This document shows, piece by piece, positions 1 to 64,000 of a stretch of DNA of 64,000 bases. The DNA lies in the NCBI RefSeq assembly GCF_001896135.2, contig NZ_MPOH02000018.1, positions 5,344 to 69,343 on the forward strand, given 5' to 3'. The first letter of the stretch is position 1. Every line of letters starts with the position of its first letter. The stretch comes from Streptomyces phaeoluteigriseus. GTDB lineage: Bacteria > Actinomycetota > Actinomycetes > Streptomycetales > Streptomycetaceae. A model generated the notes under the pieces. It had not been told where the DNA came from and made no database searches. It worked only from the letters and a program-made list of their open reading frames with translations. The translations under genes and the position numbers were made by a program.

Positions 1-983
1 GCCACGAACCAGGCCCGCCATGAGCTGGGCGGCCCCGCTACGGCTTGGGGGCCGCGTTCCGCGCGCATCAGCACGCAGTCGAACTCGATCACCCGGCCGG
101 TCGTCGCCTCGCGCGTCACCGGGTACATGCCCGTGATGCCGAACCCGGCCGCCTCGTACGTCGCGACGGCCTCGCCCATCCCCGGGCTGCCCTCGTAGAG
201 CCGCAGCACGGCGACCTCGGACTGCATGCCGACGAACTCCTCGACCCGCTTCCCGGCCCCGGCGAACACCTCCAGGTCATAGCCCTGGGTGTCCATCTTC
301 AGGTACGGGCGGGGATCGGAGAGGCCGTCCAGCGCCTCGTCCATGACCTCGTCGAGCCGGCGGATGCGGATCTCCTCGGTCTCGGACCGGTTGAACCGGC
401 TGTAGCGGTCCTTGCCGTAGTCGCTGGGCCCCAGCAGGGAGTTCATGGTCTTCCAGCCGGTGTGGATCTCGGCGGTCGTCTCCTCGCGGCCCAGCCCGCA
501 CCGGTACACGTGCCAGTCGGGGTCCTGCGCCGCGGCCTTCTCCAGCTTGGCGAACGTCTCCGAGGTGGGCTCGAACGACACGATCCGCCCGGCATAGCCG
601 AGCCGGCGCAGCCGCCGGGCGTACTGGCCGCTGTTGGCCCCGACGTCGAAGACGCAGTTCGCCTCGTAGAGGGCGAGCATGGCGGCGACGTGCTGGGTGC
701 ACAGGTACTCGGCCGCCGCGAGTTGCAGGGCGCGTTCGTCGCGCCCGGCCGCCGCGTCCACGAACAGCACCGCGCCGGTCTCGCCGAGCCGGACGGCGCC
801 GGCGCCCGGGACCTGTGCGACGCCGCCCTTCGTCCGCCGGACGATCCAGGTGCCCTTGTCGGCACCGGTGACCGACAGGGGGGTGGCGGACCGGGACACC
901 AGCGCCGTCCCCGGGGCGATGTCGGTCACCTGGACGCCGATGCGGGGCATCAGCCGCAGGAGCCGTCGATAAAGAGTCTGCAT
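1..983 (-). CDS. FkbM family SAM-dependent methyltransferase (3' end cut by window edge)
   Basis: The frame is open from an ATG at 983 to the window edge, so about 327 residues are visible and the C-terminus is missing. Residues about 111-120 read VFDVGANSGQ, the SAM-binding glycine motif I of FkbM O-methyltransferases. It is followed by IVSFEPTSETF, the acidic end of strand beta-2, and by LKMDTQGYDLEVF, the usual second FkbM block. The family methylates hydroxyls of polyketides, sugars or lipids. The first 100 residues lack a recognised motif. The substrate cannot be told from the sequence, and no biosynthetic genes flank it inside the window. Confidence 0.85.
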   Translation of the reverse strand, partial: MQTLYRRLLRLMPRIGVQVTDIAPGTALVSRSATPLSVTGADKGTWIVRRTKGGVAQVPGAGAVRLGETGAVLFVDAAAGRDERALQLAAAEYLCTQHVAAMLALYEANCVFDVGANSGQYARRLRRLGYAGRIVSFEPTSETFAKLEKAAAQDPDWHVYRCGLGREETTAEIHTGWKTMNSLLGPSDYGKDRYSRFNRSETEEIRIRRLDEVMDEALDGLSDPRPYLKMDTQGYDLEVFAGAGKRVEEFVGMQSEVAVLRLYEGSPGMGEAVATYEAAGFGITGMYPVTREATTGRVIEFDCVLMRAERGPQAVAGPPSSWRAWFV

Positions 984-1087
984 TCCGCCAGCCCTATCAG
1001 AGTGGCGGGGTGCGGTCGCCCCGTTGAACGACATTCGTCGCCGGGGTTAACCGCCTTCTTACACGCGGCGCGTTCCGGGGTCCCTTC

Positions 1088-1118
1088 TTGACTTCGAGAG
1101 CGCTCCAGCACCTAGCGT
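1088..1118 (+). promoter_or_regulatory. Promoter with 19-bp spacer and MerR-like dyad
   Basis: TTGACT (1088-1093) and TAGCGT (1113-1118) are separated by 19 bp, longer than the usual 17-18. The spacer carries an imperfect dyad, ACTTCGAG / CTCCAGCA, around GAGCGCTC. A 19-bp spacer with an internal dyad is the hallmark of promoters activated by MerR-family proteins. It lies 40 bp upstream of the LLM oxidoreductase start. No MerR gene is present in the window. Confidence 0.55.
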
Positions 1119-1157
1119 CGAGACGGTTCCTGAGGATGCCGGTGAACGGAGACGGAC

Positions 1158-2039
1158 ATGCGTGTCGGTGTGCACATCAACCAGTTCGGCAACCCCGGGG
1201 GCGGGCCCGCGCTCGGCGCCGAACTCGCCGCGGCCGGAGCCGCCGCCGAGGCGGCCGGGGTGAGCCGGCTGTCGGTGATGGACCACTACTTCCAGATGGA
1301 GTTCAACGGCGGCGCCGAGGAGCCCATGCTGGAGGCGTACACCACGCTGGCGTTCCTCGCCGCCCACACCTCCACGGTCCGCCTCGGCGCGCTGGTGACC
1401 GGGGTGACGTACCGGCATCCCGGCCTGCTCGCCAAGATCGCCACGACGCTCGACGTGGTGTCCGGCGGACGGGCCTGGCTGGGCGTGGGGGCGGCCTGGT
1501 ACGACCGCGAGCACGAGGGCCTGGGCGTGCCCTTCCCGCCGGTCGCAGAGCGTTTCGAGCGGCTGGAGGAGACGCTGCGGATCTGCCGGCAGATGTGGGA
1601 CCCGGCCGACGACGGGCCCTTCGAGGGCCGGCACTACCGGCTGGCCGAGACCCTGTGCGTCCCGGCGCCGGTCAGCACGCCGCACCCGGAGATCCTCATC
1701 GGCGGCGGGGGCGAGCGCAAGACACTGCGGCTGGTCGCCCGCTACGGCGACGCCTGCAACCTGTTCGCCTCCTCGCCCGAGGAGGTCCGCCACAAGCTGG
1801 ACGTCCTGCGCGGCCACTGCGAGGCGGAGGACCGGGACTACGGCACGATCCTGAAGACGCTCACCTACACCGGCGAAGCGGCGACCGACGGGGACCTGGA
1901 CGCCTTCCTGCGGGACGTCTCGGGCTACACCGGGCTGGGCGTGGACACGCTGATCCTCGCCCCGCGCCTGGGGGAGACGTCCGGGTGGCTGGAGCGGTTC
2001 GTCGGCCCGGCGGTGAAGCGGCTGGCGGAGCTGGACTGA
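1158..2039 (+). CDS. LLM class F420-dependent oxidoreductase
   Basis: A 293-residue protein of the luciferase-like monooxygenase TIM-barrel family; the actinobacterial members usually use coenzyme F420. It opens with the family-typical MRVGVHINQFGNPGG. It contains VVSGGRAWLGVGAAWYDREHEGLG, the conserved block near the flavin phosphate site, and ILIGGGGERKTLRLVARYGDACN in the C-terminal half. The ATG at 1158 follows GGAGACGG. The gene stands alone between a probable MerR-type promoter and a strong terminator, so it is probably monocistronic. The substrate is unknown. Confidence 0.85.
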   Translation: MRVGVHINQFGNPGGGPALGAELAAAGAAAEAAGVSRLSVMDHYFQMEFNGGAEEPMLEAYTTLAFLAAHTSTVRLGALVTGVTYRHPGLLAKIATTLDVVSGGRAWLGVGAAWYDREHEGLGVPFPPVAERFERLEETLRICRQMWDPADDGPFEGRHYRLAETLCVPAPVSTPHPEILIGGGGERKTLRLVARYGDACNLFASSPEEVRHKLDVLRGHCEAEDRDYGTILKTLTYTGEAATDGDLDAFLRDVSGYTGLGVDTLILAPRLGETSGWLERFVGPAVKRLAELD

Positions 2040-2068
2040 GGGTGCGGCTGCCCCGCTCCACGCGGACG

Positions 2069-2109
2069 CGGCAGGGAGGGGCCCGCAGACTTCGGACCCC
2101 TCCCTGCCG
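2069..2109. terminator. Bidirectional hairpin terminator
   Basis: A 13-bp perfect stem (CGGCAGGGAGGGG at 2069-2081 pairs with CCCCTCCCTGCCG at 2097-2109) with a 15-nt loop lies between two convergent genes ending at 2039 and 2131. There is no long U tract, which is common for Streptomyces terminators. Confidence 0.75.
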
Positions 2110-2130
2110 TTCGCTCTGCCGCTACGAAGA

Positions 2131-2694
2131 TCAGGCGGCCACGGTCTCGCCCGCGTGGCCGTGCAGACGGGCCACGACCTCGGTCAGCTGCGCGGCGACC
2201 TCGGCGTCGTCCGCCGGGTGGGTCTCGGCGAAGCGGGTCAGGGAGCCGGGGATGGAGAGCTTGAGGTCCTCGATCACCTTGGCGCCGGCGATGCCCACGG
2301 CCTTGCGGGCCTCGTCCTGCGCCCATACGCCGCCGAACTGGCCGAACGCGGTGCCGACCACGGCGGCCGGCTTTCCGGCGAAGGCACCGGCGCCGTACGG
2401 GCGGGACAGCCAGTCGATGGCGTTCTTCAGGACGGCGGGGATGGTGCCGTTGTACTCGGGCGAGAAGAGCAGGAAGGCGTCGGCGGCCTGGGCGGCCTCA
2501 CGCAGCTTGACGGCGGCGGCCGGCACGCTGCCCTCGACGTCGAGGTCCTCGTTGTAGAACGGGATGTCGGCCAGGCCTTCGAACAGGTCGACCTCCGAGC
2601 CCTCGGGAGCGACCTTGACGGCCGCCTCGGCGAGCTGACGGTTGGTGGAACCGGCGCGGAGGCTGCCGACGAGCGCGAGGATGCGGACAGACAT
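2131..2694 (-). CDS. NADPH-dependent FMN reductase
   Basis: A 187-residue flavodoxin-like protein. GSLRAGSTNRQLA near the N-terminus is the FMN phosphate loop. SPEYNGTIPAVLKNAIDW in the middle is the signature of the NAD(P)H-dependent FMN reductase/azoreductase group. Cytosolic members reduce FMN, quinones or azo compounds. It is divergent from a TetR gene, and two GGACC-N2-GGTCC operators sit in the shared 120-bp intergenic region, so it is the likely target of that repressor. Length and start (ATG at 2694) fit the family. Confidence 0.88.
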   Translation of the reverse strand: MSVRILALVGSLRAGSTNRQLAEAAVKVAPEGSEVDLFEGLADIPFYNEDLDVEGSVPAAAVKLREAAQAADAFLLFSPEYNGTIPAVLKNAIDWLSRPYGAGAFAGKPAAVVGTAFGQFGGVWAQDEARKAVGIAGAKVIEDLKLSIPGSLTRFAETHPADDAEVAAQLTEVVARLHGHAGETVAA

Positions 2695-2734
2695 GGGTTA
2701 CTCCCAAGGGGCGGAAACATAGTCGTAAAGAACC

Positions 2735-2746
2735 GGACCGGGGTCC
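2735..2746. promoter_or_regulatory. TetR-type operator 1 (GGACC-N2-GGTCC)
   Basis: GGACCGGGGTCC, a palindrome apart from its two central bases, lies 41 bp upstream of the FMN reductase start. A second copy is centred 37 bp away. This suits an autoregulated divergent TetR repressor. Confidence 0.7.
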
Positions 2747-2771
2747 GCTTCACTGTTCTAGCACCCTAACC

Positions 2772-2783
2772 GGACCGCGGTCC
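2772..2783. promoter_or_regulatory. TetR-type operator 2 (GGACCGCGGTCC)
   Basis: A perfect 12-bp palindrome, extended by CTAACC and AGTTTC flanks that also pair partly. It lies about 32 bp upstream of the TetR start and is the better match of the two operators. Confidence 0.72.
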
Positions 2784-2814
2784 AGTTTCATTCCCCGTGC
2801 TTTACGCTGAGTTC

Positions 2815-3465
2815 ATGTCCGCCGCCCTGCCGCCCTTCCCCGGACCCGAGACACCCCTCGACGGACCCGAACTCCTCCAGCTCGGGTACGCCGAGGACGA
2901 GCCCTGCCTGCGCGCCGACGCGGCCCGCAACCGCGCCCGGCTGCTGGACGCCGCCGCCCGGCTGGTCGCCGAGCACGGCGCGGCCGGGGTCACCATGGAG
3001 GCGGTGGCCGCCGCGGCGAACGTCGGCAAGGGGACGGTCTTCCGCCGCTTCGGCGACCGCGCCGGACTGCTGACGGCACTGCTGGACCACTCCGAGCGCA
3101 ATTTCCAGGCGGCCTTCCTGGGCGGGCCCCCGCCGCTCGGGCCCGGCCCCGAGCCGGCGGAGCGCCTGCGGGCGTTCGGCGTCGCCTACCTGCGGCGCGC
3201 GATCGAGGAGCTGGACCTGCTGCTCGCGGCCGAGGCGGGCCCCGACCGCCGCTTCATCGGCCCGGTCCGCCGCCTGTACCACGGCCACCTCGCGCTGCTG
3301 CTGCGCCAGGCGGTCCCGGACGCCGACGCGGACCTCCTGGCCCACACCCTGCTGGGCTACCTCAACCCGCCCCTGATCCACCACCTGGTCCGCCAGTGCG
3401 GCACCCCGCCGCCCCGCCTGGAAACCGGCTGGACCGACCTGGTGAACCGGATCACGGGGACCTGA
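2815..3465 (+). CDS. TetR/AcrR family transcriptional regulator
   Basis: A 216-residue repressor-type protein. The helix-turn-helix region reads RARLLDAAARLVAEHGAAGVTMEAVAAAANVGKGTVFRRFGDRAGLLTALLDH in order, a canonical TetR N-terminal domain. The C-terminal ligand domain is family-specific. I chose the ATG at 2815; an earlier in-frame start at 2797 would place coding sequence closer to the operator. It probably represses the divergent FMN reductase gene and itself through the paired palindromes, in response to an electrophile or quinone-like ligand (inferred). Confidence 0.88.
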   Translation: MSAALPPFPGPETPLDGPELLQLGYAEDEPCLRADAARNRARLLDAAARLVAEHGAAGVTMEAVAAAANVGKGTVFRRFGDRAGLLTALLDHSERNFQAAFLGGPPPLGPGPEPAERLRAFGVAYLRRAIEELDLLLAAEAGPDRRFIGPVRRLYHGHLALLLRQAVPDADADLLAHTLLGYLNPPLIHHLVRQCGTPPPRLETGWTDLVNRITGT

Positions 3466-3565
3466 GCCTGGCCTCGAGCCGTGCCTCGGCCAGGAACACA
3501 GTCGTGGAATCCCGGACGATTTGAGTGTTCCCCCGCCCAAAACCCCGGCCCCCGCTTCTGCCAAG

Positions 3566-4614
3566 ATGCCGTACGTCATGGTGCAGATACCGAACACGCC
3601 CGCGCCGACATCGCCGTCGGCGCCGCGCTCCGTGCCCACGAGCGCCGACGTGGCCCGCCTGGCCGGCGTCTCCCGCGCGACCGTCTCCTACGTCCTGAAC
3701 AACACCGGCGCCGTCCGGATCAGCGAGCCCACCCGCCGCCGCGTCCAGCGGGCCGCCGAGGAACTCGGATACGTCCCGCACGCGGCGGCCCGCAGCCTGC
3801 GCGCCGGACACACCCGCATGGTCCTGATGCCCGCTCCGCCCGTCCCGGCGGGCCCCCTCTACAGCCAGTTCGTGCACGACTTCCAGGGCGCCCTCAGCCG
3901 ACTCGACTACACCGTCGTCCAGTACGGCGCCAGCGGACTGCACGGGGACGAGGCCGCCCGCGCCTGGGCCGAACTGCGGCCCGTGGCCGTCCTGGTACCG
4001 GGTCCCGGCCTCGGCCCGCAGGGCGTCGCCGTGCTCAAGCGGGCCGGCGCCCGCGCCGTGGTCACCCTCGGTACCGAGCCCGTCGACGGCGCCCACGCCC
4101 TGCTCACCGACCACGCCGGCGTCGGCCGCGGCGCGGCACGCCATCTGTACGCGCGAGGCCGCCGCCGTATCGGCGTGGTCGTCCCCGAGGAACCGGGCCT
4201 GGAGACGTTCTCCGCGCCCCGCCTCGACGCGCCCGCGAGGCCGTGCACGGCACCGGCGCCACCGTCTCCCCGCTGCCCCTGGCCTACACCGAGGAGTCCG
4301 CGGCCGCGCTCGCCGCCCGCTGGCGCGACCTCGGCCTGGACGGGGTCTTCGCCTACAACGACGAGTACGCGATGCTGCTCATGAGCGCCCTCCAGGACGA
4401 GGGCGTGCGCGTCCCCGAGGACGCTGCCGTCATCGGCGCCGACGATCTGATGCTGTCCAGGCTGCTGCGCCCGAGGCTCAGCACCGTCCGGATCGCACTG
4501 CCCTCCGGCCGCGGTCTCGCCGAGCTGGTCGACCGGGCGGTCCGCGACCCCGGCGCCACGCCCGAGTCGCATGAACTGTTCGAAGCGACGGTCGTGCAGC
4601 GGGACTCGACGTGA
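3566..4614 (+). pseudogene. LacI family transcriptional regulator, single-base frameshift
   Basis: The N-terminal frame gives a LacI helix-turn-helix (TSADVARLAGVSRATVSYVLNN, then RRVQRAAEELGYVPHAAARSLRAG) and a periplasmic-binding-like core. Near 4229-4231 the reading must move by one base to continue as AREAVHGTGATVSPLPLAYTEES to the TGA at 4612-4614. The downstream frame is fully conserved in character (VFAYNDEYA, VIGADDLMLSRLLRPRLSTVRI). Restoring one G in GACGCGCCC rejoins both parts into an ordinary protein of about 350 residues. Starts at 3566 or 3578 are possible. It probably regulates the aldehyde dehydrogenase downstream. A sequencing deletion is more likely than a real mutation. 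Confidence 0.8.
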
Positions 4615-4629
4615 GGGGTCCGGCCGTGC
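4539..4629. repeat. Direct repeat X, copy 1 (end of the LacI gene)
   Basis: This 91-bp block holds the last 25 codons and stop of the LacI gene. It recurs 160 bp downstream at 4699-4789 with only a handful of substitutions, for example GTCGTGCAGCGGGACTCGAC is identical in both. The second copy is outside any gene. Confidence 0.85.
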
Positions 4630-4649
4630 CGGAGGTGCGAGGCCGGACG

Positions 4650-4699
4650 GATCACCGCATTCCGCCTCGCGGCCGCGCCATAGGCGGCGTACACATGGG
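4650..4699. repeat. Direct repeat Y, copy 1
   Basis: GATCACCGCAT...AGGCGGCG..ACACA.GGG recurs at 4921-4969 with several substitutions. It lies between the two X repeats, giving the order X1-Y1-X2-spacer-Y2. Confidence 0.75.
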
Positions 4700-4789
4700 G
4701 TCCGCGACCTCTGCGCCACGCTGGAGTCGCATGAACTGTTGGAAGCGACGGTCGTGCAGCGGGACTCGACGTGAGGGGTCCGGCCGTGC
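4699..4789. repeat. Direct repeat X, copy 2 (non-coding echo of the LacI C-terminus)
   Basis: This copy matches 4539-4629 including the stop codon but has no gene in front of it. It is a relic of a local duplication between the LacI gene and the aldehyde dehydrogenase gene. Confidence 0.8.
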
Positions 4790-4852
4790 AGAGGTTGGCC
4801 GGCGTGGCCGACCCGCGCGGTCGTGGCCCGTCCGTTTCCGCTGCTCGGCGAC

Positions 4853-4872
4853 TAGGATGTTGCACGCTCAAC
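4853..4872 (+). promoter_or_regulatory. -10 element and LacI-like operator before aldehyde dehydrogenase
   Basis: TAGGAT (4853-4858) fits a TAnnnT -10 box, though no good -35 is visible. It is followed by TTGCACGCTCAA (4861-4872), a partial dyad with TTG/CAA ends and a central CG as in LacI operators. It is placed to let the upstream LacI protein control the dehydrogenase. Confidence 0.35.
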
Positions 4873-4920
4873 CAGATGGGACCGCGTTCGACGCCGGACG
4901 CAGCTCGCCCGGCTGCGCCG

Positions 4921-4969
4921 GATCACCGCATCCCGCCACGCGACCGCCCAAAGGCGGCGAACACACGGG
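4921..4969. repeat. Direct repeat Y, copy 2
   Basis: Second copy of the block at 4650-4699, 50 bp upstream of the aldehyde dehydrogenase start. The 404-bp stretch from 4615 to 5018 holds only these repeats and the promoter-like site; I see no gene in it. Confidence 0.75.
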
Positions 4970-5018
4970 ACCTGACTTCCCCCGGCAGGTCCCGCGGGTC
5001 ATCGATCGGAGAGCCGTC

Positions 5019-6454
5019 ATGCCGTTGCTCGACCCCACGACCTGGCAGTCCCGCAGCCTGTCGGGTCCCACGTATCCCGTCACCGAGCCCGCCACCGGCG
5101 ACTCCCTCGGCACGGTGGTCCTGGCCGGCGCGGAGGACGTCGCCCCGGCCGCGGAGGCCGCCCTCGCCGCCCAGGCGGAGTGGGCCCGCGTCCCCCACTT
5201 CGTCCGCGCCGCGGTGCTGCGCAAGGCCGGCGACCTGTTCGGCGCGCACGCCGACGAACTGCGCGAGTGGCTCGTGCGGGAGTCCGGCTCCGTCCCCGGC
5301 AAGGCCGACTTCGAGCTGCACGTCGCCGCCCAGGAGTGCTACGAGGCCGCCGCCCTCGCCTCCCGCCCGGCCGGCCAGGTCCTGCCCAGCGAGGTGCCCC
5401 GGCTGTCGTACACCCGGCGCGTCCCCGTCGGGGCCGTCGGCGTGATCTCCCCGTTCAACGCTCCGCTGATCCTGTCGATCCGCTCCGTGGCGCCCGCCCT
5501 GGCGCTCGGCAACGCGGTCCTGCTGAAGCCGGACCCGCGCACGGCGGTCTGCGGCGGCCTGTCCCTGGCCGCGGTCTTCGCCGAGGCGGGTCTCCCCGAG
5601 GGACTGCTGCACATCCTGCCGGGCGGCGCCGAGACGGGCGCGGCCCTGGTCGCCGACCCGCGCGTCCCGGTGATCTCCTTCACCGGTTCCACCGCGGCCG
5701 GCCGCGCGGTCGGCGAGGCCGCCGGGCGTCACCTCAAGCGCGCCCATCTGGAACTGGGCGGGAACTCCGCCCTGATCGTGCTGGCGGACGCCGACCTCGA
5801 CGCGGTGATCTCCACCGCTGCCTGGGGCTCCTTCTTCCACCAGGGCCAGATCTGCATGACCACCGGCCGCCACCTCGTGCACGCCTCGCTCTACGAGGAG
5901 TACGTCGAGCGCCTCGCGGCGAAGGCCGACGCCCTGGCCGTCGGCGACCCGCACCGCGCCCAGGTCCACCTCGGCCCGCTCATCGACGGCGGCCAACTCG
6001 GCAAGGTGCACGCCCTGGTGGAGGCCAGCACGGCGGCCGGCGCGAAACTCGCGGCCGGCGGCACGCACGAGGACCTCTTCTACCGCCCGACCGTCCTCAC
6101 GGGCGTCGACGACCGCACCCCCGCGTACGCGGAGGAGGTCTTCGGGCCGGTCGCCCCGGTCCGCGCGTTCGGCACCCCCGACGAGGCCGCCGCCCTGGCC
6201 GCGCCGGCTCCTACGGCCTGTCCCTCGGCATCGTCACCCGCGACACCGCCCGCGGACTCGACCTGGCCGAACGCATCCCGACCGGGATCGTGCACATCAA
6301 CGACCAGACGGTCAACGACGAGGCCGTAGCGCCGTTCGGCGGGGTCGCGGCCTCGGGTACCGGCGCCCGCTTCGGCGGCGAGGCCAACCTGGAGGCCTTC
6401 ACCGACGTGCGCTGGACGACGGTGCGCGGGGACGTGGCGCCGTACCCCTTCTAG
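5019..6454 (+). pseudogene. Aldehyde dehydrogenase (benzaldehyde/vanillin type), single-base frameshift
   Basis: An NAD(P)-dependent aldehyde dehydrogenase of about 478 residues once the break near 6200-6206 is repaired by one base. The first frame has VGVISPFNAPLILSIRSVAP (cofactor site), FTGSTAAGRAVG, LELGGN with the general-base Glu, and FFHQGQICMTTGR with the catalytic Cys. After the break the other frame continues GSYGLSLGIVTRDTARGLDLA, HINDQTVNDEAVAPFGG and ends with the usual FTDVRW block. The sequence resembles aromatic aldehyde dehydrogenases such as benzaldehyde dehydrogenase (from memory). The break is probably a sequencing deletion. Confidence 0.85.
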
Positions 6455-6457
6455 GAG

Positions 6458-6862
<405 letters not shown>

Positions 6863-7006
6863 GACGTCATTCCCTCTTCCCGGTGCTTCCTGCCGGGGTC
6901 CTCCCGGCATGGGGTGAAGCCGACCTCGCAAACACGGCCGACCGGTGGCGTATTCCGCGCCCCTACCCGTGTGGCCTCCGCGCACACCACCCACCAGACT
7001 GACCCC

Positions 7007-8425
7007 ATGACGGAAACGGAAACCATCGCGTACGACGTCGTGGTGCTCGGGGCCGGGCCCGTGGGGGAGAACGTGGCCGACCGCACCCGTGCGGCAGGCC
7101 TCACCACCGCGGTCGTGGAGAGCGAACTGGTCGGCGGCGAGTGCTCCTACTGGGCCTGCATGCCCAGCAAGGCCCTGCTGCGCCCGGTCATCGCCCAGGC
7201 CGACGCCCGCCGCCTGCCCGGCCTGCGCCAGGCGGTACAGGGCCCCCTCGACGCGGACGCGATCCTCGCCCACCGCAACTACTTCACCTCCGACTGGAAG
7301 GACGACGGCCAGGTCGGCTGGCTGGACGGCATCGGCGCAGACCTCTACCGCGGTCACGGCCGGCTGACCGGCCCGCGCACGGTGAGCGTCGGCGACAAGG
7401 TCCTGACCGCCCGGCACGCCGTCGCCGTGTGCACGGGCACCCGGGCCGTCCTGCCGGACCTGCCGGGTCTGGCCGAGGTAGGGCCGTGGACGAGCCGCGA
7501 GGCGACGAGCGCCCAGTCCGTGCCCGGCCGCCTGGTCGTGGTCGGCGGCGGGGTGGTCGCCACCGAGATGGCCACCGCCTGGCAGGCCCTCGGCTCCCGG
7601 GTCACCCTGCTGGTGCGCGGAAAGGGGCTGCTCAACCGCATGGAGCCGTTCGCCGGCGAACTGGTCGCCGAGGCTCTCGTCGCGGCCGGCGCGGACGTGC
7701 GGACCGGGACCTCGGTGAAGTCGGTGACCCGCAGGGACGGCACCGTCGTGGTCGTCACCGACACCGGCGACCGTATCGAGGCGGACGAGATCCTCTTCGC
7801 CACCGGCCGCGCCCCGCGCACCGACGACCTCGGCCTCGACACGGTCGGCCTGGAACCGGGTTCCTGGCTGCCGGTCGACGACAGCCTGCGCGTCACCGGC
7901 AGCGAGTGGCTCTACGCGGTCGGCGACGTCAACCACCGCGCCCTCCTCACCCATCAGGGCAAGTACCAGGCCCGTATCGCCGGCGCCGCGATCGCCGCCC
8001 GCGCCTCGGGGAGGACGGACCTGGACGCCGGCCCGTGGGGCGCCCACGCCGCCACCGCCGACCACGCGGCCGTCCCGCAGGTCGTCTTCACCGACCCGGA
8101 GGCCGCTGCGGTCGGCCTCTCCCTCGCGGAGGCGGAACAGGCCGGGCACCGCGTCCGCGCCGTCGACGTCGACCTCTCCTCGGTCGCCGGGGCGGGCCTG
8201 TACAGCGAGGGCTACAAGGGCCGCGCCCGCATCGTCGTCGACCTGGACGACGAGATCCTGCGCGGCGTCACCTTCGTCGGCCCCGGCGTCGGTGAACTGA
8301 TCCACTCGGCGACCGTCGCCGTCGTCGGTCAGGTGCCCCTCGCCCGCCTGTGGCACGCCGTCCCGTCCTACCCGACGATCAGCGAGGTCTGGCTGCGCCT
8401 GCTGGAGGCGTTCCGGGACAGCTGA
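7007..8425 (+). CDS. NAD(P)/FAD-dependent oxidoreductase, pyridine nucleotide-disulfide family
   Basis: A 472-residue group I flavoprotein disulfide reductase homologue. VVVLGAGPVGENVADR is the FAD-binding dinucleotide motif. GGECSYWACMPSKALLRP carries the C-X4-C redox pair in the position of lipoamide dehydrogenase and mercuric reductase. VVVGGGVVATEMA is the NAD(P) motif, and YAVGDVNHRALLTHQGKYQ the FAD ATG motif. The C-terminal interface domain reads VVFTDPEAAAVGLSLAEAE, but the His-Glu pair of lipoamide dehydrogenase is not evident; the same region reads WHAVPSYPTISE. The substrate is therefore unclear. It is divergent from thioredoxin, hinting at a redox role. Confidence 0.88.
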   Translation: MTETETIAYDVVVLGAGPVGENVADRTRAAGLTTAVVESELVGGECSYWACMPSKALLRPVIAQADARRLPGLRQAVQGPLDADAILAHRNYFTSDWKDDGQVGWLDGIGADLYRGHGRLTGPRTVSVGDKVLTARHAVAVCTGTRAVLPDLPGLAEVGPWTSREATSAQSVPGRLVVVGGGVVATEMATAWQALGSRVTLLVRGKGLLNRMEPFAGELVAEALVAAGADVRTGTSVKSVTRRDGTVVVVTDTGDRIEADEILFATGRAPRTDDLGLDTVGLEPGSWLPVDDSLRVTGSEWLYAVGDVNHRALLTHQGKYQARIAGAAIAARASGRTDLDAGPWGAHAATADHAAVPQVVFTDPEAAAVGLSLAEAEQAGHRVRAVDVDLSSVAGAGLYSEGYKGRARIVVDLDDEILRGVTFVGPGVGELIHSATVAVVGQVPLARLWHAVPSYPTISEVWLRLLEAFRDS

Positions 8426-8432
8426 GGTCCGG

Positions 8433-9077
8433 TTACGGCAGCCCGAAGCCGAGCGCGCGGGCTGCCTCCTCCGGCGTCGGCTGAGCCCAGCGCCGGGCCG
8501 CCGTCTCGTTGGCGGACAGCGAACGCAACTCGGCCCGGTCCAGGTAGAGCAGGCCGTCGAGGTGGTCCGTCTCGTGCTGCACGATCCGGGCGGGCCACCC
8601 GCCGAACACCTCGTCCAGCGCCCGGCCGCCCTCGTCCTCGCCGGTCAGCCGCACCTCGACGGGCCGGGCCACCACCGCCTGCCAGCCCGGTACGCTCAGA
8701 CAGCCCTCGAAGAAGGCGGCGCGGCCCGAACCCACCGGCTCGTAGGCGGGGTTGACCAGGACCCGGAACGGCTGCGGCACCCGGCCGCGGGCCACCCGCA
8801 CCTCCTCCGGCACCGGCGCCGGGTCCTCGATCACCGCGATCCGCAGCTCCACGCCGACCTGCGGCGCGGCCAGGCCCACGCCGGGCGCCGCGCGCATGGT
8901 GACGCGCAGCGCCTCGACGAAGCGGGCCAGCAGCGCGGGGCCGAGCTGACCGTCGTAGCGGACGGTGCCGGTGCGCAGGACCGGGTCGCCGGCCGCCACG
9001 ATCGGCAACGGGCCGTCGACGGCGAGGAGTTCCTCGACCCGTTCGGCAAGGGGCGCGCGGGGACTGGGAGATGCCAT
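8433..9077 (-). CDS. def: Peptide deformylase
   Basis: A 214-residue Fe/Zn hydrolase that removes the formyl group from new proteins. All three motifs are present: GVGLAAPQVG (motif I), EGCLS (motif II, metal Cys) and QHETDHLDG (motif III, HExxH). The long N-terminal part (MASPSPRAPLAERVEELL) and spacing are typical of the extra actinomycete deformylase paralogues. It ends in TAA and is convergent with the preceding flavoprotein, 7 bp apart. Whether it is the essential copy cannot be judged from the window. Confidence 0.93.
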   Translation of the reverse strand: MASPSPRAPLAERVEELLAVDGPLPIVAAGDPVLRTGTVRYDGQLGPALLARFVEALRVTMRAAPGVGLAAPQVGVELRIAVIEDPAPVPEEVRVARGRVPQPFRVLVNPAYEPVGSGRAAFFEGCLSVPGWQAVVARPVEVRLTGEDEGGRALDEVFGGWPARIVQHETDHLDGLLYLDRAELRSLSANETAARRWAQPTPEEAARALGFGLP

Positions 9078-9210
9078 CGGGCCAGCATGCCACGACCACG
9101 ACTCCTGTGACGCAGGTCACCGAAGCGGCCGGGAACTCGGCGGCACCGCGGTCCGACTACTGCTCCGTCACGGTTGATACGTCCCCACCGACCACCGGAG
9201 AAGCCCGCCG

Positions 9211-10605
9211 ATGTCCACCGCTCCCTCGACCACCAAGGACGGGACCCCGCAGCCCGCGGCGCCCGCGCCGGGGCCCCGCGGCCCGTGGGCCCCGCTGCGT
9301 CCGCTCGTGCTGCGCCTGCACTTCTACGCCGGCGTGCTCGTCGCCCCCTTCCTGCTCGTCGCCGCCGTCACCGGCTTCCTCTACGCGGGCGCCTTCCAGG
9401 CCGAGAAGCTGGTGTACGCCCACGAGATGACCGTCCCCGTCGGCGACGTCGAGCTGCCGATGTCCGAGCAGGTCGCCGCCGCCCGCAAGGCCCACCCCGA
9501 GGGCACGGTCACGGCCGTACGCCCCTCCCCGCAGGAAGACGCCACCACCCGCGTGCTGCTCTCCGGCGTCGAAGGCGTCGGCGCGACCCACTCCCTGGCG
9601 GTGTTCGTCGATCCGTACACCGGCGAGGTGCGCGGCGCGCTGGAGCAGTACGGCTCGACCGGCGCGCTGCCGCTGCGGACCTGGATCGACGAGTTCCACC
9701 GCGACCTGCGCCTCGGCGAGAACGGCCGCCTCTACAGCGAATTGGCCGCGAGCTGGCTGTGGGTGATCGCGGGCGGCGGCGTCGCGCTGTGGTTCTCCCG
9801 CCGCCGCGCCCTGCGCAAGGTCCGCGGCACCGGCGGCCGTCGTCGCACACTGGGTCTGCACGGCACGGTCGGCGTCTGGGCGGCCGCCGGGTTCTTCTTC
9901 CTCTCCGCGACCGGGCTCACCTGGTCCCAGTACGCCGGCGCCCACATCGACGAACTGCGCACCTCGCTCGGCCAGTCCACCCCGGCCGTCTCCGCGGCGG
10001 GCGGCGGCGAGCACGCCGGCCACGACGCGGCGGCCGGCGACGGCGGCGACGGCGAGCACGGCGTCGGCATCGACAGGATCCTGGCCGCCGCCCGCGCCGA
10101 GGGGCTCGGCGACCCGGTGGAGATCGTGCCGCCCGCCGACACCGAGTCCGCCTACGTCGTACGGCAGGTGCAGCGCAGCTGGCCCACCAAGCAGGACGCG
10201 GTGGCCGTCGACCCGGCCACCGGCGAGGTCACCGACGTCCTGCGGTTCGAGGAGTTCCCGGTGCTCGCCAAGCTGACCCGCTGGGGTATCGACCTGCACA
10301 CCGGCGTCCTGTTCGGCCTGGTCAACCAGATCGCCCTGATGGCACTCGCGCTCGCGCTGGTCCTGCTGATCCTGTGGGGCTACCGCATGTGGTGGCAGCG
10401 CGGCCGCGGCTCCGCCTTCGGTCGGCCGATCCCGCGCGGCGCGTGGGCACAGGTCCCGCCGTACGTGCTGGTACCCCTGATGGCGGCGATAGCCGTCCTC
10501 GGCTACTTCCTGCCGCTCCTCGGCATCCCCCTCGCCGTGTTCCTCGCCGTGGACGTCGTCCTCGGCGAGATCGCGTACCGGAGGGGGAGACGCGCGTCCG
10601 TCTGA
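9211..10605 (+). CDS. PepSY-associated membrane protein (iron-regulated type)
   Basis: A 464-residue protein with four hydrophobic segments: near residues 35-55 (FYAGVLVAPFLLVAAVTGFLY), 190-205, 230-250 and 375-395, and a final hydrophobic stretch near 415-450. Two PepSY-like domains occur between segments (VDPYTGEVRGAL and VDPATGEVTDVL). A His/Asp/Gly-rich loop (GGGEHAGHDAAAGDGGDGEHG) could bind metal. The family is linked to siderophore and ferric reductase functions, but no iron box is visible upstream. Confidence 0.85.
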   Translation: MSTAPSTTKDGTPQPAAPAPGPRGPWAPLRPLVLRLHFYAGVLVAPFLLVAAVTGFLYAGAFQAEKLVYAHEMTVPVGDVELPMSEQVAAARKAHPEGTVTAVRPSPQEDATTRVLLSGVEGVGATHSLAVFVDPYTGEVRGALEQYGSTGALPLRTWIDEFHRDLRLGENGRLYSELAASWLWVIAGGGVALWFSRRRALRKVRGTGGRRRTLGLHGTVGVWAAAGFFFLSATGLTWSQYAGAHIDELRTSLGQSTPAVSAAGGGEHAGHDAAAGDGGDGEHGVGIDRILAAARAEGLGDPVEIVPPADTESAYVVRQVQRSWPTKQDAVAVDPATGEVTDVLRFEEFPVLAKLTRWGIDLHTGVLFGLVNQIALMALALALVLLILWGYRMWWQRGRGSAFGRPIPRGAWAQVPPYVLVPLMAAIAVLGYFLPLLGIPLAVFLAVDVVLGEIAYRRGRRASV

Positions 10606-10626
10606 GTGCGCACGGCACGGCGCGAC

Positions 10627-10664
10627 GGAGCGGCCCGGCGGTGAACCTCACCGCCGGCCGCTCC
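10627..10664. terminator. Bidirectional hairpin terminator
   Basis: GGAGCGGC-CGGCGGTGA pairs with TCACCGCCG-GCCGCTCC through a 17-bp stem with one bulged C and a 3-nt loop. It sits between the convergent PepSY and TPR genes. Confidence 0.78.
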
Positions 10665-10706
10665 GCTCCACTGCGGGCACGGTGCCGGCCCGGCGTCAGC
10701 CCCGTG

Positions 10707-11066
10707 TCAGGCCTCCGCGAAATCACCCGCGAACGCCGAGGCGATCCTCAGGTGCGGGCCCGCCTCCGCGTGCCGTCCCTGCCGCTCCAGGGTGCGGCCC
10801 AGCATCAGGCGGGCGTACTGCTCCACCGGGTCGCGCTCCACGATGGCGCGCAACTCGGTCTCGGCACGGCCGAGTTGGGCCGAGTGGTAGTAGGCGCGGG
10901 CCAGCAGCAGGCGCGGGCCGGTCTGCTCCGGCACCTCTTCGACCAGCCCGGCCAGGACCCGCGCGGCGGCGGTGTACTCCTTGGCGTCGAAGAACAGCCG
11001 CGCACGCTCCCAGCGCTCGGCCGGTGTTCCGTGGGCGTAGTACTCGGTGTCGTAGGTGATGTCCAC
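10707..11066 (-). CDS. Tetratricopeptide repeat protein
   Basis: A 119-residue protein composed of about three helical TPR units. The recognisable blocks are AERWERARLFFDAKEYTAAARVLAGLVEEVPEQ, PRLLLARAYYHSAQLGRAETELRAIVERDP and ARLMLGRTLERQGRHAEAGPHLRIA. Such small TPR proteins act as cytosolic adaptors. It begins MDITYDTEYYAHGTP, a start commonly seen for this short actinomycete family. Partner unknown. Confidence 0.82.
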   Translation of the reverse strand: MDITYDTEYYAHGTPAERWERARLFFDAKEYTAAARVLAGLVEEVPEQTGPRLLLARAYYHSAQLGRAETELRAIVERDPVEQYARLMLGRTLERQGRHAEAGPHLRIASAFAGDFAEA

Positions 11067-11108
11067 TCGTGGCCTCCTTCGACCCCCTCAACCGCGCCCG
11101 ACAGCCGA

Positions 11109-11564
11109 CTATTCCGCCGGTCCGCCGGGCCGCATGGCGGCCAGTTCCGCGTCGGCCCGCTCGGTGATCCGGGCGAGCACCCGGCCGGCGACGGCCCGGT
11201 CCTCCGCGGAGATCCCGGCGTAGATTCGGGCCGAGATCGGGGCGGTCTCGGCGTTCACGGTGTCGTGGAGTGCGCGCCCGGCACCGGTGGCGCGGATGCT
11301 CTCTCCCTCGGCCGCCAGCAGGCCCTTGGCCAGCAGTTCCCCGATGACCGCGTGCACCCCGGCGGGGTCGGTCTTCAGGGCGCCGACGACCCGGCCGACG
11401 AGCGACTCGCGGCCGAGAGGCCCGTCGGCGACGGCCGACCGGAGGGTGATCTGCTGCGCGAACGTGACTCCGTGACGGCTCAGGACGTGTTCGAGGACGC
11501 CGCGGGCGGCGTAGTGGGCCAGGCCGATGACGCGGCTGTCGACGGGAGGTGCGGTGGTGGTCAT
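11109..11564 (-). CDS. MarR-like winged-helix protein, downstream of marR
   Basis: A 151-residue protein. The N-terminal half (LAHYAARGVLEHVLSRHGVTFAQQITLRSAV) and the recognition-like region (VHAVIGELLAKGLLAAEGESIRATGAGRALHDT) fit a winged-helix arrangement as in MarR-type proteins. The ATG overlaps the stop of the preceding marR gene by 4 bp, so the two are translationally coupled. It may be a second regulator or a heterodimer partner (inferred). Confidence 0.7.
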   Translation of the reverse strand: MTTTAPPVDSRVIGLAHYAARGVLEHVLSRHGVTFAQQITLRSAVADGPLGRESLVGRVVGALKTDPAGVHAVIGELLAKGLLAAEGESIRATGAGRALHDTVNAETAPISARIYAGISAEDRAVAGRVLARITERADAELAAMRPGGPAE

Positions 11565-12070
11565 GACTTCCCCTTGCTGCTCTCGTCCGTGATGGTCTTG
11601 ACCGTGCTGTCGTGCGGTGGTTCCAGGGGTACGTCGAGCAGGAGCGCGAGTTCGCTCGCGAACGTGCGGGTGCGGGCGCTGTCCAGGCCGCCGAGCGGTT
11701 CCGTCAGCTGTTCCAGCAGCCCGTGCACCACCCCGACGGCCCGCCGGGTGACGTCCTGCCCCTGCTCGGTGAGCGTCAGTTGCACCGCGCGCGGATCGCG
11801 CGGATCGCGGGTGCGCTCGATCAGGCCCGCGGACTCCAGGGCGCGCGCCAGTTTCGACACGTACAGCGGTTCGAGGCCGGTGTGGTCGGCGAGCCGCCGC
11901 TGGCTGGGGCGCTCACCGCCGCGCCGCATGCCGTGCAGTGACGCGAGGACCGCGTACTGCGCGTGGGTGAGGCCGAGCGGTGCCACCGCCCGGTCCACCG
12001 CCACCCGCCACTTCGTGGACAGCCGCCACACCAGGTATCCGGGCGTGGCTCCTGGAGAACCCTTTCTCAT
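11561..12070 (-). CDS. MarR family transcriptional regulator
   Basis: A 169-residue MarR protein. The winged helix reads LTHAQYAVLASLHGM, then RRLADHTGLEPLYVSKLARALESAGLIERTRDPRDPRAVQLTLTEQG in order, including the DPRD wing with its conserved Asp-Arg. The gene overlaps the following winged-helix gene by 4 bp. Three ATGGC-type direct repeats start at its own ATG and extend upstream, so autoregulation is likely. It is divergent from the GH5 glycanase. Confidence 0.9.
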   Translation of the reverse strand: MRKGSPGATPGYLVWRLSTKWRVAVDRAVAPLGLTHAQYAVLASLHGMRRGGERPSQRRLADHTGLEPLYVSKLARALESAGLIERTRDPRDPRAVQLTLTEQGQDVTRRAVGVVHGLLEQLTEPLGGLDSARTRTFASELALLLDVPLEPPHDSTVKTITDESSKGKS

Positions 12071-12110
12071 GGCCGATACAGTACATGGCGACTATGTCCA
12101 TGGCTACTAT
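12069..12110. promoter_or_regulatory. Three ATGGCnnnTAt direct repeats upstream of marR
   Basis: ATGGCCGATAC (12069-12079), ATGGCGACTAT (12085-12095) and ATGGCTACTAT (12100-12110) recur with a period of 15-16 bp. The first overlaps the marR start codon. Direct rather than inverted repeats would be unusual for a MarR dimer unless each is a half-site. Confidence 0.5.
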
Positions 12111-12160
12111 CGACCGGGACCCTTGACCGCGTTCCGTCAGAACTCTACGCTCCGGATGAA

Positions 12161-12179
12161 GTAAGTAAACTTTCCTAAC
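12161..12179. promoter_or_regulatory. Operator-like palindrome upstream of the GH5 gene
   Basis: GTAAGTAAACTTTCCTAAC is a 19-bp dyad with 7 of 9 pairs matching around a central C. From memory it resembles the GTTAGGAAA-N-TTTCCTAAC type operator found before Streptomyces chitosanase and other glycanase genes, which is bound by a ROK-family repressor (CsnR). It lies 40 bp upstream of the ATG. Confidence 0.55.
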
Positions 12180-12218
12180 AGATGCTCGCCTCCTCCTTGA
12201 CCCCACCGAGAGGACGTC

Positions 12219-13748
12219 ATGCGCGGATCCCTGTCAGCTCTTCTCGCCGGCGCACTGCTTGCCGGCCTCGGCCACGGCCTCGCCCCTTCCCCGGCGCTCG
12301 CCATCACCAGCGCGGCTGCCCCCACCGCAGGTGTCCGGACCTCCGCCCATCCGCAGTGGCAGCCGAACACGTCGTACACCGCGGGCACGCGAGTCTCCTA
12401 CGGCGGCAAGGAGTACGAGTGTCTGCAGAGCCACACGTCCCTGACCGGCTGGGAGCCCTCCAGCACGCCCGCCCTGTGGAAGTCGCTCGGTGACAGCGGC
12501 GGCGGCACCGACACGGCGGCTCCCTCGGCCCCGGCCGGCCTGCGTGCCACCGGCACCACCTCCTCCAGCGTGTCGCTGGCCTGGAACGCGTCCACCGACG
12601 ATGTGGGCGTGACCGGTTACGTGATGTACCGCGACGGCGCCCAGATCGCCACGACGACCGGCACCTCGCACACCGTCGGCGGCCTGTCGCCCAGCTCGGC
12701 GTACACCTTCACCGTCCGTGCCCGGGACGCGGTGGGCAACGTGTCGCCGGCCTCCGAAGCCCTCACCGCCACCACGGGGAGCGGCGGAGGCGGGACGGCG
12801 CCGGGCACCACACCCGCCGCGATCAACGGCCGGCTGAAGGTGTGCGGCGTGAAGCTGTGCAACCAGTACGGCAAGCCGGTCCAGCTGCGCGGCATGAGCA
12901 GCCACGGCCTCCAGTGGTACAGCCAGTGCCTGACCGACGGCTCCCTGGACGCGCTCGCCACCGACTGGAACTCCGACGTGCTGCGCATCTCCCTCTATGT
13001 CCAGGAGGGCGGCTACGAGACCGACCCCAGGAGGTACACCGACCGGGTGCACCAGCTCATCGAGATGGCCACCGCGCGCGGCATGTACGCCCTCGTCGAC
13101 TGGCACCAGCTCACCCCCGGCGACCCCCACCACAACCTGGCCCGCGCCAAGACGTTCTTCACCGAGATCGCCCAGCGCCACCGCGGCAAGACCAACCTGC
13201 TCTACGACATCGCCAACGAGCCCAACGGCGTCAGCTGGGCGCGGATCAAGTCCTACGCCGAACAGCTCATCCCCGTCATCCGCGCCCAGGACCCCGCCAC
13301 CCCGATCCTCGTCGGCACCCACGGCTGGGGCTCCCTCGGCATCTCGGACGGCCGTGACGAGACCGACGTCATCGGCAACCCGGTCCAGGCGACCAACATC
13401 ATGTACACCTTCCACTTCTACGCGGCCTCGCACGGCCAGGAGTACCTGAACGCGCTCGACCGGGCGTCGGACCGCATCCCGGTCTTCGTGACCGAGTTCG
13501 GTACCCAGGAGGCCAGCGGCGACGGCCCGAACAACTTCACCCGCACCCAGCAGTACCTCGACCTCATGGCGGCCAAGAAGATCAGCTGGGTCAACTGGAA
13601 CTTCTCCGACGACGAGCGCTCGGGAGCCGTGTTCAAAGCGGGCGTCTGCGGCAACAACGGCCCCTGGACCGGCACTGCTTCACTCAAGCCTGCCGGCGTC
13701 TGGATCCGGGACCGGATCAGGACACCGGATTCCTTCCCGACGGCCTGA
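12219..13748 (+). CDS. Secreted GH5 glycanase (cellulase type) with CBM5/12 and FN3 domains
   Basis: 509 residues. A signal peptide (to about residue 28, ending PALA) is followed by a chitin-type CBM5/12 module (about 45-88, WQPNTSYTAGTRVSYGGKEY...ALWKSLG), a fibronectin type III domain (about 101-185) and a Gly-rich linker. The GH5 catalytic domain follows from about residue 205. The acid/base Glu lies in YDIANEPNG and the nucleophile Glu in VFVTEFGTQ. It hydrolyses beta-1,4-glucan or a related polymer outside the cell. Pairing a CBM5/12 with GH5 suggests binding to chitin or mixed polymers. Control is probably by the upstream palindrome. Confidence 0.9.
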   Translation: MRGSLSALLAGALLAGLGHGLAPSPALAITSAAAPTAGVRTSAHPQWQPNTSYTAGTRVSYGGKEYECLQSHTSLTGWEPSSTPALWKSLGDSGGGTDTAAPSAPAGLRATGTTSSSVSLAWNASTDDVGVTGYVMYRDGAQIATTTGTSHTVGGLSPSSAYTFTVRARDAVGNVSPASEALTATTGSGGGGTAPGTTPAAINGRLKVCGVKLCNQYGKPVQLRGMSSHGLQWYSQCLTDGSLDALATDWNSDVLRISLYVQEGGYETDPRRYTDRVHQLIEMATARGMYALVDWHQLTPGDPHHNLARAKTFFTEIAQRHRGKTNLLYDIANEPNGVSWARIKSYAEQLIPVIRAQDPATPILVGTHGWGSLGISDGRDETDVIGNPVQATNIMYTFHFYAASHGQEYLNALDRASDRIPVFVTEFGTQEASGDGPNNFTRTQQYLDLMAAKKISWVNWNFSDDERSGAVFKAGVCGNNGPWTGTASLKPAGVWIRDRIRTPDSFPTA

Positions 13749-13774
13749 CGGCAGAACGGATCCGGAGGGTCGGC

Positions 13775-13958
13775 GCACCCGTCCACATCGGGGCCGTGGG
13801 GGTCGACGAACGCCCAGGCGCCGATCATGCGCCGGCCCAGGGTTCGGCAGCAGCCGGCGCACCCCGGTCGGCTCCTCGAGCCTGACGCGCCGGGGACTCA
13901 GCAGCTCGCGCACGGGCTCGGCGACGACGCATCCGCGTCCGCCGCACACGCCGGGCAC
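13775..13958 (-). pseudogene. Pirin family N-terminal remnant
   Basis: The minus strand reads RRVRLEEPTGVRRLLPN in one frame and RMIGAWAFVDPHGPD in the next, separated by a one-base shift near 13830. Together they match the pirin N-terminal pattern of a VRR-LP-N block followed by GAW-FVDhyGPD. After GPDVDG the similarity stops and the frame runs into the antisense of the GH5 gene, so the metal-binding cupin core is absent. This is a truncated relic and not a working gene. The remainder of 13749-14000 shows nothing else. Confidence 0.5.
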
Positions 13959-14000
13959 GGGCTAGTGGTCAAGGTCGCTCATGGCCCACGACCCGGCGCG

Positions 14001-14492
14001 TCATCGGTGGGTCAGCGTGGCGGCGAGTTCTCTGCTGGCCCGGACGATCTCGTGGTCCGGTTCGTCGAGCAGGTGGCGCAGGACGCCGCGCTGGGCCTGG
14101 ACGGCGTGGCGGGCGTCGCGTTCCCATTCGACGTACTTCTCGCGGCGGCGCAGCAGCTTGGGGTAGGCGGCGGCGGTGGTCTCCCACTGGCGGGCGTCGG
14201 CGATGCTCCTGAGCAGGTGCAGTATCTCGACGCGGCAGGTGACCTGCGGGAGCCGGACGAGTTCCCAGAGGAAGGGCACCGTGGCCGCCGTCGCCTGGCC
14301 CACCACGAAGCCGTACTGGCAGATGCGCTGGCGCAGTTGGCCGAGCGCGGGCCCGGCGGTGTCGGCGTCGCCGCGGGCGACGGTGGTCAGCAGGACCGGG
14401 ATGGCTTCGGCGGACCCGGTCGAGTCGATCATCTCGGGCCAGGGCACATGGCGGAGGTCCTCGAGCGGCGTGGATCTCTTGATGGCAGTCAT
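14001..14492 (-). CDS. Hypothetical helical protein (HEAT-like)
   Basis: A 163-residue, mostly alpha-helical protein. I do not recognise a named family. The text LGQLRQRICQYG...ATAATVPFLWELVRLPQVTCRVEILHLLRSIADA resembles repeated antiparallel helices of the HEAT type often found beside regulatory ATPase genes. Its ATG overlaps the stop of the RsbW-like ATPase gene by 4 bp, so both are made together. Function is unknown; a scaffold or interaction role is a guess. Confidence 0.7.
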   Translation of the reverse strand: MTAIKRSTPLEDLRHVPWPEMIDSTGSAEAIPVLLTTVARGDADTAGPALGQLRQRICQYGFVVGQATAATVPFLWELVRLPQVTCRVEILHLLRSIADARQWETTAAAYPKLLRRREKYVEWERDARHAVQAQRGVLRHLLDEPDHEIVRASRELAATLTHR

Positions 14493-14968
14493 GTCAGGGT
14501 GTGGGTACGGGTCGGGAGCATGGCCCAGACGGTCTTGCCCACGGGGGAGCGGCGGGTCCAGCCCCAGTGCTCCGAGAGGGCTTCGACGATGTGCAGTCCG
14601 CGGCCGTGCTCCAGCAGGGGCTCTCCGGCACGCGGGTAGACGGGCAGGTCGTCACTCGGGTCGGTGACGGCACACACCAGGTGGGAACGGCGCAGCGAGA
14701 GCCTGAGCCGTACGTCCCCGGCCTCCTCCGGCGGGTCCGGCAGGGCGTGCAGGACGGCGTTGGCGGCGAGTTCGGTGACGACGGTGAGCGCGTCGTCGGC
14801 ACAGTGCTCCAGGGACCAGCCGTCCAGCGTGCGGTGGGTGAAGTCCCTTGCCGCGGCGAATCCTTCCCGGCTGCCCGAGAGGTGCAGCACGGCTGTTCGA
14901 GGCGAGTCGCGAACGGACTCGGGACTCCGGAACTGCGCAGGTGATGACACGGCATCTCCCTGAGGCAA
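14489..14968 (-). CDS. ATP-binding protein, RsbW-like anti-sigma/HATPase domain
   Basis: A 159-residue single-domain GHKL ATPase. VVTELAANAVLHA is the N box with the Mg-binding Asn, AVTDPSDDLP the G1 box, and EHGRGLHIVEALSEHWGW the G2 box with lid. Such proteins in Streptomyces bind sigma factors or anti-anti-sigma factors. It is divergent from DUF397 and the XRE regulator, the classic bld/whiJ-type trio, here with the ATPase facing away. The HEAT-like gene follows in the same transcript. Confidence 0.87.
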   Translation of the reverse strand: MPQGDAVSSPAQFRSPESVRDSPRTAVLHLSGSREGFAAARDFTHRTLDGWSLEHCADDALTVVTELAANAVLHALPDPPEEAGDVRLRLSLRRSHLVCAVTDPSDDLPVYPRAGEPLLEHGRGLHIVEALSEHWGWTRRSPVGKTVWAMLPTRTHTLT

Positions 14969-15035
14969 CGTCAGTACGGGGCGGCAGAAGTGCGGTTGAC
15001 GACACGGCTATTATCCACGCTGACGATGTCCTCGT

Positions 15036-15055
15036 GCAATTTCACGGGAAATTGC
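15036..15055. promoter_or_regulatory. Inverted repeat GCAATTTC-N4-GAAATTGC
   Basis: A 20-bp dyad with 9 of 10 base pairs, in the 110-bp region between the divergent ATPase and DUF397 genes and 23 bp before the DUF397 start. Being A/T-rich in a G/C-rich genome, it stands out. It is the best candidate operator for the XRE/DUF5753 protein encoded next door. Confidence 0.65.
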
Positions 15056-15078
15056 GCGTAAGAAGCGAGGAGAGTGCA

Positions 15079-15309
15079 GTGTCGTCAGTGCCGAACGGAG
15101 TCCCGGCGAGCACGCTGGGCGCCCGCTGGATCAAGAGCAGTCACAGCAATGCCGAGGGCAACTGTGTCGAGGTGGCCGTCCTGGACGGGGGAGGGGTCGC
15201 CATGCGCAACTCCCGCGACCCCGAGGGGCCGGCCCTGATCTACACGCCGGCCGAGGTGGCGGCGTTCGTGGCCGGAGCGAAGGGCGGGGAGTTCGACCAC
15301 CTGCTGTGA
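15079..15309 (+). CDS. DUF397 domain-containing small protein
   Basis: A 76-residue protein with the family pattern ARWIKSSHSNAEGNCVEVAVLDGGGVAMRNSRDPEGPALIYTPAEVAAFVAGAK. I start it at GTG 15079, because GAGGAGAG lies 6-8 bp upstream. DUF397 proteins are thought to bind or modulate the XRE/DUF5753 regulators encoded beside them. Here DUF397 precedes the regulator gene, the reverse of the common order, with 133 bp between them. Confidence 0.88.
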   Translation: MSSVPNGVPASTLGARWIKSSHSNAEGNCVEVAVLDGGGVAMRNSRDPEGPALIYTPAEVAAFVAGAKGGEFDHLL

Positions 15310-15442
15310 CGGCATGGGATCACCTGGTCTCGGGGCGGCACGGAGTAACTCAATTCCCTTGCAGCGTGCGGTCGGTGGCCTTCGGATGCGACAATGAGGT
15401 CTGTCGTCTGCCGGTCAACGCAAGCCAGAACGGGGAGTCAGG

Positions 15443-16366
15443 ATGTCTGCCGAGTCGCCTCGCGTCTCCCGCCTCGAACCGTATCTGAACCGGGCCGAGC
15501 CCGCCCCGACCTTGCTGAAAATGCTGGTCGGTGTGCAGCTGGCGGGTATCCGTGAGGACGCCCGGCTGTCCCAGGACCAGGCCGCGCGTGCGGTCGGGTT
15601 CAGCCCGGCGAAGCTGTCGCGGATCGAGGCGGGCAAGGGGCGCCGCCCTCCCACCGAGGGCGACGTCCGCGCACTCCTGAAGCTCTACGGGACCGAGGAG
15701 TACGAGGCCTCCGTCCTGCTCCAGTTGCTGCGGCGGGCGGGGGAGCCGGGCTGGTGGCAGCGCTACGACAAGCGGTTGATGCCCGAGTGGTTCGACCGTC
15801 TGGTGGGGCTCCAGGAGGCGGCCACCGCCATCCGTACCTTCGAGATCCAGTACGTGCCGGGTCTGTTGCAGATCCCGGCGTACACCCGGGCCGTCGTCGA
15901 GCGCGGCCTGCCGACGGCGCCGGTCCGCGAGGTGGAGCGCCGGGTGGAGCTGCGCACGCGCCGCACCCTGCTCCTGGAGCGGCCGGACGCCCCGCAGCTG
16001 TGGGCCGTCGTCGACGAGTCGGTGCTGCTGCGCGTGCTCGGCGGCCGTGAGGTGATGCGGCAGCAGCTCGACCACCTGGTGAAGATGGCCGCGCTGCCCC
16101 ATGTGACCGTGCAGGTCGTGCCGCTGGACGTCACCCACGCCTCCGCGCCGTCGATCCCGGTGACGTACCTGCGGTTCGGCGGCTCCGATCTGCCCGATGT
16201 CGTCTACCTCGAGCAGATCAGAAGCGCCACCTTCCTGGAGGACCAGGACGAGACGGAGGAGTACCGGGTCACGCTGGACCGGCTGGCCGACGAGGCCCTG
16301 AGTCCCCGTGACTCCCTCGCGCTGCTGCGCGAGACGGCGGAGACCCGCTACCGCCCGGCCCCGTGA
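15443..16366 (+). CDS. XRE family regulator with DUF5753 domain (WhiJ/AbaA type)
   Basis: 307 residues. The N-terminal helix-turn-helix reads LAGIREDARLSQDQAARAVGFSPAKLSRIEAGKGRRPP (about 33-70). The C-terminal DUF5753 domain includes IRTFEIQYVPGLLQIPAYTRAV and a long segment with LPHVTVQVVPLDV. These proteins repress development-linked or antibiotic genes, and their DUF397 partner relieves repression. The divergent promoter upstream of DUF397 carries a strong GCAATTTC dyad. Confidence 0.9.
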   Translation: MSAESPRVSRLEPYLNRAEPAPTLLKMLVGVQLAGIREDARLSQDQAARAVGFSPAKLSRIEAGKGRRPPTEGDVRALLKLYGTEEYEASVLLQLLRRAGEPGWWQRYDKRLMPEWFDRLVGLQEAATAIRTFEIQYVPGLLQIPAYTRAVVERGLPTAPVREVERRVELRTRRTLLLERPDAPQLWAVVDESVLLRVLGGREVMRQQLDHLVKMAALPHVTVQVVPLDVTHASAPSIPVTYLRFGGSDLPDVVYLEQIRSATFLEDQDETEEYRVTLDRLADEALSPRDSLALLRETAETRYRPAP

Positions 16367-16378
16367 GCCCGGTGCCGG

Positions 16379-17197
16379 TCAGGGCAGCCGGGCCACGCCG
16401 CCGTACTCGATCCACTCCTGGCTGAGCTGGCGGGGCGTCACCTCGGTGTCGGGCCGCCAGGTGGAGACCTCCACCAGGCCGGGATCGAGGACCTCCAGAC
16501 CCTCGAAGAGGGCGGCCATGTCCTTCTCCTGGCGCACCCGGCCCCAGTGGCCCTGGGTCGCATGGTCCATGAAGTTCGTGACGAACTCGCGGACCTTCGG
16601 GTCCTCGCTGACCAGTTGGCACATCACCAGGAAGCTGCCGGGAGCCAGTCGCTCGGCCACGCGGCGGACCACGGCCGGCGGTCCGTCGGTCTCGCTGTCC
16701 GGGATGCAGTGGAAGACCGAGTTGAACAGCACGGCCACCGGCTGCGAGAAGTCGAGCAGACGCTCGGTGTCGGGGTGGGTGAAGATCGCCTCGGTCTCGC
16801 GCAGGTCGGCGTGGATGACCGCGGTGCGCTCGTCCTGCTCCAGCAGGGCCCGGCCGTGGACGAGGACCATCGGGTCGTTGTCGACGTAGACGACGTGCGC
16901 GCTCGGGTCGATGCTCTGGGCGACCTGATGCACGTTGTCCTGCGTGGGCAGGCCTGAGCCGTGGTCCAGGTACTGCCGGATCCCGTACTCCTGTGTCAGC
17001 GTCCGCACGACGCGCTGCAGGAAGCGCCGGTTGTTCAGGGCGAGGGCGCGCGTGCTGGGGACGACCTTGTCGAGTTCCTCGCACGCCGCGCGGTCCGCGG
17101 CGTAGTTGTCCTTGCCGCCGAGATAGTGGTCGTACATGCGCGCGGCTGTCGGAACCGTGGCATCGATCGACGTGGACAGCTGCTTGCCTGGCTGCAT
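16379..17197 (-). CDS. SAM-dependent methyltransferase (PF04672-type)
   Basis: 272 residues from an ATG at 17197 preceded by GGGGGAGAAG; an upstream in-frame start at 17278 looks unlikely. It shows the family entry TVPTAARMYDHYLGGKDNYAADR, then YLDHGSGLPTQDNVHQVAQ (a SAM loop variant), VYVDNDPMVLVHGRALL and LLDFSQPVAVLFNSVFHCI. The family is widespread in Streptomyces and often sits beside XRE/DUF397 genes; no substrate is established to my knowledge. It converges with the XRE gene, 12 bp apart. Confidence 0.87.
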   Translation of the reverse strand: MQPGKQLSTSIDATVPTAARMYDHYLGGKDNYAADRAACEELDKVVPSTRALALNNRRFLQRVVRTLTQEYGIRQYLDHGSGLPTQDNVHQVAQSIDPSAHVVYVDNDPMVLVHGRALLEQDERTAVIHADLRETEAIFTHPDTERLLDFSQPVAVLFNSVFHCIPDSETDGPPAVVRRVAERLAPGSFLVMCQLVSEDPKVREFVTNFMDHATQGHWGRVRQEKDMAALFEGLEVLDPGLVEVSTWRPDTEVTPRQLSQEWIEYGGVARLP

Positions 17198-17389
17198 CTT
17201 CTCCCCCAGTCCGGGCCCACGCCGAGGGCTGGCGGGGTCGGCAACCCATCCTAGGGAAACGGCAATTGGCGATGCCACCCCTGGATCCGTGGTTCCCCTG
17301 ACGGCCGGGTGTGCAGGACAGGGTCTGGAATTTTCGTCCAGACGATGGAATCATGGTCTAATAGGGCAGGCGCACGAAGGAGGAGCCGC

Positions 17390-18099
17390 ATGGTGGTCCA
17401 GGACACCCCGGACGAGGACCCGCGCAAGGTCGAACGGGACGCGATCCTGCGAGCCCTCGGACCCGTGGTGAACGGCATCGCGGCGACCTTCGGGCCGGTG
17501 TGCGAGGTGGTGCTGCACGACTACCGGCGCCCGGAGACCTCCGTGGTCGCCGTCGCCGGGGAGGTGACCGGGCGGACCGTCGGCGGGGCGATGAGCGAGA
17601 TCGGCATGCGCGTCCTCGCCCGCGGCGACGAGGCCGACGACGAACTCAACTACGTCACCCGTACCGGCACGGGCCGGACACTCAAGTCCTCGACGATGGT
17701 GCTGCGCGACTCCGCCGGCACGGTGTTCGGCGCCCTCTGCGTCAACGTGGACGTCACGGAGGTCGGCCGCGTCCAGAGCCTCCTCGCCGCACTCGCCGGC
17801 GCCGGGGATCCGCCCGCGGACACACCCCTGACCACCTTCGGCGACGACATCGACTCCGTCGTCGACTCGCTCCTCGACACCCACCTGCCGCGCGACCGGA
17901 GCTGGGCCGGGCTGGAGCGGCCCCGGCGCCTCGCTCTCTTCCGTGCCCTCGACGAACGCGGCGTGTTCGCCGTACGCCGGGCGATCGAACAGGTCGCCGC
18001 CCGCCTCGGCATCTCCCGCGCCTCCGCCTACAGCTACCTGTCCCAGGCCCGCGCGGCCGACGCGCCCGGCCCGCACCCCACCTCCGAGGGAGCCCACCC

Positions 18100-18103
<4 letters not shown>
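17390..18103 (+). CDS. YheO/DauR-like transcriptional regulator (PAS plus HTH)
   Basis: 237 residues, ATG 17390 after AAGGAGGA. The N-terminal two thirds match the YheO-type PAS sensor (LGPVVNGIAATFGPVCEVVLHD, SSTMVLRDSAGTVFGALCVNVDV). The C-terminal helix-turn-helix reads GVFAVRRAIEQVAARLGISRASAYSYLSQAR. DauR-like proteins sense amino-acid signals. The stop overlaps the GTG start of a PLP lyase, which makes that enzyme its probable target. Confidence 0.87.
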
Positions 18104-19080
<977 letters not shown>

Positions 19081-19270
19081 GGACGCCGAACGCGCTGCCG
19101 GTACGGCGTCCGGTCCGCTGGCCTGTCCGCCGGCCGGTTCACCCGAATGGCGCAGCCCGGGTCGCGGGCGGAGGATGAACGTGTGGGGACCGGCCCCCAC
19201 CGGTGACGTCCAGTGCCGCCGGGGAGACCGGCCCCGGCCGCGGTGAGGCGCGGCCGGAAGGAGGAGCGTC

Positions 19271-19630
19271 ATGTTGGAAGTGAAGACGCTCGACAAGCCG
19301 GACGAGCGACGTGATTTTCCGCGGGGACACCTCGAAGCCGTCCACATGACGGGCCTCGACTTCGCCGTGGCGACCTTCGAGCCCGGCTGGCGCTGGTCCG
19401 AGTCGGTGGCGCCGATCGCGGGAACCGACAGCTGCATGGTCCACCACAACGGATACATCGTCCAGGGCCGGCTGCGCATCCGTATGGACGACGGAGCCGA
19501 GAGCGAGGTGGGCTCCGGTGACGTGTTCGTCTGCTCACCCGGCCACGACGCCTGGGTGGTCGGCGACGAGCAGGTCGTGGCGTACGACTTCGCCGGACAG
19601 ATGGCCCAGGAGTACGCGAAGGCGGACTGA
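19271..19630 (+). CDS. Cupin domain-containing protein
   Basis: A 119-residue single cupin barrel. ATFEPGWRWSESVAPIAGTDSCMVHHNGYIVQGRLRIRMDDGAESEVGSGDVFVCSPGHDAWVVGDEQ contains the two cupin blocks, with a His pair in CMVHHNGYI and a PGHD turn. The start ATG at 19271 follows AAGGAGG. Metal and substrate are unknown. It converges with the VWA gene. Confidence 0.85.
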   Translation: MLEVKTLDKPDERRDFPRGHLEAVHMTGLDFAVATFEPGWRWSESVAPIAGTDSCMVHHNGYIVQGRLRIRMDDGAESEVGSGDVFVCSPGHDAWVVGDEQVVAYDFAGQMAQEYAKAD

Positions 19631-19662
19631 GGCCGACCGGGGCGGACCCGGACGGGAGCGGA

Positions 19663-21036
19663 TCAGACCGGGAGGATACGACTGATCAACGCGCCGAGCT
19701 GGTGGGCATTGCGGCACTCGTGCATCGCGACCAGCTCGGCGTAGTCCGGGGCGGCCGAGTCTCCCGTACCCCACTGCGGACGCGGCTCCGGATTCAGCCA
19801 GTGCACCCGGCGCGCCCGCGCCACGATCCGCCGTACGGCGGCCAGGTTCGGGTCGCCCATGTTCGTGCGGGCGTCACCCAGCACGAAGACCGTCGTGCGG
19901 GGGCCGACCGCCGCCTCGTAGCGTTCCGCGAACTCACCCAGGGCGGTGCCGTAGTCGCTGCTGCCGTGCCAGCCCGTCAGGGTGGCCTCCGCGCGGATGC
20001 GGGCGCCGAGGCCCTCCGGGTCGGCCGCGCCGTGCCGGAGCAGGCCGGTGATCTCGTCGACGCGGTTGACGAAGGCGAACACCCGCACCTTGCTGAACTG
20101 GTCGTGCAGGGCCTGTACCAGCAGCATCGTGAAGTCGGAGAACCCCGACACCGAGCCCGACACGTCGCAGAGCAGGACCAGTTCGGGCCGAGCCGGGCGC
20201 CGGCGGCGCAGCACCGGACGCATCGGTACCCCGCCCGTCGACAGCGAGCCGCGCAGCGTGCGCCGCAGGTCGATCGCACCGCGCGAGGCCCGGCGCCGCC
20301 GCGCCGCCAGCCGGGTGGCGAGTCTGCGCGCCAACGGGTGCACGGTGCGCCGTAGTTCGGCGAGCCGGTCGCGGCCCGCGTACAGGAAGTCGACCCGGTC
20401 GGCGGTCGGGGCCACCGCCCGCCGCGCGATCTCGTCCCGGCCGCGCCGCTCGGCCACCCGCCGCCGCGCCTCCACGACCACGAGCCTCCGGAAAACCTCG
20501 ATGCGCCGCCGGACCTCGTCCTCCAGCAGCCGGTCGGTGAAGCCGGCGGCCCCGCCCCGCCGCCGGACGTCGTCCCGCACCCGTGCCAACAGGGTCTGCG
20601 GACGCAGCCGTTCAAGCGTCTGGTACGCCGACCAGCCGTCCGCGCCCGGTGAACTCCCGTATCCGCCGAGGCCGTCGACGGCCTCGATCGCCAGACGTGC
20701 CGTCAGGGCCTCGTCGTTGTCGGCGAGGGCGGCGGCGAGGCGGTCACGCAGGTGGTCCCGGTCCGCCGTCGCGGGGCCGGGCGCACCGGCCTCGGGTGCG
20801 CCGACGCCGTAGGGGAAGTACAGGTCGAAGACCGTGTCGAACACCCGCCGTTGGTCCGCGGAGTGCAGCAGTGTCGCGGCGAGGCCCTCGCGCAGCAGCG
20901 CGCGGTCCGTGAAGCCCAGGGCGGCCGCCGCCTCGGCGGCGTCCACCGTCTCGCCGGTGCCGATCCGCAGGCCGTGCGCGCGCAGCGCGGCGACCAGGCC
21001 CGTCAGCCTCGCCGCCACCTCCGTCGTGCCGGTCAC
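19663..21036 (-). CDS. VWA domain-containing CoxE-like protein
   Basis: 457 residues from GTG 21036, overlapping the stop of the MoxR gene by 4 bp. The C-terminal half has a von Willebrand factor A domain with the MIDAS motif DVSGSVSG in ELVLLCDVSGSVSGFSDF, and the later GDARTNMGDPN. The N-terminal half is helical with Arg-rich stretches. MoxR/VWA pairs act as chaperone complexes that insert metal cofactors or activate target enzymes. No metalloenzyme target gene is nearby. Confidence 0.87.
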   Translation of the reverse strand: MTGTTEVAARLTGLVAALRAHGLRIGTGETVDAAEAAAALGFTDRALLREGLAATLLHSADQRRVFDTVFDLYFPYGVGAPEAGAPGPATADRDHLRDRLAAALADNDEALTARLAIEAVDGLGGYGSSPGADGWSAYQTLERLRPQTLLARVRDDVRRRGGAAGFTDRLLEDEVRRRIEVFRRLVVVEARRRVAERRGRDEIARRAVAPTADRVDFLYAGRDRLAELRRTVHPLARRLATRLAARRRRASRGAIDLRRTLRGSLSTGGVPMRPVLRRRRPARPELVLLCDVSGSVSGFSDFTMLLVQALHDQFSKVRVFAFVNRVDEITGLLRHGAADPEGLGARIRAEATLTGWHGSSDYGTALGEFAERYEAAVGPRTTVFVLGDARTNMGDPNLAAVRRIVARARRVHWLNPEPRPQWGTGDSAAPDYAELVAMHECRNAHQLGALISRILPV

Positions 21037-21890
21037 ACGGCGTCCAGGTCGAGCTTCGCCGCGGCCTTCAGCACATCGTCCTGGTGCTTGAGGATCACGC
21101 CGAGGGTGTCGCGGACGAGGCCCTCGTCGAGGGCGTCGGCGCCCAGGGCGAGCAGGGTGCGCGCCCAGTCGATCGTCTCGGCGACGGAGGGCACCTTCCG
21201 CAGGTCCATCGCGCGCAGCGCGCCCACCACCCGGACCACCGACTCCGCCAGCGCCGCGTCGATGCCGGGCACCTTCAGCCGGACGATCCGCCGCTCCAGT
21301 TCCTCCTCGGGGAAACCGATGTGCAGGAACAGGCAGCGCCGGCGCAGCGCCTCCGACAGCTCCCGGCTCGCGTTGGAGGTGAGCACGACGAAGGGGCGGC
21401 GGGTGGCGGTGATCGTGCCCAGCTCGGGGACGGTGACCTGGAAGTCGCTGAGCACCTCCAGGAGGAGGCCCTCCACCTCGACGTCGGCCTTGTCGGTCTC
21501 GTCGATCAGCAGCACCGTCGGCTCGTCGCCGCGGATCGCGGTGAGCAGCGGGCGGGGGAGGAGGAACTCCTCGCTGAAGACGTCCGTGCGGGCCTCGTCC
21601 CACGTCTCGTCGCGGCCCGCGCTGATGCGCAGCAACTGCTTGGCGTGGTTCCACTCGTACAGCGCCCGCGACTCGTCGACGCCCTCGTAGCACTGCAACC
21701 GCACCAGCCGGGCCCCGGCCACCTCGGCGACGGCCTTGGCCAGTTCCGTCTTGCCGACACCGGCCGGCCCCTCCACGAGGAGCGGCTTGCCGAGCCGGTC
21801 GGCGAGGAAGACGGTGGTGGCGACGGAGGGGGAGGCCAGATAGCCGGTCCCGGCGAGGCGTGCGGAGACATCGTCGACGGACGTGAACAT
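21033..21890 (-). CDS. MoxR family AAA+ ATPase
   Basis: 285 residues. Walker A is GPAGVGKTELAKA, Walker B VLLIDETDKADVEVE, and sensor 1 lies in VVLTSNASRELSEALRRRCLFLHIGFP with the arginine finger context. It forms an ATP-driven ring working with the VWA protein encoded immediately downstream (4-bp overlap). An AAGCGCTT palindrome lies 54-61 bp upstream and may be an operator. Confidence 0.92.
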   Translation of the reverse strand: MFTSVDDVSARLAGTGYLASPSVATTVFLADRLGKPLLVEGPAGVGKTELAKAVAEVAGARLVRLQCYEGVDESRALYEWNHAKQLLRISAGRDETWDEARTDVFSEEFLLPRPLLTAIRGDEPTVLLIDETDKADVEVEGLLLEVLSDFQVTVPELGTITATRRPFVVLTSNASRELSEALRRRCLFLHIGFPEEELERRIVRLKVPGIDAALAESVVRVVGALRAMDLRKVPSVAETIDWARTLLALGADALDEGLVRDTLGVILKHQDDVLKAAAKLDLDAV

Positions 21891-22128
21891 CGGGGCCTCC
21901 GGCGGTCGGGTGCGGAAAGGGCGAGGTGGGCCCGGCGCTATCTAAGCGCTTGTTCAGCACGCTTGTCACCCGGTCTGCCGAGGTGGTCTCCCGGTCCGCC
22001 GCGTCCGATCTCCTCCGACTTGGCAGGATCGTTCCAGGAATCGACGGCCGGCGGCTTGGCACCACCCTCCGGTGCCCGAGGCCCTCCGTCCTGTCCGCGC
22101 TGTCAGTGCCTCCCGGTACCTTGCGATC

Positions 22129-22713
22129 ATGGGCGTCTACCTGGTGAGCATCGAAGCGCGGGAATGGTTCGGCGAGTCCGAGGAGGCGGGCGGGCACGGA
22201 GCCGTCGCCTCGGCGCTCGACGACGAGCTGCGGCGACGCGGACTGCCGCCGTACGAACCGGGACCCGGTAGCGGGGACGGGGGCGGCTGGTTCGAGGAGA
22301 AGGTGAGCCCGTCCATGAAGGGGTTCGACGCGTTCTGCCGGGCCCACCTGACCGGCGCCGAGCGCGAGACCCTCTACGGCTGGACCGTCCTGGTGCCGCT
22401 GTCCCTGGAGGAGCCGATCCCGCTGCCCATCGGCTCCGCCTACACGGACGAGACGCTGATCGCCGGCGCCCCGCAGGTCCTCGCCCTGGGCGAGCGGCTC
22501 GCCGCGGTCCTCGGCCTGCCCCTCGACGCGATACCGGCGACGGGCGCCAACCTCGAACTGAGCCTGTGGTTCATGGAGGACCAGGTGCGCAGGACCGCCG
22601 CCGCGAGACCGGGACCCTGGGCCGAGGACCTCGACACGGCCTTCTACGTGGCCGTGTACCTGCGCGCCGCCCAGTACGCGCTGCGCCACGGCTGCCCGAT
22701 CACCTACAGCTAG
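22129..22713 (+). CDS. Hypothetical protein
   Basis: 194 residues from the ATG at 22129 (MGVYLVSIEAREWFG). I do not recognise a family. It has no signal or membrane segment, is acidic and has many aromatic residues. The C-terminal half (TAFYVAVYLRAAQYALRHGCPITYS) looks helical. It stands alone between the divergent MoxR operon and the Rieske oxidoreductase. Codon use is ordinary for the region, so I accept it as a real gene. Confidence 0.75.
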   Translation: MGVYLVSIEAREWFGESEEAGGHGAVASALDDELRRRGLPPYEPGPGSGDGGGWFEEKVSPSMKGFDAFCRAHLTGAERETLYGWTVLVPLSLEEPIPLPIGSAYTDETLIAGAPQVLALGERLAAVLGLPLDAIPATGANLELSLWFMEDQVRRTAAARPGPWAEDLDTAFYVAVYLRAAQYALRHGCPITYS

Positions 22714-22810
22714 GGCTACGACGGCAGGCGGTGACCCGCCGTGGACGGCCCCCGGCGTCACCCGCCCCGCCCGGTCGTGTGACCGGCCCCGTCGCGGGCA
22801 CTCGGGGCTC

Positions 22811-24349
22811 ATGGAACAGCAGGCGGACATCCACGGGTCGTACTGGCTGCACACCGCGCCGCCCGGCGATCCGGCACCCCCTCCGAAGGAGCCGCTCCAC
22901 GTCGATGTCGCCGTCGTCGGCGCGGGCATCGCGGGGCTCAGCACGGCCCTGGAGCTGGCCAGGCGAGGCCGCTCGGTCGCCGTCCTGGAGGCGAACCGGA
23001 TCGCGGCCGGCGTCACCGGCCACACCACGGCCAAACTGAGCGCCCAGCACACCCTGATCTACGACCACCTGCGGCGCACCCGGGGCCCCGAAGGCGCCCG
23101 GCTGTACGCCCGCTCCCAGACGGACGCGATCCGGCACGCGGCCGAGATCGCCGAGGAACTGGGCGTCGACTGCGAGTGGGAGGACACGGCCAGTTACACC
23201 TACGCGGAGGACCCCGCCCGCACGGACCTGCTGAAGGCCGAGGCGGAGGCGGCGCGCGAGGCGGGGCTGCCCGCCGAGTTCGTGACCGAGACCGGGCTGC
23301 CGTTCCCCGTCGCGGGCGCCATCCGGGTCGCCGACCAGGCGCAGTTCCACCCCCGCAAGTACCTCCTGGCCGTCGCCGACGCCATCCGGCGGCTCGGCGG
23401 CACCCTCCACGAGCACAGCCGCGTCACCGACCTCCACGAGGGCGATCCGTGCGAGCTGACCGTGGAGTCCCCGGCGTCCGTGACGAAGGTGACCGCCCAC
23501 GCCGTCGTCGTCGCCACCCACTACCCCGTCTTCGACCGTGCCCTCCTCTTCACCCGGCTCTCCCCGCGCCGCGAACTCGTGCTGGCCGCGCCGATCGACG
23601 CCGGCCGGGCCCCGCTCGGCATGTACATCACCCCGGAGCGCAACACGCGCTCGGTGCGCACCGCGCCCCTGCCCGACGGCCGGCGGCTGCTCGTCGTGAC
23701 CGGCGAACACTTCACCCCCGGCGCGGGCGGAGACGTCGAGGAACGGTTCGGCAAGCTCGCGGACTGGGCCACCGGGCACTTCGGCGACCTGACGTTCACC
23801 CACCGCTGGGCCACGCAGGACAACGACTCCACCGACTCCGTCCCCCTCGTCGGGCCCCTGCACCCCGGCAGCAGGAACGTGTACGTGGCCACCGGCTTCG
23901 GCGGCTGGGGCCTCAGCAACGGCATCATGGCGGGCCGGCTGCTCAGCGACCGCATCACCGGCCGCGACTGCCCCTGGAACGACCTCTACGACCCCCGCCG
24001 TATCGCCTCCGTCGTCCGCGAGGGCGCCGCCTTCCTCAAGCACCAGGCCGACGTGGCCCGGCACTTCGTGGGGGACCGGCTGCCCACGGGGACCGGTTCG
24101 GGGGTGGACGAGATCGCCCCCGGCGACGGTGCGGTCGTCCGCGTCGCCGGGGAGCGCTGCGCCGTCCACCGCGACGAGGCCGGACAGCTCCACGCCCTCT
24201 CCGCGCGCTGCACGCACATGGGCTGTCTGGTGGCGTTCAACCGCGCCGAGAAGGCCTGGGAGTGCCCGTGCCACGGCTCCCGCTTCGACGTAGACGGCAA
24301 GGTCGTGCAGGGGCCGGCGCAAAAGCCCCTGGAGCGGAAGGAGTTGTGA
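22811..24349 (+). CDS. FAD-dependent oxidoreductase with C-terminal Rieske domain
   Basis: 512 residues. The N-terminal DAO-type domain starts with VDVAVVGAGIAGLSTALELARRG (about residues 33-55). HRWATQDNDSTDSVPLVG and TGFGGWGLSNGIMAGRLL are its C-terminal FAD contacts. From about residue 430 a Rieske [2Fe-2S] domain follows, with ligands in CTHMGC and CPCHGSRF. The architecture is that of YhfW-like or gamma-glutamylputrescine-type oxidoreductases fused to a Rieske module. Substrate unknown. Confidence 0.9.
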   Translation: MEQQADIHGSYWLHTAPPGDPAPPPKEPLHVDVAVVGAGIAGLSTALELARRGRSVAVLEANRIAAGVTGHTTAKLSAQHTLIYDHLRRTRGPEGARLYARSQTDAIRHAAEIAEELGVDCEWEDTASYTYAEDPARTDLLKAEAEAAREAGLPAEFVTETGLPFPVAGAIRVADQAQFHPRKYLLAVADAIRRLGGTLHEHSRVTDLHEGDPCELTVESPASVTKVTAHAVVVATHYPVFDRALLFTRLSPRRELVLAAPIDAGRAPLGMYITPERNTRSVRTAPLPDGRRLLVVTGEHFTPGAGGDVEERFGKLADWATGHFGDLTFTHRWATQDNDSTDSVPLVGPLHPGSRNVYVATGFGGWGLSNGIMAGRLLSDRITGRDCPWNDLYDPRRIASVVREGAAFLKHQADVARHFVGDRLPTGTGSGVDEIAPGDGAVVRVAGERCAVHRDEAGQLHALSARCTHMGCLVAFNRAEKAWECPCHGSRFDVDGKVVQGPAQKPLERKEL

Positions 24350-24356
24350 CCTCCGC

Positions 24357-24998
24357 TCAGCCGACCAGGATGACCTCCAGCGTACGCGGGCCGTGTACGC
24401 CCTCCACCCGGTCGAGTTCGATGTCGCTGGTCGCGGAGGGACCGGAGATCCACGTCAACGGGCGGGCCGGGTCGAGCCGTTCCATGACCTGCGGCACGGA
24501 CGAGACCACCTGGTCGGGGACGCGTACGACACAGATGTGATGGTCGGGGACGAGGGTGATGCGGCGGCGGCCCTGGTCGGGGGAGCAGTCCAGGACGATC
24601 GTGCCGGTCTCGGCCACCGCCACCGCGCACGCCGTGACGACGCTGTCGACGCGGTCGAGTTCGTACGGCGTGCTCCCGGCGGTGTCCGCGACACGCTCGG
24701 CGTCGGTGGTCGCCAGCCATCCGGGGTCCAGCCCCGGCGGTACGAGCACCGTCCTCGCGCCCCGCGCCGCCAGCATGCCGGCGAGCGTCGCCGCGAGGTC
24801 GTCCGCCGTGCAGCGGTGCACGATCGCCCGGTAGTCCGCCAGGTTCTCCGCGAGCAGATCGACCGTCTCCTCGACGCTCCGGTCTCCGTGCTCACGCAGA
24901 TAGTCCCGGCCGACCGCCTCCTCGTACGACGGCTCGTCCCCCGGCACGTCGGCCAGCGCGCGCCGCACCCTGCCCAGGATCCGTTCCCTGCTGCTCAC
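24357..24998 (-). CDS. lutC: Lactate utilization protein C (LUD domain)
   Basis: 213 residues from GTG 24998, overlapping the lutB stop (24995-24997). The LUD domain shows TACAVAVAETGTIVLDCSPDQGRRRITLVPDHHICVVRVPDQVV. LutABC is the iron-sulfur L-lactate oxidising complex. In the given sequence this gene appears fused in frame to lutB (one 594-codon frame), but that comes from two missing bases near the end of lutB. It is last in lutA-lutB-lutC. Confidence 0.88.
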   Translation of the reverse strand: MSSRERILGRVRRALADVPGDEPSYEEAVGRDYLREHGDRSVEETVDLLAENLADYRAIVHRCTADDLAATLAGMLAARGARTVLVPPGLDPGWLATTDAERVADTAGSTPYELDRVDSVVTACAVAVAETGTIVLDCSPDQGRRRITLVPDHHICVVRVPDQVVSSVPQVMERLDPARPLTWISGPSATSDIELDRVEGVHGPRTLEVILVG

Positions 24999-26470
24999 CT
25001 GGCACCGTCCTTTCCGCCGTGTGTGCGCTGCCACCAGTCGCGGAAGGGCTCCGCCGGCACGGCCGGGAGGTCGCGTGAGGCGCTCCACGCCCTGCCGGGG
25101 CCCGGCAGGGAGCGCGGATGCAGCCGGCGGGTGCGGGACGCGAGCCGCTGCCGGTGCGCAGGCGCCCGGGTGGCTGAACGCCCACCGGGCCGCCCGCATC
25201 GCGGCCCGCTCGGCGGCATGTCCCTTGGCCGGCTTCAGCACCACCTTGTTGCCCTCGCGCGTCACCGGCCCGCCCTGGACGACCCGTTCGCGCAGGTGCA
25301 CCAGCACCTCCGGGATGTCGATCGCGACCGGGCACACCTCGTAGCAGGCGCCGCACAGCGAGGAGGCGTACGGCAGCGAGGCGTCGATCTCGCTCTGGGT
25401 GCCCCGGAGTTGTGGGCTGAGGATCGCGCCGATGGGCCCCGGATAGACGGAGCCGTAGGCGTGGCCGCCGGCGCGTTCGTAGACGGGGCAGACGTTGAGG
25501 CAGGCGGAGCAGCGGATGCAGCGCAGGGCCTGGCGGCCGACCTCGTCGGCGAGGGTGTCGGTGCGGCCGTTGTCGAGGAGGACCAGGTGGAAGGCCGAGG
25601 GCCCGTCGCCGTCCGTCGTACCCGTCCACGTCGAGGTGTAGGGGTTCATGCGCTCGGCGGTGGAGGAGCGGGGCAGGGTCTGGAGGAACACCTCCAGGTC
25701 GCGCCAGGTCGGCACGATCTTCTCGATGCCGACGACCGAGATCAGCGTCTCGGGGAGGGTGAGGCACATCCGCCCGTTGCCCTCGGACTCGACGACCACG
25801 AGGGTGCCGGTCTCGGCGACCATGAAGTTGGCGCCGGAGATGCCGACCTTGGCCCGCAGGAACTTCTCGCGCAGGTGCAGCCGGGCGGCGTCGGCGAGTT
25901 CGGCCGGCGTGTCCGTCAGGCCCTCGGGCGCCGGACGCCCCCACTCGCCCATCTCGCGGGCGAAGATGTCCCGGATCTCCCCGCGGTTGCGGTGGATGGC
26001 GGGGACGAGGATGTGCGAGGGCCGGTCCTTGCCCAACTGCACGATCAGCTCGGCGAGGTCCGTCTCGTAGGCGCGGATGCCCTCGGCTTCGAGTGCCTCG
26101 TTGAGCCCGATCTCCTGCGTGGCCATGGACTTGACCTTCACGACCTCCGACTCGCCGGTCTCCTTGACCAGTTCGGTGACGATCCGGTTGGCCTCGTCGC
26201 GTCGGCCGCCCAGTGGACGATGCCGCCCGCCGCCGTGACCGACTCCTCCAACTGCACCAGATAGCGGTCGAGATGGCGGAGCGTGTGGTCCTTGATCTGT
26301 TTGCCGGCCTCCCGCAGCCGGTCCCAGTCGGAGACCTCCGCGACCGCCTTCGCGCGCTTTCCGCGGATGGTGTGGGTGGCGTGCCGCAGGTTCCCGCGCA
26401 GCGTCGGGTTGCCGACCGCCTCGTGGGCGGCCTTCGGAAACGCCGGCATCCCGACGAACGTTCCGCTCAT
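24995..26470 (-). pseudogene. lutB: Lactate utilization protein B (iron-sulfur), three single-base frameshifts
   Basis: The expected protein of about 490 residues is split over frames. The start MSGTFVGMPAFPKAAHEAV (ATG 26470) runs to HWAADA near 26200. The main part follows in another frame (KVKSMATQEIGLNEALEAEG through SGANFMVAETGTLVVVESEG). Cys clusters are CIRCSACLNVCPVYE and CGACYEVCPVAIDIP, binding two [4Fe-4S]. After RWAFSHPGA near 25160 and again near 25150 a base is missing, after which QRLASRTRRLHP...RDWWQRTHGGKDGAR ends at 24995. Adding one C/G at each point restores a normal LutB. Errors in the sequence are more likely than decay. Confidence 0.82.
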
Positions 26471-27222
26471 ACGGCCGGTTCCTCCTCCGTGCTCGCCAGG
26501 ATCTCCGCGATGTGCACCGGCCGCAGGCCCGACCGGAGCCGGGTCATGGTCCCGCCGATGTGCATCAGACACGAGTTGTCGGCCGCGCACAGGACGTCCG
26601 CGCCCGTCGACTCGGCGTTGCGCACCTTGTCCGCGCCCATCGCGGCGGAGACGTCGGCGTTCTTCACCGCGAAGGTCCCGCCGAAGCCGCAGCACTCGTC
26701 GGCGCCGGGCAGTTCGACCAGCTCCAGCCCCCGCACGGCCCGGAGCAGCCGCCGGGGCCGCTCCCCGAGGCCGAGGCCGCGCAGCCCGTGACAGGTCGGG
26801 TGGTAGGTCACCGTGCGCGGGTAGTACGCCCCGACGTCCGTCACGCCGAGCACGTCGACGAGGAACTCGGTCAGCTCGTACGTCTTCGGCACCACCGGCG
26901 CCAGGGTCGCGGCGAGGGTGTCGCCGCGCCCCTCGGCCCGCGCCCGCTCGCCCATCCGCGGATACAGCTCGCGCACCATCGCCCCGCAGGACCCCGAGGG
27001 CGTCACGATCGCCTCGTACCCCCCGAAGACGTCGGAGAAGTGGCGGGCGAGGGGTTCGGCCTCGTGGCGGTAACCGGTGTTGTAGTGGGCCTGCCCGCAG
27101 CAGGTCTGGGCCATCGGGAAGTCGACCTCGACACCCAGTCTGGTCAGGAGACTCACCACGGCGCGGCCGGTGTCCGGATACAGCGTGTCGTTGACACAGG
27201 TCAGGAACAGTGCGACACGCAT
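26467..27222 (-). CDS. lutA: Lactate utilization protein A (CCG-domain iron-sulfur protein)
   Basis: 251 residues from ATG 27222. Two CCG domains are seen: AQTCCGQAHYNTG with an upstream Cys in LFLTCVNDTLYP, and ADECCGFGGTFAVKN with TYHPTCHGLRGLG. They match the LutA/GlpC heterodisulfide-type cluster. The stop overlaps the lutB ATG by 4 bp. It lies 77 bp downstream of the rhamnulokinase gene on the same strand, so lut may be co-transcribed with rha. The function fits oxidation of lactate formed from rhamnose. Confidence 0.92.
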   Translation of the reverse strand: MRVALFLTCVNDTLYPDTGRAVVSLLTRLGVEVDFPMAQTCCGQAHYNTGYRHEAEPLARHFSDVFGGYEAIVTPSGSCGAMVRELYPRMGERARAEGRGDTLAATLAPVVPKTYELTEFLVDVLGVTDVGAYYPRTVTYHPTCHGLRGLGLGERPRRLLRAVRGLELVELPGADECCGFGGTFAVKNADVSAAMGADKVRNAESTGADVLCAADNSCLMHIGGTMTRLRSGLRPVHIAEILASTEEEPAV

Positions 27223-27299
27223 CGCGGCTCCTCGGGGTTGATCATCGGATGGGTGGCAGGGTAGTCCGGCGGCCGGACCGCGGGGAGGCCCCGGCTCGC

Positions 27300-28744
27300 T
27301 CAGCGCGTGGCGAGCCGGGCCTGCGCGTCCCGCCAGCGCCCGGTCCCGCCCTGCGGTTCGTAGCGCGTCAGGGGCTGGGTCCTGGCGAGCAGCCCGCGCA
27401 TCGCGTGCCGGTCGCCGACCAGACCGTGCGCCCCGGCCTGCACGAGGACGTTGCCCAGCGCGGCGGCCTCCGTCGGGCCGGCCACCACCGGCAGCCCGCA
27501 GGCGTCGGCGGTGAGCTGGCACAGCAGCGCGTTGCGGGTGCCGCCGCCGACGATGTGCACGACGTCGACGGGGTGACCGGCCAGCCGCTGGGCGTCCTCG
27601 ACGGCCCGCCGGTGGGCGAGTGCGAGGGAGTCCAGGATGCAACGGGTCACCTCGGCGGGCGTGCCCGGAACCGGCTGCCCGGAGGCGCGGCACGCCTCGG
27701 CGATCCGCTCCGGCATCCGGCCCGGTGCCAGGAACGCGGCGTCCCCGGCGTCCACCACCGACCGCAGCGCCGGCACCGCGGCGGCGTCGCGCAGCAGCCC
27801 GCCGAGCTCCGGGTCGCCCCAGGCCCGCACGCACTCCTGGAGCAGCCACAGCCCCATGATGTTGCGGAGGTAGCGGACCGTGCCGTCCAGCCCCAGCTCG
27901 TTGGTGAAGTTGGCGGCGCGGCTGTCCTCGGTGAGGACGGGCGCGTCCAGTTCCAGGCCGGCCAGGGACCAGGTGCCGGTGCAGATGTAGGCGAAGCGCT
28001 CGCCCGTCGCCGGTACGGCGGCGACCGCGGACGCCGTGTCGTGCGACGCGACGGCCGTCACCGGCACGGGCCCGGTCAGCCCGGTCTCCTCCAGCACCGC
28101 CGCCCGCAGCATCCCGGCGGCGTCCCCGGGCCGCCGCAGCGGCGGGAACAGGCCGAGGTCGATGTCCAGCCGCGCGGCGAGGTCGTACGCCCAGTCGCGG
28201 GTCCGGGGATCGATCAGCTGGGTGGTGGAGGCGTTGGTCAGCTCGGTGCCCTGCTCGCCGGTCAGCCAGTACGACAGCAGATCGGGAACGAGCAACAGAC
28301 GCCGGGCGAAAGCCAGTTGACGGCTCTCGCGGGCCGCCGTGAGCTGGTACAGCGTGTTGAACGGCGCGTACTGCAGACCCGTCGCCGCGTACAGCTCGGC
28401 GGCCGGGACGCGTCCCCACACCTTCTCCGCGACGCCCTCCGTGCGGGCGTCGCGGTAGTGCACCGGGTTGCCCAGCAGGGCCCCGTCGGCGTCGAGCAGG
28501 CCGTAGTCCACGGCCCAGCTGTCGATGCGACGGAGTCGACCTGGCCGGCCGCCCGCAGCCCCTCCAGCACCCCGGCGTACAGGCCGAGCACGTCCCAGCG
28601 CAGCCCCTCCGGCACGCGCACGGGCCGGTTGGGGAAACGGTGCGCCTCGGCCAGCTCCAGCGAGTCCGGGGTGACGCGGCCGACCATCACGCGCCCGCTG
28701 GAGGCGCCGAGGTCGACCGCGGCGTACGACTTCACGGCCGTCAC
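27300..28744 (-). pseudogene. rhaB: Rhamnulokinase, single-base frameshift
   Basis: A FGGY-family kinase of about 481 residues that phosphorylates L-rhamnulose. The N-terminal frame from GTG 28744 reads AAVDLGASSGRVMVG (ATP phosphate loop) to GQVDSVA near 28527. The next frame continues SWAVDYGLLDADGALLGNPVHYRDAR, VASHDTASAVAAVP, TGTWSLAG and VHIVGGGTRNALLCQLTADA. Adding one G (GTCGCATC to GTCGGCATC) gives VGIDSWAVDYG, the normal sequence. The start overlaps the aldolase stop by 4 bp. A sequencing deletion is likely. Confidence 0.87.
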
Positions 28745-30780
28745 CGGAGGAACGCGGCCGCCACACCCGCGTCGACGGGGATGTGCAGTCCGGTGGTGTG
28801 GGTGAGTTCGCCGCCGGTGAGCGCGAAGACGGCGTTCGCGACGTGCTCGGGCAGTACCTCCCGCTTGAGGATGGTCCGCTGCGCGTAGAACTCGCCCAGC
28901 TTCTCCTCGTCCACCCCGTACACGGCCGCGCGCTTGGCGCCCCAGCCGCCCGCGAAGATGCCCGAGCCGCGCACCACGCCGTCGGGGTTGATCCCGTTGA
29001 CCCGGATCCCGTGCTCGCCCAGCTCGGCGGCCAGCAGCCGCACCTGGTGGGCCTGGTCCGCCTTGGTCGCGGAGTAGGCGATGTTGTTGGGACCGGCGAA
29101 GACGGCGTTCTTCGACGCGATGTAGACGATGTCGCCGCCCATCTCCTGCGCGATCATCACGCGGGCCGCCTCACGCGAGACGAGGAAGGAACCGCGGGCC
29201 ATGATGTCGTGCTGGAGGTCCCAGTCCTTCGCGGAGGTCTCCAACAGCGGCTTGGAGATGGAGATACCGGCGTTGTTGACCACCAGGTCGACCCCGCCGA
29301 AGGCGAGCGCCGCGGCCCGGAAGGCCTCGGCGATCTGCTCCTCGGAGGTGACGTCGACGGTCACCGCGACGGCCTTGTCCGGTCCGCCCAGTTCCTCGGC
29401 GACCGCCGCCGCGTTGTCCGCGTTCAGATCGGCGACGACGACGCACGCGCCCTCGGCGACCAGCCGGTGCGCGATCGCCCTGCCGATCCCGCTGCCCGCG
29501 CCCGTCACCAGCGCCACCCTGGTGGCCAGCGCCTTCGGCTTCGGCATCCGCCGGAGCTTGGCCTCCTCCAGCGCCCAGTACTCGATGCGGAACTTCTCCG
29601 ACTCCTCGATCGGCGCGTACGTCGACACCGACTCGGCGCCGCGCATCACGTTGATCGCGTTGACGTAGAACTCGCCGGCCACCCGGGCGGTCTGCTTGTC
29701 CTTGCCGAAGGAGAACATGCCCACGCCCGGCACCAGCACGATCGCCGGGTCGGCGCCGCGCATCGCGGGGGAGCCGGGCTCGGCGTGGCGCCGGTAGTAG
29801 GCGGCGTACTCCTCACGGTAGGCGGTGTGCAGCTCCTTGAGCCGCGCGACCGCCTCCTCCACCGTGGCGGTGGGCGGCAGATCCAGGACGAGGGGCCGCA
29901 CCTTGGTCCGCAGGAAGTGGTCCGGGCAGGAGGTGCCGAGCGCGGCCAGCCGCGGGTGCTCGGCGGCGGCCAGGAAGTCCAGGACGACGCCGGAGTCGTC
30001 GAAGTGCCCGACCTGCGGCCGGTCCTGCGAGGCGATCGCCCGCACGTACGGCGCGAGGGCGGCGGCCCGCTCCCGGCGCTCACCCTCGGGCAGCGCCCCG
30101 TAGCCCTCGACGACGGGCCCGAACGGGTCGGCCTTGCCCCGTTCCGCCAGGAACGCCTCCGCGGTGCGGATGATGTGCAGCGAGTTGCGCTCGCACTCCT
30201 CGGCGGTGTCTCCCCAGGCGGTGATCCCGTGCCCGCCGAGGACGCAGCCGACGGCCTGTGGGTTGGCCGCCTTCACGGCGGCGATGTCCAGCCCCAGCTG
30301 GAAACCGGGCCGTCGCCACGGCACCCACACCACGCCGTCCCCGAAACACTCGGCGGTCAGCTTCTCCCCGTCGGCGGCGCAGGCGAGCGCGATCCCGGAG
30401 TCCGGGTGCAGATGATCGACGTGGGCGGCGTCCACGAGGCCGTGCATGGCGGTGTCGATGGACGGCGCGGCGCCGCCCTTGCCGTGCAGACAGTAGTCGA
30501 ACGCGGCGACCATCTCGTCCTCGCGCTCGACGCCCGGATAGACGTCGACGAGCGCCCGCAGCCGGTCCAGCCGCAGCACGGCCAGCCCCGCCTCGGTGAG
30601 GGTCCCGAGGTCGCCACCGGACCCCTTCACCCACATCAGCTCGACATCCCCACCGGTGACGGGATCGGTGTCGGTGCCCTTGGCGGACGTGTTGCCGCCG
30701 GCGTAGTTGGTGTTCCGGGGATCAGCGCCGAGCCGGTGCGACCGGGCGACGAGAGCGGCGGCTTCGGGATGGGTGGTCAT
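28741..30780 (-). CDS. Bifunctional rhamnulose-1-phosphate aldolase / short-chain (lactaldehyde) dehydrogenase
   Basis: 679 residues. The first about 400 residues are a class II aldolase domain with zinc His clusters (HVDHLHPDS and GCVLGGHGITAWG). From about residue 425 an SDR domain follows: VALVTGAGSGIGRAIAHRL, NNAGISISKPL and YSATKADQA (active YxxxK). The family (RhaE/YuxG type) cleaves L-rhamnulose-1-phosphate to DHAP and L-lactaldehyde, then oxidises the latter to L-lactate. It sits between the isomerase and kinase genes and passes lactate to LutABC. Confidence 0.92.
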   Translation of the reverse strand: MTTHPEAAALVARSHRLGADPRNTNYAGGNTSAKGTDTDPVTGGDVELMWVKGSGGDLGTLTEAGLAVLRLDRLRALVDVYPGVEREDEMVAAFDYCLHGKGGAAPSIDTAMHGLVDAAHVDHLHPDSGIALACAADGEKLTAECFGDGVVWVPWRRPGFQLGLDIAAVKAANPQAVGCVLGGHGITAWGDTAEECERNSLHIIRTAEAFLAERGKADPFGPVVEGYGALPEGERRERAAALAPYVRAIASQDRPQVGHFDDSGVVLDFLAAAEHPRLAALGTSCPDHFLRTKVRPLVLDLPPTATVEEAVARLKELHTAYREEYAAYYRRHAEPGSPAMRGADPAIVLVPGVGMFSFGKDKQTARVAGEFYVNAINVMRGAESVSTYAPIEESEKFRIEYWALEEAKLRRMPKPKALATRVALVTGAGSGIGRAIAHRLVAEGACVVVADLNADNAAAVAEELGGPDKAVAVTVDVTSEEQIAEAFRAAALAFGGVDLVVNNAGISISKPLLETSAKDWDLQHDIMARGSFLVSREAARVMIAQEMGGDIVYIASKNAVFAGPNNIAYSATKADQAHQVRLLAAELGEHGIRVNGINPDGVVRGSGIFAGGWGAKRAAVYGVDEEKLGEFYAQRTILKREVLPEHVANAVFALTGGELTHTTGLHIPVDAGVAAAFLR

Positions 30781-30895
30781 GAACCTTCAGTCCTTACTTG
30801 ACGGAGGGCGAGTGCACTTACTTCAGGGGCGCGGGGACCTGCGCGACCAGCCACAACGGACCCGCAGTCCGAGACGGACAGGCGAAGGCAGACGC

Positions 30896-32074
30896 TCACG
30901 CGCCCCAACCGGCCTGTTCCCCTCCCACCCGCTCAGCGGTGATCTTCTCGGCCCACCCGGACGCCTTGTACGCCTTGAGGGGCTCGGGGTCCAGCCCCAT
31001 CTCGCCCCGCACCTCACGCAGCAGCGGCCGTACATCGGTGTTGTACGCGTCCATCAGCACCGCGTTCGCCTCCAGCACGTCGCCGGACGCCTGCGCCGCG
31101 GCCAACGCCGACCGGTCGACCAGCAGAGCCTTCGCCGTGGCCTCCTGCACGTTCATCACGGACCGGATGATCGCCGGGATCTTCGCCTCGATGTTGTGGC
31201 ACTGGTCGAGCATGAACGCCACGTCGGAGTCGAACCCGCCGCCCCGGACGACCTCGTACATGATCCGGAACAGCTGGAACGGGTCGGCCGATCCCACCAT
31301 CAGGTCGTCGTCGGCGTAGAAGCGCGAGTTGAAGTCGAACCCGCCGAGCTTGCCCTCGCGCAGCAGCGTGGCCACGATGAACTCGATGTTGGTGCCGGGC
31401 GCGTGGTGTCCGGTGTCGACGACGACCTGCGCCCTGGGCCCGAGCTTGAGGCAGTGGGCGTAGGCGGTGCCCCAGTCCGGCACGTCGGTCGTGTAGAACG
31501 CCGGCTCGAAGAGCTTGTACTCCAGCAGCATCCGCTGCCCGTCCCCGAGCCGCTCGTACACCTCGGCCAGGCCCTCGGACAGCCGGTCCTGCCGGGCCCT
31601 GATGTCGTCCTGGCCGGGATAGTTCGTGCCGTCGGCGAACCACAGCTTGAGATCGGCGGAGCCGGTCGCGTCCATGATGTCGACGCACTCGAGGAGGTGG
31701 TCGACGGCCTTGCGGCGGACGGCGGCCTCGGGGTGGCAGATGCTGCCCAGCCGGTAGGCGTCGTCCTGGAAGGTGTTGGAGTTGATGGTTCCCAGCTTCA
31801 CCCCCCGGTCCTCGGCATGTTTCGCAAGTGCGGAGTAGTCCTCCACCTTGTCCCAGGGGATGTGCAGGGCCACGGTCGGGGCGACGCCGGTGAACTCGTG
31901 CACCTTCGCGGCGTCGTCGAGCTTCTCCTGCGGGGTGCGCGGCACGCCCTCCTGGGCGAACACCTTGAAGCGGGTGCCCGAGTTCCCGTACGCCCACGAC
32001 GGCGTCTCTACGGCCTGGGTCTTCAGCGCGGCCTTCACCGCGGCGAGGTCGGTCACTTGGGGCTCCTGTGACAT
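30896..32074 (-). CDS. rhaI: L-rhamnose isomerase
   Basis: 392 residues, a TIM-barrel metal-dependent isomerase converting L-rhamnose to L-rhamnulose. Metal and active-site blocks include [48 protein letters not shown] and [18 protein letters not shown]. It is the actinobacterial RhaI type, not E. coli RhaA. It is first in the leftward transcript, behind a strong TTGACA/TAGCTT promoter with an operator. A 115-bp gap separates it from the aldolase gene. Confidence 0.93.
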
Positions 32075-32119
32075 CGGTCCGGAAGGACAACCTGAACGGC
32101 TTCCGGAAAGGCTTCCGGG

Positions 32120-32167
32120 TGAAACGATTCAGAACGGGAAGCTATGAGCCTGCCGGGGGTGTGTCAA
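32120..32167 (-). promoter_or_regulatory. rhaI promoter and LacI-type operator
   Basis: On the minus strand TTGACA (32162-32167) and TAGCTT (32139-32144) are separated by exactly 17 bp. TGAATCGTTTCA (32120-32131), an imperfect dyad with TGAA/TTCA arms around CG, follows 7 bp beyond the -10 box, where bound repressor would block initiation. Confidence 0.75.
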
Positions 32168-32216
32168 CCCCTCTGTCCAGGCCCACCGTCCGTGACCGAC
32201 GCGTGACCTTCGACTA

Positions 32217-32231
32217 TCGAAAACTTTTCGA
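32217..32231. promoter_or_regulatory. Perfect 15-bp palindrome TCGAAAACTTTTCGA
   Basis: All seven base pairs match around a central C. It lies between the two divergent rha promoters, 10 bp upstream of the rightward -35. It resembles the CGAAA-N-TTTCG operators of sugar-utilisation LacI/ROK regulators in Streptomyces (from memory). Confidence 0.65.
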
Positions 32232-32241
32232 GACGGACCCA

Positions 32242-32297
32242 TTGACGCGACATGGGCGTCGTGCCTAACGTCCCGGCAATCCAGTTGAAACCTTTCA
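32242..32297 (+). promoter_or_regulatory. Rhamnose transporter promoter and LacI-type operator
   Basis: TTGACG (32242-32247), an 18-bp spacer and TAACGT (32266-32271) form a good promoter. TGAAACCTTTCA (32286-32297), a dyad perfect except for the central pair, follows 14 bp after the -10. This mirrors the leftward promoter, so one repressor probably controls both arms. Confidence 0.75.
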
Positions 32298-32353
32298 CGA
32301 CGCCGTGGCGGCCCTCAGGGGACTGTTCGGCGGACGTCGTCGAGGAGCCATCC

Positions 32354-33871
32354 ATGACCCACCCGTCCGACACGGGACGAGCCCCGGTGCTGGCACTCAG
32401 GGACGTTTCCAAGTCCTTCGGCGCCGTACGCGCTCTGCGGGGCGTCTCCCTGGAGCTGTTCGCCGGCGAGGTGCACGCACTCGCCGGCGAGAACGGCGCG
32501 GGCAAGTCGACCCTCATCAAGACGCTCGCCGGAGTGCACCGACCGGACGCCGGTCAGGTGCTGCTCGACGGCGAGTCCGTCGTCTTCCACGGCCCCGGCG
32601 ACGCCCGCGACGCCGGTATCGCCGTCATCTACCAGGAGCCCACGCTCTTCCCCGACCTTTCGATCGCCGAGAACATCTTCATGGGCCGCCAGCCACGGCG
32701 GGCCTTCGGCCGCATCGACCACAGGGCCACCCACGAGGCGACCACCGCCCTGATGCGGCGCCTGGGCGTCGACCTCGACCCCGACCGCCCGGCACGCGGG
32801 CTGTCCATCGCCGACCAGCAGATCGTCGAGATCGCCAAGGCGCTCTCCTTCGACGCCCGTGTCCTGATCATGGACGAGCCGACCGCAGCCCTCACCGGCA
32901 GCGAGGTCGCCCGCCTCTTCAAGGTGGTGCGCACCCTGCGCGACCAGGGCGCGGCCGTGCTGTTCATCTCGCACCGGCTGGAGGAGATCTTCGAGATCTG
33001 CCGACGGGTCACCACCCTGCGCGACGGCGCCCGGATCGCCAGCGAACCCCTCGACGGCATGACCGAGGACGACCTGGTCCGCCGGATGGTCGGCCGCGAC
33101 CTCGCCGAGCTGTACCCGAAGCAGCACGTCGAGCCGGGCGAGGTCGCCCTCAGCGTCCGCCGGCTGACCCGCGAGGGCGTCTTCACCGACGTCTCCTTCG
33201 AGGTCCGGCGCGGCGAGATCGTCGGCCTCGCCGGCCTGGTCGGCGCCGGGCGCACCGAGGTCGCCCGCGCCGTGTTCGGCATCGACCGCTGGGACGCCGG
33301 CGAGGTGGAGGTCGGCGGCCGCGGGCTCACCAACGGCGCCCCCTCCACCGCCATGGCCGCGGGCCTCGCCCTGGTCCCCGAGGACCGGCGTGCCCAGGGC
33401 CTGGTGATGGACATGTCCATCGAGCGCAACATTGGCCTGACCGGACTCCGTACGACCGTGCGGGCCGGCCTGATGGACCGCGGCGCCGAGCGCAGCCGCT
33501 CCCTCGACTGGGCGGTCCGGCTCCAGGTGAAGTACGCCCGGATCGCCGACACCGTCAACACGCTCTCCGGCGGCAACCAGCAGAAGGTCGTCCTCGCCAA
33601 GTGGCTGGCCACCGGGCCCAAGGTGCTCATCGTCGACGAGCCCACCCGCGGCATCGACGTCGGCACCAAGGCCGAGGTGCACCGGCTGCTGTCCGAGCTG
33701 GCCGCCGACGGGGTCGCCGTCCTGATGATCTCCTCCGACCTGCCCGAGATCCTCGGCATGGCCGACCGCGTGCTGGTGATGCACGAGGGCCGGCTCACCG
33801 CCGAGATCCCCCGCTCCGACGCCACCGAGGAAACCGTGATGGCCGCAGCCACGGGGAGGGCCGCCGCATGA
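32354..33871 (+). CDS. rhaT: Sugar ABC transporter ATP-binding protein (rhamnose type)
   Basis: 505 residues with two ABC domains, the architecture of ribose/rhamnose importers. The first domain has Walker [10 protein letters not shown] and [15 protein letters not shown] before [11 protein letters not shown]. The second starts near residue 260 and has the signature [15 protein letters not shown] and [12 protein letters not shown]; its Walker A position is altered (GLVGAGRTE), as usual for the family. It energises uptake at the inner face of the membrane. The stop overlaps the next gene's ATG. Confidence 0.92.
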
Positions 33872-34905
33872 CGGTGACCGCTCCCGAAGCCCCCGCCGCC
33901 GAGGTGTCCAAGGACGGCGGCACCCGCCTGGTGGACCGCGTCCTCAAGATGCGTGAACTGGCCATCCTGCTCGTCTTCCTGGTGATGATCGGCATCACCC
34001 AGGCCGGGAACAGCGAGTTCCTGTCCGAGCAGGGCATCAAGGACCTGCTGCTCAACGCGACGATCCTGGTCCTGGTCGCCACCGGCCAGTCCCTGGTCGT
34101 CATCACCCGCAACGTCGACCTGTCCGTGGGCTCCACGCTCGGCATCAGCGCCTTCGCCGCCGGCGTCTACCTCCAGGACGGCGGCAACCCCGTCGTCGCG
34201 GTCGTCCTCGCGGTCCTGCTCGGCATCGGCTTCGGCCTGCTCAACGGCCTCCTGGTCAGCCTCGGCCAGGTACCGGCCCTGGTCGTCACCCTCGGCACGC
34301 TGTACATCATCCGCGGCATCGACTCCATCTGGGTCGGCTCCCGGCAGATCACCGCGGCCGACCTCCCCGAGGGATTCGTCGACTTCGGCTCCGGCGGACT
34401 CTCCGCGGTGCCCTGGCTGGCGATGATCGCGCTCGTCGTCCTGATCGCCACCGCCTACTACCTCAAGCATTTCGGCAGCGGCCGCGAGCTGTACGCCCTC
34501 GGCTCCAACCCGGAGGCCGCCCGCCTCGCCGGCATCCCCGTCCGCAAGCGGATCCTCCTCGCCTACACCTTCTGCGGCGCCCTCGCCGGCCTCGCCGGAG
34601 CCCTGTACCTGGCCCGGTTCGGCAACGTCGACTCCGGCACCGGCAACGGCTACGAACTCACCGTCGTCAGCGCCGTCGTCGTCGGCGGAGTGGTCTTCAC
34701 CGGCGGCTCCGGCAGCGTCTACGGCGCCGCCCTCGGCGCCCTGCTGCTGACCTCCATCAACAGCGTGCTGCCCGCCCTCGGCGTCAGCTCCGTCTGGGTG
34801 CTCGCCATCAACGGCATCCTGCTCCTCCTCGCCATCGCCGTCGACCGCGTGGTCGCGCTGCGGGTGGCGTCGGCACTGAAGAAGAGGAACGCCCGCCATG
34901 CCTGA
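33868..34905 (+). CDS. ABC transporter permease (rhamnose type) 1
   Basis: 345 residues with about eight to ten hydrophobic segments. The family block [23 protein letters not shown] is present, and also [21 protein letters not shown] and [24 protein letters not shown]. It overlaps the ATPase stop and the next permease start by 4 and 8 bp, so the three are coupled. It forms the heterodimeric channel with the next gene product. Confidence 0.92.
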
Positions 34906-35920
34906 GTCCGGGTCCCTGGTGAATCGCGCCATCCGGTGGGACACCGTCGTGGGCGCCCTCCTGATCGTCCTGCTCCTGCTGTCGTTCTCCCTCGTGGACG
35001 GCTTCGGCAACGCCCTCAACCTGTCCTTCCTGATCGGCAACACGCTCCCCATCGCGCTGATCGCCCTGCCGATGACCCTGCTGGTCGTCTCCGGCGAGAT
35101 CGACCTGTCCGTCGCCTCCACGGCCGGCCTGTCCGGCGCGGTGATGGGCGCCCTGTGGAACCAGGGCATGACCATCGAGGCGATCATCCCGGTCTGCCTG
35201 CTGCTCGGCGTGGTCTGCGGCCTGGTCAACGGCCTGCTGGTGACCCGTCTCGGGCTGCCGTCGCTCGCCGTCACCATCGGCACCATGGCCGCCTACCGGG
35301 GCATCGCGCAGATCGTGCTCGGCTCCGACGCGGTCACCGACTTCCCCACCCAGTACCTGGACTTCGCGGCCGGACGCATCGGGGACACCTTCGTCCCGCA
35401 GGCCCTCCTGCCCTTCGTCGTGCTCCTCGCGATCGCCGTGGTCGCCCTGCACGCCACCCCGTTCGGCCGGTCGCTCTTCGCGATCGGCGCCAGCGAGGAG
35501 GCCGCCCGGTTCGCCGGCATCCGCGTCAGGCGCCAGAAGCTGATCCTGTTCACGCTGACCGGCCTGATGGCCTCCCTCACCGGCGTCTTCTGGGCCCTGC
35601 ACTACGCCAGCGCCCGCTACGACAACGCCACCGGCCTCGAACTCTCGGTCGTCGCCGCGGTGCTGCTCGGCGGCATCGACTTCGACGGCGGCAAGGGCAC
35701 CCTCGGCGGGGCCATCGCCGGTGTCTTCCTCCTCGGCGCGCTCCAGAACGTGATGAGCCTCCAGGACGTCTCCGCCCAGTCGCAGATCGTCGTCACCGGC
35801 GTCCTGCTCGTCCTCTCCGTGCTCGGCCCCCGGGTCGCCCGCCAGATCGCGGTCGCACGGGCCGGCCGGCGAGCCGCGTCGGCACCACCACCGGCCGGGA
35901 CACCCGCCCCGACCTCATGA
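34898..35920 (+). CDS. ABC transporter permease (rhamnose type) 2
   Basis: 340 residues, the second permease of the importer. MTLLVVSGEIDLSVASTAGLSG is the conserved membrane block, with GRSLFAIGASEEAARFAGIRV as the ATPase-contact loop and VVAAVLLGGIDFDGGKGTLGGAIAG near the C-terminus. It starts 8 bp inside the upstream permease gene. The C-terminal tail is Ala/Pro-rich. Confidence 0.92.
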   Translation: MPESGSLVNRAIRWDTVVGALLIVLLLLSFSLVDGFGNALNLSFLIGNTLPIALIALPMTLLVVSGEIDLSVASTAGLSGAVMGALWNQGMTIEAIIPVCLLLGVVCGLVNGLLVTRLGLPSLAVTIGTMAAYRGIAQIVLGSDAVTDFPTQYLDFAAGRIGDTFVPQALLPFVVLLAIAVVALHATPFGRSLFAIGASEEAARFAGIRVRRQKLILFTLTGLMASLTGVFWALHYASARYDNATGLELSVVAAVLLGGIDFDGGKGTLGGAIAGVFLLGALQNVMSLQDVSAQSQIVVTGVLLVLSVLGPRVARQIAVARAGRRAASAPPPAGTPAPTS

Positions 35921-35991
35921 CCCCGCAGCCGCTCCCCGCTCCTCCTCATCCGCTCCCCGCCTCCCCTCGTACTCGCAAAGGACCCTTCGCC

Positions 35992-37074
35992 ATGCGTAAG
36001 TCATCCCTCAGCCGCACCTGTGCGGCCCTCGCCGCCGTCACCTCCCTCGCGCTCGCCGCCACCGCGTGCGGCGGCACCACCAAGGAGGACGTGAAGAGCG
36101 AGAGCACCGGCGCCGCCGCCTCCGGCGGCAAGGCCGACCCGAACGCGGCCACCAAGAAGGGCCTGACCGTCGGCTTCCTGCCCAAGCAGGTCAACAACCC
36201 CTACTTCACCAGCGCCGACAAGGGCGGCGAGGCGGCCCTCAAGGAGCTGGGATCCAGCTACAAGGAGGTCGGGCCGTCCAGCGCCACCGACACCTCGGGG
36301 CAGGTGAGCTATGTCAACACCCTGACCCAGCAGCAGGTCGACGCGATGGCCGTGTCCGCGCAGGACCCGGGCGCCCTGTGCACCGCCCTCAAGCAGGCCA
36401 TGAGCAACAAGATCAAGGTCGTCACCTACGACTCGGACACCAACCCCGAGTGCCGCAACGCCTTCGTCTCGCAGGCGTCCGCCGAGGACCTCGGCCGCAC
36501 CGAGGTGCAGCTGCTCGCCGAACAGATCGGCTACAAGGGCGAGATCGCGATCCTGTCCGCCGCGCAGACCGCGACGAACCAGAACATCTGGATCGACTTC
36601 ATGAAGGACGAGCTGAAGGACCCGAAGTACAAGGACATCAAGCTCGTCAAGGTCGCCTACGGCAACGACGACGCCCAGCAGTCCTTCCAGCAGACCCAGG
36701 GCCTGCTCCAGGAGTACCCGAACCTGAAGGGGATCATCTCCCCGACCACGGTCGGCATCAAGGCCGCCGCCCAGTACCTGTCGGGCTCCAAGTACAAGGG
36801 CAAGGTCAAGCTGACCGGCCTCGGTACCCCCAACGACATGCGCAAGTACGTCAAGAACGGCACCGTCGACGCCTTCGAGCTGTGGGACCCGTCCAAGCTC
36901 GGCGCGCTCGCCGCGCAGACGGCCGTGGCCCTGGTCTCCGGCCAGATCACCGGCGCGGAGGGCGAGACCTTCACCGCCGGCGGCACCAGCCACACCATCG
37001 GCAAGGACGGCGTGATCAGCCTCGGCAAGCCGACCGTCTTCGACGCCAAGAACATCGACCAGTTCAACTTCTGA
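35992..37074 (+). CDS. rhaS: Rhamnose ABC transporter substrate-binding lipoprotein
   Basis: 360 residues. A lipoprotein signal (LALAATACGG) places the mature protein on the outer face, anchored through Cys at about residue 26. The periplasmic-binding fold of the autoinducer/ribose type shows GLTVGFLPKQVNNPYFTSADKGG, QQVDAMAVSAQDPGALC, VVTYDSDTNPECRNAFVSQAS and FELWDPSKLGALAAQTAVAL. These match the RhaS type. It is 71 bp downstream of the permeases. Confidence 0.92.
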   Translation: MRKSSLSRTCAALAAVTSLALAATACGGTTKEDVKSESTGAAASGGKADPNAATKKGLTVGFLPKQVNNPYFTSADKGGEAALKELGSSYKEVGPSSATDTSGQVSYVNTLTQQQVDAMAVSAQDPGALCTALKQAMSNKIKVVTYDSDTNPECRNAFVSQASAEDLGRTEVQLLAEQIGYKGEIAILSAAQTATNQNIWIDFMKDELKDPKYKDIKLVKVAYGNDDAQQSFQQTQGLLQEYPNLKGIISPTTVGIKAAAQYLSGSKYKGKVKLTGLGTPNDMRKYVKNGTVDAFELWDPSKLGALAAQTAVALVSGQITGAEGETFTAGGTSHTIGKDGVISLGKPTVFDAKNIDQFNF

Positions 37075-37091
37075 GCAGCCAAGGGGTGTTG

Positions 37092-37412
37092 ATGCAACGC
37101 GTGTGCTTCCTGCTGAAGGTCCGGGCGGACCGCCTCGACGAGTACCGCGAGCGGCACGCCGCCGTCTGGCCGGAGATGCTCGAGGCGCTCTCCGCCACCG
37201 GCTGGCACAACTACTCGCTGTTCCTGCGCGAGGACGGACTGCTCGTCGGCTACCTGGAGACCGAGGACTTCGCCGCGGCCCAGGCCGGCATGGAGGCCAC
37301 CGAGGTCAACGCCCGCTGGCAGGCGGAGATGGCGCCGTTCTTCGAATCGCTGGACGGCGCCCGGCCCGACGAGGCCATGAAACCGCTCACCGAGGTCTTC
37401 CACCTCGCCTGA
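37092..37412 (+). CDS. rhaM: L-rhamnose mutarotase
   Basis: 106 residues, of the RhaM dimeric ferredoxin-like fold. MQRVCFLLKVRADRLDEYRERHAAVWPEMLEAL and GWHNYSLFLREDGLLVGYLETEDF are the family blocks holding the active Tyr and His. It interconverts alpha and beta anomers of L-rhamnose before isomerisation. It lies 17 bp after the binding-protein gene. Confidence 0.92.
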   Translation: MQRVCFLLKVRADRLDEYRERHAAVWPEMLEALSATGWHNYSLFLREDGLLVGYLETEDFAAAQAGMEATEVNARWQAEMAPFFESLDGARPDEAMKPLTEVFHLA

Positions 37413-37459
37413 TCCACCGCTTACCCCCGTTCACCTCGTACGACGATGGAGTCCCCGAG

Positions 37460-38884
37460 ATGAGAAGACGCACGCTGCTCGGCGCGGCCCTGGCCGGTGC
37501 CGTGGCGACCCCCGCCCTCGCCGCCGGTACGGCACGGGCCGCCGACCCCGGCCCCTCGGTGACGAGGACCGGCACCACCACGCCCGACAGCCAGGCGATC
37601 TTCTTCGTCTCCTACGACGGCCTGGTCAACAACAACTCGTTCCAGAAGAACGCCCTGTTGACCTACAAGGGCTACCAGTACGCCGTCTGGTACACCGCCG
37701 ACCGCAACGCCGTCGTCGGCCGCCGCGTCCTCGGCGGCGGCACCTGGTCCACCGTGAAGGTCGGCCACACGCTGCGCTACAACGACTCCCACAACGTCAT
37801 CTCCATGGGCGTCTCCAAGGTCGACGGCCGCCTCCACCTCAACATGGACTCGCACAGCGACGGCTTCACCTACGTCAAGTCGGTGGCCGGCCTCCTCGAC
37901 AACCCGGCCGGCCTGAGCTGGACCGCGAGCCGCTTCGGCGCACCCCGGTCCACGCTCGACGGACTCGCGCTCACCTCGCAGTTCACCTACCCGCAGTTCG
38001 TCTCCACCCCCGACGGCAGACTCCAGCTCAGCTACCGGGTCGCCGTCTCCGGAAACGGCCGCAACGCCCTCGCCGAGTACGACGGCACCAGGTGGACCGA
38101 CCTCGGCGAGTGGTCGGCCTCCACCGGCACCTACACCAGCGAGCACGGCTCCAGCACGGCCCGCAACATGTACCTGCACGGCATCGACTACGACAAGAAC
38201 GGCCGACTGCACGCCTTCTTCACCTGGCGCGAGCAGAACGGCGCCGTGATGTGCAACGGCGGCGGCATCACCAACCACGACACCGGCTACGTCCACTCCG
38301 ACGACCGCGGCCGCACCTGGCGCAACGACGCCGGCACGGTCGTCGGCACCACCGGCGGCTCCGACAGGGTCTCCGTCACCGACGCCGGACTGGTCGTCGA
38401 CCCGCTCGACCCGGACCACTCCCTGATGAACCAGGAGAGCCAGACCACCGACTCGGCCGGCCGCCCGCACGCGATCATCAGCTACGTCCCCGGCCGCTTC
38501 GGCCAGTGCACCACCGACTACGTCGCCGACCGCACCGCGAACGGACGCGCCTTCCACGTGCGCAAGAACGCCTCCGGCACCTGGCAGAAGACCGAGATCC
38601 CGGTCCCGCTCAACTCCAGCCAGCGCACCAGGCTCGTCGTCGACAAGTACGACAACGCGTACGCGATCCTTCCGTTCGGCCGGATCGCCGGCGCCTCGAA
38701 GGCCTCCGGGCACACGGACTGGAGGCTGCTCTTCGACGGCGCCGGACTCAACGCCTTCGGCGAGGTCGTCATCGACGAGACCCGGATCGCGCAGGACGGC
38801 GTCCTGTCCGTCATGTACCAGGTCAAGTCGAGCGGAACGACCCCCTCGGCGCTCCACGTGGCCGATTTCCGGCTGCCCGCCTGA
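37460..38884 (+). CDS. Tat-secreted BNR-repeat beta-propeller protein, ulvan-lyase-like (PL24/PL25 type)
   Basis: 474 residues. The N-terminus MRRRTLLGAALAGAVATPALA is a twin-arginine signal. The rest is a predicted seven-bladed BNR-4 propeller. YNDSHNVISMGVSKVDGRLHLNMDSHSDG carries two His residues spaced about 20 apart, as for the catalytic His pair of PL24/PL25 ulvan lyases (recalled from family knowledge). TGYVHSDDRGRTWRND is a typical Asp-box blade. Its place in the rhamnose operon suggests it cuts a rhamnose-containing polymer outside the cell. Generic BNR or sialidase-like function is the alternative. Confidence 0.78.
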   Translation: MRRRTLLGAALAGAVATPALAAGTARAADPGPSVTRTGTTTPDSQAIFFVSYDGLVNNNSFQKNALLTYKGYQYAVWYTADRNAVVGRRVLGGGTWSTVKVGHTLRYNDSHNVISMGVSKVDGRLHLNMDSHSDGFTYVKSVAGLLDNPAGLSWTASRFGAPRSTLDGLALTSQFTYPQFVSTPDGRLQLSYRVAVSGNGRNALAEYDGTRWTDLGEWSASTGTYTSEHGSSTARNMYLHGIDYDKNGRLHAFFTWREQNGAVMCNGGGITNHDTGYVHSDDRGRTWRNDAGTVVGTTGGSDRVSVTDAGLVVDPLDPDHSLMNQESQTTDSAGRPHAIISYVPGRFGQCTTDYVADRTANGRAFHVRKNASGTWQKTEIPVPLNSSQRTRLVVDKYDNAYAILPFGRIAGASKASGHTDWRLLFDGAGLNAFGEVVIDETRIAQDGVLSVMYQVKSSGTTPSALHVADFRLPA

Positions 38885-38967
38885 CCCGTCCGGTGCGCGG
38901 CGGGATGGCGATAGTGTGAAAGCCCCCCGCCGCCCCTCGTCCCTGTTTCTCTGGAGGTCTCTGCCCG

Positions 38968-39997
38968 ATGGCCCAGTCGGTGGGAATCAAGGACGTCGCC
39001 CGCGTCGCCGGAGTCTCCGTCGGCACGGTGTCCAACGTCATCAACCGCCCGGACACCGTGGCCACGGAGACCCGCGCACGCGTGCTGTCCGCGATCGACC
39101 GGCTCGGCTATGTCCGCAGCGAGTCCGCCCGGCAACTGCGCGCCGGACGCAGCCGGATCATGGGGCTGCTCGTCCTCGACATGGGCAACCCCTTCTTCGT
39201 GGACGTGGCCCGTGGCGCCGAGCGGGCCGCCCGGCAGGCCGGGCTCGGCGTCATGGTCTGCAACAGCGCCGAGAGCGCCGGCGAGGAGGCCGAGTACCTG
39301 TCCCTCTTCGCCGAGCAGCGGGTGCGGGGCGTGCTGCTCACCCCGGCCGACGCCACCGGCCGCAACATCGCCGCGTTCCGCCGGCACGGCATCCCGTTCG
39401 TGCTGGTCGACCGGGTCTCCGAGGGCACCACCGAGTGCTCGGTCTCCGTCGACGACGTGGCCGGCGGCGCGCTCGCCGTACGCCATCTCCTCGACGCCGG
39501 ACACCGCTGCGTCGCGTACGTCAGCGGCCCGCCCGGCCTCACCCAGATCCGCGACCGCCGCACCGGCGCCCTGAGCGCCCTCGCCGAGGCGGCCTGGCCC
39601 CGACTGCCTGCGTGAACTGCCCACCGAGCGGCTCGACGTGGCCGCGGGCCGGGACGCGGGCGCCCGTCTCCTCGGCCTGGCCGACCGCCCGACGGCCGTG
39701 TTCTGCGCCAACGACCTGCTCGCGCTCGGCGTCCTCCAGGCCATGTACGCGGCCGGTGTCAACGTCCCCGACGACCTCGCCATCGTCGGCTACGACGACA
39801 TCGAGTTCGCCGCCGCCGCGGCCGTACCCCTGACGTCGGTACGCCAGCCGGCCGTCACCATGGGCGCCCTGGCCGCCGACATGCTCCTGGAGGAGACCGA
39901 GGAGGGGCCCGGCGGCGGGGCGCGTGCGCACGAACACCGGCGGGTCGTGCTCCAGCCGGAGCTGGTGGTGCGCAGGTCCAGCCTGTCCTCGCGCTGA
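38968..39997 (+). pseudogene. LacI family regulator of the rhamnose cluster, two single-base frameshifts
   Basis: The N-terminal frame has a full LacI helix-turn-helix (IKDVARVAGVSVGTVSNVINRPDTV...RLGYVRSESARQLRAGRSR) and sugar-binding core to about residue 205. Near 39590 and 39600 one C each is missing, giving a premature stop. Beyond it the core continues ELPTERLDVAAGRDAGARLLGL, AVFCANDLLALGVLQAMYAAGV and VGYDDIEFAAAAAVPLTSVRQP to the stop at 39997. It lies at the end of the transport operon and is the likely repressor acting on the TGAAAC-type operators. The breaks look like sequencing errors. Confidence 0.85.
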
Positions 39998-40145
39998 CCG
40001 GCCGTTCGGCCCCGGTGATCGGCGGGACGGCAGCGCCTTGACCCGCCGTTCAGTAACCCTTCATGATCCCCCGGGCTCCCCGGGCGCCCGGACGTGTGCT
40101 GAACTGGGACGCGGCCCGCACACCGATCGTCCCGGGAGCCTCACG

Positions 40146-41446
40146 TTGTCCGTCAGCTACCGCCAGCCCGGCGTCGTCCTCACCGACCGCCGCTTCACCG
40201 TGCCCCTCGACCACGCCGACCCGACGGGGGAGACGATCGAGCTGTACGCCCGCGAGGTCGTCGCGAGCGACAAGGCGCGGCAGGACCTCCCCTGGCTGGT
40301 CTACCTGCAGGGCGGACCCGGCTTCGGCGCCCAGCGGTTCGTCGGCCGGCAGGCCTGGCTGGACCGCGCGCTGAAGGAGTACCGCGTCCTGCTCCTCGAC
40401 CAGCGCGGCACCGGCAGCTCCACGCCCGCCAACCGCCAGACGCTCCCGCTGCGCGGCGGCCCCGCCGAGCAGGCCGACTACCTGGCCCGCTTCCGCGCCG
40501 ACTCCATCGTCCGCGACTGCGAGCTGGTGCGGAGCGAGGTCACCGGCGGCGCCCCCTGGACCGTCCTCGGCCAGAGCTTCGGCGGCTTCTGCGCGGTCAC
40601 CTACCTCTCCCTCGCCCCCGAAGGACTCGCCGCGGCCGTGATCACCGGCGGCCTGCCCTCGCTGGACGCCCACGCCGACGACGTCTACCGGGCCGCCTAC
40701 CCGCGCATGGAGCGCAAGGTCGCCGCGCACTACGCCCGCTACCCGCAGGACGTCGAGCGCGCCCGCCGGATCGCCGAGCACCTGCTCCAGCACGAGGTGA
40801 CTCTTCCCAACGGATACCGCCTGGGCGTCGAGGCCTTCCAGACGCTCGGCATCCTCCTCGGCAGCGGCGAGGGCAGCCACCGACTGCACTTCCTCCTCGA
40901 GGACGCGTTCGTGCCCACCCCGCGGGCCCCGCTCTCTCCGACGCCTTCCAGGAGGAGATCCAGGGCCTCCTGTCGTACGCGGCACACCCCCTCTACGCCC
41001 TCGTCCACGAGTCGATCTACGGCCGGGACGACCGGCCCACCGCCTGGTCGGCGGAGCGGGTGCGCGCCGAGTTCCCGCAGTTCGACGCGGCCAAGACCCT
41101 CGCGGGCGACGGACCGCTGCTGCTGACCGGCGAGACCGTCCACCCCTGGATGTTCGACCGCGACCCCGCCCTGCGCCCACTGCGCGAGACCGCCGAACTC
41201 CTCGCGGCCCGCACCGACTGGACCCCCCTCTACGACCCGGCCCGCCTCGCGGCCAACGAGGTCCCGGTCGCCGCCGCGATCTACCACGACGACCTGTACG
41301 TCGACACCGCGCACTCCCTGCGCACCGCCCGCGCCATCCGCGGCCTGCGCACCTGGGTCACCGACGAGTTCGAGCACGACGGCGTCCGCGCGGGCGGCCC
41401 CCGCGTCCTGGACCGGCTGCTGGCACTCACGCGGGACGAGGCCTGA
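40146..41446 (+). pseudogene. Alpha/beta hydrolase (proline iminopeptidase type), single-base frameshift
   Basis: A TTG start at 40146 after GGGAG fits best. LVYLQGGPGFGAQRF is the oxyanion-hole HGGPG-like block, LLDQRGTGSSTP follows, and VLGQSFGGFCAVTYLS holds the nucleophile Ser. Near 40924-40930 one G is missing (CGGGCCCC). The other frame then continues FQEEIQGLLSYAAHP in character and AAAIYHDDLYVDTAHSLRTA, ending at 41446. About 433 residues when joined. Family S33 aminopeptidase; the natural peptide is unknown. Confidence 0.82.
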
Positions 41447-41473
41447 CCCGAGGGACGCCCTAGGGTACGGAGC

Positions 41474-42217
41474 ATGACCGAGCAGACGACCCCCCGGCTC
41501 ACCCCCATGCCCGAGGACTGGCGGCGCGCCCTCGCCGTCGTCGCGCACCCGGACGACCTCGAGTACGGCTGCTCCGCGGCGATCGCCGCCTGGACGGACG
41601 CGGGCCGGGAGGTCGCCTACGTGCTGGCCACCCGCGGCGAGGCCGGCATCGACACGCTCTCGCCCGCCGAGTGCGCGCCGCTGCGGGAACGCGAGCAGCG
41701 GGCGAGCGCGGCCGTCGTCGGCGTCTCCACCGTGGAGTTCCTCGACCACCGGGACGGGGTGATCGAGTACGGCCCGGCCCTGCGCCGCGACATCGCCGCC
41801 GCCATCCGCAGGCACCGCCCCGAGCTGGTGATCACCCTGAACCACCGGGACACCTGGGGCGGCGTGGCCTGGAACACCCCCGACCACGTCGCCGTGGGCC
41901 GTGCCACCCTCGACGCCGCCGGAGACGCCGGCAACCGCTGGATCTTCCCGGAACTGACCGAGCAGGGTCTCGAACCCTGGAACGGCGTCCGCTGGGTCGC
42001 CGTCGCCGGGTCCGCGACACCGACGCACGCCGTGGACGCCACGGCGGGACTGGAGCGGGCCGTCACCTCACTGCTGGAACACCGGGCGTACATCGAGGCG
42101 TTGACCGACGAGGAGCCCGAGACGTACGCACGGGGCTTCCTGACCGAGGTGGCACGGTCGGTGGGGGAGCGCTTCGGCGGCACCCCGGCCGTGGCCTTCG
42201 AACTGTTCGGCCGATAG
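41474..42217 (+). CDS. PIG-L family deacetylase
   Basis: 247 residues. VVAHPDDLEYGCSAAIAAW is the PIG-L zinc and catalytic block (HPDD), and NTPDHVAVGRATLDAAG holds the third metal His. The family removes N-acetyl groups from sugars, as in mycothiol (MshB) and related thiol or antibiotic pathways. It lies 27 bp after the hydrolase gene. The specific substrate is not shown. Confidence 0.88.
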   Translation: MTEQTTPRLTPMPEDWRRALAVVAHPDDLEYGCSAAIAAWTDAGREVAYVLATRGEAGIDTLSPAECAPLREREQRASAAVVGVSTVEFLDHRDGVIEYGPALRRDIAAAIRRHRPELVITLNHRDTWGGVAWNTPDHVAVGRATLDAAGDAGNRWIFPELTEQGLEPWNGVRWVAVAGSATPTHAVDATAGLERAVTSLLEHRAYIEALTDEEPETYARGFLTEVARSVGERFGGTPAVAFELFGR

Positions 42218-42291
42218 GGCGGACACGGCCGCCGGGGCGACGGGTCCGCCGGGGCGGCGGGTCCGCCAGGGCAGGGAAAGCAGGGGGAAGC

Positions 42292-43197
42292 GTGAACGAC
42301 GGAGAGGCCCTCGCGGCCCGTTTCGAGGAGCACCGGGCCCATCTGGGCGCCGTGGCCTACCGGATGCTCGGTTCGCTCACCGAGGCCGAGGACGCCGTCC
42401 AGGAGACCTGGCTGAAGTTCGTCCGCGCCGACACGAGCGAGGTGCGCAACCTGGGCGGCTGGCTCACCACGGTGGCCGGCCGGGTCTGCCTGGACCTGCT
42501 CCGCGCCCGCGCGGCCCGCCGGGAGCAGCCCATCGACGACGGCCACCACGACACCTTCGTGCCCGACCCGGTGATCCGTCCCCTGCCGCACACCGACCCG
42601 GAGCAGGAGATGCTGCGGGCGGACTCGGTGGGGCTCGCCCTGCTCGTCGTCCTGGAGACCCTGGAGCCCGCCGAGCGGCTCGCGTTCGTCCTGCACGACA
42701 TGTTCGGCGTGCCCTTCGTCGACATCGCGCCGATCGTCGAGCGCGGCCCGGCCGCCACCCGGCAGCTCGCCAGCCGCGCCCGGCGCCGGGTCCAGGGCGC
42801 CACGCCCCCCGCGGAACCCGACCGGGCCCGGCAGCGCGAGGCTGTCGACGCCTTCATGGCCGCGGCCCGTGCCGGCGACTTCGAGGCGCTCCTCGCCGTC
42901 CTCGACCCCGACGTGGTGCTGCGCGCCGACGCGGGGACGGCCGTGCGGGGCATGGCCGCGTCGAAGCTGGTCCGCGGGGCGAAGGCGGTCGCCGAACAGG
43001 CCCTGCTCTTCCGCCGGTTCACCCCCTACGAGCGGCTCGCCCTGGTCAACGGCGAGGTCGGCGTCCTCAACGTCCCCGACGGCGTCCTGCGGTCGGTCAT
43101 GGGCGTCACCGTCGTCGACGGCAGGATCGTCGCCCTGTACATCCTGGCCGACCCCGAGCGTCTCGCGGGCCTGGAGGTGCCGCCGGACGCCGGCTGA
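42292..43197 (+). CDS. sigJ: ECF RNA polymerase sigma factor with SnoaL-like C-terminal domain (SigJ/ECF41 type)
   Basis: 301 residues from GTG 42292. Region 2 reads AYRMLGSLTEAEDAVQETWLKF, region 4 LEPAERLAFVLHDMFGVPFVDIAPIVERGPAATRQLASRARRRV. A SnoaL-like domain follows from about residue 185 (RQREAVDAFMAAARAGDFEALLAVLDPDVVLRAD). The C-terminal ADPERLAGL resembles the NPDKL motif of ECF41 factors, while the DGGGK motif position reads DAGTA. These factors carry their own regulatory domain in place of an anti-sigma factor. No cognate oxidoreductase gene is adjacent. Confidence 0.88.
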   Translation: MNDGEALAARFEEHRAHLGAVAYRMLGSLTEAEDAVQETWLKFVRADTSEVRNLGGWLTTVAGRVCLDLLRARAARREQPIDDGHHDTFVPDPVIRPLPHTDPEQEMLRADSVGLALLVVLETLEPAERLAFVLHDMFGVPFVDIAPIVERGPAATRQLASRARRRVQGATPPAEPDRARQREAVDAFMAAARAGDFEALLAVLDPDVVLRADAGTAVRGMAASKLVRGAKAVAEQALLFRRFTPYERLALVNGEVGVLNVPDGVLRSVMGVTVVDGRIVALYILADPERLAGLEVPPDAG

Positions 43198-43198
43198 G

Positions 43199-43365
43199 TC
43201 AGAGATCTATGATGGGCGGGGCCAAGGACCCGGTGGGGGCCACCGCCCGTCCCCCGGGCAGGAGTTCGTGTCGTCGAAGGCGAGGGTGCCGTCGCGCAGC
43301 AGGCTCCATCCCTGTTGCGGGGTGCGGCCGTGACGACGACGTCATCGTCGTTCTCCGTTGGACGA
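43199..43365 (-). pseudogene. DUF5999-like small protein, fragmented
   Basis: Three minus-strand frames hold pieces of one short family: DDDVVVTAA, then PQQGWSLLRDGTLAFDDT, then ELLPGGRAVAPTGSLAPPIIDL ending at 43199. DUF5999 proteins (about 65 residues, from memory) read HPEQGWSLLCNGVVLFEDTGELLPDGRSIAP. Two one-base shifts are needed, and the usual MCxH start is not visible. It may be a relic or an error-damaged gene. The rest of 43366-43467 shows nothing. Confidence 0.4.
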
Positions 43366-43467
43366 GACGACCCCACAGCAGCGGAGACCCCGCGGTGAGC
43401 CTTTGTCCCGCGTGCGCGCCCCGCACCGGTGAGGGGGGCAAGGCCGCAGGTCAGTAGGGTGGACGGA

Positions 43468-44297
43468 ATGCGAGACGAGACGATGGACCGCAGCGACCTG
43501 CGCGGCGACTGCGGCAACTGCTTCGGGCTGTGCTGCGTGGCCCTGCCCTTCGCCCGCTCCGCGGACTTCGCGATCGACAAGGACGCCGGAAAGCCCTGCC
43601 CCAACCTGGGCGAGGACCACCGCTGCGGCATCCACACCCGGCTGCGGCAGAAGGGCTTCACCGGCTGCACGGTCTACGACTGCTTCGGCGCGGGCCAGAA
43701 GGTCTCGCAGGTGACCTTCGGCGGCCGGGACTGGCGTACGGCCCCCCGCGACCACGCCCGCCGCATGATGGACGTCTTCCCGGTGGTCCGGCACCTGCAC
43801 GAACTGCTCTGGTACCTCACCGAGGCCGTCGCCCTGCCCGCGGCCCGCCCGATCCGCCCCGAGCTGCGCCGGGCCCTGGAGCGCACCGGGGAACTGACGC
43901 GGGGCACCCCGGAGCAGCTCGCCGCGCTGGACGTGCCGGCCCACCGCGAGGACGTCAACGCCCTGCTCCTGCGGACCAGCGAACTGGCCCGCGCGGCCTG
44001 CCCGGCCGCGGGAAGGAACACCGGGGTGCCGACCTGATGGGCGCCCGCCTCAAGGGCGCCGACCTGCGCGGCGCGAACCTGCGCGGCGCCCTGCTGATCG
44101 CCGCCGACCTGACCGGCGCCGACCTGCGCGGAGCCGACCTCATCGGGGCCGACCTGCGCGACACCGACCTCACCGACGCCGATCTGACCGGTGCGCTCTT
44201 CGTGACCCAGCCGCAGCTCACCGCGGCCCGGGGAAGCGCCGGCACCAGGCTGCCGGGGTCAGTCGGCCGGCCCGCGCACTGGACAGCGGGGAGCTGA
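43468..44297 (+). pseudogene. YkgJ-like Cys-rich / pentapeptide repeat protein, single-base frameshift
   Basis: The first frame (ATG 43468) has a Cys-rich zinc/iron-type block: [10 protein letters not shown], then PCPNL, CGIHTR, GCTVYDC, as in YkgJ (CxxCxGxCC). A helical region follows to about residue 175. One missing base near 44000-44004 moves reading to [44 protein letters not shown], a right-handed pentapeptide-repeat helix (A-D/N-L-x-G), ending at 44297. Joined length is about 276. It overlaps the convergent P450 gene by 39 bp. Function unknown. Confidence 0.78.
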
Positions 44298-45803
44298 GCC
44301 GGTTTCCGCTTCCTCCGTCACCGGTCCGCCCACCGTGACCGCCGCCGGGGTGCGCCGCTCCAGCCGTAGCCGCAGCCCTTCCGGCATCAGTGTCAGCCGT
44401 TCGGCCACCCGCAGCCGGTAGCCGGGGTCGGGCAGCAGCTCGTAGCGGCGCAGCAGCAGACCGAGCACCAGCGTGGCCTCGTGCAGCGCGAACTGCCGCC
44501 CGATGCAGGCCCGCGCCCCGGTGCCGAACGGCTTGAAGGTGTGCGGGGCCCGCGCGCGTACCGCTCCCGCCTCGAAGCGGTCCGGGTCGAACTCCTCGGC
44601 GTCGGCGCCCCACACCTGCGGGTCGCGGTGCAGCATCGCCGTCAGCACCAGCGCCCACGCGCCCCGCCGCATCGGGTGCTCCCCGGCCAGCACCGTGTCC
44701 TCGCGGGCCTCCCGGGCGAAGGCGGGCGCCGTCGGCCACAGCCGCAGCGACTCGTCGAGGACCCGGCGCACGTAGCGCAGCCTGGCCACCTGGCCGTAGT
44801 GCGGCACCGGGGTGTCGCCCCACACCCGGTCCACCTCGGCGCGGGCGCGGGCGGCGACCTCGGGGTGCCGGGAGAGGTAGTGCAGGGCGAAGGAGAGCGC
44901 GCCCGAGGTGGTCTCGTGACCGGCGACCAGGAAGGTGATGACCTGGCGCCGTACGTTGCGCGCCGACAGCCGTTCGCCGGTCTCGGGGTGTGCCGTCTCC
45001 AGCATCCGGTCGAGGAGGTCGCCGTCGCCGCCGGGGCCCGCCCTGCGGGCCCGCACCAGCTCGTCGACCGTGCGGTCGAGGTAGGCGATGTCGGCCTCGT
45101 TGCGGCGCGTGGCCCGCCACAACAGCCGGGGCGACGGCACGGTGTTGAGGCGCTGCGCGTAGCTGAGCGTGCCCACCATCGCCGTGACGAAGGGGTGCGG
45201 CCGGGACCGCTCGAACGAGCCGAAGTCATGCCCGAAACCGGTGCGCGCGATCGTCTCCAGGGTCAGTTTCGTCATGTCACCGGGCACGTCGACACCATCC
45301 CCCGAGGCCGCCGCGCGGTCCCAGTGACCGGTCAGCCGGTCCGCCACGTCCAGCATCATCGGGTGGTAGGCCTCCATGGCCTCCCGGCTGAACCCCGGCG
45401 CCAGCACGTCGTGCGCCAGCTGCCAGTTGGGCTCGTGGTTGTACGCCGTGAACAGGGCGTCCCCGACCACCGGCCGCAGGTTGGCGACGCCGAGCCCGAC
45501 GTGCTTGGCGAACCGTGTCTCGTCCGCCATGTCGGCCGCGAGCCGCCCGCCCCAGACGAAGACGAACTCCCGCCCGAAGGCGCGCCGCCGGAAGATCGGT
45601 CCGAGTCGGCGGCCGTACGCCAGGGAGTCCTGCACCGGTGTCCGCCGGCTCGCGCCCAGCACGTCCCCGAGCAGCGGCAGCCGGTGCGGCGGATGCGGGA
45701 TGCGCCGCAGCTCGGGCCACCCCAGTTCGGCACTGCGGAACCCCTTGGGCAGCGCGGCCCCGGACTCCGTGCCCGGACCGGCCCCGGTCGTCGTCTCCGC
45801 CAT
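44259..45803 (-). CDS. Cytochrome P450, CYP102 (P450 BM3) heme-domain-like, without reductase
   Basis: 514 residues from ATG 45803. [23 protein letters not shown] is the I-helix (BM3 T268 position kept), ESLRLWP the ExxR motif, and [23 protein letters not shown] the heme Cys loop, very close to BM3. [16 protein letters not shown] matches the BM3 segment with Phe87, and GRE keeps the Arg47 position while Tyr51 is replaced by a Phe. The protein ends after the heme domain (VRGPAD), so it needs separate redox partners. It probably hydroxylates fatty acids (inferred). It is divergent from a TetR gene. Confidence 0.88.
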
Positions 45804-45841
45804 GACGCGATCTCCCTTGATCCAGCGGCAGGTTGGGCGTG

Positions 45842-45857
45842 TTGTACGTGGGTTCAA
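45842..45857. promoter_or_regulatory. TetR-type operator TTGnAC-N4-GTnCAA
   Basis: TTGTACGTGGGTTCAA has matching outer arms (TTG/CAA, AC/GT) in the 107-bp gap between the divergent P450 and TetR genes. Confidence 0.5.
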
Positions 45858-45910
45858 TAGCGCGCCCAGTCTCGTCCCGCTGTCGAACCGGCGTCAAGTA
45901 GAGTGCCGAC

Positions 45911-46525
45911 ATGGCCGCCGACCCGGGGGAGCGCACACGGCGCCGTCTCAGCACCGGAGAGCGCCGCGAGCAGCTCCTGTCGGTGGGCGCGCGCCTGTTC
46001 TCGGAGAGCCCGTACGACGAGGTGTGGATCGAGCAGGTCGCCGAGATCGCCGGAGTCTCGCGGGGGCTGCTCTACCACTACTTCCCGACCAAGCGGGACT
46101 TCTTCGCGGCGGTCGTCGAGCGGGAGAGCGAGCGGATGCTGCGCATGACGGCCGCCGTCCCCGGTGTCCCCGTCCGTGAACAGCTCACCGCGGGGCTGGA
46201 CACCTACCTGGAGTACGTCCGCTCCCACGCGCACGGCTATCGCGCCTTCCACCGGGCGGACGCGGCCGGTGACCGGGCCGTGCGCCGCGTCTACCAGCGG
46301 GCGCTGGCCGCCCAGGAGCGCCAGATCCTCGCCGCCCTCGCCGCCGACCCCGAGTTCGGCCCGCGGTTCGGGGAGCGTGCCGAGGTGCGCCTCGCGGTGC
46401 GCGGCTGGCTGGCGTTCACCACGGCGGTGTGCCTGGAGTGGCTGCGCGGGTCCGACGACGCGCTGTCGCGGGAGCAGGTGCGGGAGTTGTGCGCGCGGGC
46501 GCTGCTCGGGGTCATCGCCCGCTGA
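45911..46525 (+). CDS. TetR/AcrR family transcriptional regulator
   Basis: 204 residues. The helix-turn-helix shows ERREQLLSVGARLFSESPYDEVWIEQVAEIAGVSRGLLYHYFPTKRDFFAAVVERE. The C-terminal domain (LDTYLEYVRSHAHGYRAFHRA) is of the kind linked to fatty acids or acyl-CoA. The arrangement, a TetR next to a BM3-like P450, parallels Bm3R1 beside CYP102A1 in Bacillus megaterium. It probably represses the P450 gene through the TTGTAC dyad. Confidence 0.9.
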   Translation: MAADPGERTRRRLSTGERREQLLSVGARLFSESPYDEVWIEQVAEIAGVSRGLLYHYFPTKRDFFAAVVERESERMLRMTAAVPGVPVREQLTAGLDTYLEYVRSHAHGYRAFHRADAAGDRAVRRVYQRALAAQERQILAALAADPEFGPRFGERAEVRLAVRGWLAFTTAVCLEWLRGSDDALSREQVRELCARALLGVIAR

Positions 46526-46581
46526 CGGGTACCGCACAGGTTCGCGCGTCCTGGTTGGCGTACATCCCGATCTCGGATAGG

Positions 46582-46600
46582 TTAGGCAAGGCTAACCTAA
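46582..46600. promoter_or_regulatory. Iron box (DmdR/IdeR operator)
   Basis: TTAGGCAAGGCTAACCTAA differs from the 19-bp consensus TTAGGTTAGGCTAACCTAA at two positions. It overlaps the probable -10 region and lies 12 bp before the DUF2470 start, with the ribosome site AAGGAGG directly after it. Confidence 0.85.
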
Positions 46601-46612
46601 GGAGGTCCTGGG

Positions 46613-47338
46613 ATGGGTGACAGCGACAGCTGGACGGCCGCGCCCGGCGTGGCGGAACGGGCCCGGTCCGTGCTCGCCGCGTCGTGGTCCTGCGCGGTGA
46701 CCGCGGACGGCGGCCGCGAGGAGTTCGTCGGCGCGCACACCGTCGGCGACGACGGGCAGGTGTTCCTGCATGTGCCGGAGGACAGCGCACTGCTGACGGC
46801 CGCGATCTTCGTGCCGCGCGGGGAGCCGTCCGCGGTGCTGGAGTTCGCGGACGTCGCGCCCGTCCCGGTCCGGGGCCGCATCCGCGCCCGGCTCTGGCTG
46901 GCCGGCTGGTTCGTCCCCGAGGACGGCCACCTCGCCTTCCACACCACCCGCGTCGTGCTGAAGGAACCCTCCGGAGCGGTCGTCGTCGCCCTCGACGAGT
47001 TCGCCGCCGCCGAGCCGGACCCCCTGGCGACGGCCGAGGCCCACCTGCTCACCCACCTCGCCGACGCGCACCCCGACGCGGTGGAACGGCTCACCCGGCT
47101 CGTCCGCACGGAGAGCCTGCACGGCGCTGTCCGGGTCAAGCCGCTCGCCGTCGACCGGCACGGACTGACGCTGCGCATCGAACGGGCCCGCGCCCACGGC
47201 GACGTACGCCTGCCCTTCCACGCCCCGGCCGACGACGTCGGGCAGCTCACCGAGCGCATGCACGTCCTGCTCGCGCAGGCGGGCGCGGCGTCCTGCCCGC
47301 GAGCCCTACAACGGCAGCGCACAGACCGCGACGGGTGA
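46613..47338 (+). CDS. DUF2470 domain-containing protein, iron-regulated
   Basis: 241 residues. The N-terminal half resembles a pyridoxamine-oxidase-like split barrel (HTVGDDGQVFLHVPEDSALL, APVPVRGRIRARLWLAGWF). The C-terminal half is DUF2470 (AEAHLLTHLADAHPDAVERLTRLV and HGLTLRIERA). The domain accompanies HugZ-type heme-degrading proteins. The iron box makes repression under iron sufficiency likely, so a role in heme-iron use or iron homeostasis is plausible. The 3' end overlaps the convergent lactonase gene by 33 bp. Confidence 0.87.
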   Translation: MGDSDSWTAAPGVAERARSVLAASWSCAVTADGGREEFVGAHTVGDDGQVFLHVPEDSALLTAAIFVPRGEPSAVLEFADVAPVPVRGRIRARLWLAGWFVPEDGHLAFHTTRVVLKEPSGAVVVALDEFAAAEPDPLATAEAHLLTHLADAHPDAVERLTRLVRTESLHGAVRVKPLAVDRHGLTLRIERARAHGDVRLPFHAPADDVGQLTERMHVLLAQAGAASCPRALQRQRTDRDG

Positions 47339-48553
47339 CGCGAACGGCCCGCCCGCGCGCCGCAGGGCGCCGTCGCGGCCGTCCACACGGAACACACCGA
47401 CCGTGCCGGAGCGCTGGTTCGCGGTGAACAGCAGGCCGCCGTCGGGGGAGAGGGCGAGCTGCCGGGGGAACTCCCCGCCCGACGGCACCGTGCCGAGCAG
47501 CCGCAGCCGCGCCCCGTCCGCCTCGACGGCGTACCGAGCGATCGTGTCGTCGCCGCGGTTGGCCAGGAAGGCGTACGCGCCGTCCGGTGTGACGGCGAAC
47601 TGCGCCGGGTGGTTGGTGCCCGCCTTCGCCCCTGTGGACTGCGGCCGGCCGATCGTCAGGCGGCCGGAGGGCGGGTCGTAGGAGCAGACCGAGACCGTGT
47701 CGTCGACCTCGTCGGCCAGGTACGCGTACCGGCCGCCGGGATGGAACGTGAGGTGACGCGGCCCGGCGCCCGGCCGGGTGTGGGCCTGCGCGACCTCGGT
47801 CAGCGTGCCCGCCCGCTGGTCCAGGCGGTAGGAGTACACGGTGTCGGTGCCGAGGTCCACGGCCAGGACGTGCCCGCCGTCCGGTGCCGTGACGATCTGG
47901 TGCGCGTGCGGTCCCTCCTGACCGGGTCCGGGCGCCGGACGGCTGTGGGTGACCAGACCGGTGCGCTCGCCGAGCGCCCCCGAGGCGTCGATCGGGTGCA
48001 CGGCGACGGTGCCCGAGCCGTAGTCGGCGCTCAGCAGCCAGCGTCCGCCCGGATGCACCGACAGGTGACAGGTGTGCGCCCCGCCCGTCGCCCGGCTGCC
48101 CAGCACCTCGCCGTCCGCCGTGCGGACGGCGGTCACGGCACCGCGCTCGCGCTCCTGCACGGCGTACAGCGTCCGGCCGTCCGGGTGCACCGCGAGGTAC
48201 GACGGGTCCGGGACGCCGGTGATCGTGCCGGAGCCGGTGATCCGGCCCGACACGGGGTCGTACGTGGCCACGCCGATGCCCCTGCCCCCGCCGTCCACCG
48301 AGGTGTAGGTGCCGAGGTAGAGCGGCCGGGGACCGGACGGCTCCTTCGAGGCCGGGGCAGAGGCGGACGCCGAGGTGGAGACGGAGGGCTGGGCCGGGGC
48401 GCCGCTCGCCGTCCCGCCCTCCGGTGCCGCGGGTGTCCGGGAGGCGCCGTCGCCGCAGCCCGCCAGGACCGGGGCCCCGGCCGCCGCGCCGAGCGCCCCG
48501 ACGAATCGGCGCCTGCTCCAGCCGCCGTGTGCCGCTTCCGTCCCACTGCCCAT
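47306..48553 (-). CDS. Lactonase family beta-propeller lipoprotein
   Basis: 415 residues from ATG 48553. SRRRFVGALGAAAGAPVLAGC is a Tat signal ending in a lipobox, so the protein is exported folded and lipid-anchored. A Ser/Ala/Pro-rich linker follows. The seven-bladed propeller of the 6-phosphogluconolactonase (YbhE) type shows SYLAVHPDGRTLYAV, THHLSVHPGG-like repeats, GPHAHQIVTAPDGGHVLAVDLG and PRHLTFHPGGRYAYLADE. Export argues against a role as the pentose-phosphate lactonase. Confidence 0.87.
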   Translation of the reverse strand: MGSGTEAAHGGWSRRRFVGALGAAAGAPVLAGCGDGASRTPAAPEGGTASGAPAQPSVSTSASASAPASKEPSGPRPLYLGTYTSVDGGGRGIGVATYDPVSGRITGSGTITGVPDPSYLAVHPDGRTLYAVQERERGAVTAVRTADGEVLGSRATGGAHTCHLSVHPGGRWLLSADYGSGTVAVHPIDASGALGERTGLVTHSRPAPGPGQEGPHAHQIVTAPDGGHVLAVDLGTDTVYSYRLDQRAGTLTEVAQAHTRPGAGPRHLTFHPGGRYAYLADEVDDTVSVCSYDPPSGRLTIGRPQSTGAKAGTNHPAQFAVTPDGAYAFLANRGDDTIARYAVEADGARLRLLGTVPSGGEFPRQLALSPDGGLLFTANQRSGTVGVFRVDGRDGALRRAGGPFASPVAVCALPL

Positions 48554-48679
48554 GTGCCGCACCTCGGGTCGTCGTCCGTCTCCGTCGTGACAGCCACCCT
48601 GACGCGCCGGGACCGCCGAACGCAAAACCGAACGGGAAGGCGCACGCAACCGCATGCGCGGCGCACGCGGAGCTCCCGC

Positions 48680-49951
48680 CTACTGCCCGCGAGAACGACG
48701 TGAGCCGCCCCGCCGGTTGCGCCGCAGCCGCTCGGGGACCCGCAGCCGCCGGTGGATGCTCGCGCGCAGCCGTGGCAGCCACGGCAGCCGGCCGCCCTGC
48801 TCCCGCGTGGCGCGGTCCAGCTCCTCCAGGAGACGGCGTGAGCGGTGCTCGGTGTCGAGTTCGTCGAGCATGCGGTTGACCTCGGTCAGCACCGCACCGT
48901 GCAGCTGCCACTGGCGGGCGTCGTGCTGGAGCTGCTCCAGGAGCAGCTGGGCGAGCTTGTCGCGGGTGGCGGCGGCCTGCCGCAGCTGGGAGGTGAGGCG
49001 TTCCTCGGCGGACTCCGCGTTCTCGCTGACGTGCGTGGTGACCAGCACCGCGAAGCTGACCACGGCGTCGGCGATCTCCGACAGCAGCCGCTCCAGGGCG
49101 GCGCTGGTCTCCGCCGGGAACAGCGCCGCCGGCTCGCGCTCCTTCGTCAGGTCGGTGAGGGTGCGGGCGAGGACCCTCAGGACGACCGTGCAGATCTCCA
49201 GGGTGTCGAGGCCTGTGCGCAGCACCACCCGGTGCAGCACGCCCTCGCGCACCCGGGGGTTGAGCCGCAGGCTGTCCTCGGCCTGCCGCAGTGCCGCGTC
49301 CACCTCGACGATGTCGTGGTCCAGGCGGCGTGCCTCGTGCAGCCGGGCGGCGGCCTGCTCGGAGGGCGTGCGGCCGGCGGCCTCCTCACCGATCCGCAGC
49401 ATCAGCTGCCGTACCCGCCGGGCCAGCCCCTCGATGGACTCGCCGGCCTCCTCCACCCACACGGGGGGCGGCAGCAGCAGGTTGATGCTGAGCCCGACCA
49501 CGGCACCGATCAGGGTTTCCAGCACCCGCGCCCAGGCCGTGTTCCCGACCGTGGTCACGCCCAGCACCAGCATGGCGCTGATCGCCACCTCCGGCACGTA
49601 CTCGTCGACCCGCACCAGATGGCCGACGGCCAGCGCGGCCACGATCAGCAGCCCGAGACTCCACCAGGTCAGGCCCACCAGCAGACTGAACGCGATGGCG
49701 ACGAGGACGCCCGCGACCACCGCGTTGACGCGCCGCACTCCGTTGGTGAGCGTCGCGTACAGGGTGACCTGGACGACCAGCAGCGCGGTCAGTGGCGCGG
49801 TGAGCGGGGCGGTCTCTGGGCTGAGGTGCAGCGCGATGACGTAGGCGATCGTCGCGGCTGCGGAGGATCGAAAAGCCTGGACGACCGCGGGTTCCCGGTG
49901 ACGCCGCACGAACCGCAGGAGCGGTGCGGCACGCTCACGTACATCTTGCAT
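48680..49951 (-). CDS. FUSC/aromatic acid exporter family membrane protein
   Basis: 423 residues. About six hydrophobic helices in the first 170 residues (AAATIAYVIALHLSP, LTALLVVQVTLYATL, NAVVAGVLVAIAFSLLVGL, LGLLIVAALAVGHLV, SAMLVLGVTTVGNT, VLETLIGAVVGLSINLLLPPP) match the FUSC/ArAE core. A long helical cytosolic part follows, with a basic tail (RRNRRGGSRRSRGQ). Probably exports aromatic or other organic acids. A related gene lies at 55960-57129. Confidence 0.85.
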   Translation of the reverse strand: MQDVRERAAPLLRFVRRHREPAVVQAFRSSAAATIAYVIALHLSPETAPLTAPLTALLVVQVTLYATLTNGVRRVNAVVAGVLVAIAFSLLVGLTWWSLGLLIVAALAVGHLVRVDEYVPEVAISAMLVLGVTTVGNTAWARVLETLIGAVVGLSINLLLPPPVWVEEAGESIEGLARRVRQLMLRIGEEAAGRTPSEQAAARLHEARRLDHDIVEVDAALRQAEDSLRLNPRVREGVLHRVVLRTGLDTLEICTVVLRVLARTLTDLTKEREPAALFPAETSAALERLLSEIADAVVSFAVLVTTHVSENAESAEERLTSQLRQAAATRDKLAQLLLEQLQHDARQWQLHGAVLTEVNRMLDELDTEHRSRRLLEELDRATREQGGRLPWLPRLRASIHRRLRVPERLRRNRRGGSRRSRGQ

Positions 49952-50059
49952 CCCTTGGCCAGTTCCCGTTCCTCACCAGCCTCGAACGTTTCTTCCGTCA
50001 CGCACTTCGAACGGAGGCGCCGACCGGAGGAGTTCGGTTCCCGGGGCGAACCCGCGATG

Positions 50060-50554
50060 TCAGTCGAACAGCTTGTCGATGAAGGCGGCGAGATTGCCCG
50101 TCGTCCGGGCGATCTGCTCCTCCAGGGTCAGGCTCTCCTCGAACCGGCCTCCGGACTCGGGGAGCTTCTTGCCGCGCACGTAGAGCGAACAGGCCAGGTC
50201 CGTGCACATGTACAGGCCCACCGAGTTGCCCTCCCGGCCCGCCGCGCCCGCCTTGCGTGCCGTCATCAGCGAGACGCCGCCGCCGGGATGGGTGGTCAGG
50301 CACAGCGAGCACATGCTGCGGTGCAGAAAGCCACGCTGCGAGGCCGGGAACCGGAGGGTCACCCCCACCGGGCGCCCGCCCCGCTCGGTCACCAGGTAGC
50401 TCCGGTCGGGCGCCCCCGGGTCCCGCCACCCCAGGAAGTCCAGGTCGCCCCAGGGTCGCGACTCCAGATCCCGGGGCACCGCCAGCCGCTTGGCCTCCCC
50501 CTTGGAACAGTTTACGAAGGAGTTGCGGATGTCCTGCTCGGTGAGGGTCCTCAT
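50060..50554 (-). CDS. FBP domain-containing protein (treble-clef zinc finger)
   Basis: 164 residues from ATG 50554. The FBP family (EF-G-binding-protein-like) zinc finger shows Cys pairs in HRSMCSLCLTTHPGG and YMCTDLACSLYVRGKK. The N-terminus MRTLTEQDIRNSFVNCSKGEAKRL is typical. Likely binds EF-G or the ribosome, as for FusB-type proteins (from family knowledge). The frame runs on upstream into the HD gene, but only because of a missing base there. Confidence 0.88.
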   Translation of the reverse strand: MRTLTEQDIRNSFVNCSKGEAKRLAVPRDLESRPWGDLDFLGWRDPGAPDRSYLVTERGGRPVGVTLRFPASQRGFLHRSMCSLCLTTHPGGGVSLMTARKAGAAGREGNSVGLYMCTDLACSLYVRGKKLPESGGRFEESLTLEEQIARTTGNLAAFIDKLFD

Positions 50555-50678
50555 CGGGGAAGTCTCCTGGTTCGTGCGGCCCGCGACACCCCGGGGGGCC
50601 GGGCCGACGTTTCCTTGGGGCTCTAGGTTGTGGCCTAAGCGTAGAGAGACATGGGGAGGAGGGTCCAGTTGTTTTCCA

Positions 50679-51316
50679 TCAGACAGTTCCCGGCCATCCG
50701 GGGGCCCGATGGTCCGGGCTGCATCCCCGCACCGGATGTGCCGCCTGCCAGGCCAGTCTGCGGTCCGCGTCCTCGCCGACGCGGGTGAGGAACTCGTCCA
50801 GGGCCAGGAACTCCTCCCAGGGCGGCCGCCGCCCGCTCGGGACAGGGCGGCCACCAGCAGGTCCTCCAGGTCCGGCACCCGTTTGTTCTTCCATGCCTTG
50901 TCGGCCAGGCTCACCAGCAGGTCCTCGACGCCGGCCGCCGCGTCCCAGGAGGCGTGGCCGGCGGCGAAGCGGGCCAGTTCGGGCGGTACGCCGCGGGCCA
51001 GCAGGAGATCGCGGCCGGCCTCCTCGTGCCGGGAGCCGGGCGCGGACAGTTCGGCGGGGTGCAGGGTCTTGCCCACGTCATGGGTGGCGGCGCCGAACAG
51101 CACCGCCCCGCCGTCCACCGCCAACTCCGGGCGGTGCGCGCCCACCCAGTCGACGAGCTGCGCGGCGACATCGTGCACGGCCCGCAGGTGGGCCACCAGC
51201 CGGAGCGGTGCGCCGACGTCCCTCAGCAGTTCGGCCACCGCCGCGGGCAGCGGCCGTAGCGGAGGATCGTGCGTCTCGTCCAGCGCGGTCGACAGCGGGC
51301 TCGGGCCGGTGGTCAT
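50679..51316 (-). pseudogene. HD domain-containing phosphohydrolase, single-base frameshift
   Basis: ATG 51316 opens a frame with HLRAVHDVAAQLVDWVG and FGAATHDVGKTLHP, the HD metal pair, then GRDLLLARGVPPELARFAAGHASWD and LVSLADKAWKNKRVPDLEDLLVAALSRA. Near 50832-50836 one base is missing. The other frame continues RRPPWEEFLALDEFLTRVGEDADRRLAWQAAHPV and stops at 50679. About 213 residues when joined. Without the repair it falsely merges with the FBP gene. Confidence 0.8.
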
Positions 51317-51390
51317 CGGGCCAGGGTAGTCAGTACGGTCTACGCATCCGACGGGGTCGGGACGGCGGGCGGGGAAGGGGTGGGCGCACG

Positions 51391-52356
51391 GTGGCGGACT
51401 CACGGGAACGGGCGGCCGAGCGCGCCCTGGCGGCGGCGGGCCTGCCGCCCGAGCGCCTCGCCCACCTCGGGCCGCTCGGTGGCGGCACCTACAACACCGT
51501 CGAGGAACTCCGTCTCACCGACGGCAGTCGCTATGTGCTGAAGACCGAGCCCGAAGGGCCGGGTCTGCACCACGAGAGCGAACTGCTCGCCTCCGAGGCG
51601 GAGTTCTACCGCGGCGCGGCCCTGGCCGGTGTACCGGCGCCGCGGGTGCTGGCATTCGACGGGCCGTGGCTGCTGATGACCCTGTCCCCGGGCACCGCTT
51701 GGGACGACACGCTCACGACCGTCGAACAGGTCGATCTGCGCGCCGAGTTGGGTCGGCAGGTGGCCCGTCTGCACACCGTGACCGGACCCGGCTTCGGCTA
51801 CCCCTCCGGTGCCCTCGGCCCGCTCGCCCCCGACTGGCGCACCGCGTTCGCGGTGATGCTCGACGCCGTCCTCGACGACGCGCGCCGCTACCACGCCCGG
51901 CTGCCCCGCCCCGCCGACGAGGTGGCCGCCGTCGCCCGGAGCGCCTACGACGCCCTCGACGAGGTGACCGTCCCGCGTCTCGTCCACTTCGACCTGTGGC
52001 CGGGCAACGTCCTGGTCGACCGCTCGACGGGCCGGGCCCGGATCGGTGGACTCATCGACGGGGAGCGGATGTTCTGGGGCGACCCCCTCGCCGACTTCGT
52101 GTCCCTGGCGCTGCTCGGCGACATCCGTGAGGACGAGTCCTTCCTCGCCGGCTACCACGAGGCCGGCGGGCGGGCGGAGTTCGACGCCCCGGCCCGCCTG
52201 CGCCTGGCCCTGTACCGCACCTACCTCTACCTGATCATGATCGCCGAGACCGTGCCGCGGGCGGTCGACGCAGGGCGTGTCCGATGGGTCCAGGAGAGGG
52301 TCGCCCCCGAGCTGCTCGCGGCACTCGAAGAGATCGAGAAGACCGCCGTCTCTTAG
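51391..52356 (+). CDS. Aminoglycoside phosphotransferase (APH) family kinase
   Basis: 321 residues from GTG 51391. GTYNTVEELRLTDGSRYVLKTEP is the nucleotide loop and Lys. LVHFDLWPGNVLVD is the catalytic HxDxxxxN block (Brenner motif, with Leu-Trp as in fructosamine and choline kinase relatives). GLIDGERMFWGDPLADF is the DxD metal site. Substrate may be a small sugar, amine or antibiotic and is not shown. The stop overlaps a dyad that precedes the ROK gene. Confidence 0.87.
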   Translation: MADSRERAAERALAAAGLPPERLAHLGPLGGGTYNTVEELRLTDGSRYVLKTEPEGPGLHHESELLASEAEFYRGAALAGVPAPRVLAFDGPWLLMTLSPGTAWDDTLTTVEQVDLRAELGRQVARLHTVTGPGFGYPSGALGPLAPDWRTAFAVMLDAVLDDARRYHARLPRPADEVAAVARSAYDALDEVTVPRLVHFDLWPGNVLVDRSTGRARIGGLIDGERMFWGDPLADFVSLALLGDIREDESFLAGYHEAGGRAEFDAPARLRLALYRTYLYLIMIAETVPRAVDAGRVRWVQERVAPELLAALEEIEKTAVS

Positions 52357-52374
52357 CTCACATCATGAACTAAG
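52352..52374. promoter_or_regulatory. CTTAGnTCA-N5-TGAnCTAAG dyad upstream of the ROK gene
   Basis: A 23-bp palindrome with 8 of 11 pairs. Its left arm contains the stop codon of the kinase gene. It lies 75 bp before the ROK start, so it may be an autoregulatory operator. Confidence 0.55.
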
Positions 52375-52448
52375 GGTTGGAGGAATGTCGCGCGGACCGC
52401 ATCCGCACAGGTATGTTGCAGGTCGGGCAGGGTTCGAAGGGGGCCGAT

Positions 52449-53738
52449 ATGGCGGAGCGCAACGGGCGTACGGTACGCGATCTCAGGCGGGCCAACCGCA
52501 CAGCAGTCCTGCAACGGCTCTACTTCGACGGCCCCCTCAGCCGTTTCGAGCTGGGCCCGGTCACCGGCCTCAGCTCCGGCTCGGTCAGCAATGTCGTCGC
52601 CGACCTGGTCGCCGACGGGCTCCTGGAGGAGGCCGGCAGCGTCGACTCCGACGGCGGCCGCCCCCGCACCCTGCTGCGCGTCGCGCCCGCCAGCGGCCAC
52701 ATGATCGGCGTGGACGTCGGAGAGACCCGGGTACGTGTCGAGCTGTTCGACCTCACCCTCACCGAACTCGCCCGGGCCGAACGCCCGTTGGAGCAGCGTC
52801 GGTACGAGGTCGAGGGCATCGTCGGCCACATCCGCGACGGCGTCGCCCAGGTGCTCGACGCCGCCGGCATCGCCCCCGAGCGGCTGCTGGGCGTCGGCAT
52901 CGGCGTCCCCGGCATCGTCGAGCGCGGCCCCGAGCACGGGGCGGTCGTGCACGGCCAGACCATCGGCTGGGACGCCGTCCCGCTCGAAGAGCTGCTGCGG
53001 GCGGGCTCCCCGCTCCCCGAGAGCGTCCCCTACTTCATCGACAACGGTGCCAAGACCCTCGGCCAGGCCGAGATGTGGTTCGGCGGCGGCCGAGGGGCCC
53101 ACAACGCCTGCGTCGTCCTCTTCGGCTCGGGCGTCGGCGCCTGCCTGGTCACCCCCGACGTGGAGAACGGCCGGGCCGTCGAGTGGGGGCACCTCACCGT
53201 GCGGGTGCGCGGACGCCGCTGCCGCTGCGGGGCGCTGGGCTGCCTGGAGGCGTACGCGGGCGCCGAGGCCCTCCTCGACCGCTGGCGCGAGGAGGGTGGC
53301 GAGCCCCCTTCGGGCGCCGACGAGGAGACCGCGCTGACCGCGATGCTCGCCGCCGCCTATCCGGCCGACGGCGCCGAAGCCGACCCCGTCGCCCTCGCCG
53401 TCCTGGAGGAGACCGCCGAATACCTGGGCGCCGGGCTCTCCGACCTGATCAACCTCTTCCAGCCCGAGCGCATCCTCATCGGCGGCTGGGCCGGCCTCCA
53501 GCTCGGCACCCGCTTCCTGCCCGCCGTACGCCGCCACGCCACCGCGTACGCGCTGCGCCACCCGGCCGAGAAGGTCACCGTCGAACTGGGCCGGCTCGGG
53601 CCCGACGCGGTCACCGTGGGCGCCGCGATCCTGCCGCTCGCCGACTTCTTCTCCCGCGGCGGCCGACGCCCCGAGCCCCTCCCCGTCGGCCCGGCGCCCG
53701 CCTGGCGCACCGCGCTGGAGGAACGCGCCCCGCACTGA
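52449..53738 (+). CDS. ROK family transcriptional regulator/sugar kinase-like protein
   Basis: 429 residues. The winged helix reads TVRDLRRANRTAVLQRLYFDGPLSRFELGPVTGLSSGSVSNVVADLVADGLLEEAG. The ROK core has IGVDVGETRVRVELFD, GVGIGVPGIV, and the zinc motif RGRRCRCGALGCLEAYAG (CxCGxxGCxE). I use ATG 52449 with GAAGGGGG upstream; 52413 is an alternative start. Usually represses sugar genes. No sugar gene is directly adjacent, so its target may be elsewhere. Confidence 0.88.
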   Translation: MAERNGRTVRDLRRANRTAVLQRLYFDGPLSRFELGPVTGLSSGSVSNVVADLVADGLLEEAGSVDSDGGRPRTLLRVAPASGHMIGVDVGETRVRVELFDLTLTELARAERPLEQRRYEVEGIVGHIRDGVAQVLDAAGIAPERLLGVGIGVPGIVERGPEHGAVVHGQTIGWDAVPLEELLRAGSPLPESVPYFIDNGAKTLGQAEMWFGGGRGAHNACVVLFGSGVGACLVTPDVENGRAVEWGHLTVRVRGRRCRCGALGCLEAYAGAEALLDRWREEGGEPPSGADEETALTAMLAAAYPADGAEADPVALAVLEETAEYLGAGLSDLINLFQPERILIGGWAGLQLGTRFLPAVRRHATAYALRHPAEKVTVELGRLGPDAVTVGAAILPLADFFSRGGRRPEPLPVGPAPAWRTALEERAPH

Positions 53739-53810
53739 GGTTTCGCCGGCCGGCCCGGAGGTACCCGCGTCCCGCCGCATGTGACACGACCTCGAAGGGA
53801 GGGCATCGTG

Positions 53811-54107
53811 GTGGACCATCGCCTCGAAGGACCCGGAGAGAACGGCACGCCCGTCCCGCGTGACCTGCCCGATCAGCAGGCGGACGCGGGCGATGACCCC
53901 TGGGAGGTCGCCCCCACGAGGGCGGACGAGAACGCCGGCACGGACGCCGACCCGGACGACACCGACGCCGATACCGACGGCCCCGACACGGACGGCCCCG
54001 ACACGGACGTCCCCGACACGGACGAGGCGGGCACGGGCCGCCAGGGCGCCCCCCGCCCGGCCACCGTCAACGCCGATCACCCCACCCCCGACGAGCCGAC
54101 CGGCTGA
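53811..54107 (+). CDS. Small acidic disordered protein with DGPDT repeats
   Basis: 98 residues from a GTG at 53811 (a second GTG at 53808) after AGGGAGGG. The sequence is rich in Asp, Pro, Thr and Gly and has no predicted fold. DGPDT-DGPDT-DVPDT is coded by three 15-bp direct repeats. No family recognised. It follows the ROK gene by 72 bp. The ribosome site supports translation, but expression is unproven. Confidence 0.55.
   Translation: MDHRLEGPGENGTPVPRDLPDQQADAGDDPWEVAPTRADENAGTDADPDDTDADTDGPDTDGPDTDVPDTDEAGTGRQGAPRPATVNADHPTPDEPTG
53976..54020. repeat. Three 15-bp tandem repeats
   Basis: GACGGCCCCGACACG occurs at 53976-53990 and 53991-54005, and GACGTCCCCGACACG at 54006-54020. They are within the acidic small protein and keep the frame. 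Confidence 0.85.
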
Positions 54108-54196
54108 GCCCCGCCGCCCGCCCCGGCGGACACCCCGACGACCGACCGCCCGGTCCCTTGCGACGATCGTCCGCATGGTCGACCGGGCGGTTCTTC

Positions 54197-54235
54197 GCGC
54201 CTCGTGCATAGCGCGGGGCGCCTCGTGCATAGCGC
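54197..54235. repeat. 21-bp tandem repeat in a gene-poor gap
   Basis: GCGCCTCGTGCATAGCGC occurs at 54197-54214 and again at 54218-54235. The surrounding 431 bp (54108-54538) also hold repeated CCCGTGAGnCGG units at about 54322-54361. A minus-strand frame of 131 codons (54077-54472) runs through, with ALCTRR twice, but it shows no family I recognise and no convincing ribosome site. I do not call a gene. Confidence 0.7.
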
Positions 54236-54538
54236 CGCGTACACCTCGCGGGTGCCCGGCGTGCCGTCCTCCGGCACCACCCGGCGGGCCCGGATCTCGA
54301 CCTGCTGACCGTTCCGTCCGCCCGTGAGCCGGCCCGTGAGTCGGCCTCCGCCCGTGAGCCGCAGGCCGGCCAGTGCACGGCCCGCCAGGCGCGCTGGCCC
54401 AGGCGTGCGCGGCAGGAGGCTGGTGACGCGGACGGCCGGCATCAGGTCGAGACCGTGCCGAGGCCGAGCCACAGGGGCTGGTGGCGGAGACGAACGCGAT
54501 CAGGACGTCCACGACGGTGATGTCGACGTAGCCGCCCG

Positions 54539-55569
54539 TCAGCCGACCTTGCGCCCCCGCATCGGCTCCGTCGGCGCGCCCGCGCCGGCGCGCATCCCGT
54601 GCAGGAACTCCTCCAGGACCTCCGTCGCCGTGCGCTGCGGGCGCCAGCCCAGTTCGACGCGCGCGCGGGTGCAGTCCAGCAGGGGGAGGCGCAGGACCGC
54701 GTCGAAGAGGTGCGGGGAGGCGGGCAGCAGGTGCAGGCCCCACGCGGCGGCGATCGCCGCGCGGGCCGCCGTCCTGGGCAGCCGCACCGGGCGGGCGTCG
54801 AACATCTTGGCGAGCAGTTCCGCGTCGAGGGGCGGATCGGCGGCGAGGTTGAAGGGCCCGCGCACGTCCGTGCGCACGGCGAGCCGGTACGCCTCGGCCG
54901 CGTCCTCGGTGTGCAGCGCCTGCACCCGCAGGCCCGGCACGTCCGGCAGGAACGGCAGCAGCTCGGGCCGGGCGATCGGCCCCGGCAGGAACCGGCCGCC
55001 GAAGATCCGGCGCTGCTCGCTCGCGGACTCCCGCTTGAACAGGAACGCCGGCCGCATCCGCACCACGCGGGTCCCGGGGTGATCGCGTTCGAAGGTGTCC
55101 AGGGCCCGCTCCAGATAGGCCTTCTCCCGGCAGTACGCGGCGTCCGGCCAGCCGTGCGTGGGCCACGACTCGTCCACCGCGCGCTCCTCCTGCGGCCCCG
55201 GCGAGTACGCGCCCACCGACGAGGCGTGCACCAGCGCCGGCACGTTCGCCGCCGCCACCGCCTCGAACACCCGCAGGCTGCCCAGCACATTGGTCCGCCA
55301 GGTCACCGCGGGGTCGTGCGTCGGCTGGAACGCCCACGCCAGGTGCACCACCGCGTCCGCGCCCTCGAACACCCGGGTGAGACTTTCCTCCTCGGTGCCC
55401 AGATCGACCGTCGTCCACTCCGTCCCGGGCGCGTCCGGCCCGGGAACCGCCGGGCCAGCCCCACCACCGACTCCACCTCGGGATCCTCCGCCAGGAGCCG
55501 CACCACACTCGTGCCGACATTGCCGGTGGCCCCGGTGACCACGACCCTCTTGCCCGAACCGCTGCTCAC
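54539..55569 (-). pseudogene. NAD-dependent epimerase/dehydratase, single-base frameshift
   Basis: From GTG 55569 the frame gives VVVTGATGNVGTSVVRLLAEDPEVESVVGLARRFPG (Rossmann TGxxGxxG). Near 55438 one G/C is missing. The next frame resumes MFEGADAVVHLAWAFQPTHDP, TNVLGSLRVFEAVAAANVPALVHASSVGAYSPG and YCREKAYLERAL (active YxxxK), ending at 54539. About 343 residues joined. An extended-SDR nucleotide-sugar or isoprenoid-type enzyme; substrate unknown. Confidence 0.82.
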
Positions 55570-55738
55570 CTTCGACTCCTCTCGCCGCCGTCCCCTGGGG
55601 CGCGACGAGTACCCCCGTTCCGCGCGGGACACGCGAGCGCCCGGGACGGGCCGGGGGCCGGCGGGACGATCAGCGCACGAACAGGGCGAGCGGGGCTCCC
55701 CGCCCGGGACAGCCCCGCACGCACGCGGGCAGAAGGAA

Positions 55739-55852
55739 GCCCCGACCGGGACGGGGGAATCACGGTCGGGGCGGTCGAGGTGTGGGCGCGGACGGCGGTC
55801 GCCTCTCGGCGAAAGGCTCCACAGGGCTTCAGCCGAACGATCGTCCCTGTGG
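55739..55852. other. Two hairpins in a gene-free gap
   Basis: GCCCCGACCG/CGGTCGGGGC (55739-55748 with 55763-55772, 10 bp) and CCACAGGG/CCCTGTGG (55819-55826 with 55845-55852, 8 bp) lie in the 390-bp stretch 55570-55959, which has no gene. They are 108 and 188 bp beyond the FUSC stop on the minus strand. They may be terminators or part of a structured RNA; I recognise no class. Confidence 0.5.
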
Positions 55853-55959
55853 GCAAAAGGTGAGGCCCGGGGACACTGTCCCGTCCGCACCCACGGTCTG
55901 TTCAACGGCGAACCACTTGCGAGTGTTCCCCGCTCCGCCCCGGCCCCCGGTGATCTGTG

Positions 55960-57129
55960 TCACCGGCTCCGGTCCGCCTCGCGGGCGGCCGGAAGGATCT
56001 CGGCCCAGAGGTTCTCCGCCTGGAGCACCAGTGTCCCGAGGACCGCCGTGTGCTCCGCGCCCCACGCGGCGTGGTCGCACAGGCTGTCCTGCAGGTCGCG
56101 CCGCAGCTCCTCCGGCTCCGCCGACTCCCGCGCCCTCTCCCCGCCCCCGGCGCCCCGCAGCCGTTCCGCCTCGGCCCGGCAGGCGTCGCCGAGCAGTTCC
56201 AGCAGCCGGGCGTACGTCCGCAGCGCCGCCGGCCCGGGCGGGGCGGGCGTACGGTCGCCGTCGGCCGCCACGGCGAGTGTGCGCGTGAGGGCCGTGACAT
56301 GGCCGGTGACCCGGCCCCAGCGGCCGTCCTCCGACTCCGGCGGCACGTCCAGCGGGACCCGGTGCAGCGCGCGCAGCGGACCGGAGGTCAGCCGCAGGCT
56401 TTCCCGGCTCCAGCCGCGCGCCGCGCGCAGTCCCTCCCGCCGCCGTTCCAGCCGGGCGGAGGCCCGCGACCACTCGGCGGCCCTCGCCGCGTCCCACTCG
56501 CCGTCCCGCAGCCCGTCCGCGACCCTGTCCAGCACCTCGCCCGCCTCCCGGGCCAGCGCCACCAGGTTCTCCCGCACGTCCCGCAGGTGCACCGGCGGCA
56601 GCACCAGCGCGTTGACGGCGATCCCGACGACCGCGCCGAGCGCCGCCTGCCCCACCCGGTGCCCGACCGCCGACGCCGACACCGCTCCCGAGGCGATCGT
56701 GAACACCGCCGTGGTCGCCGCGTAGATGCCCTGGTCGCCGAACCGGGGCCAGTTCGCCAGCAGCATCAGCACCGGCAGGGACAGCGCCAGGGCGCCCAGG
56801 GTGTCCCCGGTGACGGCCTGCGCCGCCGATGCGAGCAGCGTCCCCGCGCAGATCGCCGTCCACTGCTGGGCGGCCTGCCGAAGGGAGCCGTAGACCGTGG
56901 CCTGCACCAGGACCAGTGCCGCCCAGGGCGCCATCAGGGCCATCGGGTCGCCCAGCCAGACGCCCGCCACCGACCAGGCCAGCAGGGCCGCCACCGCCGC
57001 CTTCAGCGACTGCACGACCAGGTCCCGCTCCCGGCCGGGCCCGCCGCACGCCGACCGCGCGGCCCTGGCGACGGCACCCGCCTCCCGGCGCACCGCGTCC
57101 GTCACCCGTGTCGCGTCACGCACACTCAC
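55960..57129 (-). CDS. FUSC/aromatic acid exporter family membrane protein (second)
   Basis: 389 residues from GTG 57129, overlapping the HAD stop by 4 bp. Hydrophobic helices VVQSLKAAVAALLAWSVAGVWLG, LMAPWAALVLVQATVY, TAICAGTLLASAAQAVTG, TLGALALSLPVLMLLANW and QAALGAVVGIAVNALVLPPV form the FUSC half-module. A helical cytosolic region follows. It is shorter than, but clearly related in layout to, the protein at 48680-49951. Confidence 0.85.
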   Translation of the reverse strand: MSVRDATRVTDAVRREAGAVARAARSACGGPGRERDLVVQSLKAAVAALLAWSVAGVWLGDPMALMAPWAALVLVQATVYGSLRQAAQQWTAICAGTLLASAAQAVTGDTLGALALSLPVLMLLANWPRFGDQGIYAATTAVFTIASGAVSASAVGHRVGQAALGAVVGIAVNALVLPPVHLRDVRENLVALAREAGEVLDRVADGLRDGEWDAARAAEWSRASARLERRREGLRAARGWSRESLRLTSGPLRALHRVPLDVPPESEDGRWGRVTGHVTALTRTLAVAADGDRTPAPPGPAALRTYARLLELLGDACRAEAERLRGAGGGERARESAEPEELRRDLQDSLCDHAAWGAEHTAVLGTLVLQAENLWAEILPAAREADRSR

Positions 57130-57782
57130 GCCAGCGGGCTGTCCGCCAGGGCAGCCAGCAGTGCGGCCGGATCGGCGTAGACCGCCTGGGCGCCCGCCTC
57201 CTCCAGGTCGGCACGCGGGATGCCGCCGCTCAGCACCCCCACGCACCGGACGCCGGCCCGGCGGCCCGCCTGCATGTCCCACACGGTGTCGCCGACGAAC
57301 ACGGCCCGCTCGGCGGGCACCCCGGCCAGTTCCAGGGCGAGTTGGACGGGCTCCGGCGCGGGCTTGCCCTCCTCGACGTCGTCCGCGCTCGCCGTGGCGG
57401 TGATCGCCTCGTCGGCGTCCAGGGCACGCCGCAGCGCCGACAGCTCCGCTCCGCTCGCCGAGGTGGCCAGCACCACCCGCCGGCCGTCGCGGTGCAGCCT
57501 CCGCAGCAGCGCCCCGGCGTCCGCGAGCGGGGGCAGCCGGTCGAAGTACTGGCCGTACAGGGCCTTGTGGGCGGCGCTCAGCTCGGCGTCCTGGTCCTCG
57601 TCGCGGTTCTCGCCCAGCACATGGGCGACGAGGTCGGTGGAACCGAGGCCGATCGCCCGGTGCACGGCGTGCATGGGCACCTGGTGGCCCGCCTGCCGGA
57701 AGGCCTCCCACCAGGTCACGACGTGCAGGTGGTTGGTGTCGACGAGGGTGCCGTCGACATCGAAGACGGCGGCGCGTTCCAT
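57126..57782 (-). CDS. HAD family hydrolase
   Basis: 218 residues. AVFDVDGTLVDTNHLHVVTWWEAFRQAG is HAD motif I with the cap start. VVLATSASGAELSALRRAL is motif II, EEGKPAPEPVQLALELAG motif III, and VFVGDTVWDMQAGRRAGV motif IV. It is a phosphoglycolate/beta-phosphoglucomutase-like phosphatase with a helical C1 cap. It is translationally coupled to the FUSC gene. Substrate not determined. Confidence 0.88.
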   Translation of the reverse strand: MERAAVFDVDGTLVDTNHLHVVTWWEAFRQAGHQVPMHAVHRAIGLGSTDLVAHVLGENRDEDQDAELSAAHKALYGQYFDRLPPLADAGALLRRLHRDGRRVVLATSASGAELSALRRALDADEAITATASADDVEEGKPAPEPVQLALELAGVPAERAVFVGDTVWDMQAGRRAGVRCVGVLSGGIPRADLEEAGAQAVYADPAALLAALADSPLA

Positions 57783-57843
57783 CAGGGGTCCTTTCGTCGG
57801 GTTTCGCCAGCTGTCGTCCGCGTGGCCGGCACCGGGTACCACG

Positions 57844-58881
57844 TCAGGCGCCCGTCACGCCCGCCGGCACCCGGCCCTCCCTCGTCCAGGCCAGCAGATC
57901 CTCCAGCGGCCAGGTGGTCACCACCCGCTCCGGCGGCACCCCGCACTCCTCGGCCCGCTCGCAGCCGAGGACCTGCCAGTCCAGTTGCCCCGGCGCGTGC
58001 GCGTCGGTGTCGACCGAGAACAGCACGCCGGCCTCGACGGCCCGGCGCAGCAGCCGCCGGGGCGGGTCGAGCCGCTCGGGGCGGCTGTTGATCTCCACGG
58101 CCGTGCCCGACTCGGCGCAGGCGGCGAACACCTCGTCCGCGTCGAACTGCGACTCCGGCCGCCCCCGCCCGGTCACCAGCCGCCCGGTGCAGTGACCGAG
58201 GACGTCCGCGTGCGGATCGCGTACGGCGTTCACCATGCGGCGGGTCATCGCCCGGGCGTCCATGCGCAGCTTGGAGTGGACGGACACCACGACCACGTCG
58301 AGCCGCTCCAGCAGTTCGGGCTCCTGGTCGAGCGAGCCGTCGTCGAGGATGTCGCACTCGATGCCGGTCAGCAGCCGGAACGGTGCCCAGGTCGCGTTCA
58401 GCTCCGCCACCACGTCCAGCTGCCGGCGCAGCCGTTCCGGGGACAGCCCGCGGGCCACCGTCAGGCGCGGCGAGTGGTCGGTCAGCGCCGCCCACTCGTG
58501 TCCGAGCGAGGCCGCCGCCAGGCCCATCTCCTCGATGGGGCTGCCACCGTCCGACCAGTCGGAGTGCAGATGGCAGTCCCCGCGCAGCAGCGCCCGCAGC
58601 CGCGCGCCGCCGCCCGTCAGCGGCTTGCCGACCTCCTCCTCCAGCTTCTCCAGATAGGCGGGGACCCCGCCGGCGAGCGCCTCGCGCACCACCTGCGCGG
58701 TCTTGGGACCGACCCCCTTGAGGGACTCCAGCGTCCCCGCGTCCGCCCGCTCCCGGATCTGCCCGGCGGGCAGCCGCCCCAGCACCCGGGCCGCGGTACG
58801 GAAGGCACGCACCCGGTAGGTCGGCGCCAGGGACCGCTCCAGCAGGAACGCGATCCGGTCCAGGGCCTCGACAGGATCCAT
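57844..58881 (-). CDS. PHP domain-containing protein with HhH domain
   Basis: 345 residues from ATG 58881. The first about 90 residues carry helix-hairpin-helix DNA-binding motifs (LESLKGVGPKTAQVVREAL), as in family X polymerases. From about residue 100 the PHP metal-phosphoesterase domain follows: GDCHLHSDWSDGG, ALTDHSPRLTVARGL, GIECDIL, VVVSVHSK, LGHCTG and SVDTDAHAPGQL. The polymerase palm/fingers are absent. It resembles a PolX C-terminus working alone, perhaps in DNA end processing. Confidence 0.87.
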   Translation of the reverse strand: MDPVEALDRIAFLLERSLAPTYRVRAFRTAARVLGRLPAGQIRERADAGTLESLKGVGPKTAQVVREALAGGVPAYLEKLEEEVGKPLTGGGARLRALLRGDCHLHSDWSDGGSPIEEMGLAAASLGHEWAALTDHSPRLTVARGLSPERLRRQLDVVAELNATWAPFRLLTGIECDILDDGSLDQEPELLERLDVVVVSVHSKLRMDARAMTRRMVNAVRDPHADVLGHCTGRLVTGRGRPESQFDADEVFAACAESGTAVEINSRPERLDPPRRLLRRAVEAGVLFSVDTDAHAPGQLDWQVLGCERAEECGVPPERVVTTWPLEDLLAWTREGRVPAGVTGA

Positions 58882-59006
58882 CGCCACCTCCTGGCTCCAG
58901 CGTTCCCCACCCGCGCCGGGCCCGCACGACGGGGGCGCCGGTTTGTCCGGTACCCACCCGGGTACTGCGACGTCCCGACAACCCACCGTTCCCGAGGAGG
59001 CCGCCG

Positions 59007-59816
59007 ATGTCCGCCCCGACCGCCCCCCATCCCGAGGTGGCCCTCGTCACCGGAGCCGACTCGGGCATCGGCCGCGCCACCGCCGTACGCCTCGCCGCGG
59101 CGGGGATGGACATCGGGATCACCTGGCACAGCGACCGCGAGGGGGCCGAGGAGACGGCCGAGGAGGTCCGCTCGCACGGCAGGCGGGCCGCCGTCGCCCA
59201 GCTCGACCTGACCCGGCTGCCCGGCGCCGCCGACACCGTCGACGAGCTGTGCGACCGGCTCGGCCGCGTCGACGTCCTCGTCAACAACGCCGGTACGGGC
59301 ACCATGACGCCCTTCCTCGACCTGGAACCGGACGAGGTGCGACGGGTCCTGGACGTCGACCTGGTCGGCCCCCTGCTGTGCGGGCAGAAGGCGGCCCGGC
59401 ACATGATCCGGCAGGGCGACGGCGGCCGGATCGTCAACGTCACCTCCGTCCACGAGCACCAGCCACGCGTCGGCGCCGCCCCGTACTGCGCGGCCAAGGG
59501 CGGCCTGGGCCTGCTCACCCAGGTCATGGCCCTCGAACTCGCCGAGTACGGCATCACCGTCAACGCCGTCGCGCCCGGCGAGATCGCCACCCCCATGACG
59601 GGGCAGGAGGACACCGACCCGCACACGCAGAGGCGCCCCGGTGTCCCGCTGGGCCGCCCCGGTGACGCCCGCGAGGTCGCCGCCGTCATCGCCTTCCTCG
59701 CCGGGCCGGACGCCGGTTACGTCACCGGCGCCTCCTGGAGCGTGGACGGAGGCATGCTCCGGATGGGCCCGCAGGCCGGATCGCATCTCGGCAGCGACGA
59801 CTGGCGCAGGCCCTGA
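59007..59816 (+). CDS. SDR family oxidoreductase
   Basis: 269 residues. ALVTGADSGIGRATAVRLA is the NAD(P) loop, VLVNNAGTGTM the NAG motif, and VTSVHEHQPRVGAAPYCAAKGGLGLL the Ser and YxxxK region. GEIATPMTGQEDTD and YVTGASWSVDGGMLRM close a typical glucose/3-ketoacyl reductase-type SDR. It has its own ribosome site (GAGGAGG). It is transcribed away from the PHP gene. Confidence 0.9.
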   Translation: MSAPTAPHPEVALVTGADSGIGRATAVRLAAAGMDIGITWHSDREGAEETAEEVRSHGRRAAVAQLDLTRLPGAADTVDELCDRLGRVDVLVNNAGTGTMTPFLDLEPDEVRRVLDVDLVGPLLCGQKAARHMIRQGDGGRIVNVTSVHEHQPRVGAAPYCAAKGGLGLLTQVMALELAEYGITVNAVAPGEIATPMTGQEDTDPHTQRRPGVPLGRPGDAREVAAVIAFLAGPDAGYVTGASWSVDGGMLRMGPQAGSHLGSDDWRRP

Positions 59817-59898
59817 CCGGCGCGTCGTAAGACTCCGTACCGGCTCCTGCGACGGGCCCGGCCTCACCCGGCCGCGCCATGGCCGGGGCTTCCACTGA

Positions 59899-60189
59899 CG
59901 CGACCAGGACGGCCGGCCCGCCACCCCCGCCGCCCGGCGTCGGCAGGCCGCCCGCGCGGTGCGGGAGGTCAGCCGGTACCTCGGCAACACGCCCGCCGTG
60001 TGCCGGGCCTCCTGCATCGACCCGCGCGTCTTCGAGCTGTACGACCAGGGCCGTACGGTCGCGCCCGCGCTCACCCGGCTGGGCGAGCACGGGGCGTTCG
60101 GGCGGCCGGCCGCACAGGGTGCCGTCGAGGCGGCCGTGCCGGACCTGCTCAGCTGCGGGAAAAAACGAGCCGACGGCGGAATCGGGTGA
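59899..60189 (+). pseudogene. DNA topoisomerase IB C-terminal remnant
   Basis: The frame after a stop at 59896-59898 reads AARAVREVSRYLGNTPAVCRASCIDPRVFELYDQG, which matches the C-terminal end of poxvirus/bacterial-type topoisomerase IB (VARYLGNTPAVCRASYIDPRV). The position normally holding the catalytic Tyr is Cys (TGC), and the rest of the enzyme is absent. It is therefore an inactive fragment. The tail from GEHGAFGRPAAQG onward is drifted. Confidence 0.7.
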
Positions 60190-60224
60190 TTCCTACCCGT
60201 CGGTTGCGAATTACGCTCTATGAC

Positions 60225-60467
60225 ATGACCGAAATCGCGAGCCCCCACATCTCCCGACCGCGGATCACGGTGCTCGGGGTGCAGCCGGGCGAGTCCCCGT
60301 TCCGCATCGTGCAAATCGACGGAGAGGTGGTCGGTGAGGCCAGGGCCGTCACCGACGTCCTCGAGACAGCCGCCGCGTTCGGCATCACCGTCCACGACCT
60401 CGACGACCCGGACGTGGTGCGTTGGGTGGGCGGCGACCGCTACACCTGGAGCCCCCGGCACCGCTAA
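60225..60467 (+). CDS. Small hypothetical protein
   Basis: 80 residues, MTEIASPHISRPRITVLGVQPGESPFRIVQIDGEVVG to the end WVGGDRYTWSPRHR. I know no functional name, although short proteins of this look are common in Streptomyces. The sequence suggests alternating beta strands and one helix (VTDVLETAAAFG). It starts 35 bp after the topoisomerase fragment, behind an A/T-rich stretch (GCGAATTACGCTCTATGAC) that could be a -10 region. Confidence 0.65.
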   Translation: MTEIASPHISRPRITVLGVQPGESPFRIVQIDGEVVGEARAVTDVLETAAAFGITVHDLDDPDVVRWVGGDRYTWSPRHR

Positions 60468-60486
60468 GCGCCCGCCGCCCGCGTCG

Positions 60487-61116
60487 TCACACCCGGCGCT
60501 CCCGCGCGTGCACGGCACGGCCCAGCCGCCGGCCCACCAGCAGGTAACCGATGAGCGCACCCGTCGTGTTGAGGATGACGTCGTCGACGTCGAAGGCGCG
60601 CCCGGTGACCAGCGCGCCCTGGGCGAACTCCACCAGCAGCATCACGGTCGCGGTCAGCAGCAGGACCCGCAGCAGTCCGCGCGCCCGGGGCGCGAGGACC
60701 GGTACCAGCACGCCGAACGGCACACCGAGCAGCAGGTTCCCGCCGATCTGCTTCACCGCGTCCCGCAGTTCCGGCTGGTCCAGATACGCCCGCAGCGACC
60801 GGCCGGGCCGCAGGTTGGAGTGCACCAGCGACTCGGACGCGGGGGACGGCTCCAGGGTGAGCCGGGCCAGCACGACGGCGAACGCCACCATGAACGCGAA
60901 GGCGAACAGCATCGCCAGCAGCCGCAGGGGGAGTGGCAGCGGCCGACGCCCGTCCCGTTGGGCGCCGCCGGACTTCTCCCGCTTGCCGGACCTCGCCCAC
61001 CTGCTTCTCCTGGCGGGTTCGGGCTTCGCGGGCGGTTCGGGTTCGGCGGTGCGCGGACGAAACGCGGTACGCACACGCAGCGCGGCGGCACGCGGACGTA
61101 GGGCTGCACGGTTCAT
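60487..61116 (-). CDS. VanZ family membrane protein
   Basis: 209 residues. After a basic N-terminal region (about 60 residues) come hydrophobic segments LLAMLFAFAFMVAFAVVLARLTL, IGGNLLLGVPFGVLVPVLAPRA, LLRVLLLTATVMLLVEFAQGAL and ILNTTGALIGYLLVGRRLG. NLLLGVPFG and FDVDDVILNTTGALIGY are the VanZ signature blocks. Members confer low-level glycopeptide tolerance in some hosts; the role here is unknown. Confidence 0.87.
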   Translation of the reverse strand: MNRAALRPRAAALRVRTAFRPRTAEPEPPAKPEPARRSRWARSGKREKSGGAQRDGRRPLPLPLRLLAMLFAFAFMVAFAVVLARLTLEPSPASESLVHSNLRPGRSLRAYLDQPELRDAVKQIGGNLLLGVPFGVLVPVLAPRARGLLRVLLLTATVMLLVEFAQGALVTGRAFDVDDVILNTTGALIGYLLVGRRLGRAVHARERRV

Positions 61117-61384
61117 GCGGTGGTCCTCCGGTCTTCAACGTCCCTGCGTGGTATGGCGGTTACCCCCGAACAACGGGAGGATGCGACGGCCGGACCCCGG
61201 TGCCTCGCACCTCCGCGGTGTCCGTTCGCGCGCTGGGGGCGCCCGCTCCGGGGCTGTCCGCCGCCTGGGAGCGGGTGCCACCGCCGGGCCGCCTCCAGTC
61301 TCGCCGGGCGGACCCGGGAGCGTGAGACGGGGACGCCCGGTCACGTGAGGCGCACGGCCGGTGGCGCAGGGCCGGTGTCGCAGG

Positions 61385-62047
61385 TCAGGCGCCGTAGGTC
61401 ACGCGCACCTCCTGGAAGCCGAGGGAGCGCAGCAGGCCCTGGAGCATGCCGGTGGTGTTGGTCTCGGCGCGCCTGATCAGCTCGCTGTCCTTCGCCGCGT
61501 CGCCGATGTGCCGGGCCGCGAGCTTCTGCACGGCCTGCTCACCGTTGGGGTTGTCGGAGAAGAGGTCGCCGAGCCGGTCCAGGAGACCGCGCTGTTTGGA
61601 GACGGCGTAGGAGCGGTCGGGGTCGAGGGCCGGTGTGCCGAGTTCGGCGTGGGGCAGCCGGAGGGTGGCCGACGTGCGGTCGGCGTCGACCGTCACGTCC
61701 TTGTCGTCGACCTGCCCGAGGTCGACGTAGGCGTCCACGGTGCCCGCCCCGACGTACAGGGTGCGGGTGCCGCGGAGCGCGTCGGGGAGGTACTTGGCGT
61801 CCTTCTCCAGGTCGACGACGACCTGGAAGTTGCCGGAGGCGGCCTCGTAGCGGCTCATGTCCTGGATGGACTCGAGCAGCGCGGGACCCGAACGGTCGTG
61901 GGTCTCGGTGCCGAAGAAGTCGCGCAGTCCCGGCAGCAGGCTGAGCCGCACCCCGGCGAACATCACGACGAGCACGACCACGACGGCGGTGAGCACCTTG
62001 GCCCAGCCGGGCATGCGCCTGGGGAGGCGCTTGAGGGAAGTCGTCAT
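61385..62047 (-). CDS. DUF4230 domain-containing membrane-anchored protein
   Basis: 220 residues from ATG 62047. One N-terminal membrane helix (WAKVLTAVVVVLVVMFAGVRLSLLPG) precedes an extracytoplasmic DUF4230 domain: LLESIQDMSRYEAASGNFQVVVDLEKDAKYLPDAL, TLYVGAGTVDAYVDLGQVDDKDVTVDADRTSATLRLPHAEL and AETNTTGMLQGLLRSLGFQEVRVTY. The domain is of unknown function. It is divergent from the PRPP synthetase gene. Confidence 0.87.
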   Translation of the reverse strand: MTTSLKRLPRRMPGWAKVLTAVVVVLVVMFAGVRLSLLPGLRDFFGTETHDRSGPALLESIQDMSRYEAASGNFQVVVDLEKDAKYLPDALRGTRTLYVGAGTVDAYVDLGQVDDKDVTVDADRTSATLRLPHAELGTPALDPDRSYAVSKQRGLLDRLGDLFSDNPNGEQAVQKLAARHIGDAAKDSELIRRAETNTTGMLQGLLRSLGFQEVRVTYGA

Positions 62048-62247
62048 GTCGGCGGTCCTCCTTCCTGCACCCCTCTTGCCCGCCAAACGCCATGACAGGC
62101 ACGCCCGTTGAGGACCTGTGCTGGCGGCTTTCCGGCCGGGGCGGGGCGCCGGCGGGTCCGGACGGCGCACGGGTGAGGGTGACGGGGCCGGTGAGATCGG
62201 CCAGCATGGGAGATCCCGCCGGACCAGGGTCATCCGAGGAGCCCTCA

Positions 62248-63198
62248 GTGCGAGACATCTCCGTGTTCAGCGGCAGTGCCCATCCCGACCTGGCCGCCGA
62301 GGTCTGCGCCCACCTCGGCGTGCCCCTCAGCCCGTCCCGGCTCAGCAGGTTCGCCAACGACTGTCTGGAGGTCCAGCTCCAGGCGAACTGCCGGGAGCGC
62401 GATGTCTTCCTCGTGCAGCCCCTGGTCCGGCCGGTACAGGAACACCTCGTGGAGCTGCTGCTGATGTGCGACGCGGCCCGCGGGGCGTCCGCGGGCCGGA
62501 TCACCGTGGTCATGCCGCACTACTCCTACGCCCGCTCCGACAAGAAGGACGAGCCCCGCATCTCCCTGGGCGGACGGCTGGTCGCCGACCTGATGGCGGC
62601 GGCCGGGGTGCACCGGGTCCTCACCATGACCCTGCACTCGCCGCAGGTGCACGGCTTCTTCTCGGTCCCCGTGGACCACCTGCACGCCCGCCGGGAACTC
62701 GCCGCCCACTTCCGCCGCTACGACCTCACCCGGACGACCGTCGTCTCACCGGACCTCGGCAACGCCAAGGAGGCCGCCGCGTTCGCCCGGATGCTCGGCG
62801 CGCAGGTGGCGGCCGGCGCCAAGCAGCGCTATCCCGACGACCGGGTCAGCATCAACACGGTGATCGGCGAGGTCACGGGACGGGATGTGATCGTGCTGGA
62901 CGACGAGATCGCCAAGGGCAGCACCGTCCTCGAGCTCCTGGCCCGGCTCCGGGCGCTGGATCCGCGGTCGATCCGGGTGGCCTGCACGCACGGACTCTTC
63001 GCGGGCGGCGCCCTCAAGCGGCTGAGCGAGCAGCCGGACGTGCTGGAGATCGTGTGCACCAACACCGTGCCCGTCGCGGCCGAGGAGCACGCCGACAAAC
63101 TGCGCGTGCTGTCCATCGCCCCGGCCCTCGCCGAGGCCGTACGGCGGATTCACAACGGTGAGTCGGTCAGCGCGCTGTTCGACGCCGACCGGGCCTGA
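62248..63198 (+). CDS. prs: Ribose-phosphate pyrophosphokinase (PRPP synthetase)
   Basis: 316 residues. GTG 62248 after GAGGAG gives MRDISVFSGSAHPDLA; an ATG at 62206 is also in frame. FANDCLEVQLQANCRERDVFLVQP is the ATP-contact region, YSYARSDKKDEPR the flexible loop, TMTLHSPQVHGFF the catalytic His area, and VIVLDDEIAKGSTVLELLARL the PRPP loop. The Ser/Thr and GTT-like elements differ from housekeeping Prs, so this looks like a paralogue. It makes PRPP for nucleotides or secondary products. Confidence 0.86.
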   Translation: MRDISVFSGSAHPDLAAEVCAHLGVPLSPSRLSRFANDCLEVQLQANCRERDVFLVQPLVRPVQEHLVELLLMCDAARGASAGRITVVMPHYSYARSDKKDEPRISLGGRLVADLMAAAGVHRVLTMTLHSPQVHGFFSVPVDHLHARRELAAHFRRYDLTRTTVVSPDLGNAKEAAAFARMLGAQVAAGAKQRYPDDRVSINTVIGEVTGRDVIVLDDEIAKGSTVLELLARLRALDPRSIRVACTHGLFAGGALKRLSEQPDVLEIVCTNTVPVAAEEHADKLRVLSIAPALAEAVRRIHNGESVSALFDADRA

Positions 63199-63237
63199 CG
63201 GTTCCCCGGCACGGCCATGCGGGATACAGGCCGTACG

Positions 63238-63300
63238 GTCACGCGGGTCGTGCGGGTCGTGCGGGCCGTGCGGGTCGGACAGGTCACGCGGGTCATAACG
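63238..63300. repeat. Seven 9-bp tandem repeats
   Basis: Units begin GTC: GTCACGCGG, GTCGTGCGG, GTCGTGCGG, GCCGTGCGG, GTCGGACAG, GTCACGCGG, GTCATAACG. They lie between convergent genes and reach the last codons of the STAS gene. Confidence 0.8.
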
Positions 63301-63673
63301 AGCCGGACGTGGCCCCGGGGCGGGACAGGGCTGCGTCCAGGCTGGGCGCGGGCGGCAGCAGCCGGGACAGGCCGGTGGCCCGCAGGACGCGCAGGGTCAG
63401 CGCGTGGGCGCAGACGAGGCGCAGGTCGCCGCCGCGGTCGAGGACCCGGCCGCGGGCGCGGTAGAGCAGGCGCAGGCCCGAGCAGTCGAAGAACTCGATC
63501 TCGCTCAGGTCGAGCACCACGCGCGGGGCGGGACCGGCCGTGGCGCGGTCCAGGTGCGAGCCGATCTCCGTCGCGGCAACGATGTCGATCTCGCCGCGGA
63601 ACTCCAGCACCGTGTATCCCCGGTCCTCGCGGACGCGCAGATGCGGGGTGTCCGCGGCGGGTTCCTGCTGCAC
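63293..63673 (-). CDS. STAS domain anti-sigma factor antagonist
   Basis: 126 residues if GTG 63673 is used (GGGAGG lies upstream); the open frame extends to 63784. GYTVLEFRGEIDIVAATEIGSHLDRA and VVLDLSEIEFFDCSGLRLLYRARGRV form the STAS fold, with the phosphorylatable Ser in DCSG. It would be controlled by an RsbW-like kinase; one such gene is at 14489 but is distant. The 3' end carries tandem repeats. Confidence 0.85.
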   Translation of the reverse strand: MQQEPAADTPHLRVREDRGYTVLEFRGEIDIVAATEIGSHLDRATAGPAPRVVLDLSEIEFFDCSGLRLLYRARGRVLDRGGDLRLVCAHALTLRVLRATGLSRLLPPAPSLDAALSRPGATSGSL

Positions 63674-63887
63674 GACGACATCGCCTCCCACACAGCTCCA
63701 CCGGTCGGGAGCCTCCAACGGCGGGGGCGCGCGCGGCAGTTCCCCACCCCAGCAAGTTACCCCCGATGGAGTGAATTCCAGCATGTTCGATTGACATATG
63801 TCTTCGAAATGAGGGCGTGTCTCGACCCAGTTTTTTCGTGTCGTGAACGAAGTGGTGAAGAGCGCCCTGCGGCGGGGGCGCGCACGC

Positions 63888-64000
63888 CTAGGAAAGAGCC
63901 TGCCACGCCTTGGACAGCGCCAGCCGGAACTGCTCGGCCTGGCGGTCGGTGAGGTCGCGCACCATCCGCTCCTCCAGCTCCCGCACCGGCCCGGCGTGCC
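63888..64000 (-). CDS. C-terminal fragment, possibly MarR family regulator (cut by window edge)
   Basis: Only 37 residues are visible: PVRELEERMVRDLTDRQAEQFRLALSKAWQALS followed by TAG at 63888-63890. The amphipathic helix pattern is that of MarR C-terminal dimerisation helices. The identity is tentative, since the DNA-binding part is outside the window. Confidence 0.4.
   Translation of the reverse strand, partial: HAGPVRELEERMVRDLTDRQAEQFRLALSKAWQALS

What the first reader, a model, noticed from the sequence alone, without database searches (positions are those of the whole stretch)
37460..38884. Tat-secreted ulvan-lyase-like propeller inside the rhamnose operon
The protein has a BNR-4 propeller with the His pair spacing of PL24/PL25 lyases and sits between the mutarotase and regulator genes. 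Ulvan and other rhamnose-uronate polymers are its logical targets. A soil Streptomyces using a marine-type or plant rhamnose polymer would be unusual, and the true substrate could be a new one.
Basis: partly seen in the sequence, partly recalled or inferred. Interest (0 to 1): 0.65.

Follow-up and report, generated by a model that had tools for sequence, protein, structure and literature searches.

The report
Rhamnose-cap lyase in Streptomyces rhamnose operon
A secreted Streptomyces enzyme, built into the bacterium's rhamnose-eating operon, very probably clips rhamnose caps off plant arabinogalactan sugar chains, as a known gum-arabic enzyme from a fungus does, rather than digesting seaweed ulvan.

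Summary
The gene (37460-38884, +, 474 aa) is real, has a Tat-type signal, and lies between rhaM and the LacI-type regulator of a rhamnose operon. It is not a PL24/PL25 ulvan lyase. Closest in sequence and fold is FoRham1, the PL42 gum-arabic L-rhamnose-alpha-1,4-D-glucuronate lyase of Fusarium (phmmer 1.7e-29; profile 4e-63 against 1e-12 for PL24; Z 38.9 against 28.7 and 27.8 for PL24 and PL25). Twelve of 13 FoRham1 active-site residues are identical. The catalytic His of the GH145 rhamnosidase site on the other face is Tyr here, as in FoRham1. Most likely job: secreted exo-lyase that frees Rha from Rha-GlcA caps of plant arabinogalactan for the co-encoded RhaS transporter. Activity is inferred, not shown. 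The linkage is old: 93 of 98 matches in the genus sample directly follow rhaM. New details: a group of loci whose lyase lost its signal peptide, four of six with a broken Cys pair; repeated His/Tyr switching at the posterior site; a conserved operator-like palindrome in the rha promoter. New member of a known family; moderate interest.

The parts
37460..38884 (+). PL42-type lyase, 474 aa: Tat-type signal (about 1-27), propeller; F61, D109, H111, H132, Y177, R193, S197, Y238, R257, N324, Q325, R389, E435 = FoRham1 Y26, D83, H85, H105, Y150, R166, S170, Y202, R220, N275, Q276, R331, E381; Y69 = posterior-site position (BT3686 His48, FoRham1 Tyr34)
37092..37412 (+). rhaM, L-rhamnose mutarotase, directly upstream
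   Evidence: PF05336 E 1.2e-33; 66 bits, below the NCBIfam TIGR02625 cut-off of 99.6
35992..37074 (+). rhamnose ABC transporter substrate-binding protein (RhaS type)
   Evidence: TIGR02637 472 bits, cut-off 342
34898..35920 (+). sugar ABC permease 2
   Evidence: PF02653
33868..34905 (+). sugar ABC permease 1
   Evidence: PF02653
32354..33871 (+). sugar ABC ATPase
   Evidence: PF00005, two stretches; start chosen
32120..32131 (.). candidate RhaR operator TGAAACGATTCA in the divergent promoter; a weaker copy at 32286-32297
30896..32074 (-). rhaI, L-rhamnose isomerase
   Evidence: TIGR02635 669 bits, cut-off 531
28741..30780 (-). bifunctional rhamnulose-1-phosphate aldolase / short-chain dehydrogenase (RhaEW type)
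   Evidence: TIGR02632 1106 bits, cut-off 568
27300..28747 (-). rhamnulokinase; reading frame broken near 28.53 kb compared with a relative (start approximate)
   Evidence: FGGY domains; TIGR02627 406 bits, below the cut-off of 528; frame break
38968..39961 (+). LacI-family regulator (RhaR candidate); open frame stops at 39615; frame broken near 39.59 kb compared with relatives
   Evidence: PF00356 and PF00532; frame break

Best explanation
The protein is a secreted exo-acting PL42 lyase. It binds the non-reducing L-Rha-alpha-1,4-D-GlcA cap of type II arabinogalactan (plant AGPs, gum-type exudates, or the free disaccharide) in the anterior pocket of its propeller. R193, with H132 and Y177, neutralises the GlcA carboxylate; H111, tuned by D109 and H132, takes H5 and then protonates the leaving rhamnose oxygen (syn beta-elimination). 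Free L-rhamnose and a 4,5-unsaturated GlcA result. The rhamnose enters through the co-encoded RhaS-type ABC transporter and is used by RhaM, RhaI, rhamnulokinase and RhaEW. Shown here: family, fold, active-site identity, operon, conservation. Inferred: activity, mechanism by transfer from FoRham1, natural substrate, export, control by RhaR.
For: Best solved relative is FoRham1 (7esl/7esk), E 1.7e-29 over residues 56-472; profile E 4e-63; VIA Z 38.9, rmsd 2.7, 391 aligned. Twelve of 13 FoRham1 catalytic and subsite residues identical, against 129 of 376 aligned positions overall. In 130 distinct relatives the H85, H105, Y150, R166, Y202, R220, N275, Q276, R331 and E381 equivalents are invariant; D83 is D in 129 and N in 1; S170 is S in 129 and C in 1. 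Mechanism of FoRham1: PMC8377490 and PMC10951650 passages. Operon. Hints at arabinogalactan or rhamnosyl substrates: a 59%-identical paralogue in another genome of the genus (L146) is next to a GH30_2 gene with a GH43-CBM gene about 4 kb away, and one rha operon (L147) holds a GH78 rhamnosidase gene; the window's genome has a GH30_2 gene beside GH42 and an ABC permease.
Against: No activity data for a Streptomyces member were found in the papers searched. FoRham1 Tyr26, which hydrogen-bonds rhamnose O3, is Phe61 here; BT3686 and the B. ovatus protein 4irt also have Phe (alignment), and Bacteroides members release Rha from wine AGP but not gum arabic through the anterior site (PMC8406133), so the exact substrate may differ. 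PF14587 does not fix the substrate of the GH30_2 genes; the own-genome one gave only weak, below-cut-off NCBIfam hits to a xylanase and a beta-1,6-glucanase. The genome has no GH88/GH105 match (PF07470) to remove the unsaturated uronate; FoRham1's free product opens without an enzyme, which fits the disaccharide or plain cap-harvesting better than full AGP digestion. The GH79 search found nothing, but its controls also stayed silent. The other exact operator site in the genome lies at what looks like rhamnogalacturonan uptake and cleavage genes, not AGP genes. Of 149 genomes with a listed RhaM match, 48 show no lyase, so it is dispensable for a rha operon.
Confidence: 0.74

Rival explanations
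1. It is an ulvan lyase (PL24/PL25 type), cutting Rha3S-GlcA chains endo-wise.
For: Same fold and the same His-His-Asp and Arg/Tyr apparatus; PL24 and PL25 structures come next after PL42/GH145 in the VIA list, and PL24 is interleaved with one BT3686 chain in Foldseek's list. Phe61 in place of Tyr26 might leave room at rhamnose O3 (inference).
Against: PL24 lies far behind PL42 in the profile search (1e-12 against 4e-63) and PL25 gives no match at E up to 1; Z 28.7 and 27.8 against 38.9. FoRham1 shows only a trace on ulvan. None of the operon genes identified is a sulfatase (the genome was not searched for sulfatases).
Confidence: 0.06
2. It removes non-reducing-end rhamnose from rhamnogalacturonan I (Rha-alpha-1,4-GalA), as part of a pectin-centred RhaR regulon.
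For: The other exact operator site lies 36 nt upstream of a solute-binding protein gene, with a permease and, further downstream, a PcRGLX-like gene on the same strand. A one-mismatch site lies near a rhamnogalacturonan lyase gene, RhgB_N, but inside the start of the neighbouring reading frame.
Against: FoRham1, with nearly the same subsite residues, shows no detectable activity on RG-I oligosaccharides with Rha at the non-reducing end. GlcA needs syn and GalA anti elimination (recalled chemistry); one His as base and acid fits syn.
Confidence: 0.1
3. It is a GH145-type alpha-L-rhamnosidase working through the posterior face.
For: NCBIfam's only hit at 1e-5 is the BT3686 alpha-rhamnosidase model; 18 of 130 distinct relatives have His at the posterior position.
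Against: The window has Tyr69 there; 105.6 bits against an equivalog cut-off of 700. Bacteroides members lacking this His show no rhamnosidase activity on gum arabic (PMC8406133).
Confidence: 0.04
4. An exo Rha-uronate lyase, but for a substrate other than plant AGP, for example a bacterial or fungal exopolysaccharide with Rha-GlcA, or an O3-substituted rhamnose. (This shares the enzyme class with the best explanation, so the odds overlap and do not add to one.)
For: Phe61; two loops that FoRham1 lacks, with C265 and C350; Bacteroides relatives act on a Rha-GlcA form in wine AGP whose exact nature is not known.
Against: The other 12 listed rhamnose and GlcA site residues are identical to FoRham1.
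Confidence: 0.2

Closest known systems
FoRham1, L-rhamnose-alpha-1,4-D-glucuronate lyase, PL42, Fusarium oxysporum 12S (PDB 7ESK, 7ESL, 7ESN)
   Same: Fold, 12 of 13 active-site residues, Tyr at the posterior position, BNR_4 domain
   Different: 129 of 376 aligned positions identical; Tyr26 is Phe61; two extra loops with Cys265 and Cys350; bacterial, Tat-type signal, in a rhamnose operon
BT3686, BACCELL_00856, BACPLE_00338 (GH145, now PL42), gut Bacteroides
   Same: Fold; anterior lyase apparatus; Phe at the Tyr26 position in BT3686 and in 4irt
   Different: BT3686 has a second, posterior rhamnosidase site with His48; the window has Tyr69
PL24 ulvan lyases LOR_107 and Uly1; PL25 PLSV_3936
   Same: Propeller, His-His-Asp triad, Arg neutraliser
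   Different: Endo-type on ulvan with a deeper cleft (PMC8377490); far more distant in sequence
Actinomycetales RhaR (LacI) rhamnose regulons (PMC3870299)
   Same: RhaR-type control with RhaSTPQ-type transporter, RhaEW, and ramA/rhmA rhamnosidases (passages)
   Different: The passages read do not mention a lyase of this kind; supplements and figures were not read
SaRha78A, Streptomyces avermitilis GH78 (PMC4052742)
   Same: Releases Rha from gum arabic in Streptomyces (passages)
   Different: A GH78 hydrolase, another family; the window's genome holds two GH78-type genes elsewhere

Membership tests
PL42 | BNR_4 / seven-bladed propeller closest to FoRham1 | tested here: met
   model pLDDT 76, pTM 0.80, but residues 51-61 and 260-270 are below 50
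PL42 | Asp-His-His triad (D83, H85, H105) | tested here: met
   D109, H111, H132; in 130 relatives D 129, N 1, both His 130 of 130
PL42 | Arg166 neutraliser with Tyr150, Tyr202, Arg220 | tested here: met
   R193, Y177, Y238, R257, each 130 of 130
PL42 | FoRham1 rhamnose subsite Tyr26, Asn275, Gln276, Arg331, Glu381 | tested here: inconclusive
   4 of 5 identical; Tyr26 is Phe61, as in BT3686 and 4irt aligned
PL42 | Lyase activity on Rha-alpha-1,4-GlcA | not testable with these tools
   needs enzyme assay
PL42 | Match to the CAZy/dbCAN PL42 model | not tested
   no such library among the tools
PL24 | Closest sequence and fold relatives are PL24 | tested here: not met
   1e-12 against 4e-63 for PL42; Z 28.7 against 38.9
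PL25 | Closest sequence and fold relatives are PL25 | tested here: not met
   no profile match at E up to 1; Z 27.8 against 38.9
PL40 | Closest relatives are PL40 | not tested
   no PL40 reference was identified in any call
GH145 posterior-site alpha-rhamnosidase | Catalytic His48 on the posterior face | tested here: not met
   Tyr69
GH145 posterior-site alpha-rhamnosidase | NCBIfam NF052497 equivalog cut-off | tested here: not met
   105.6 bits against 700

The most novel reading that the evidence does not exclude
The rha-operon lyase has been moved across the membrane within the genus. In six distinct loci there is no room for a signal peptide after rhaM (55-63 nt from the rhaM stop to a fixed mature residue; the other 119 loci with rhaM have 128 nt or more), and four of the six have a broken Cys265/Cys350 pair (0 of 124 others). 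Three of the six have also lost most or all of the rhamnose ABC transporter genes. This suggests a switch from outside decapping plus rhamnose uptake to uptake of Rha-GlcA and cleavage inside the cell. Independently, the posterior (hydrolase) His comes and goes while the lyase site stays fixed, so some forms may be two-faced enzymes.
Probability: 0.4. Interest if true: 0.55.

Novelty: new member of a known kind. Interest (0 to 1): 0.4.

Why it matters
The characterised PL42 members that I saw in print are from one fungus and gut Bacteroides. Here the enzyme is wired between the mutarotase and regulator genes of a rhamnose operon, with a match in 103 of 295 genomes sampled from the window's genus (own genome and fragments included). 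That ties the family to rhamnose scavenging in soil and gives a simple test of who strips rhamnose caps from plant arabinogalactan. The signal-less group and the His/Tyr switching are natural experiments on where the enzyme works and on the odd two-site propeller.

Tried and rejected
Ulvan lyase, GH145 rhamnosidase and RG-I exo-lyase were considered and ranked as rivals (see there). A first structure prediction from the single sequence failed (pLDDT 34) and was not used; the second used 45 sequences (window plus 44 of the 80 related-loci loci) and gave pLDDT 76. Residues 51-61 (with F61) and 260-270 (with C265) are under pLDDT 50 in it. No distances inside the model were measured, so side-chain placement rests on sequence alignment plus fold match.

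A phage search gave 3 weak matches of 50,697 records, at most 27.7% identity and 61% cover, one a Klebsiella phage tail spike; plasmids gave 12 of 72,556 records, two of them Streptomyces. The region around the first Streptomyces plasmid hit has no annotated features and was not studied further. Nothing here points to a mobile origin. The GH79 search is not evidence of absence, since nothing rang in its controls.

Papers: PMC8377490 read as abstract, passages and sections 8 and 13; PMC10951650, PMC3870299, PMC4052742, PMC8406133, PMC8557816, PMC11475409 and PMC9120177 as passages; PMC13169297 only in a search listing; the 2017 PNAS paper on GH145 is not held, so other posterior-site residues could not be tested. 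Searches that showed no characterised Streptomyces PL42: (open-licence library; listings, not all papers opened). PMC8557816 (a rhamnose lectin) proved unrelated. PMC11475409 names PL42 in a pooled pectin row, so it does not show which strain has it.

Rows dropped before counts: one search left out the own-genome copies and eight distant loci (L138-L145, 25-34% identity in the best segment), which keep D, H, H, Y, R, S, Y, R and N but vary at the Gln276, Arg331 and Glu381 positions, and merged 146 loci to 130 distinct cores. One search left out the own genome and took 98 longer rows and 6 of 9 short rows; the RhaM list was capped, so 149 of 199 genomes with a match were used. The operator count used 91 intergenic regions, those where rhaI and the ABC gene are both held. 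The tree used 54 rows, the typical ones sampled, and a later held search found a better tree, so change counts are approximate. Most rows are close relatives and not independent; the Fisher value (1.3e-6) is descriptive only.

Full report
WHAT IS THERE. The open frame 37460-38884 (+) encodes 474 residues. It begins with a Tat-type signal (MRRRTLLGAALAGAVATPALAAGTARA); the twin-Arg pattern is in 80 of 80 named relatives. Pfam gives one domain above its cut-off, BNR_4 (1.1e-80). Upstream on the same strand are the sugar ABC ATPase, two permeases, RhaS and RhaM; downstream is a LacI-family regulator; divergently transcribed are RhaI, the aldolase-dehydrogenase RhaEW and a rhamnulokinase. RhaM ends 47 nt before the lyase. 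It is the only BNR_4 match at E up to 0.001 in its genome.

WHICH FAMILY. Against all solved structures the best match by sequence is FoRham1, the PL42 L-rhamnose-alpha-1,4-D-glucuronate lyase of Fusarium (1.7e-29), then the Bacteroides GH145/PL42 proteins (3.7e-16 and weaker); no PL24 or PL25 chain reaches E 1. A profile of 13 relatives gives 4e-63 for FoRham1, 1.4e-38 for BT3686, 1e-12 for PL24 Uly1 and nothing for PL25. A model built from 45 sequences (pLDDT 76, pTM 0.80) gives Z 38.9 for 7esk, 36.3 for BT3686, 28.7 for Uly1 and 27.8 for PL25. Foldseek's order is broadly the same: FoRham1 first, then GH145, PL24 and PL25, with one BT3686 chain among the PL24 rows.

ACTIVE SITE. With FoRham1 numbering offset by two from the chain index, 12 of the 13 residues named in PMC8377490 and PMC10951650 are identical in the window protein, against 129 of 376 aligned positions overall. 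The exception is Tyr26, which touches rhamnose O3 in FoRham1 and is Phe61 here; BT3686 and 4irt also show Phe. FoRham1 Tyr34, the position of the posterior-face His48 of BT3686, aligns with Tyr69. In 130 distinct relatives the catalytic set is invariant apart from one D83N and one S170C; the Tyr26 position is Phe in 127 and Tyr in 3.

HOW IT LIKELY WORKS. FoRham1 is an exo-lyase: active on Rha-GlcA (100%) and gum arabic (42%), trace on ulvan and larch arabinogalactan, none detectable on RG-I oligosaccharides (PMC8377490 section 8). Arg166, with charged His105 and protonated Tyr150, neutralises the carboxylate; His85 is base and acid; Asp83 bridges the two His (PMC10951650). By transfer, the Streptomyces enzyme should decap Rha-GlcA chain ends outside the cell and hand rhamnose to the RhaS transporter. 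That last chain is inference from gene order. The genome lacks a GH88/GH105 match, so it may take only the rhamnose.

LINKAGE. In 80 of 80 named Streptomyces loci RhaM and RhaS precede and LacI follows. In the genus sample, 93 of 98 longer lyase matches directly follow RhaM, median gap 46 nt. The five others are a contig-edge copy, one genome without a RhaM match, and three copies elsewhere. Five genomes keep only fragments of the lyase, all next to RhaM, which suggests decay in place; 48 of 149 genomes with a listed RhaM match show neither. Outside the genus, four genomes of one other family of the class (52-57% identity) have it beside rha genes. Four relatives at 36-38% in a further family (L138-L141) do not, but a 27% relative there (L145) lies beside RhaS-type transporter genes and a LacI gene. 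A 59% paralogue in another genome of the genus lies next to a GH30_2 gene with a GH43-CBM gene nearby, and L147's rha operon contains a GH78 gene.

REGULATION. TGAAACGATTCA lies at 32120-32131 between rhaI and the ABC gene. Sites within one mismatch of TGAAWCGWTTCA occur in 91 of 91 such intergenic regions (82 with this sequence as first match), against a mean of 0.08 and a maximum of 1 in 50 base shuffles of the set. Genome-wide the exact pattern occurs at two places, and at five with one mismatch allowed, two of them in this promoter. The other exact site is 36 nt upstream of a solute-binding protein gene, with a permease and a PcRGLX-like gene further downstream on that strand. This is probably the RhaR operator (inference); it fits the Actinomycetales RhaR regulons of PMC3870299.

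TWO UNEXPECTED PATTERNS. First, in six distinct loci (L120, L158-L162) only 55-63 nt separate the RhaM stop from mature residue 43, whereas the other 119 with RhaM have 128 or more; inspection shows starts close to or overlapping the RhaM stop and no signal-like stretch. Four of these six have a broken C265/C350 pair, 0 of 124 others. L160 has no transporter genes left between rhaI and rhaM, and L158 and L161 only remnants; the other three keep the transporter. The six may be one clade (held tree better, AU p 0.66) or two origins. Second, the posterior position is Tyr in 111, His in 18 and Cys in 1 of 130, with five His/Tyr changes on the tree found. PMC8406133 states that this His is rare outside gut species, which fits, but its repeated switching here was not expected.

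CAVEATS. I found no experiment on this protein. Most relatives are close and not independent. Compared with relatives, the window's rhamnulokinase and regulator reading frames are broken (about 28.53 and 39.59 kb), but so are two other genes at about 40.93 and 44.0 kb, so draft-sequence errors are at least as likely as real decay; the lyase frame is intact. PL42 is already named in a Streptomyces CAZyme table, so the family assignment is not new; the operon context, the signal-less group and the posterior switching were not seen in the listings and passages searched.

Noticed in passing
window 39591-39596, also about 28527, 40919-40931 and 43995: Reading frames of the LacI regulator, rhamnulokinase, an alpha/beta hydrolase and a further gene are broken compared with Streptomyces relatives; scattered over several genes, so probably draft indels, but a real rha-operon defect is not excluded.
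   Followed up: partly
L120/L133, L158-L162, N-terminus of the lyase: Lyase without room for a signal peptide, four of six with the Cys265/Cys350 pair broken; three of the six have lost most or all of the rhamnose transporter genes.
   Followed up: partly
position 69 of the lyase in 130 relatives: Posterior-face catalytic position switches between Tyr and His (five changes on the tree found) while the lyase site stays fixed; residues 69/72 are YY 101, HH 15, YH 10, HY 2, CH 1, HL 1.
   Followed up: partly
L177:5441-12102 (own genome, C7): Second exact operator site, in front of a solute-binding protein gene with a permease and a PcRGLX-like gene downstream: probable second RhaR target for rhamnogalacturonan.
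   Followed up: partly
L180:1501 and about 1640 (own genome, C8): One-mismatch operator inside the start of a minus-strand ORF, and a weaker palindrome-like stretch upstream of a rhamnogalacturonan lyase gene (RhgB_N).
   Followed up: no
L147:962-4147 and 10839-12284: In a divergent rha operon of the genus a GH78 rhamnosidase gene and a gene weakly like an arabinose-isomerase C-terminal domain (below cut-off) flank the transporter and lyase genes; similar gene spacing in L148 and L149 and, after the lyase, L153.
   Followed up: no
L011, L031, L035, L062, L070: Several loci come from species whose names mark them as plant-pathogen relatives (turgidiscabies, europaeiscabiei, stelliscabiei, caniscabiei, ipomoeae; pathogenicity recalled); the lyase operon looks the same as in the other named loci.
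   Followed up: no
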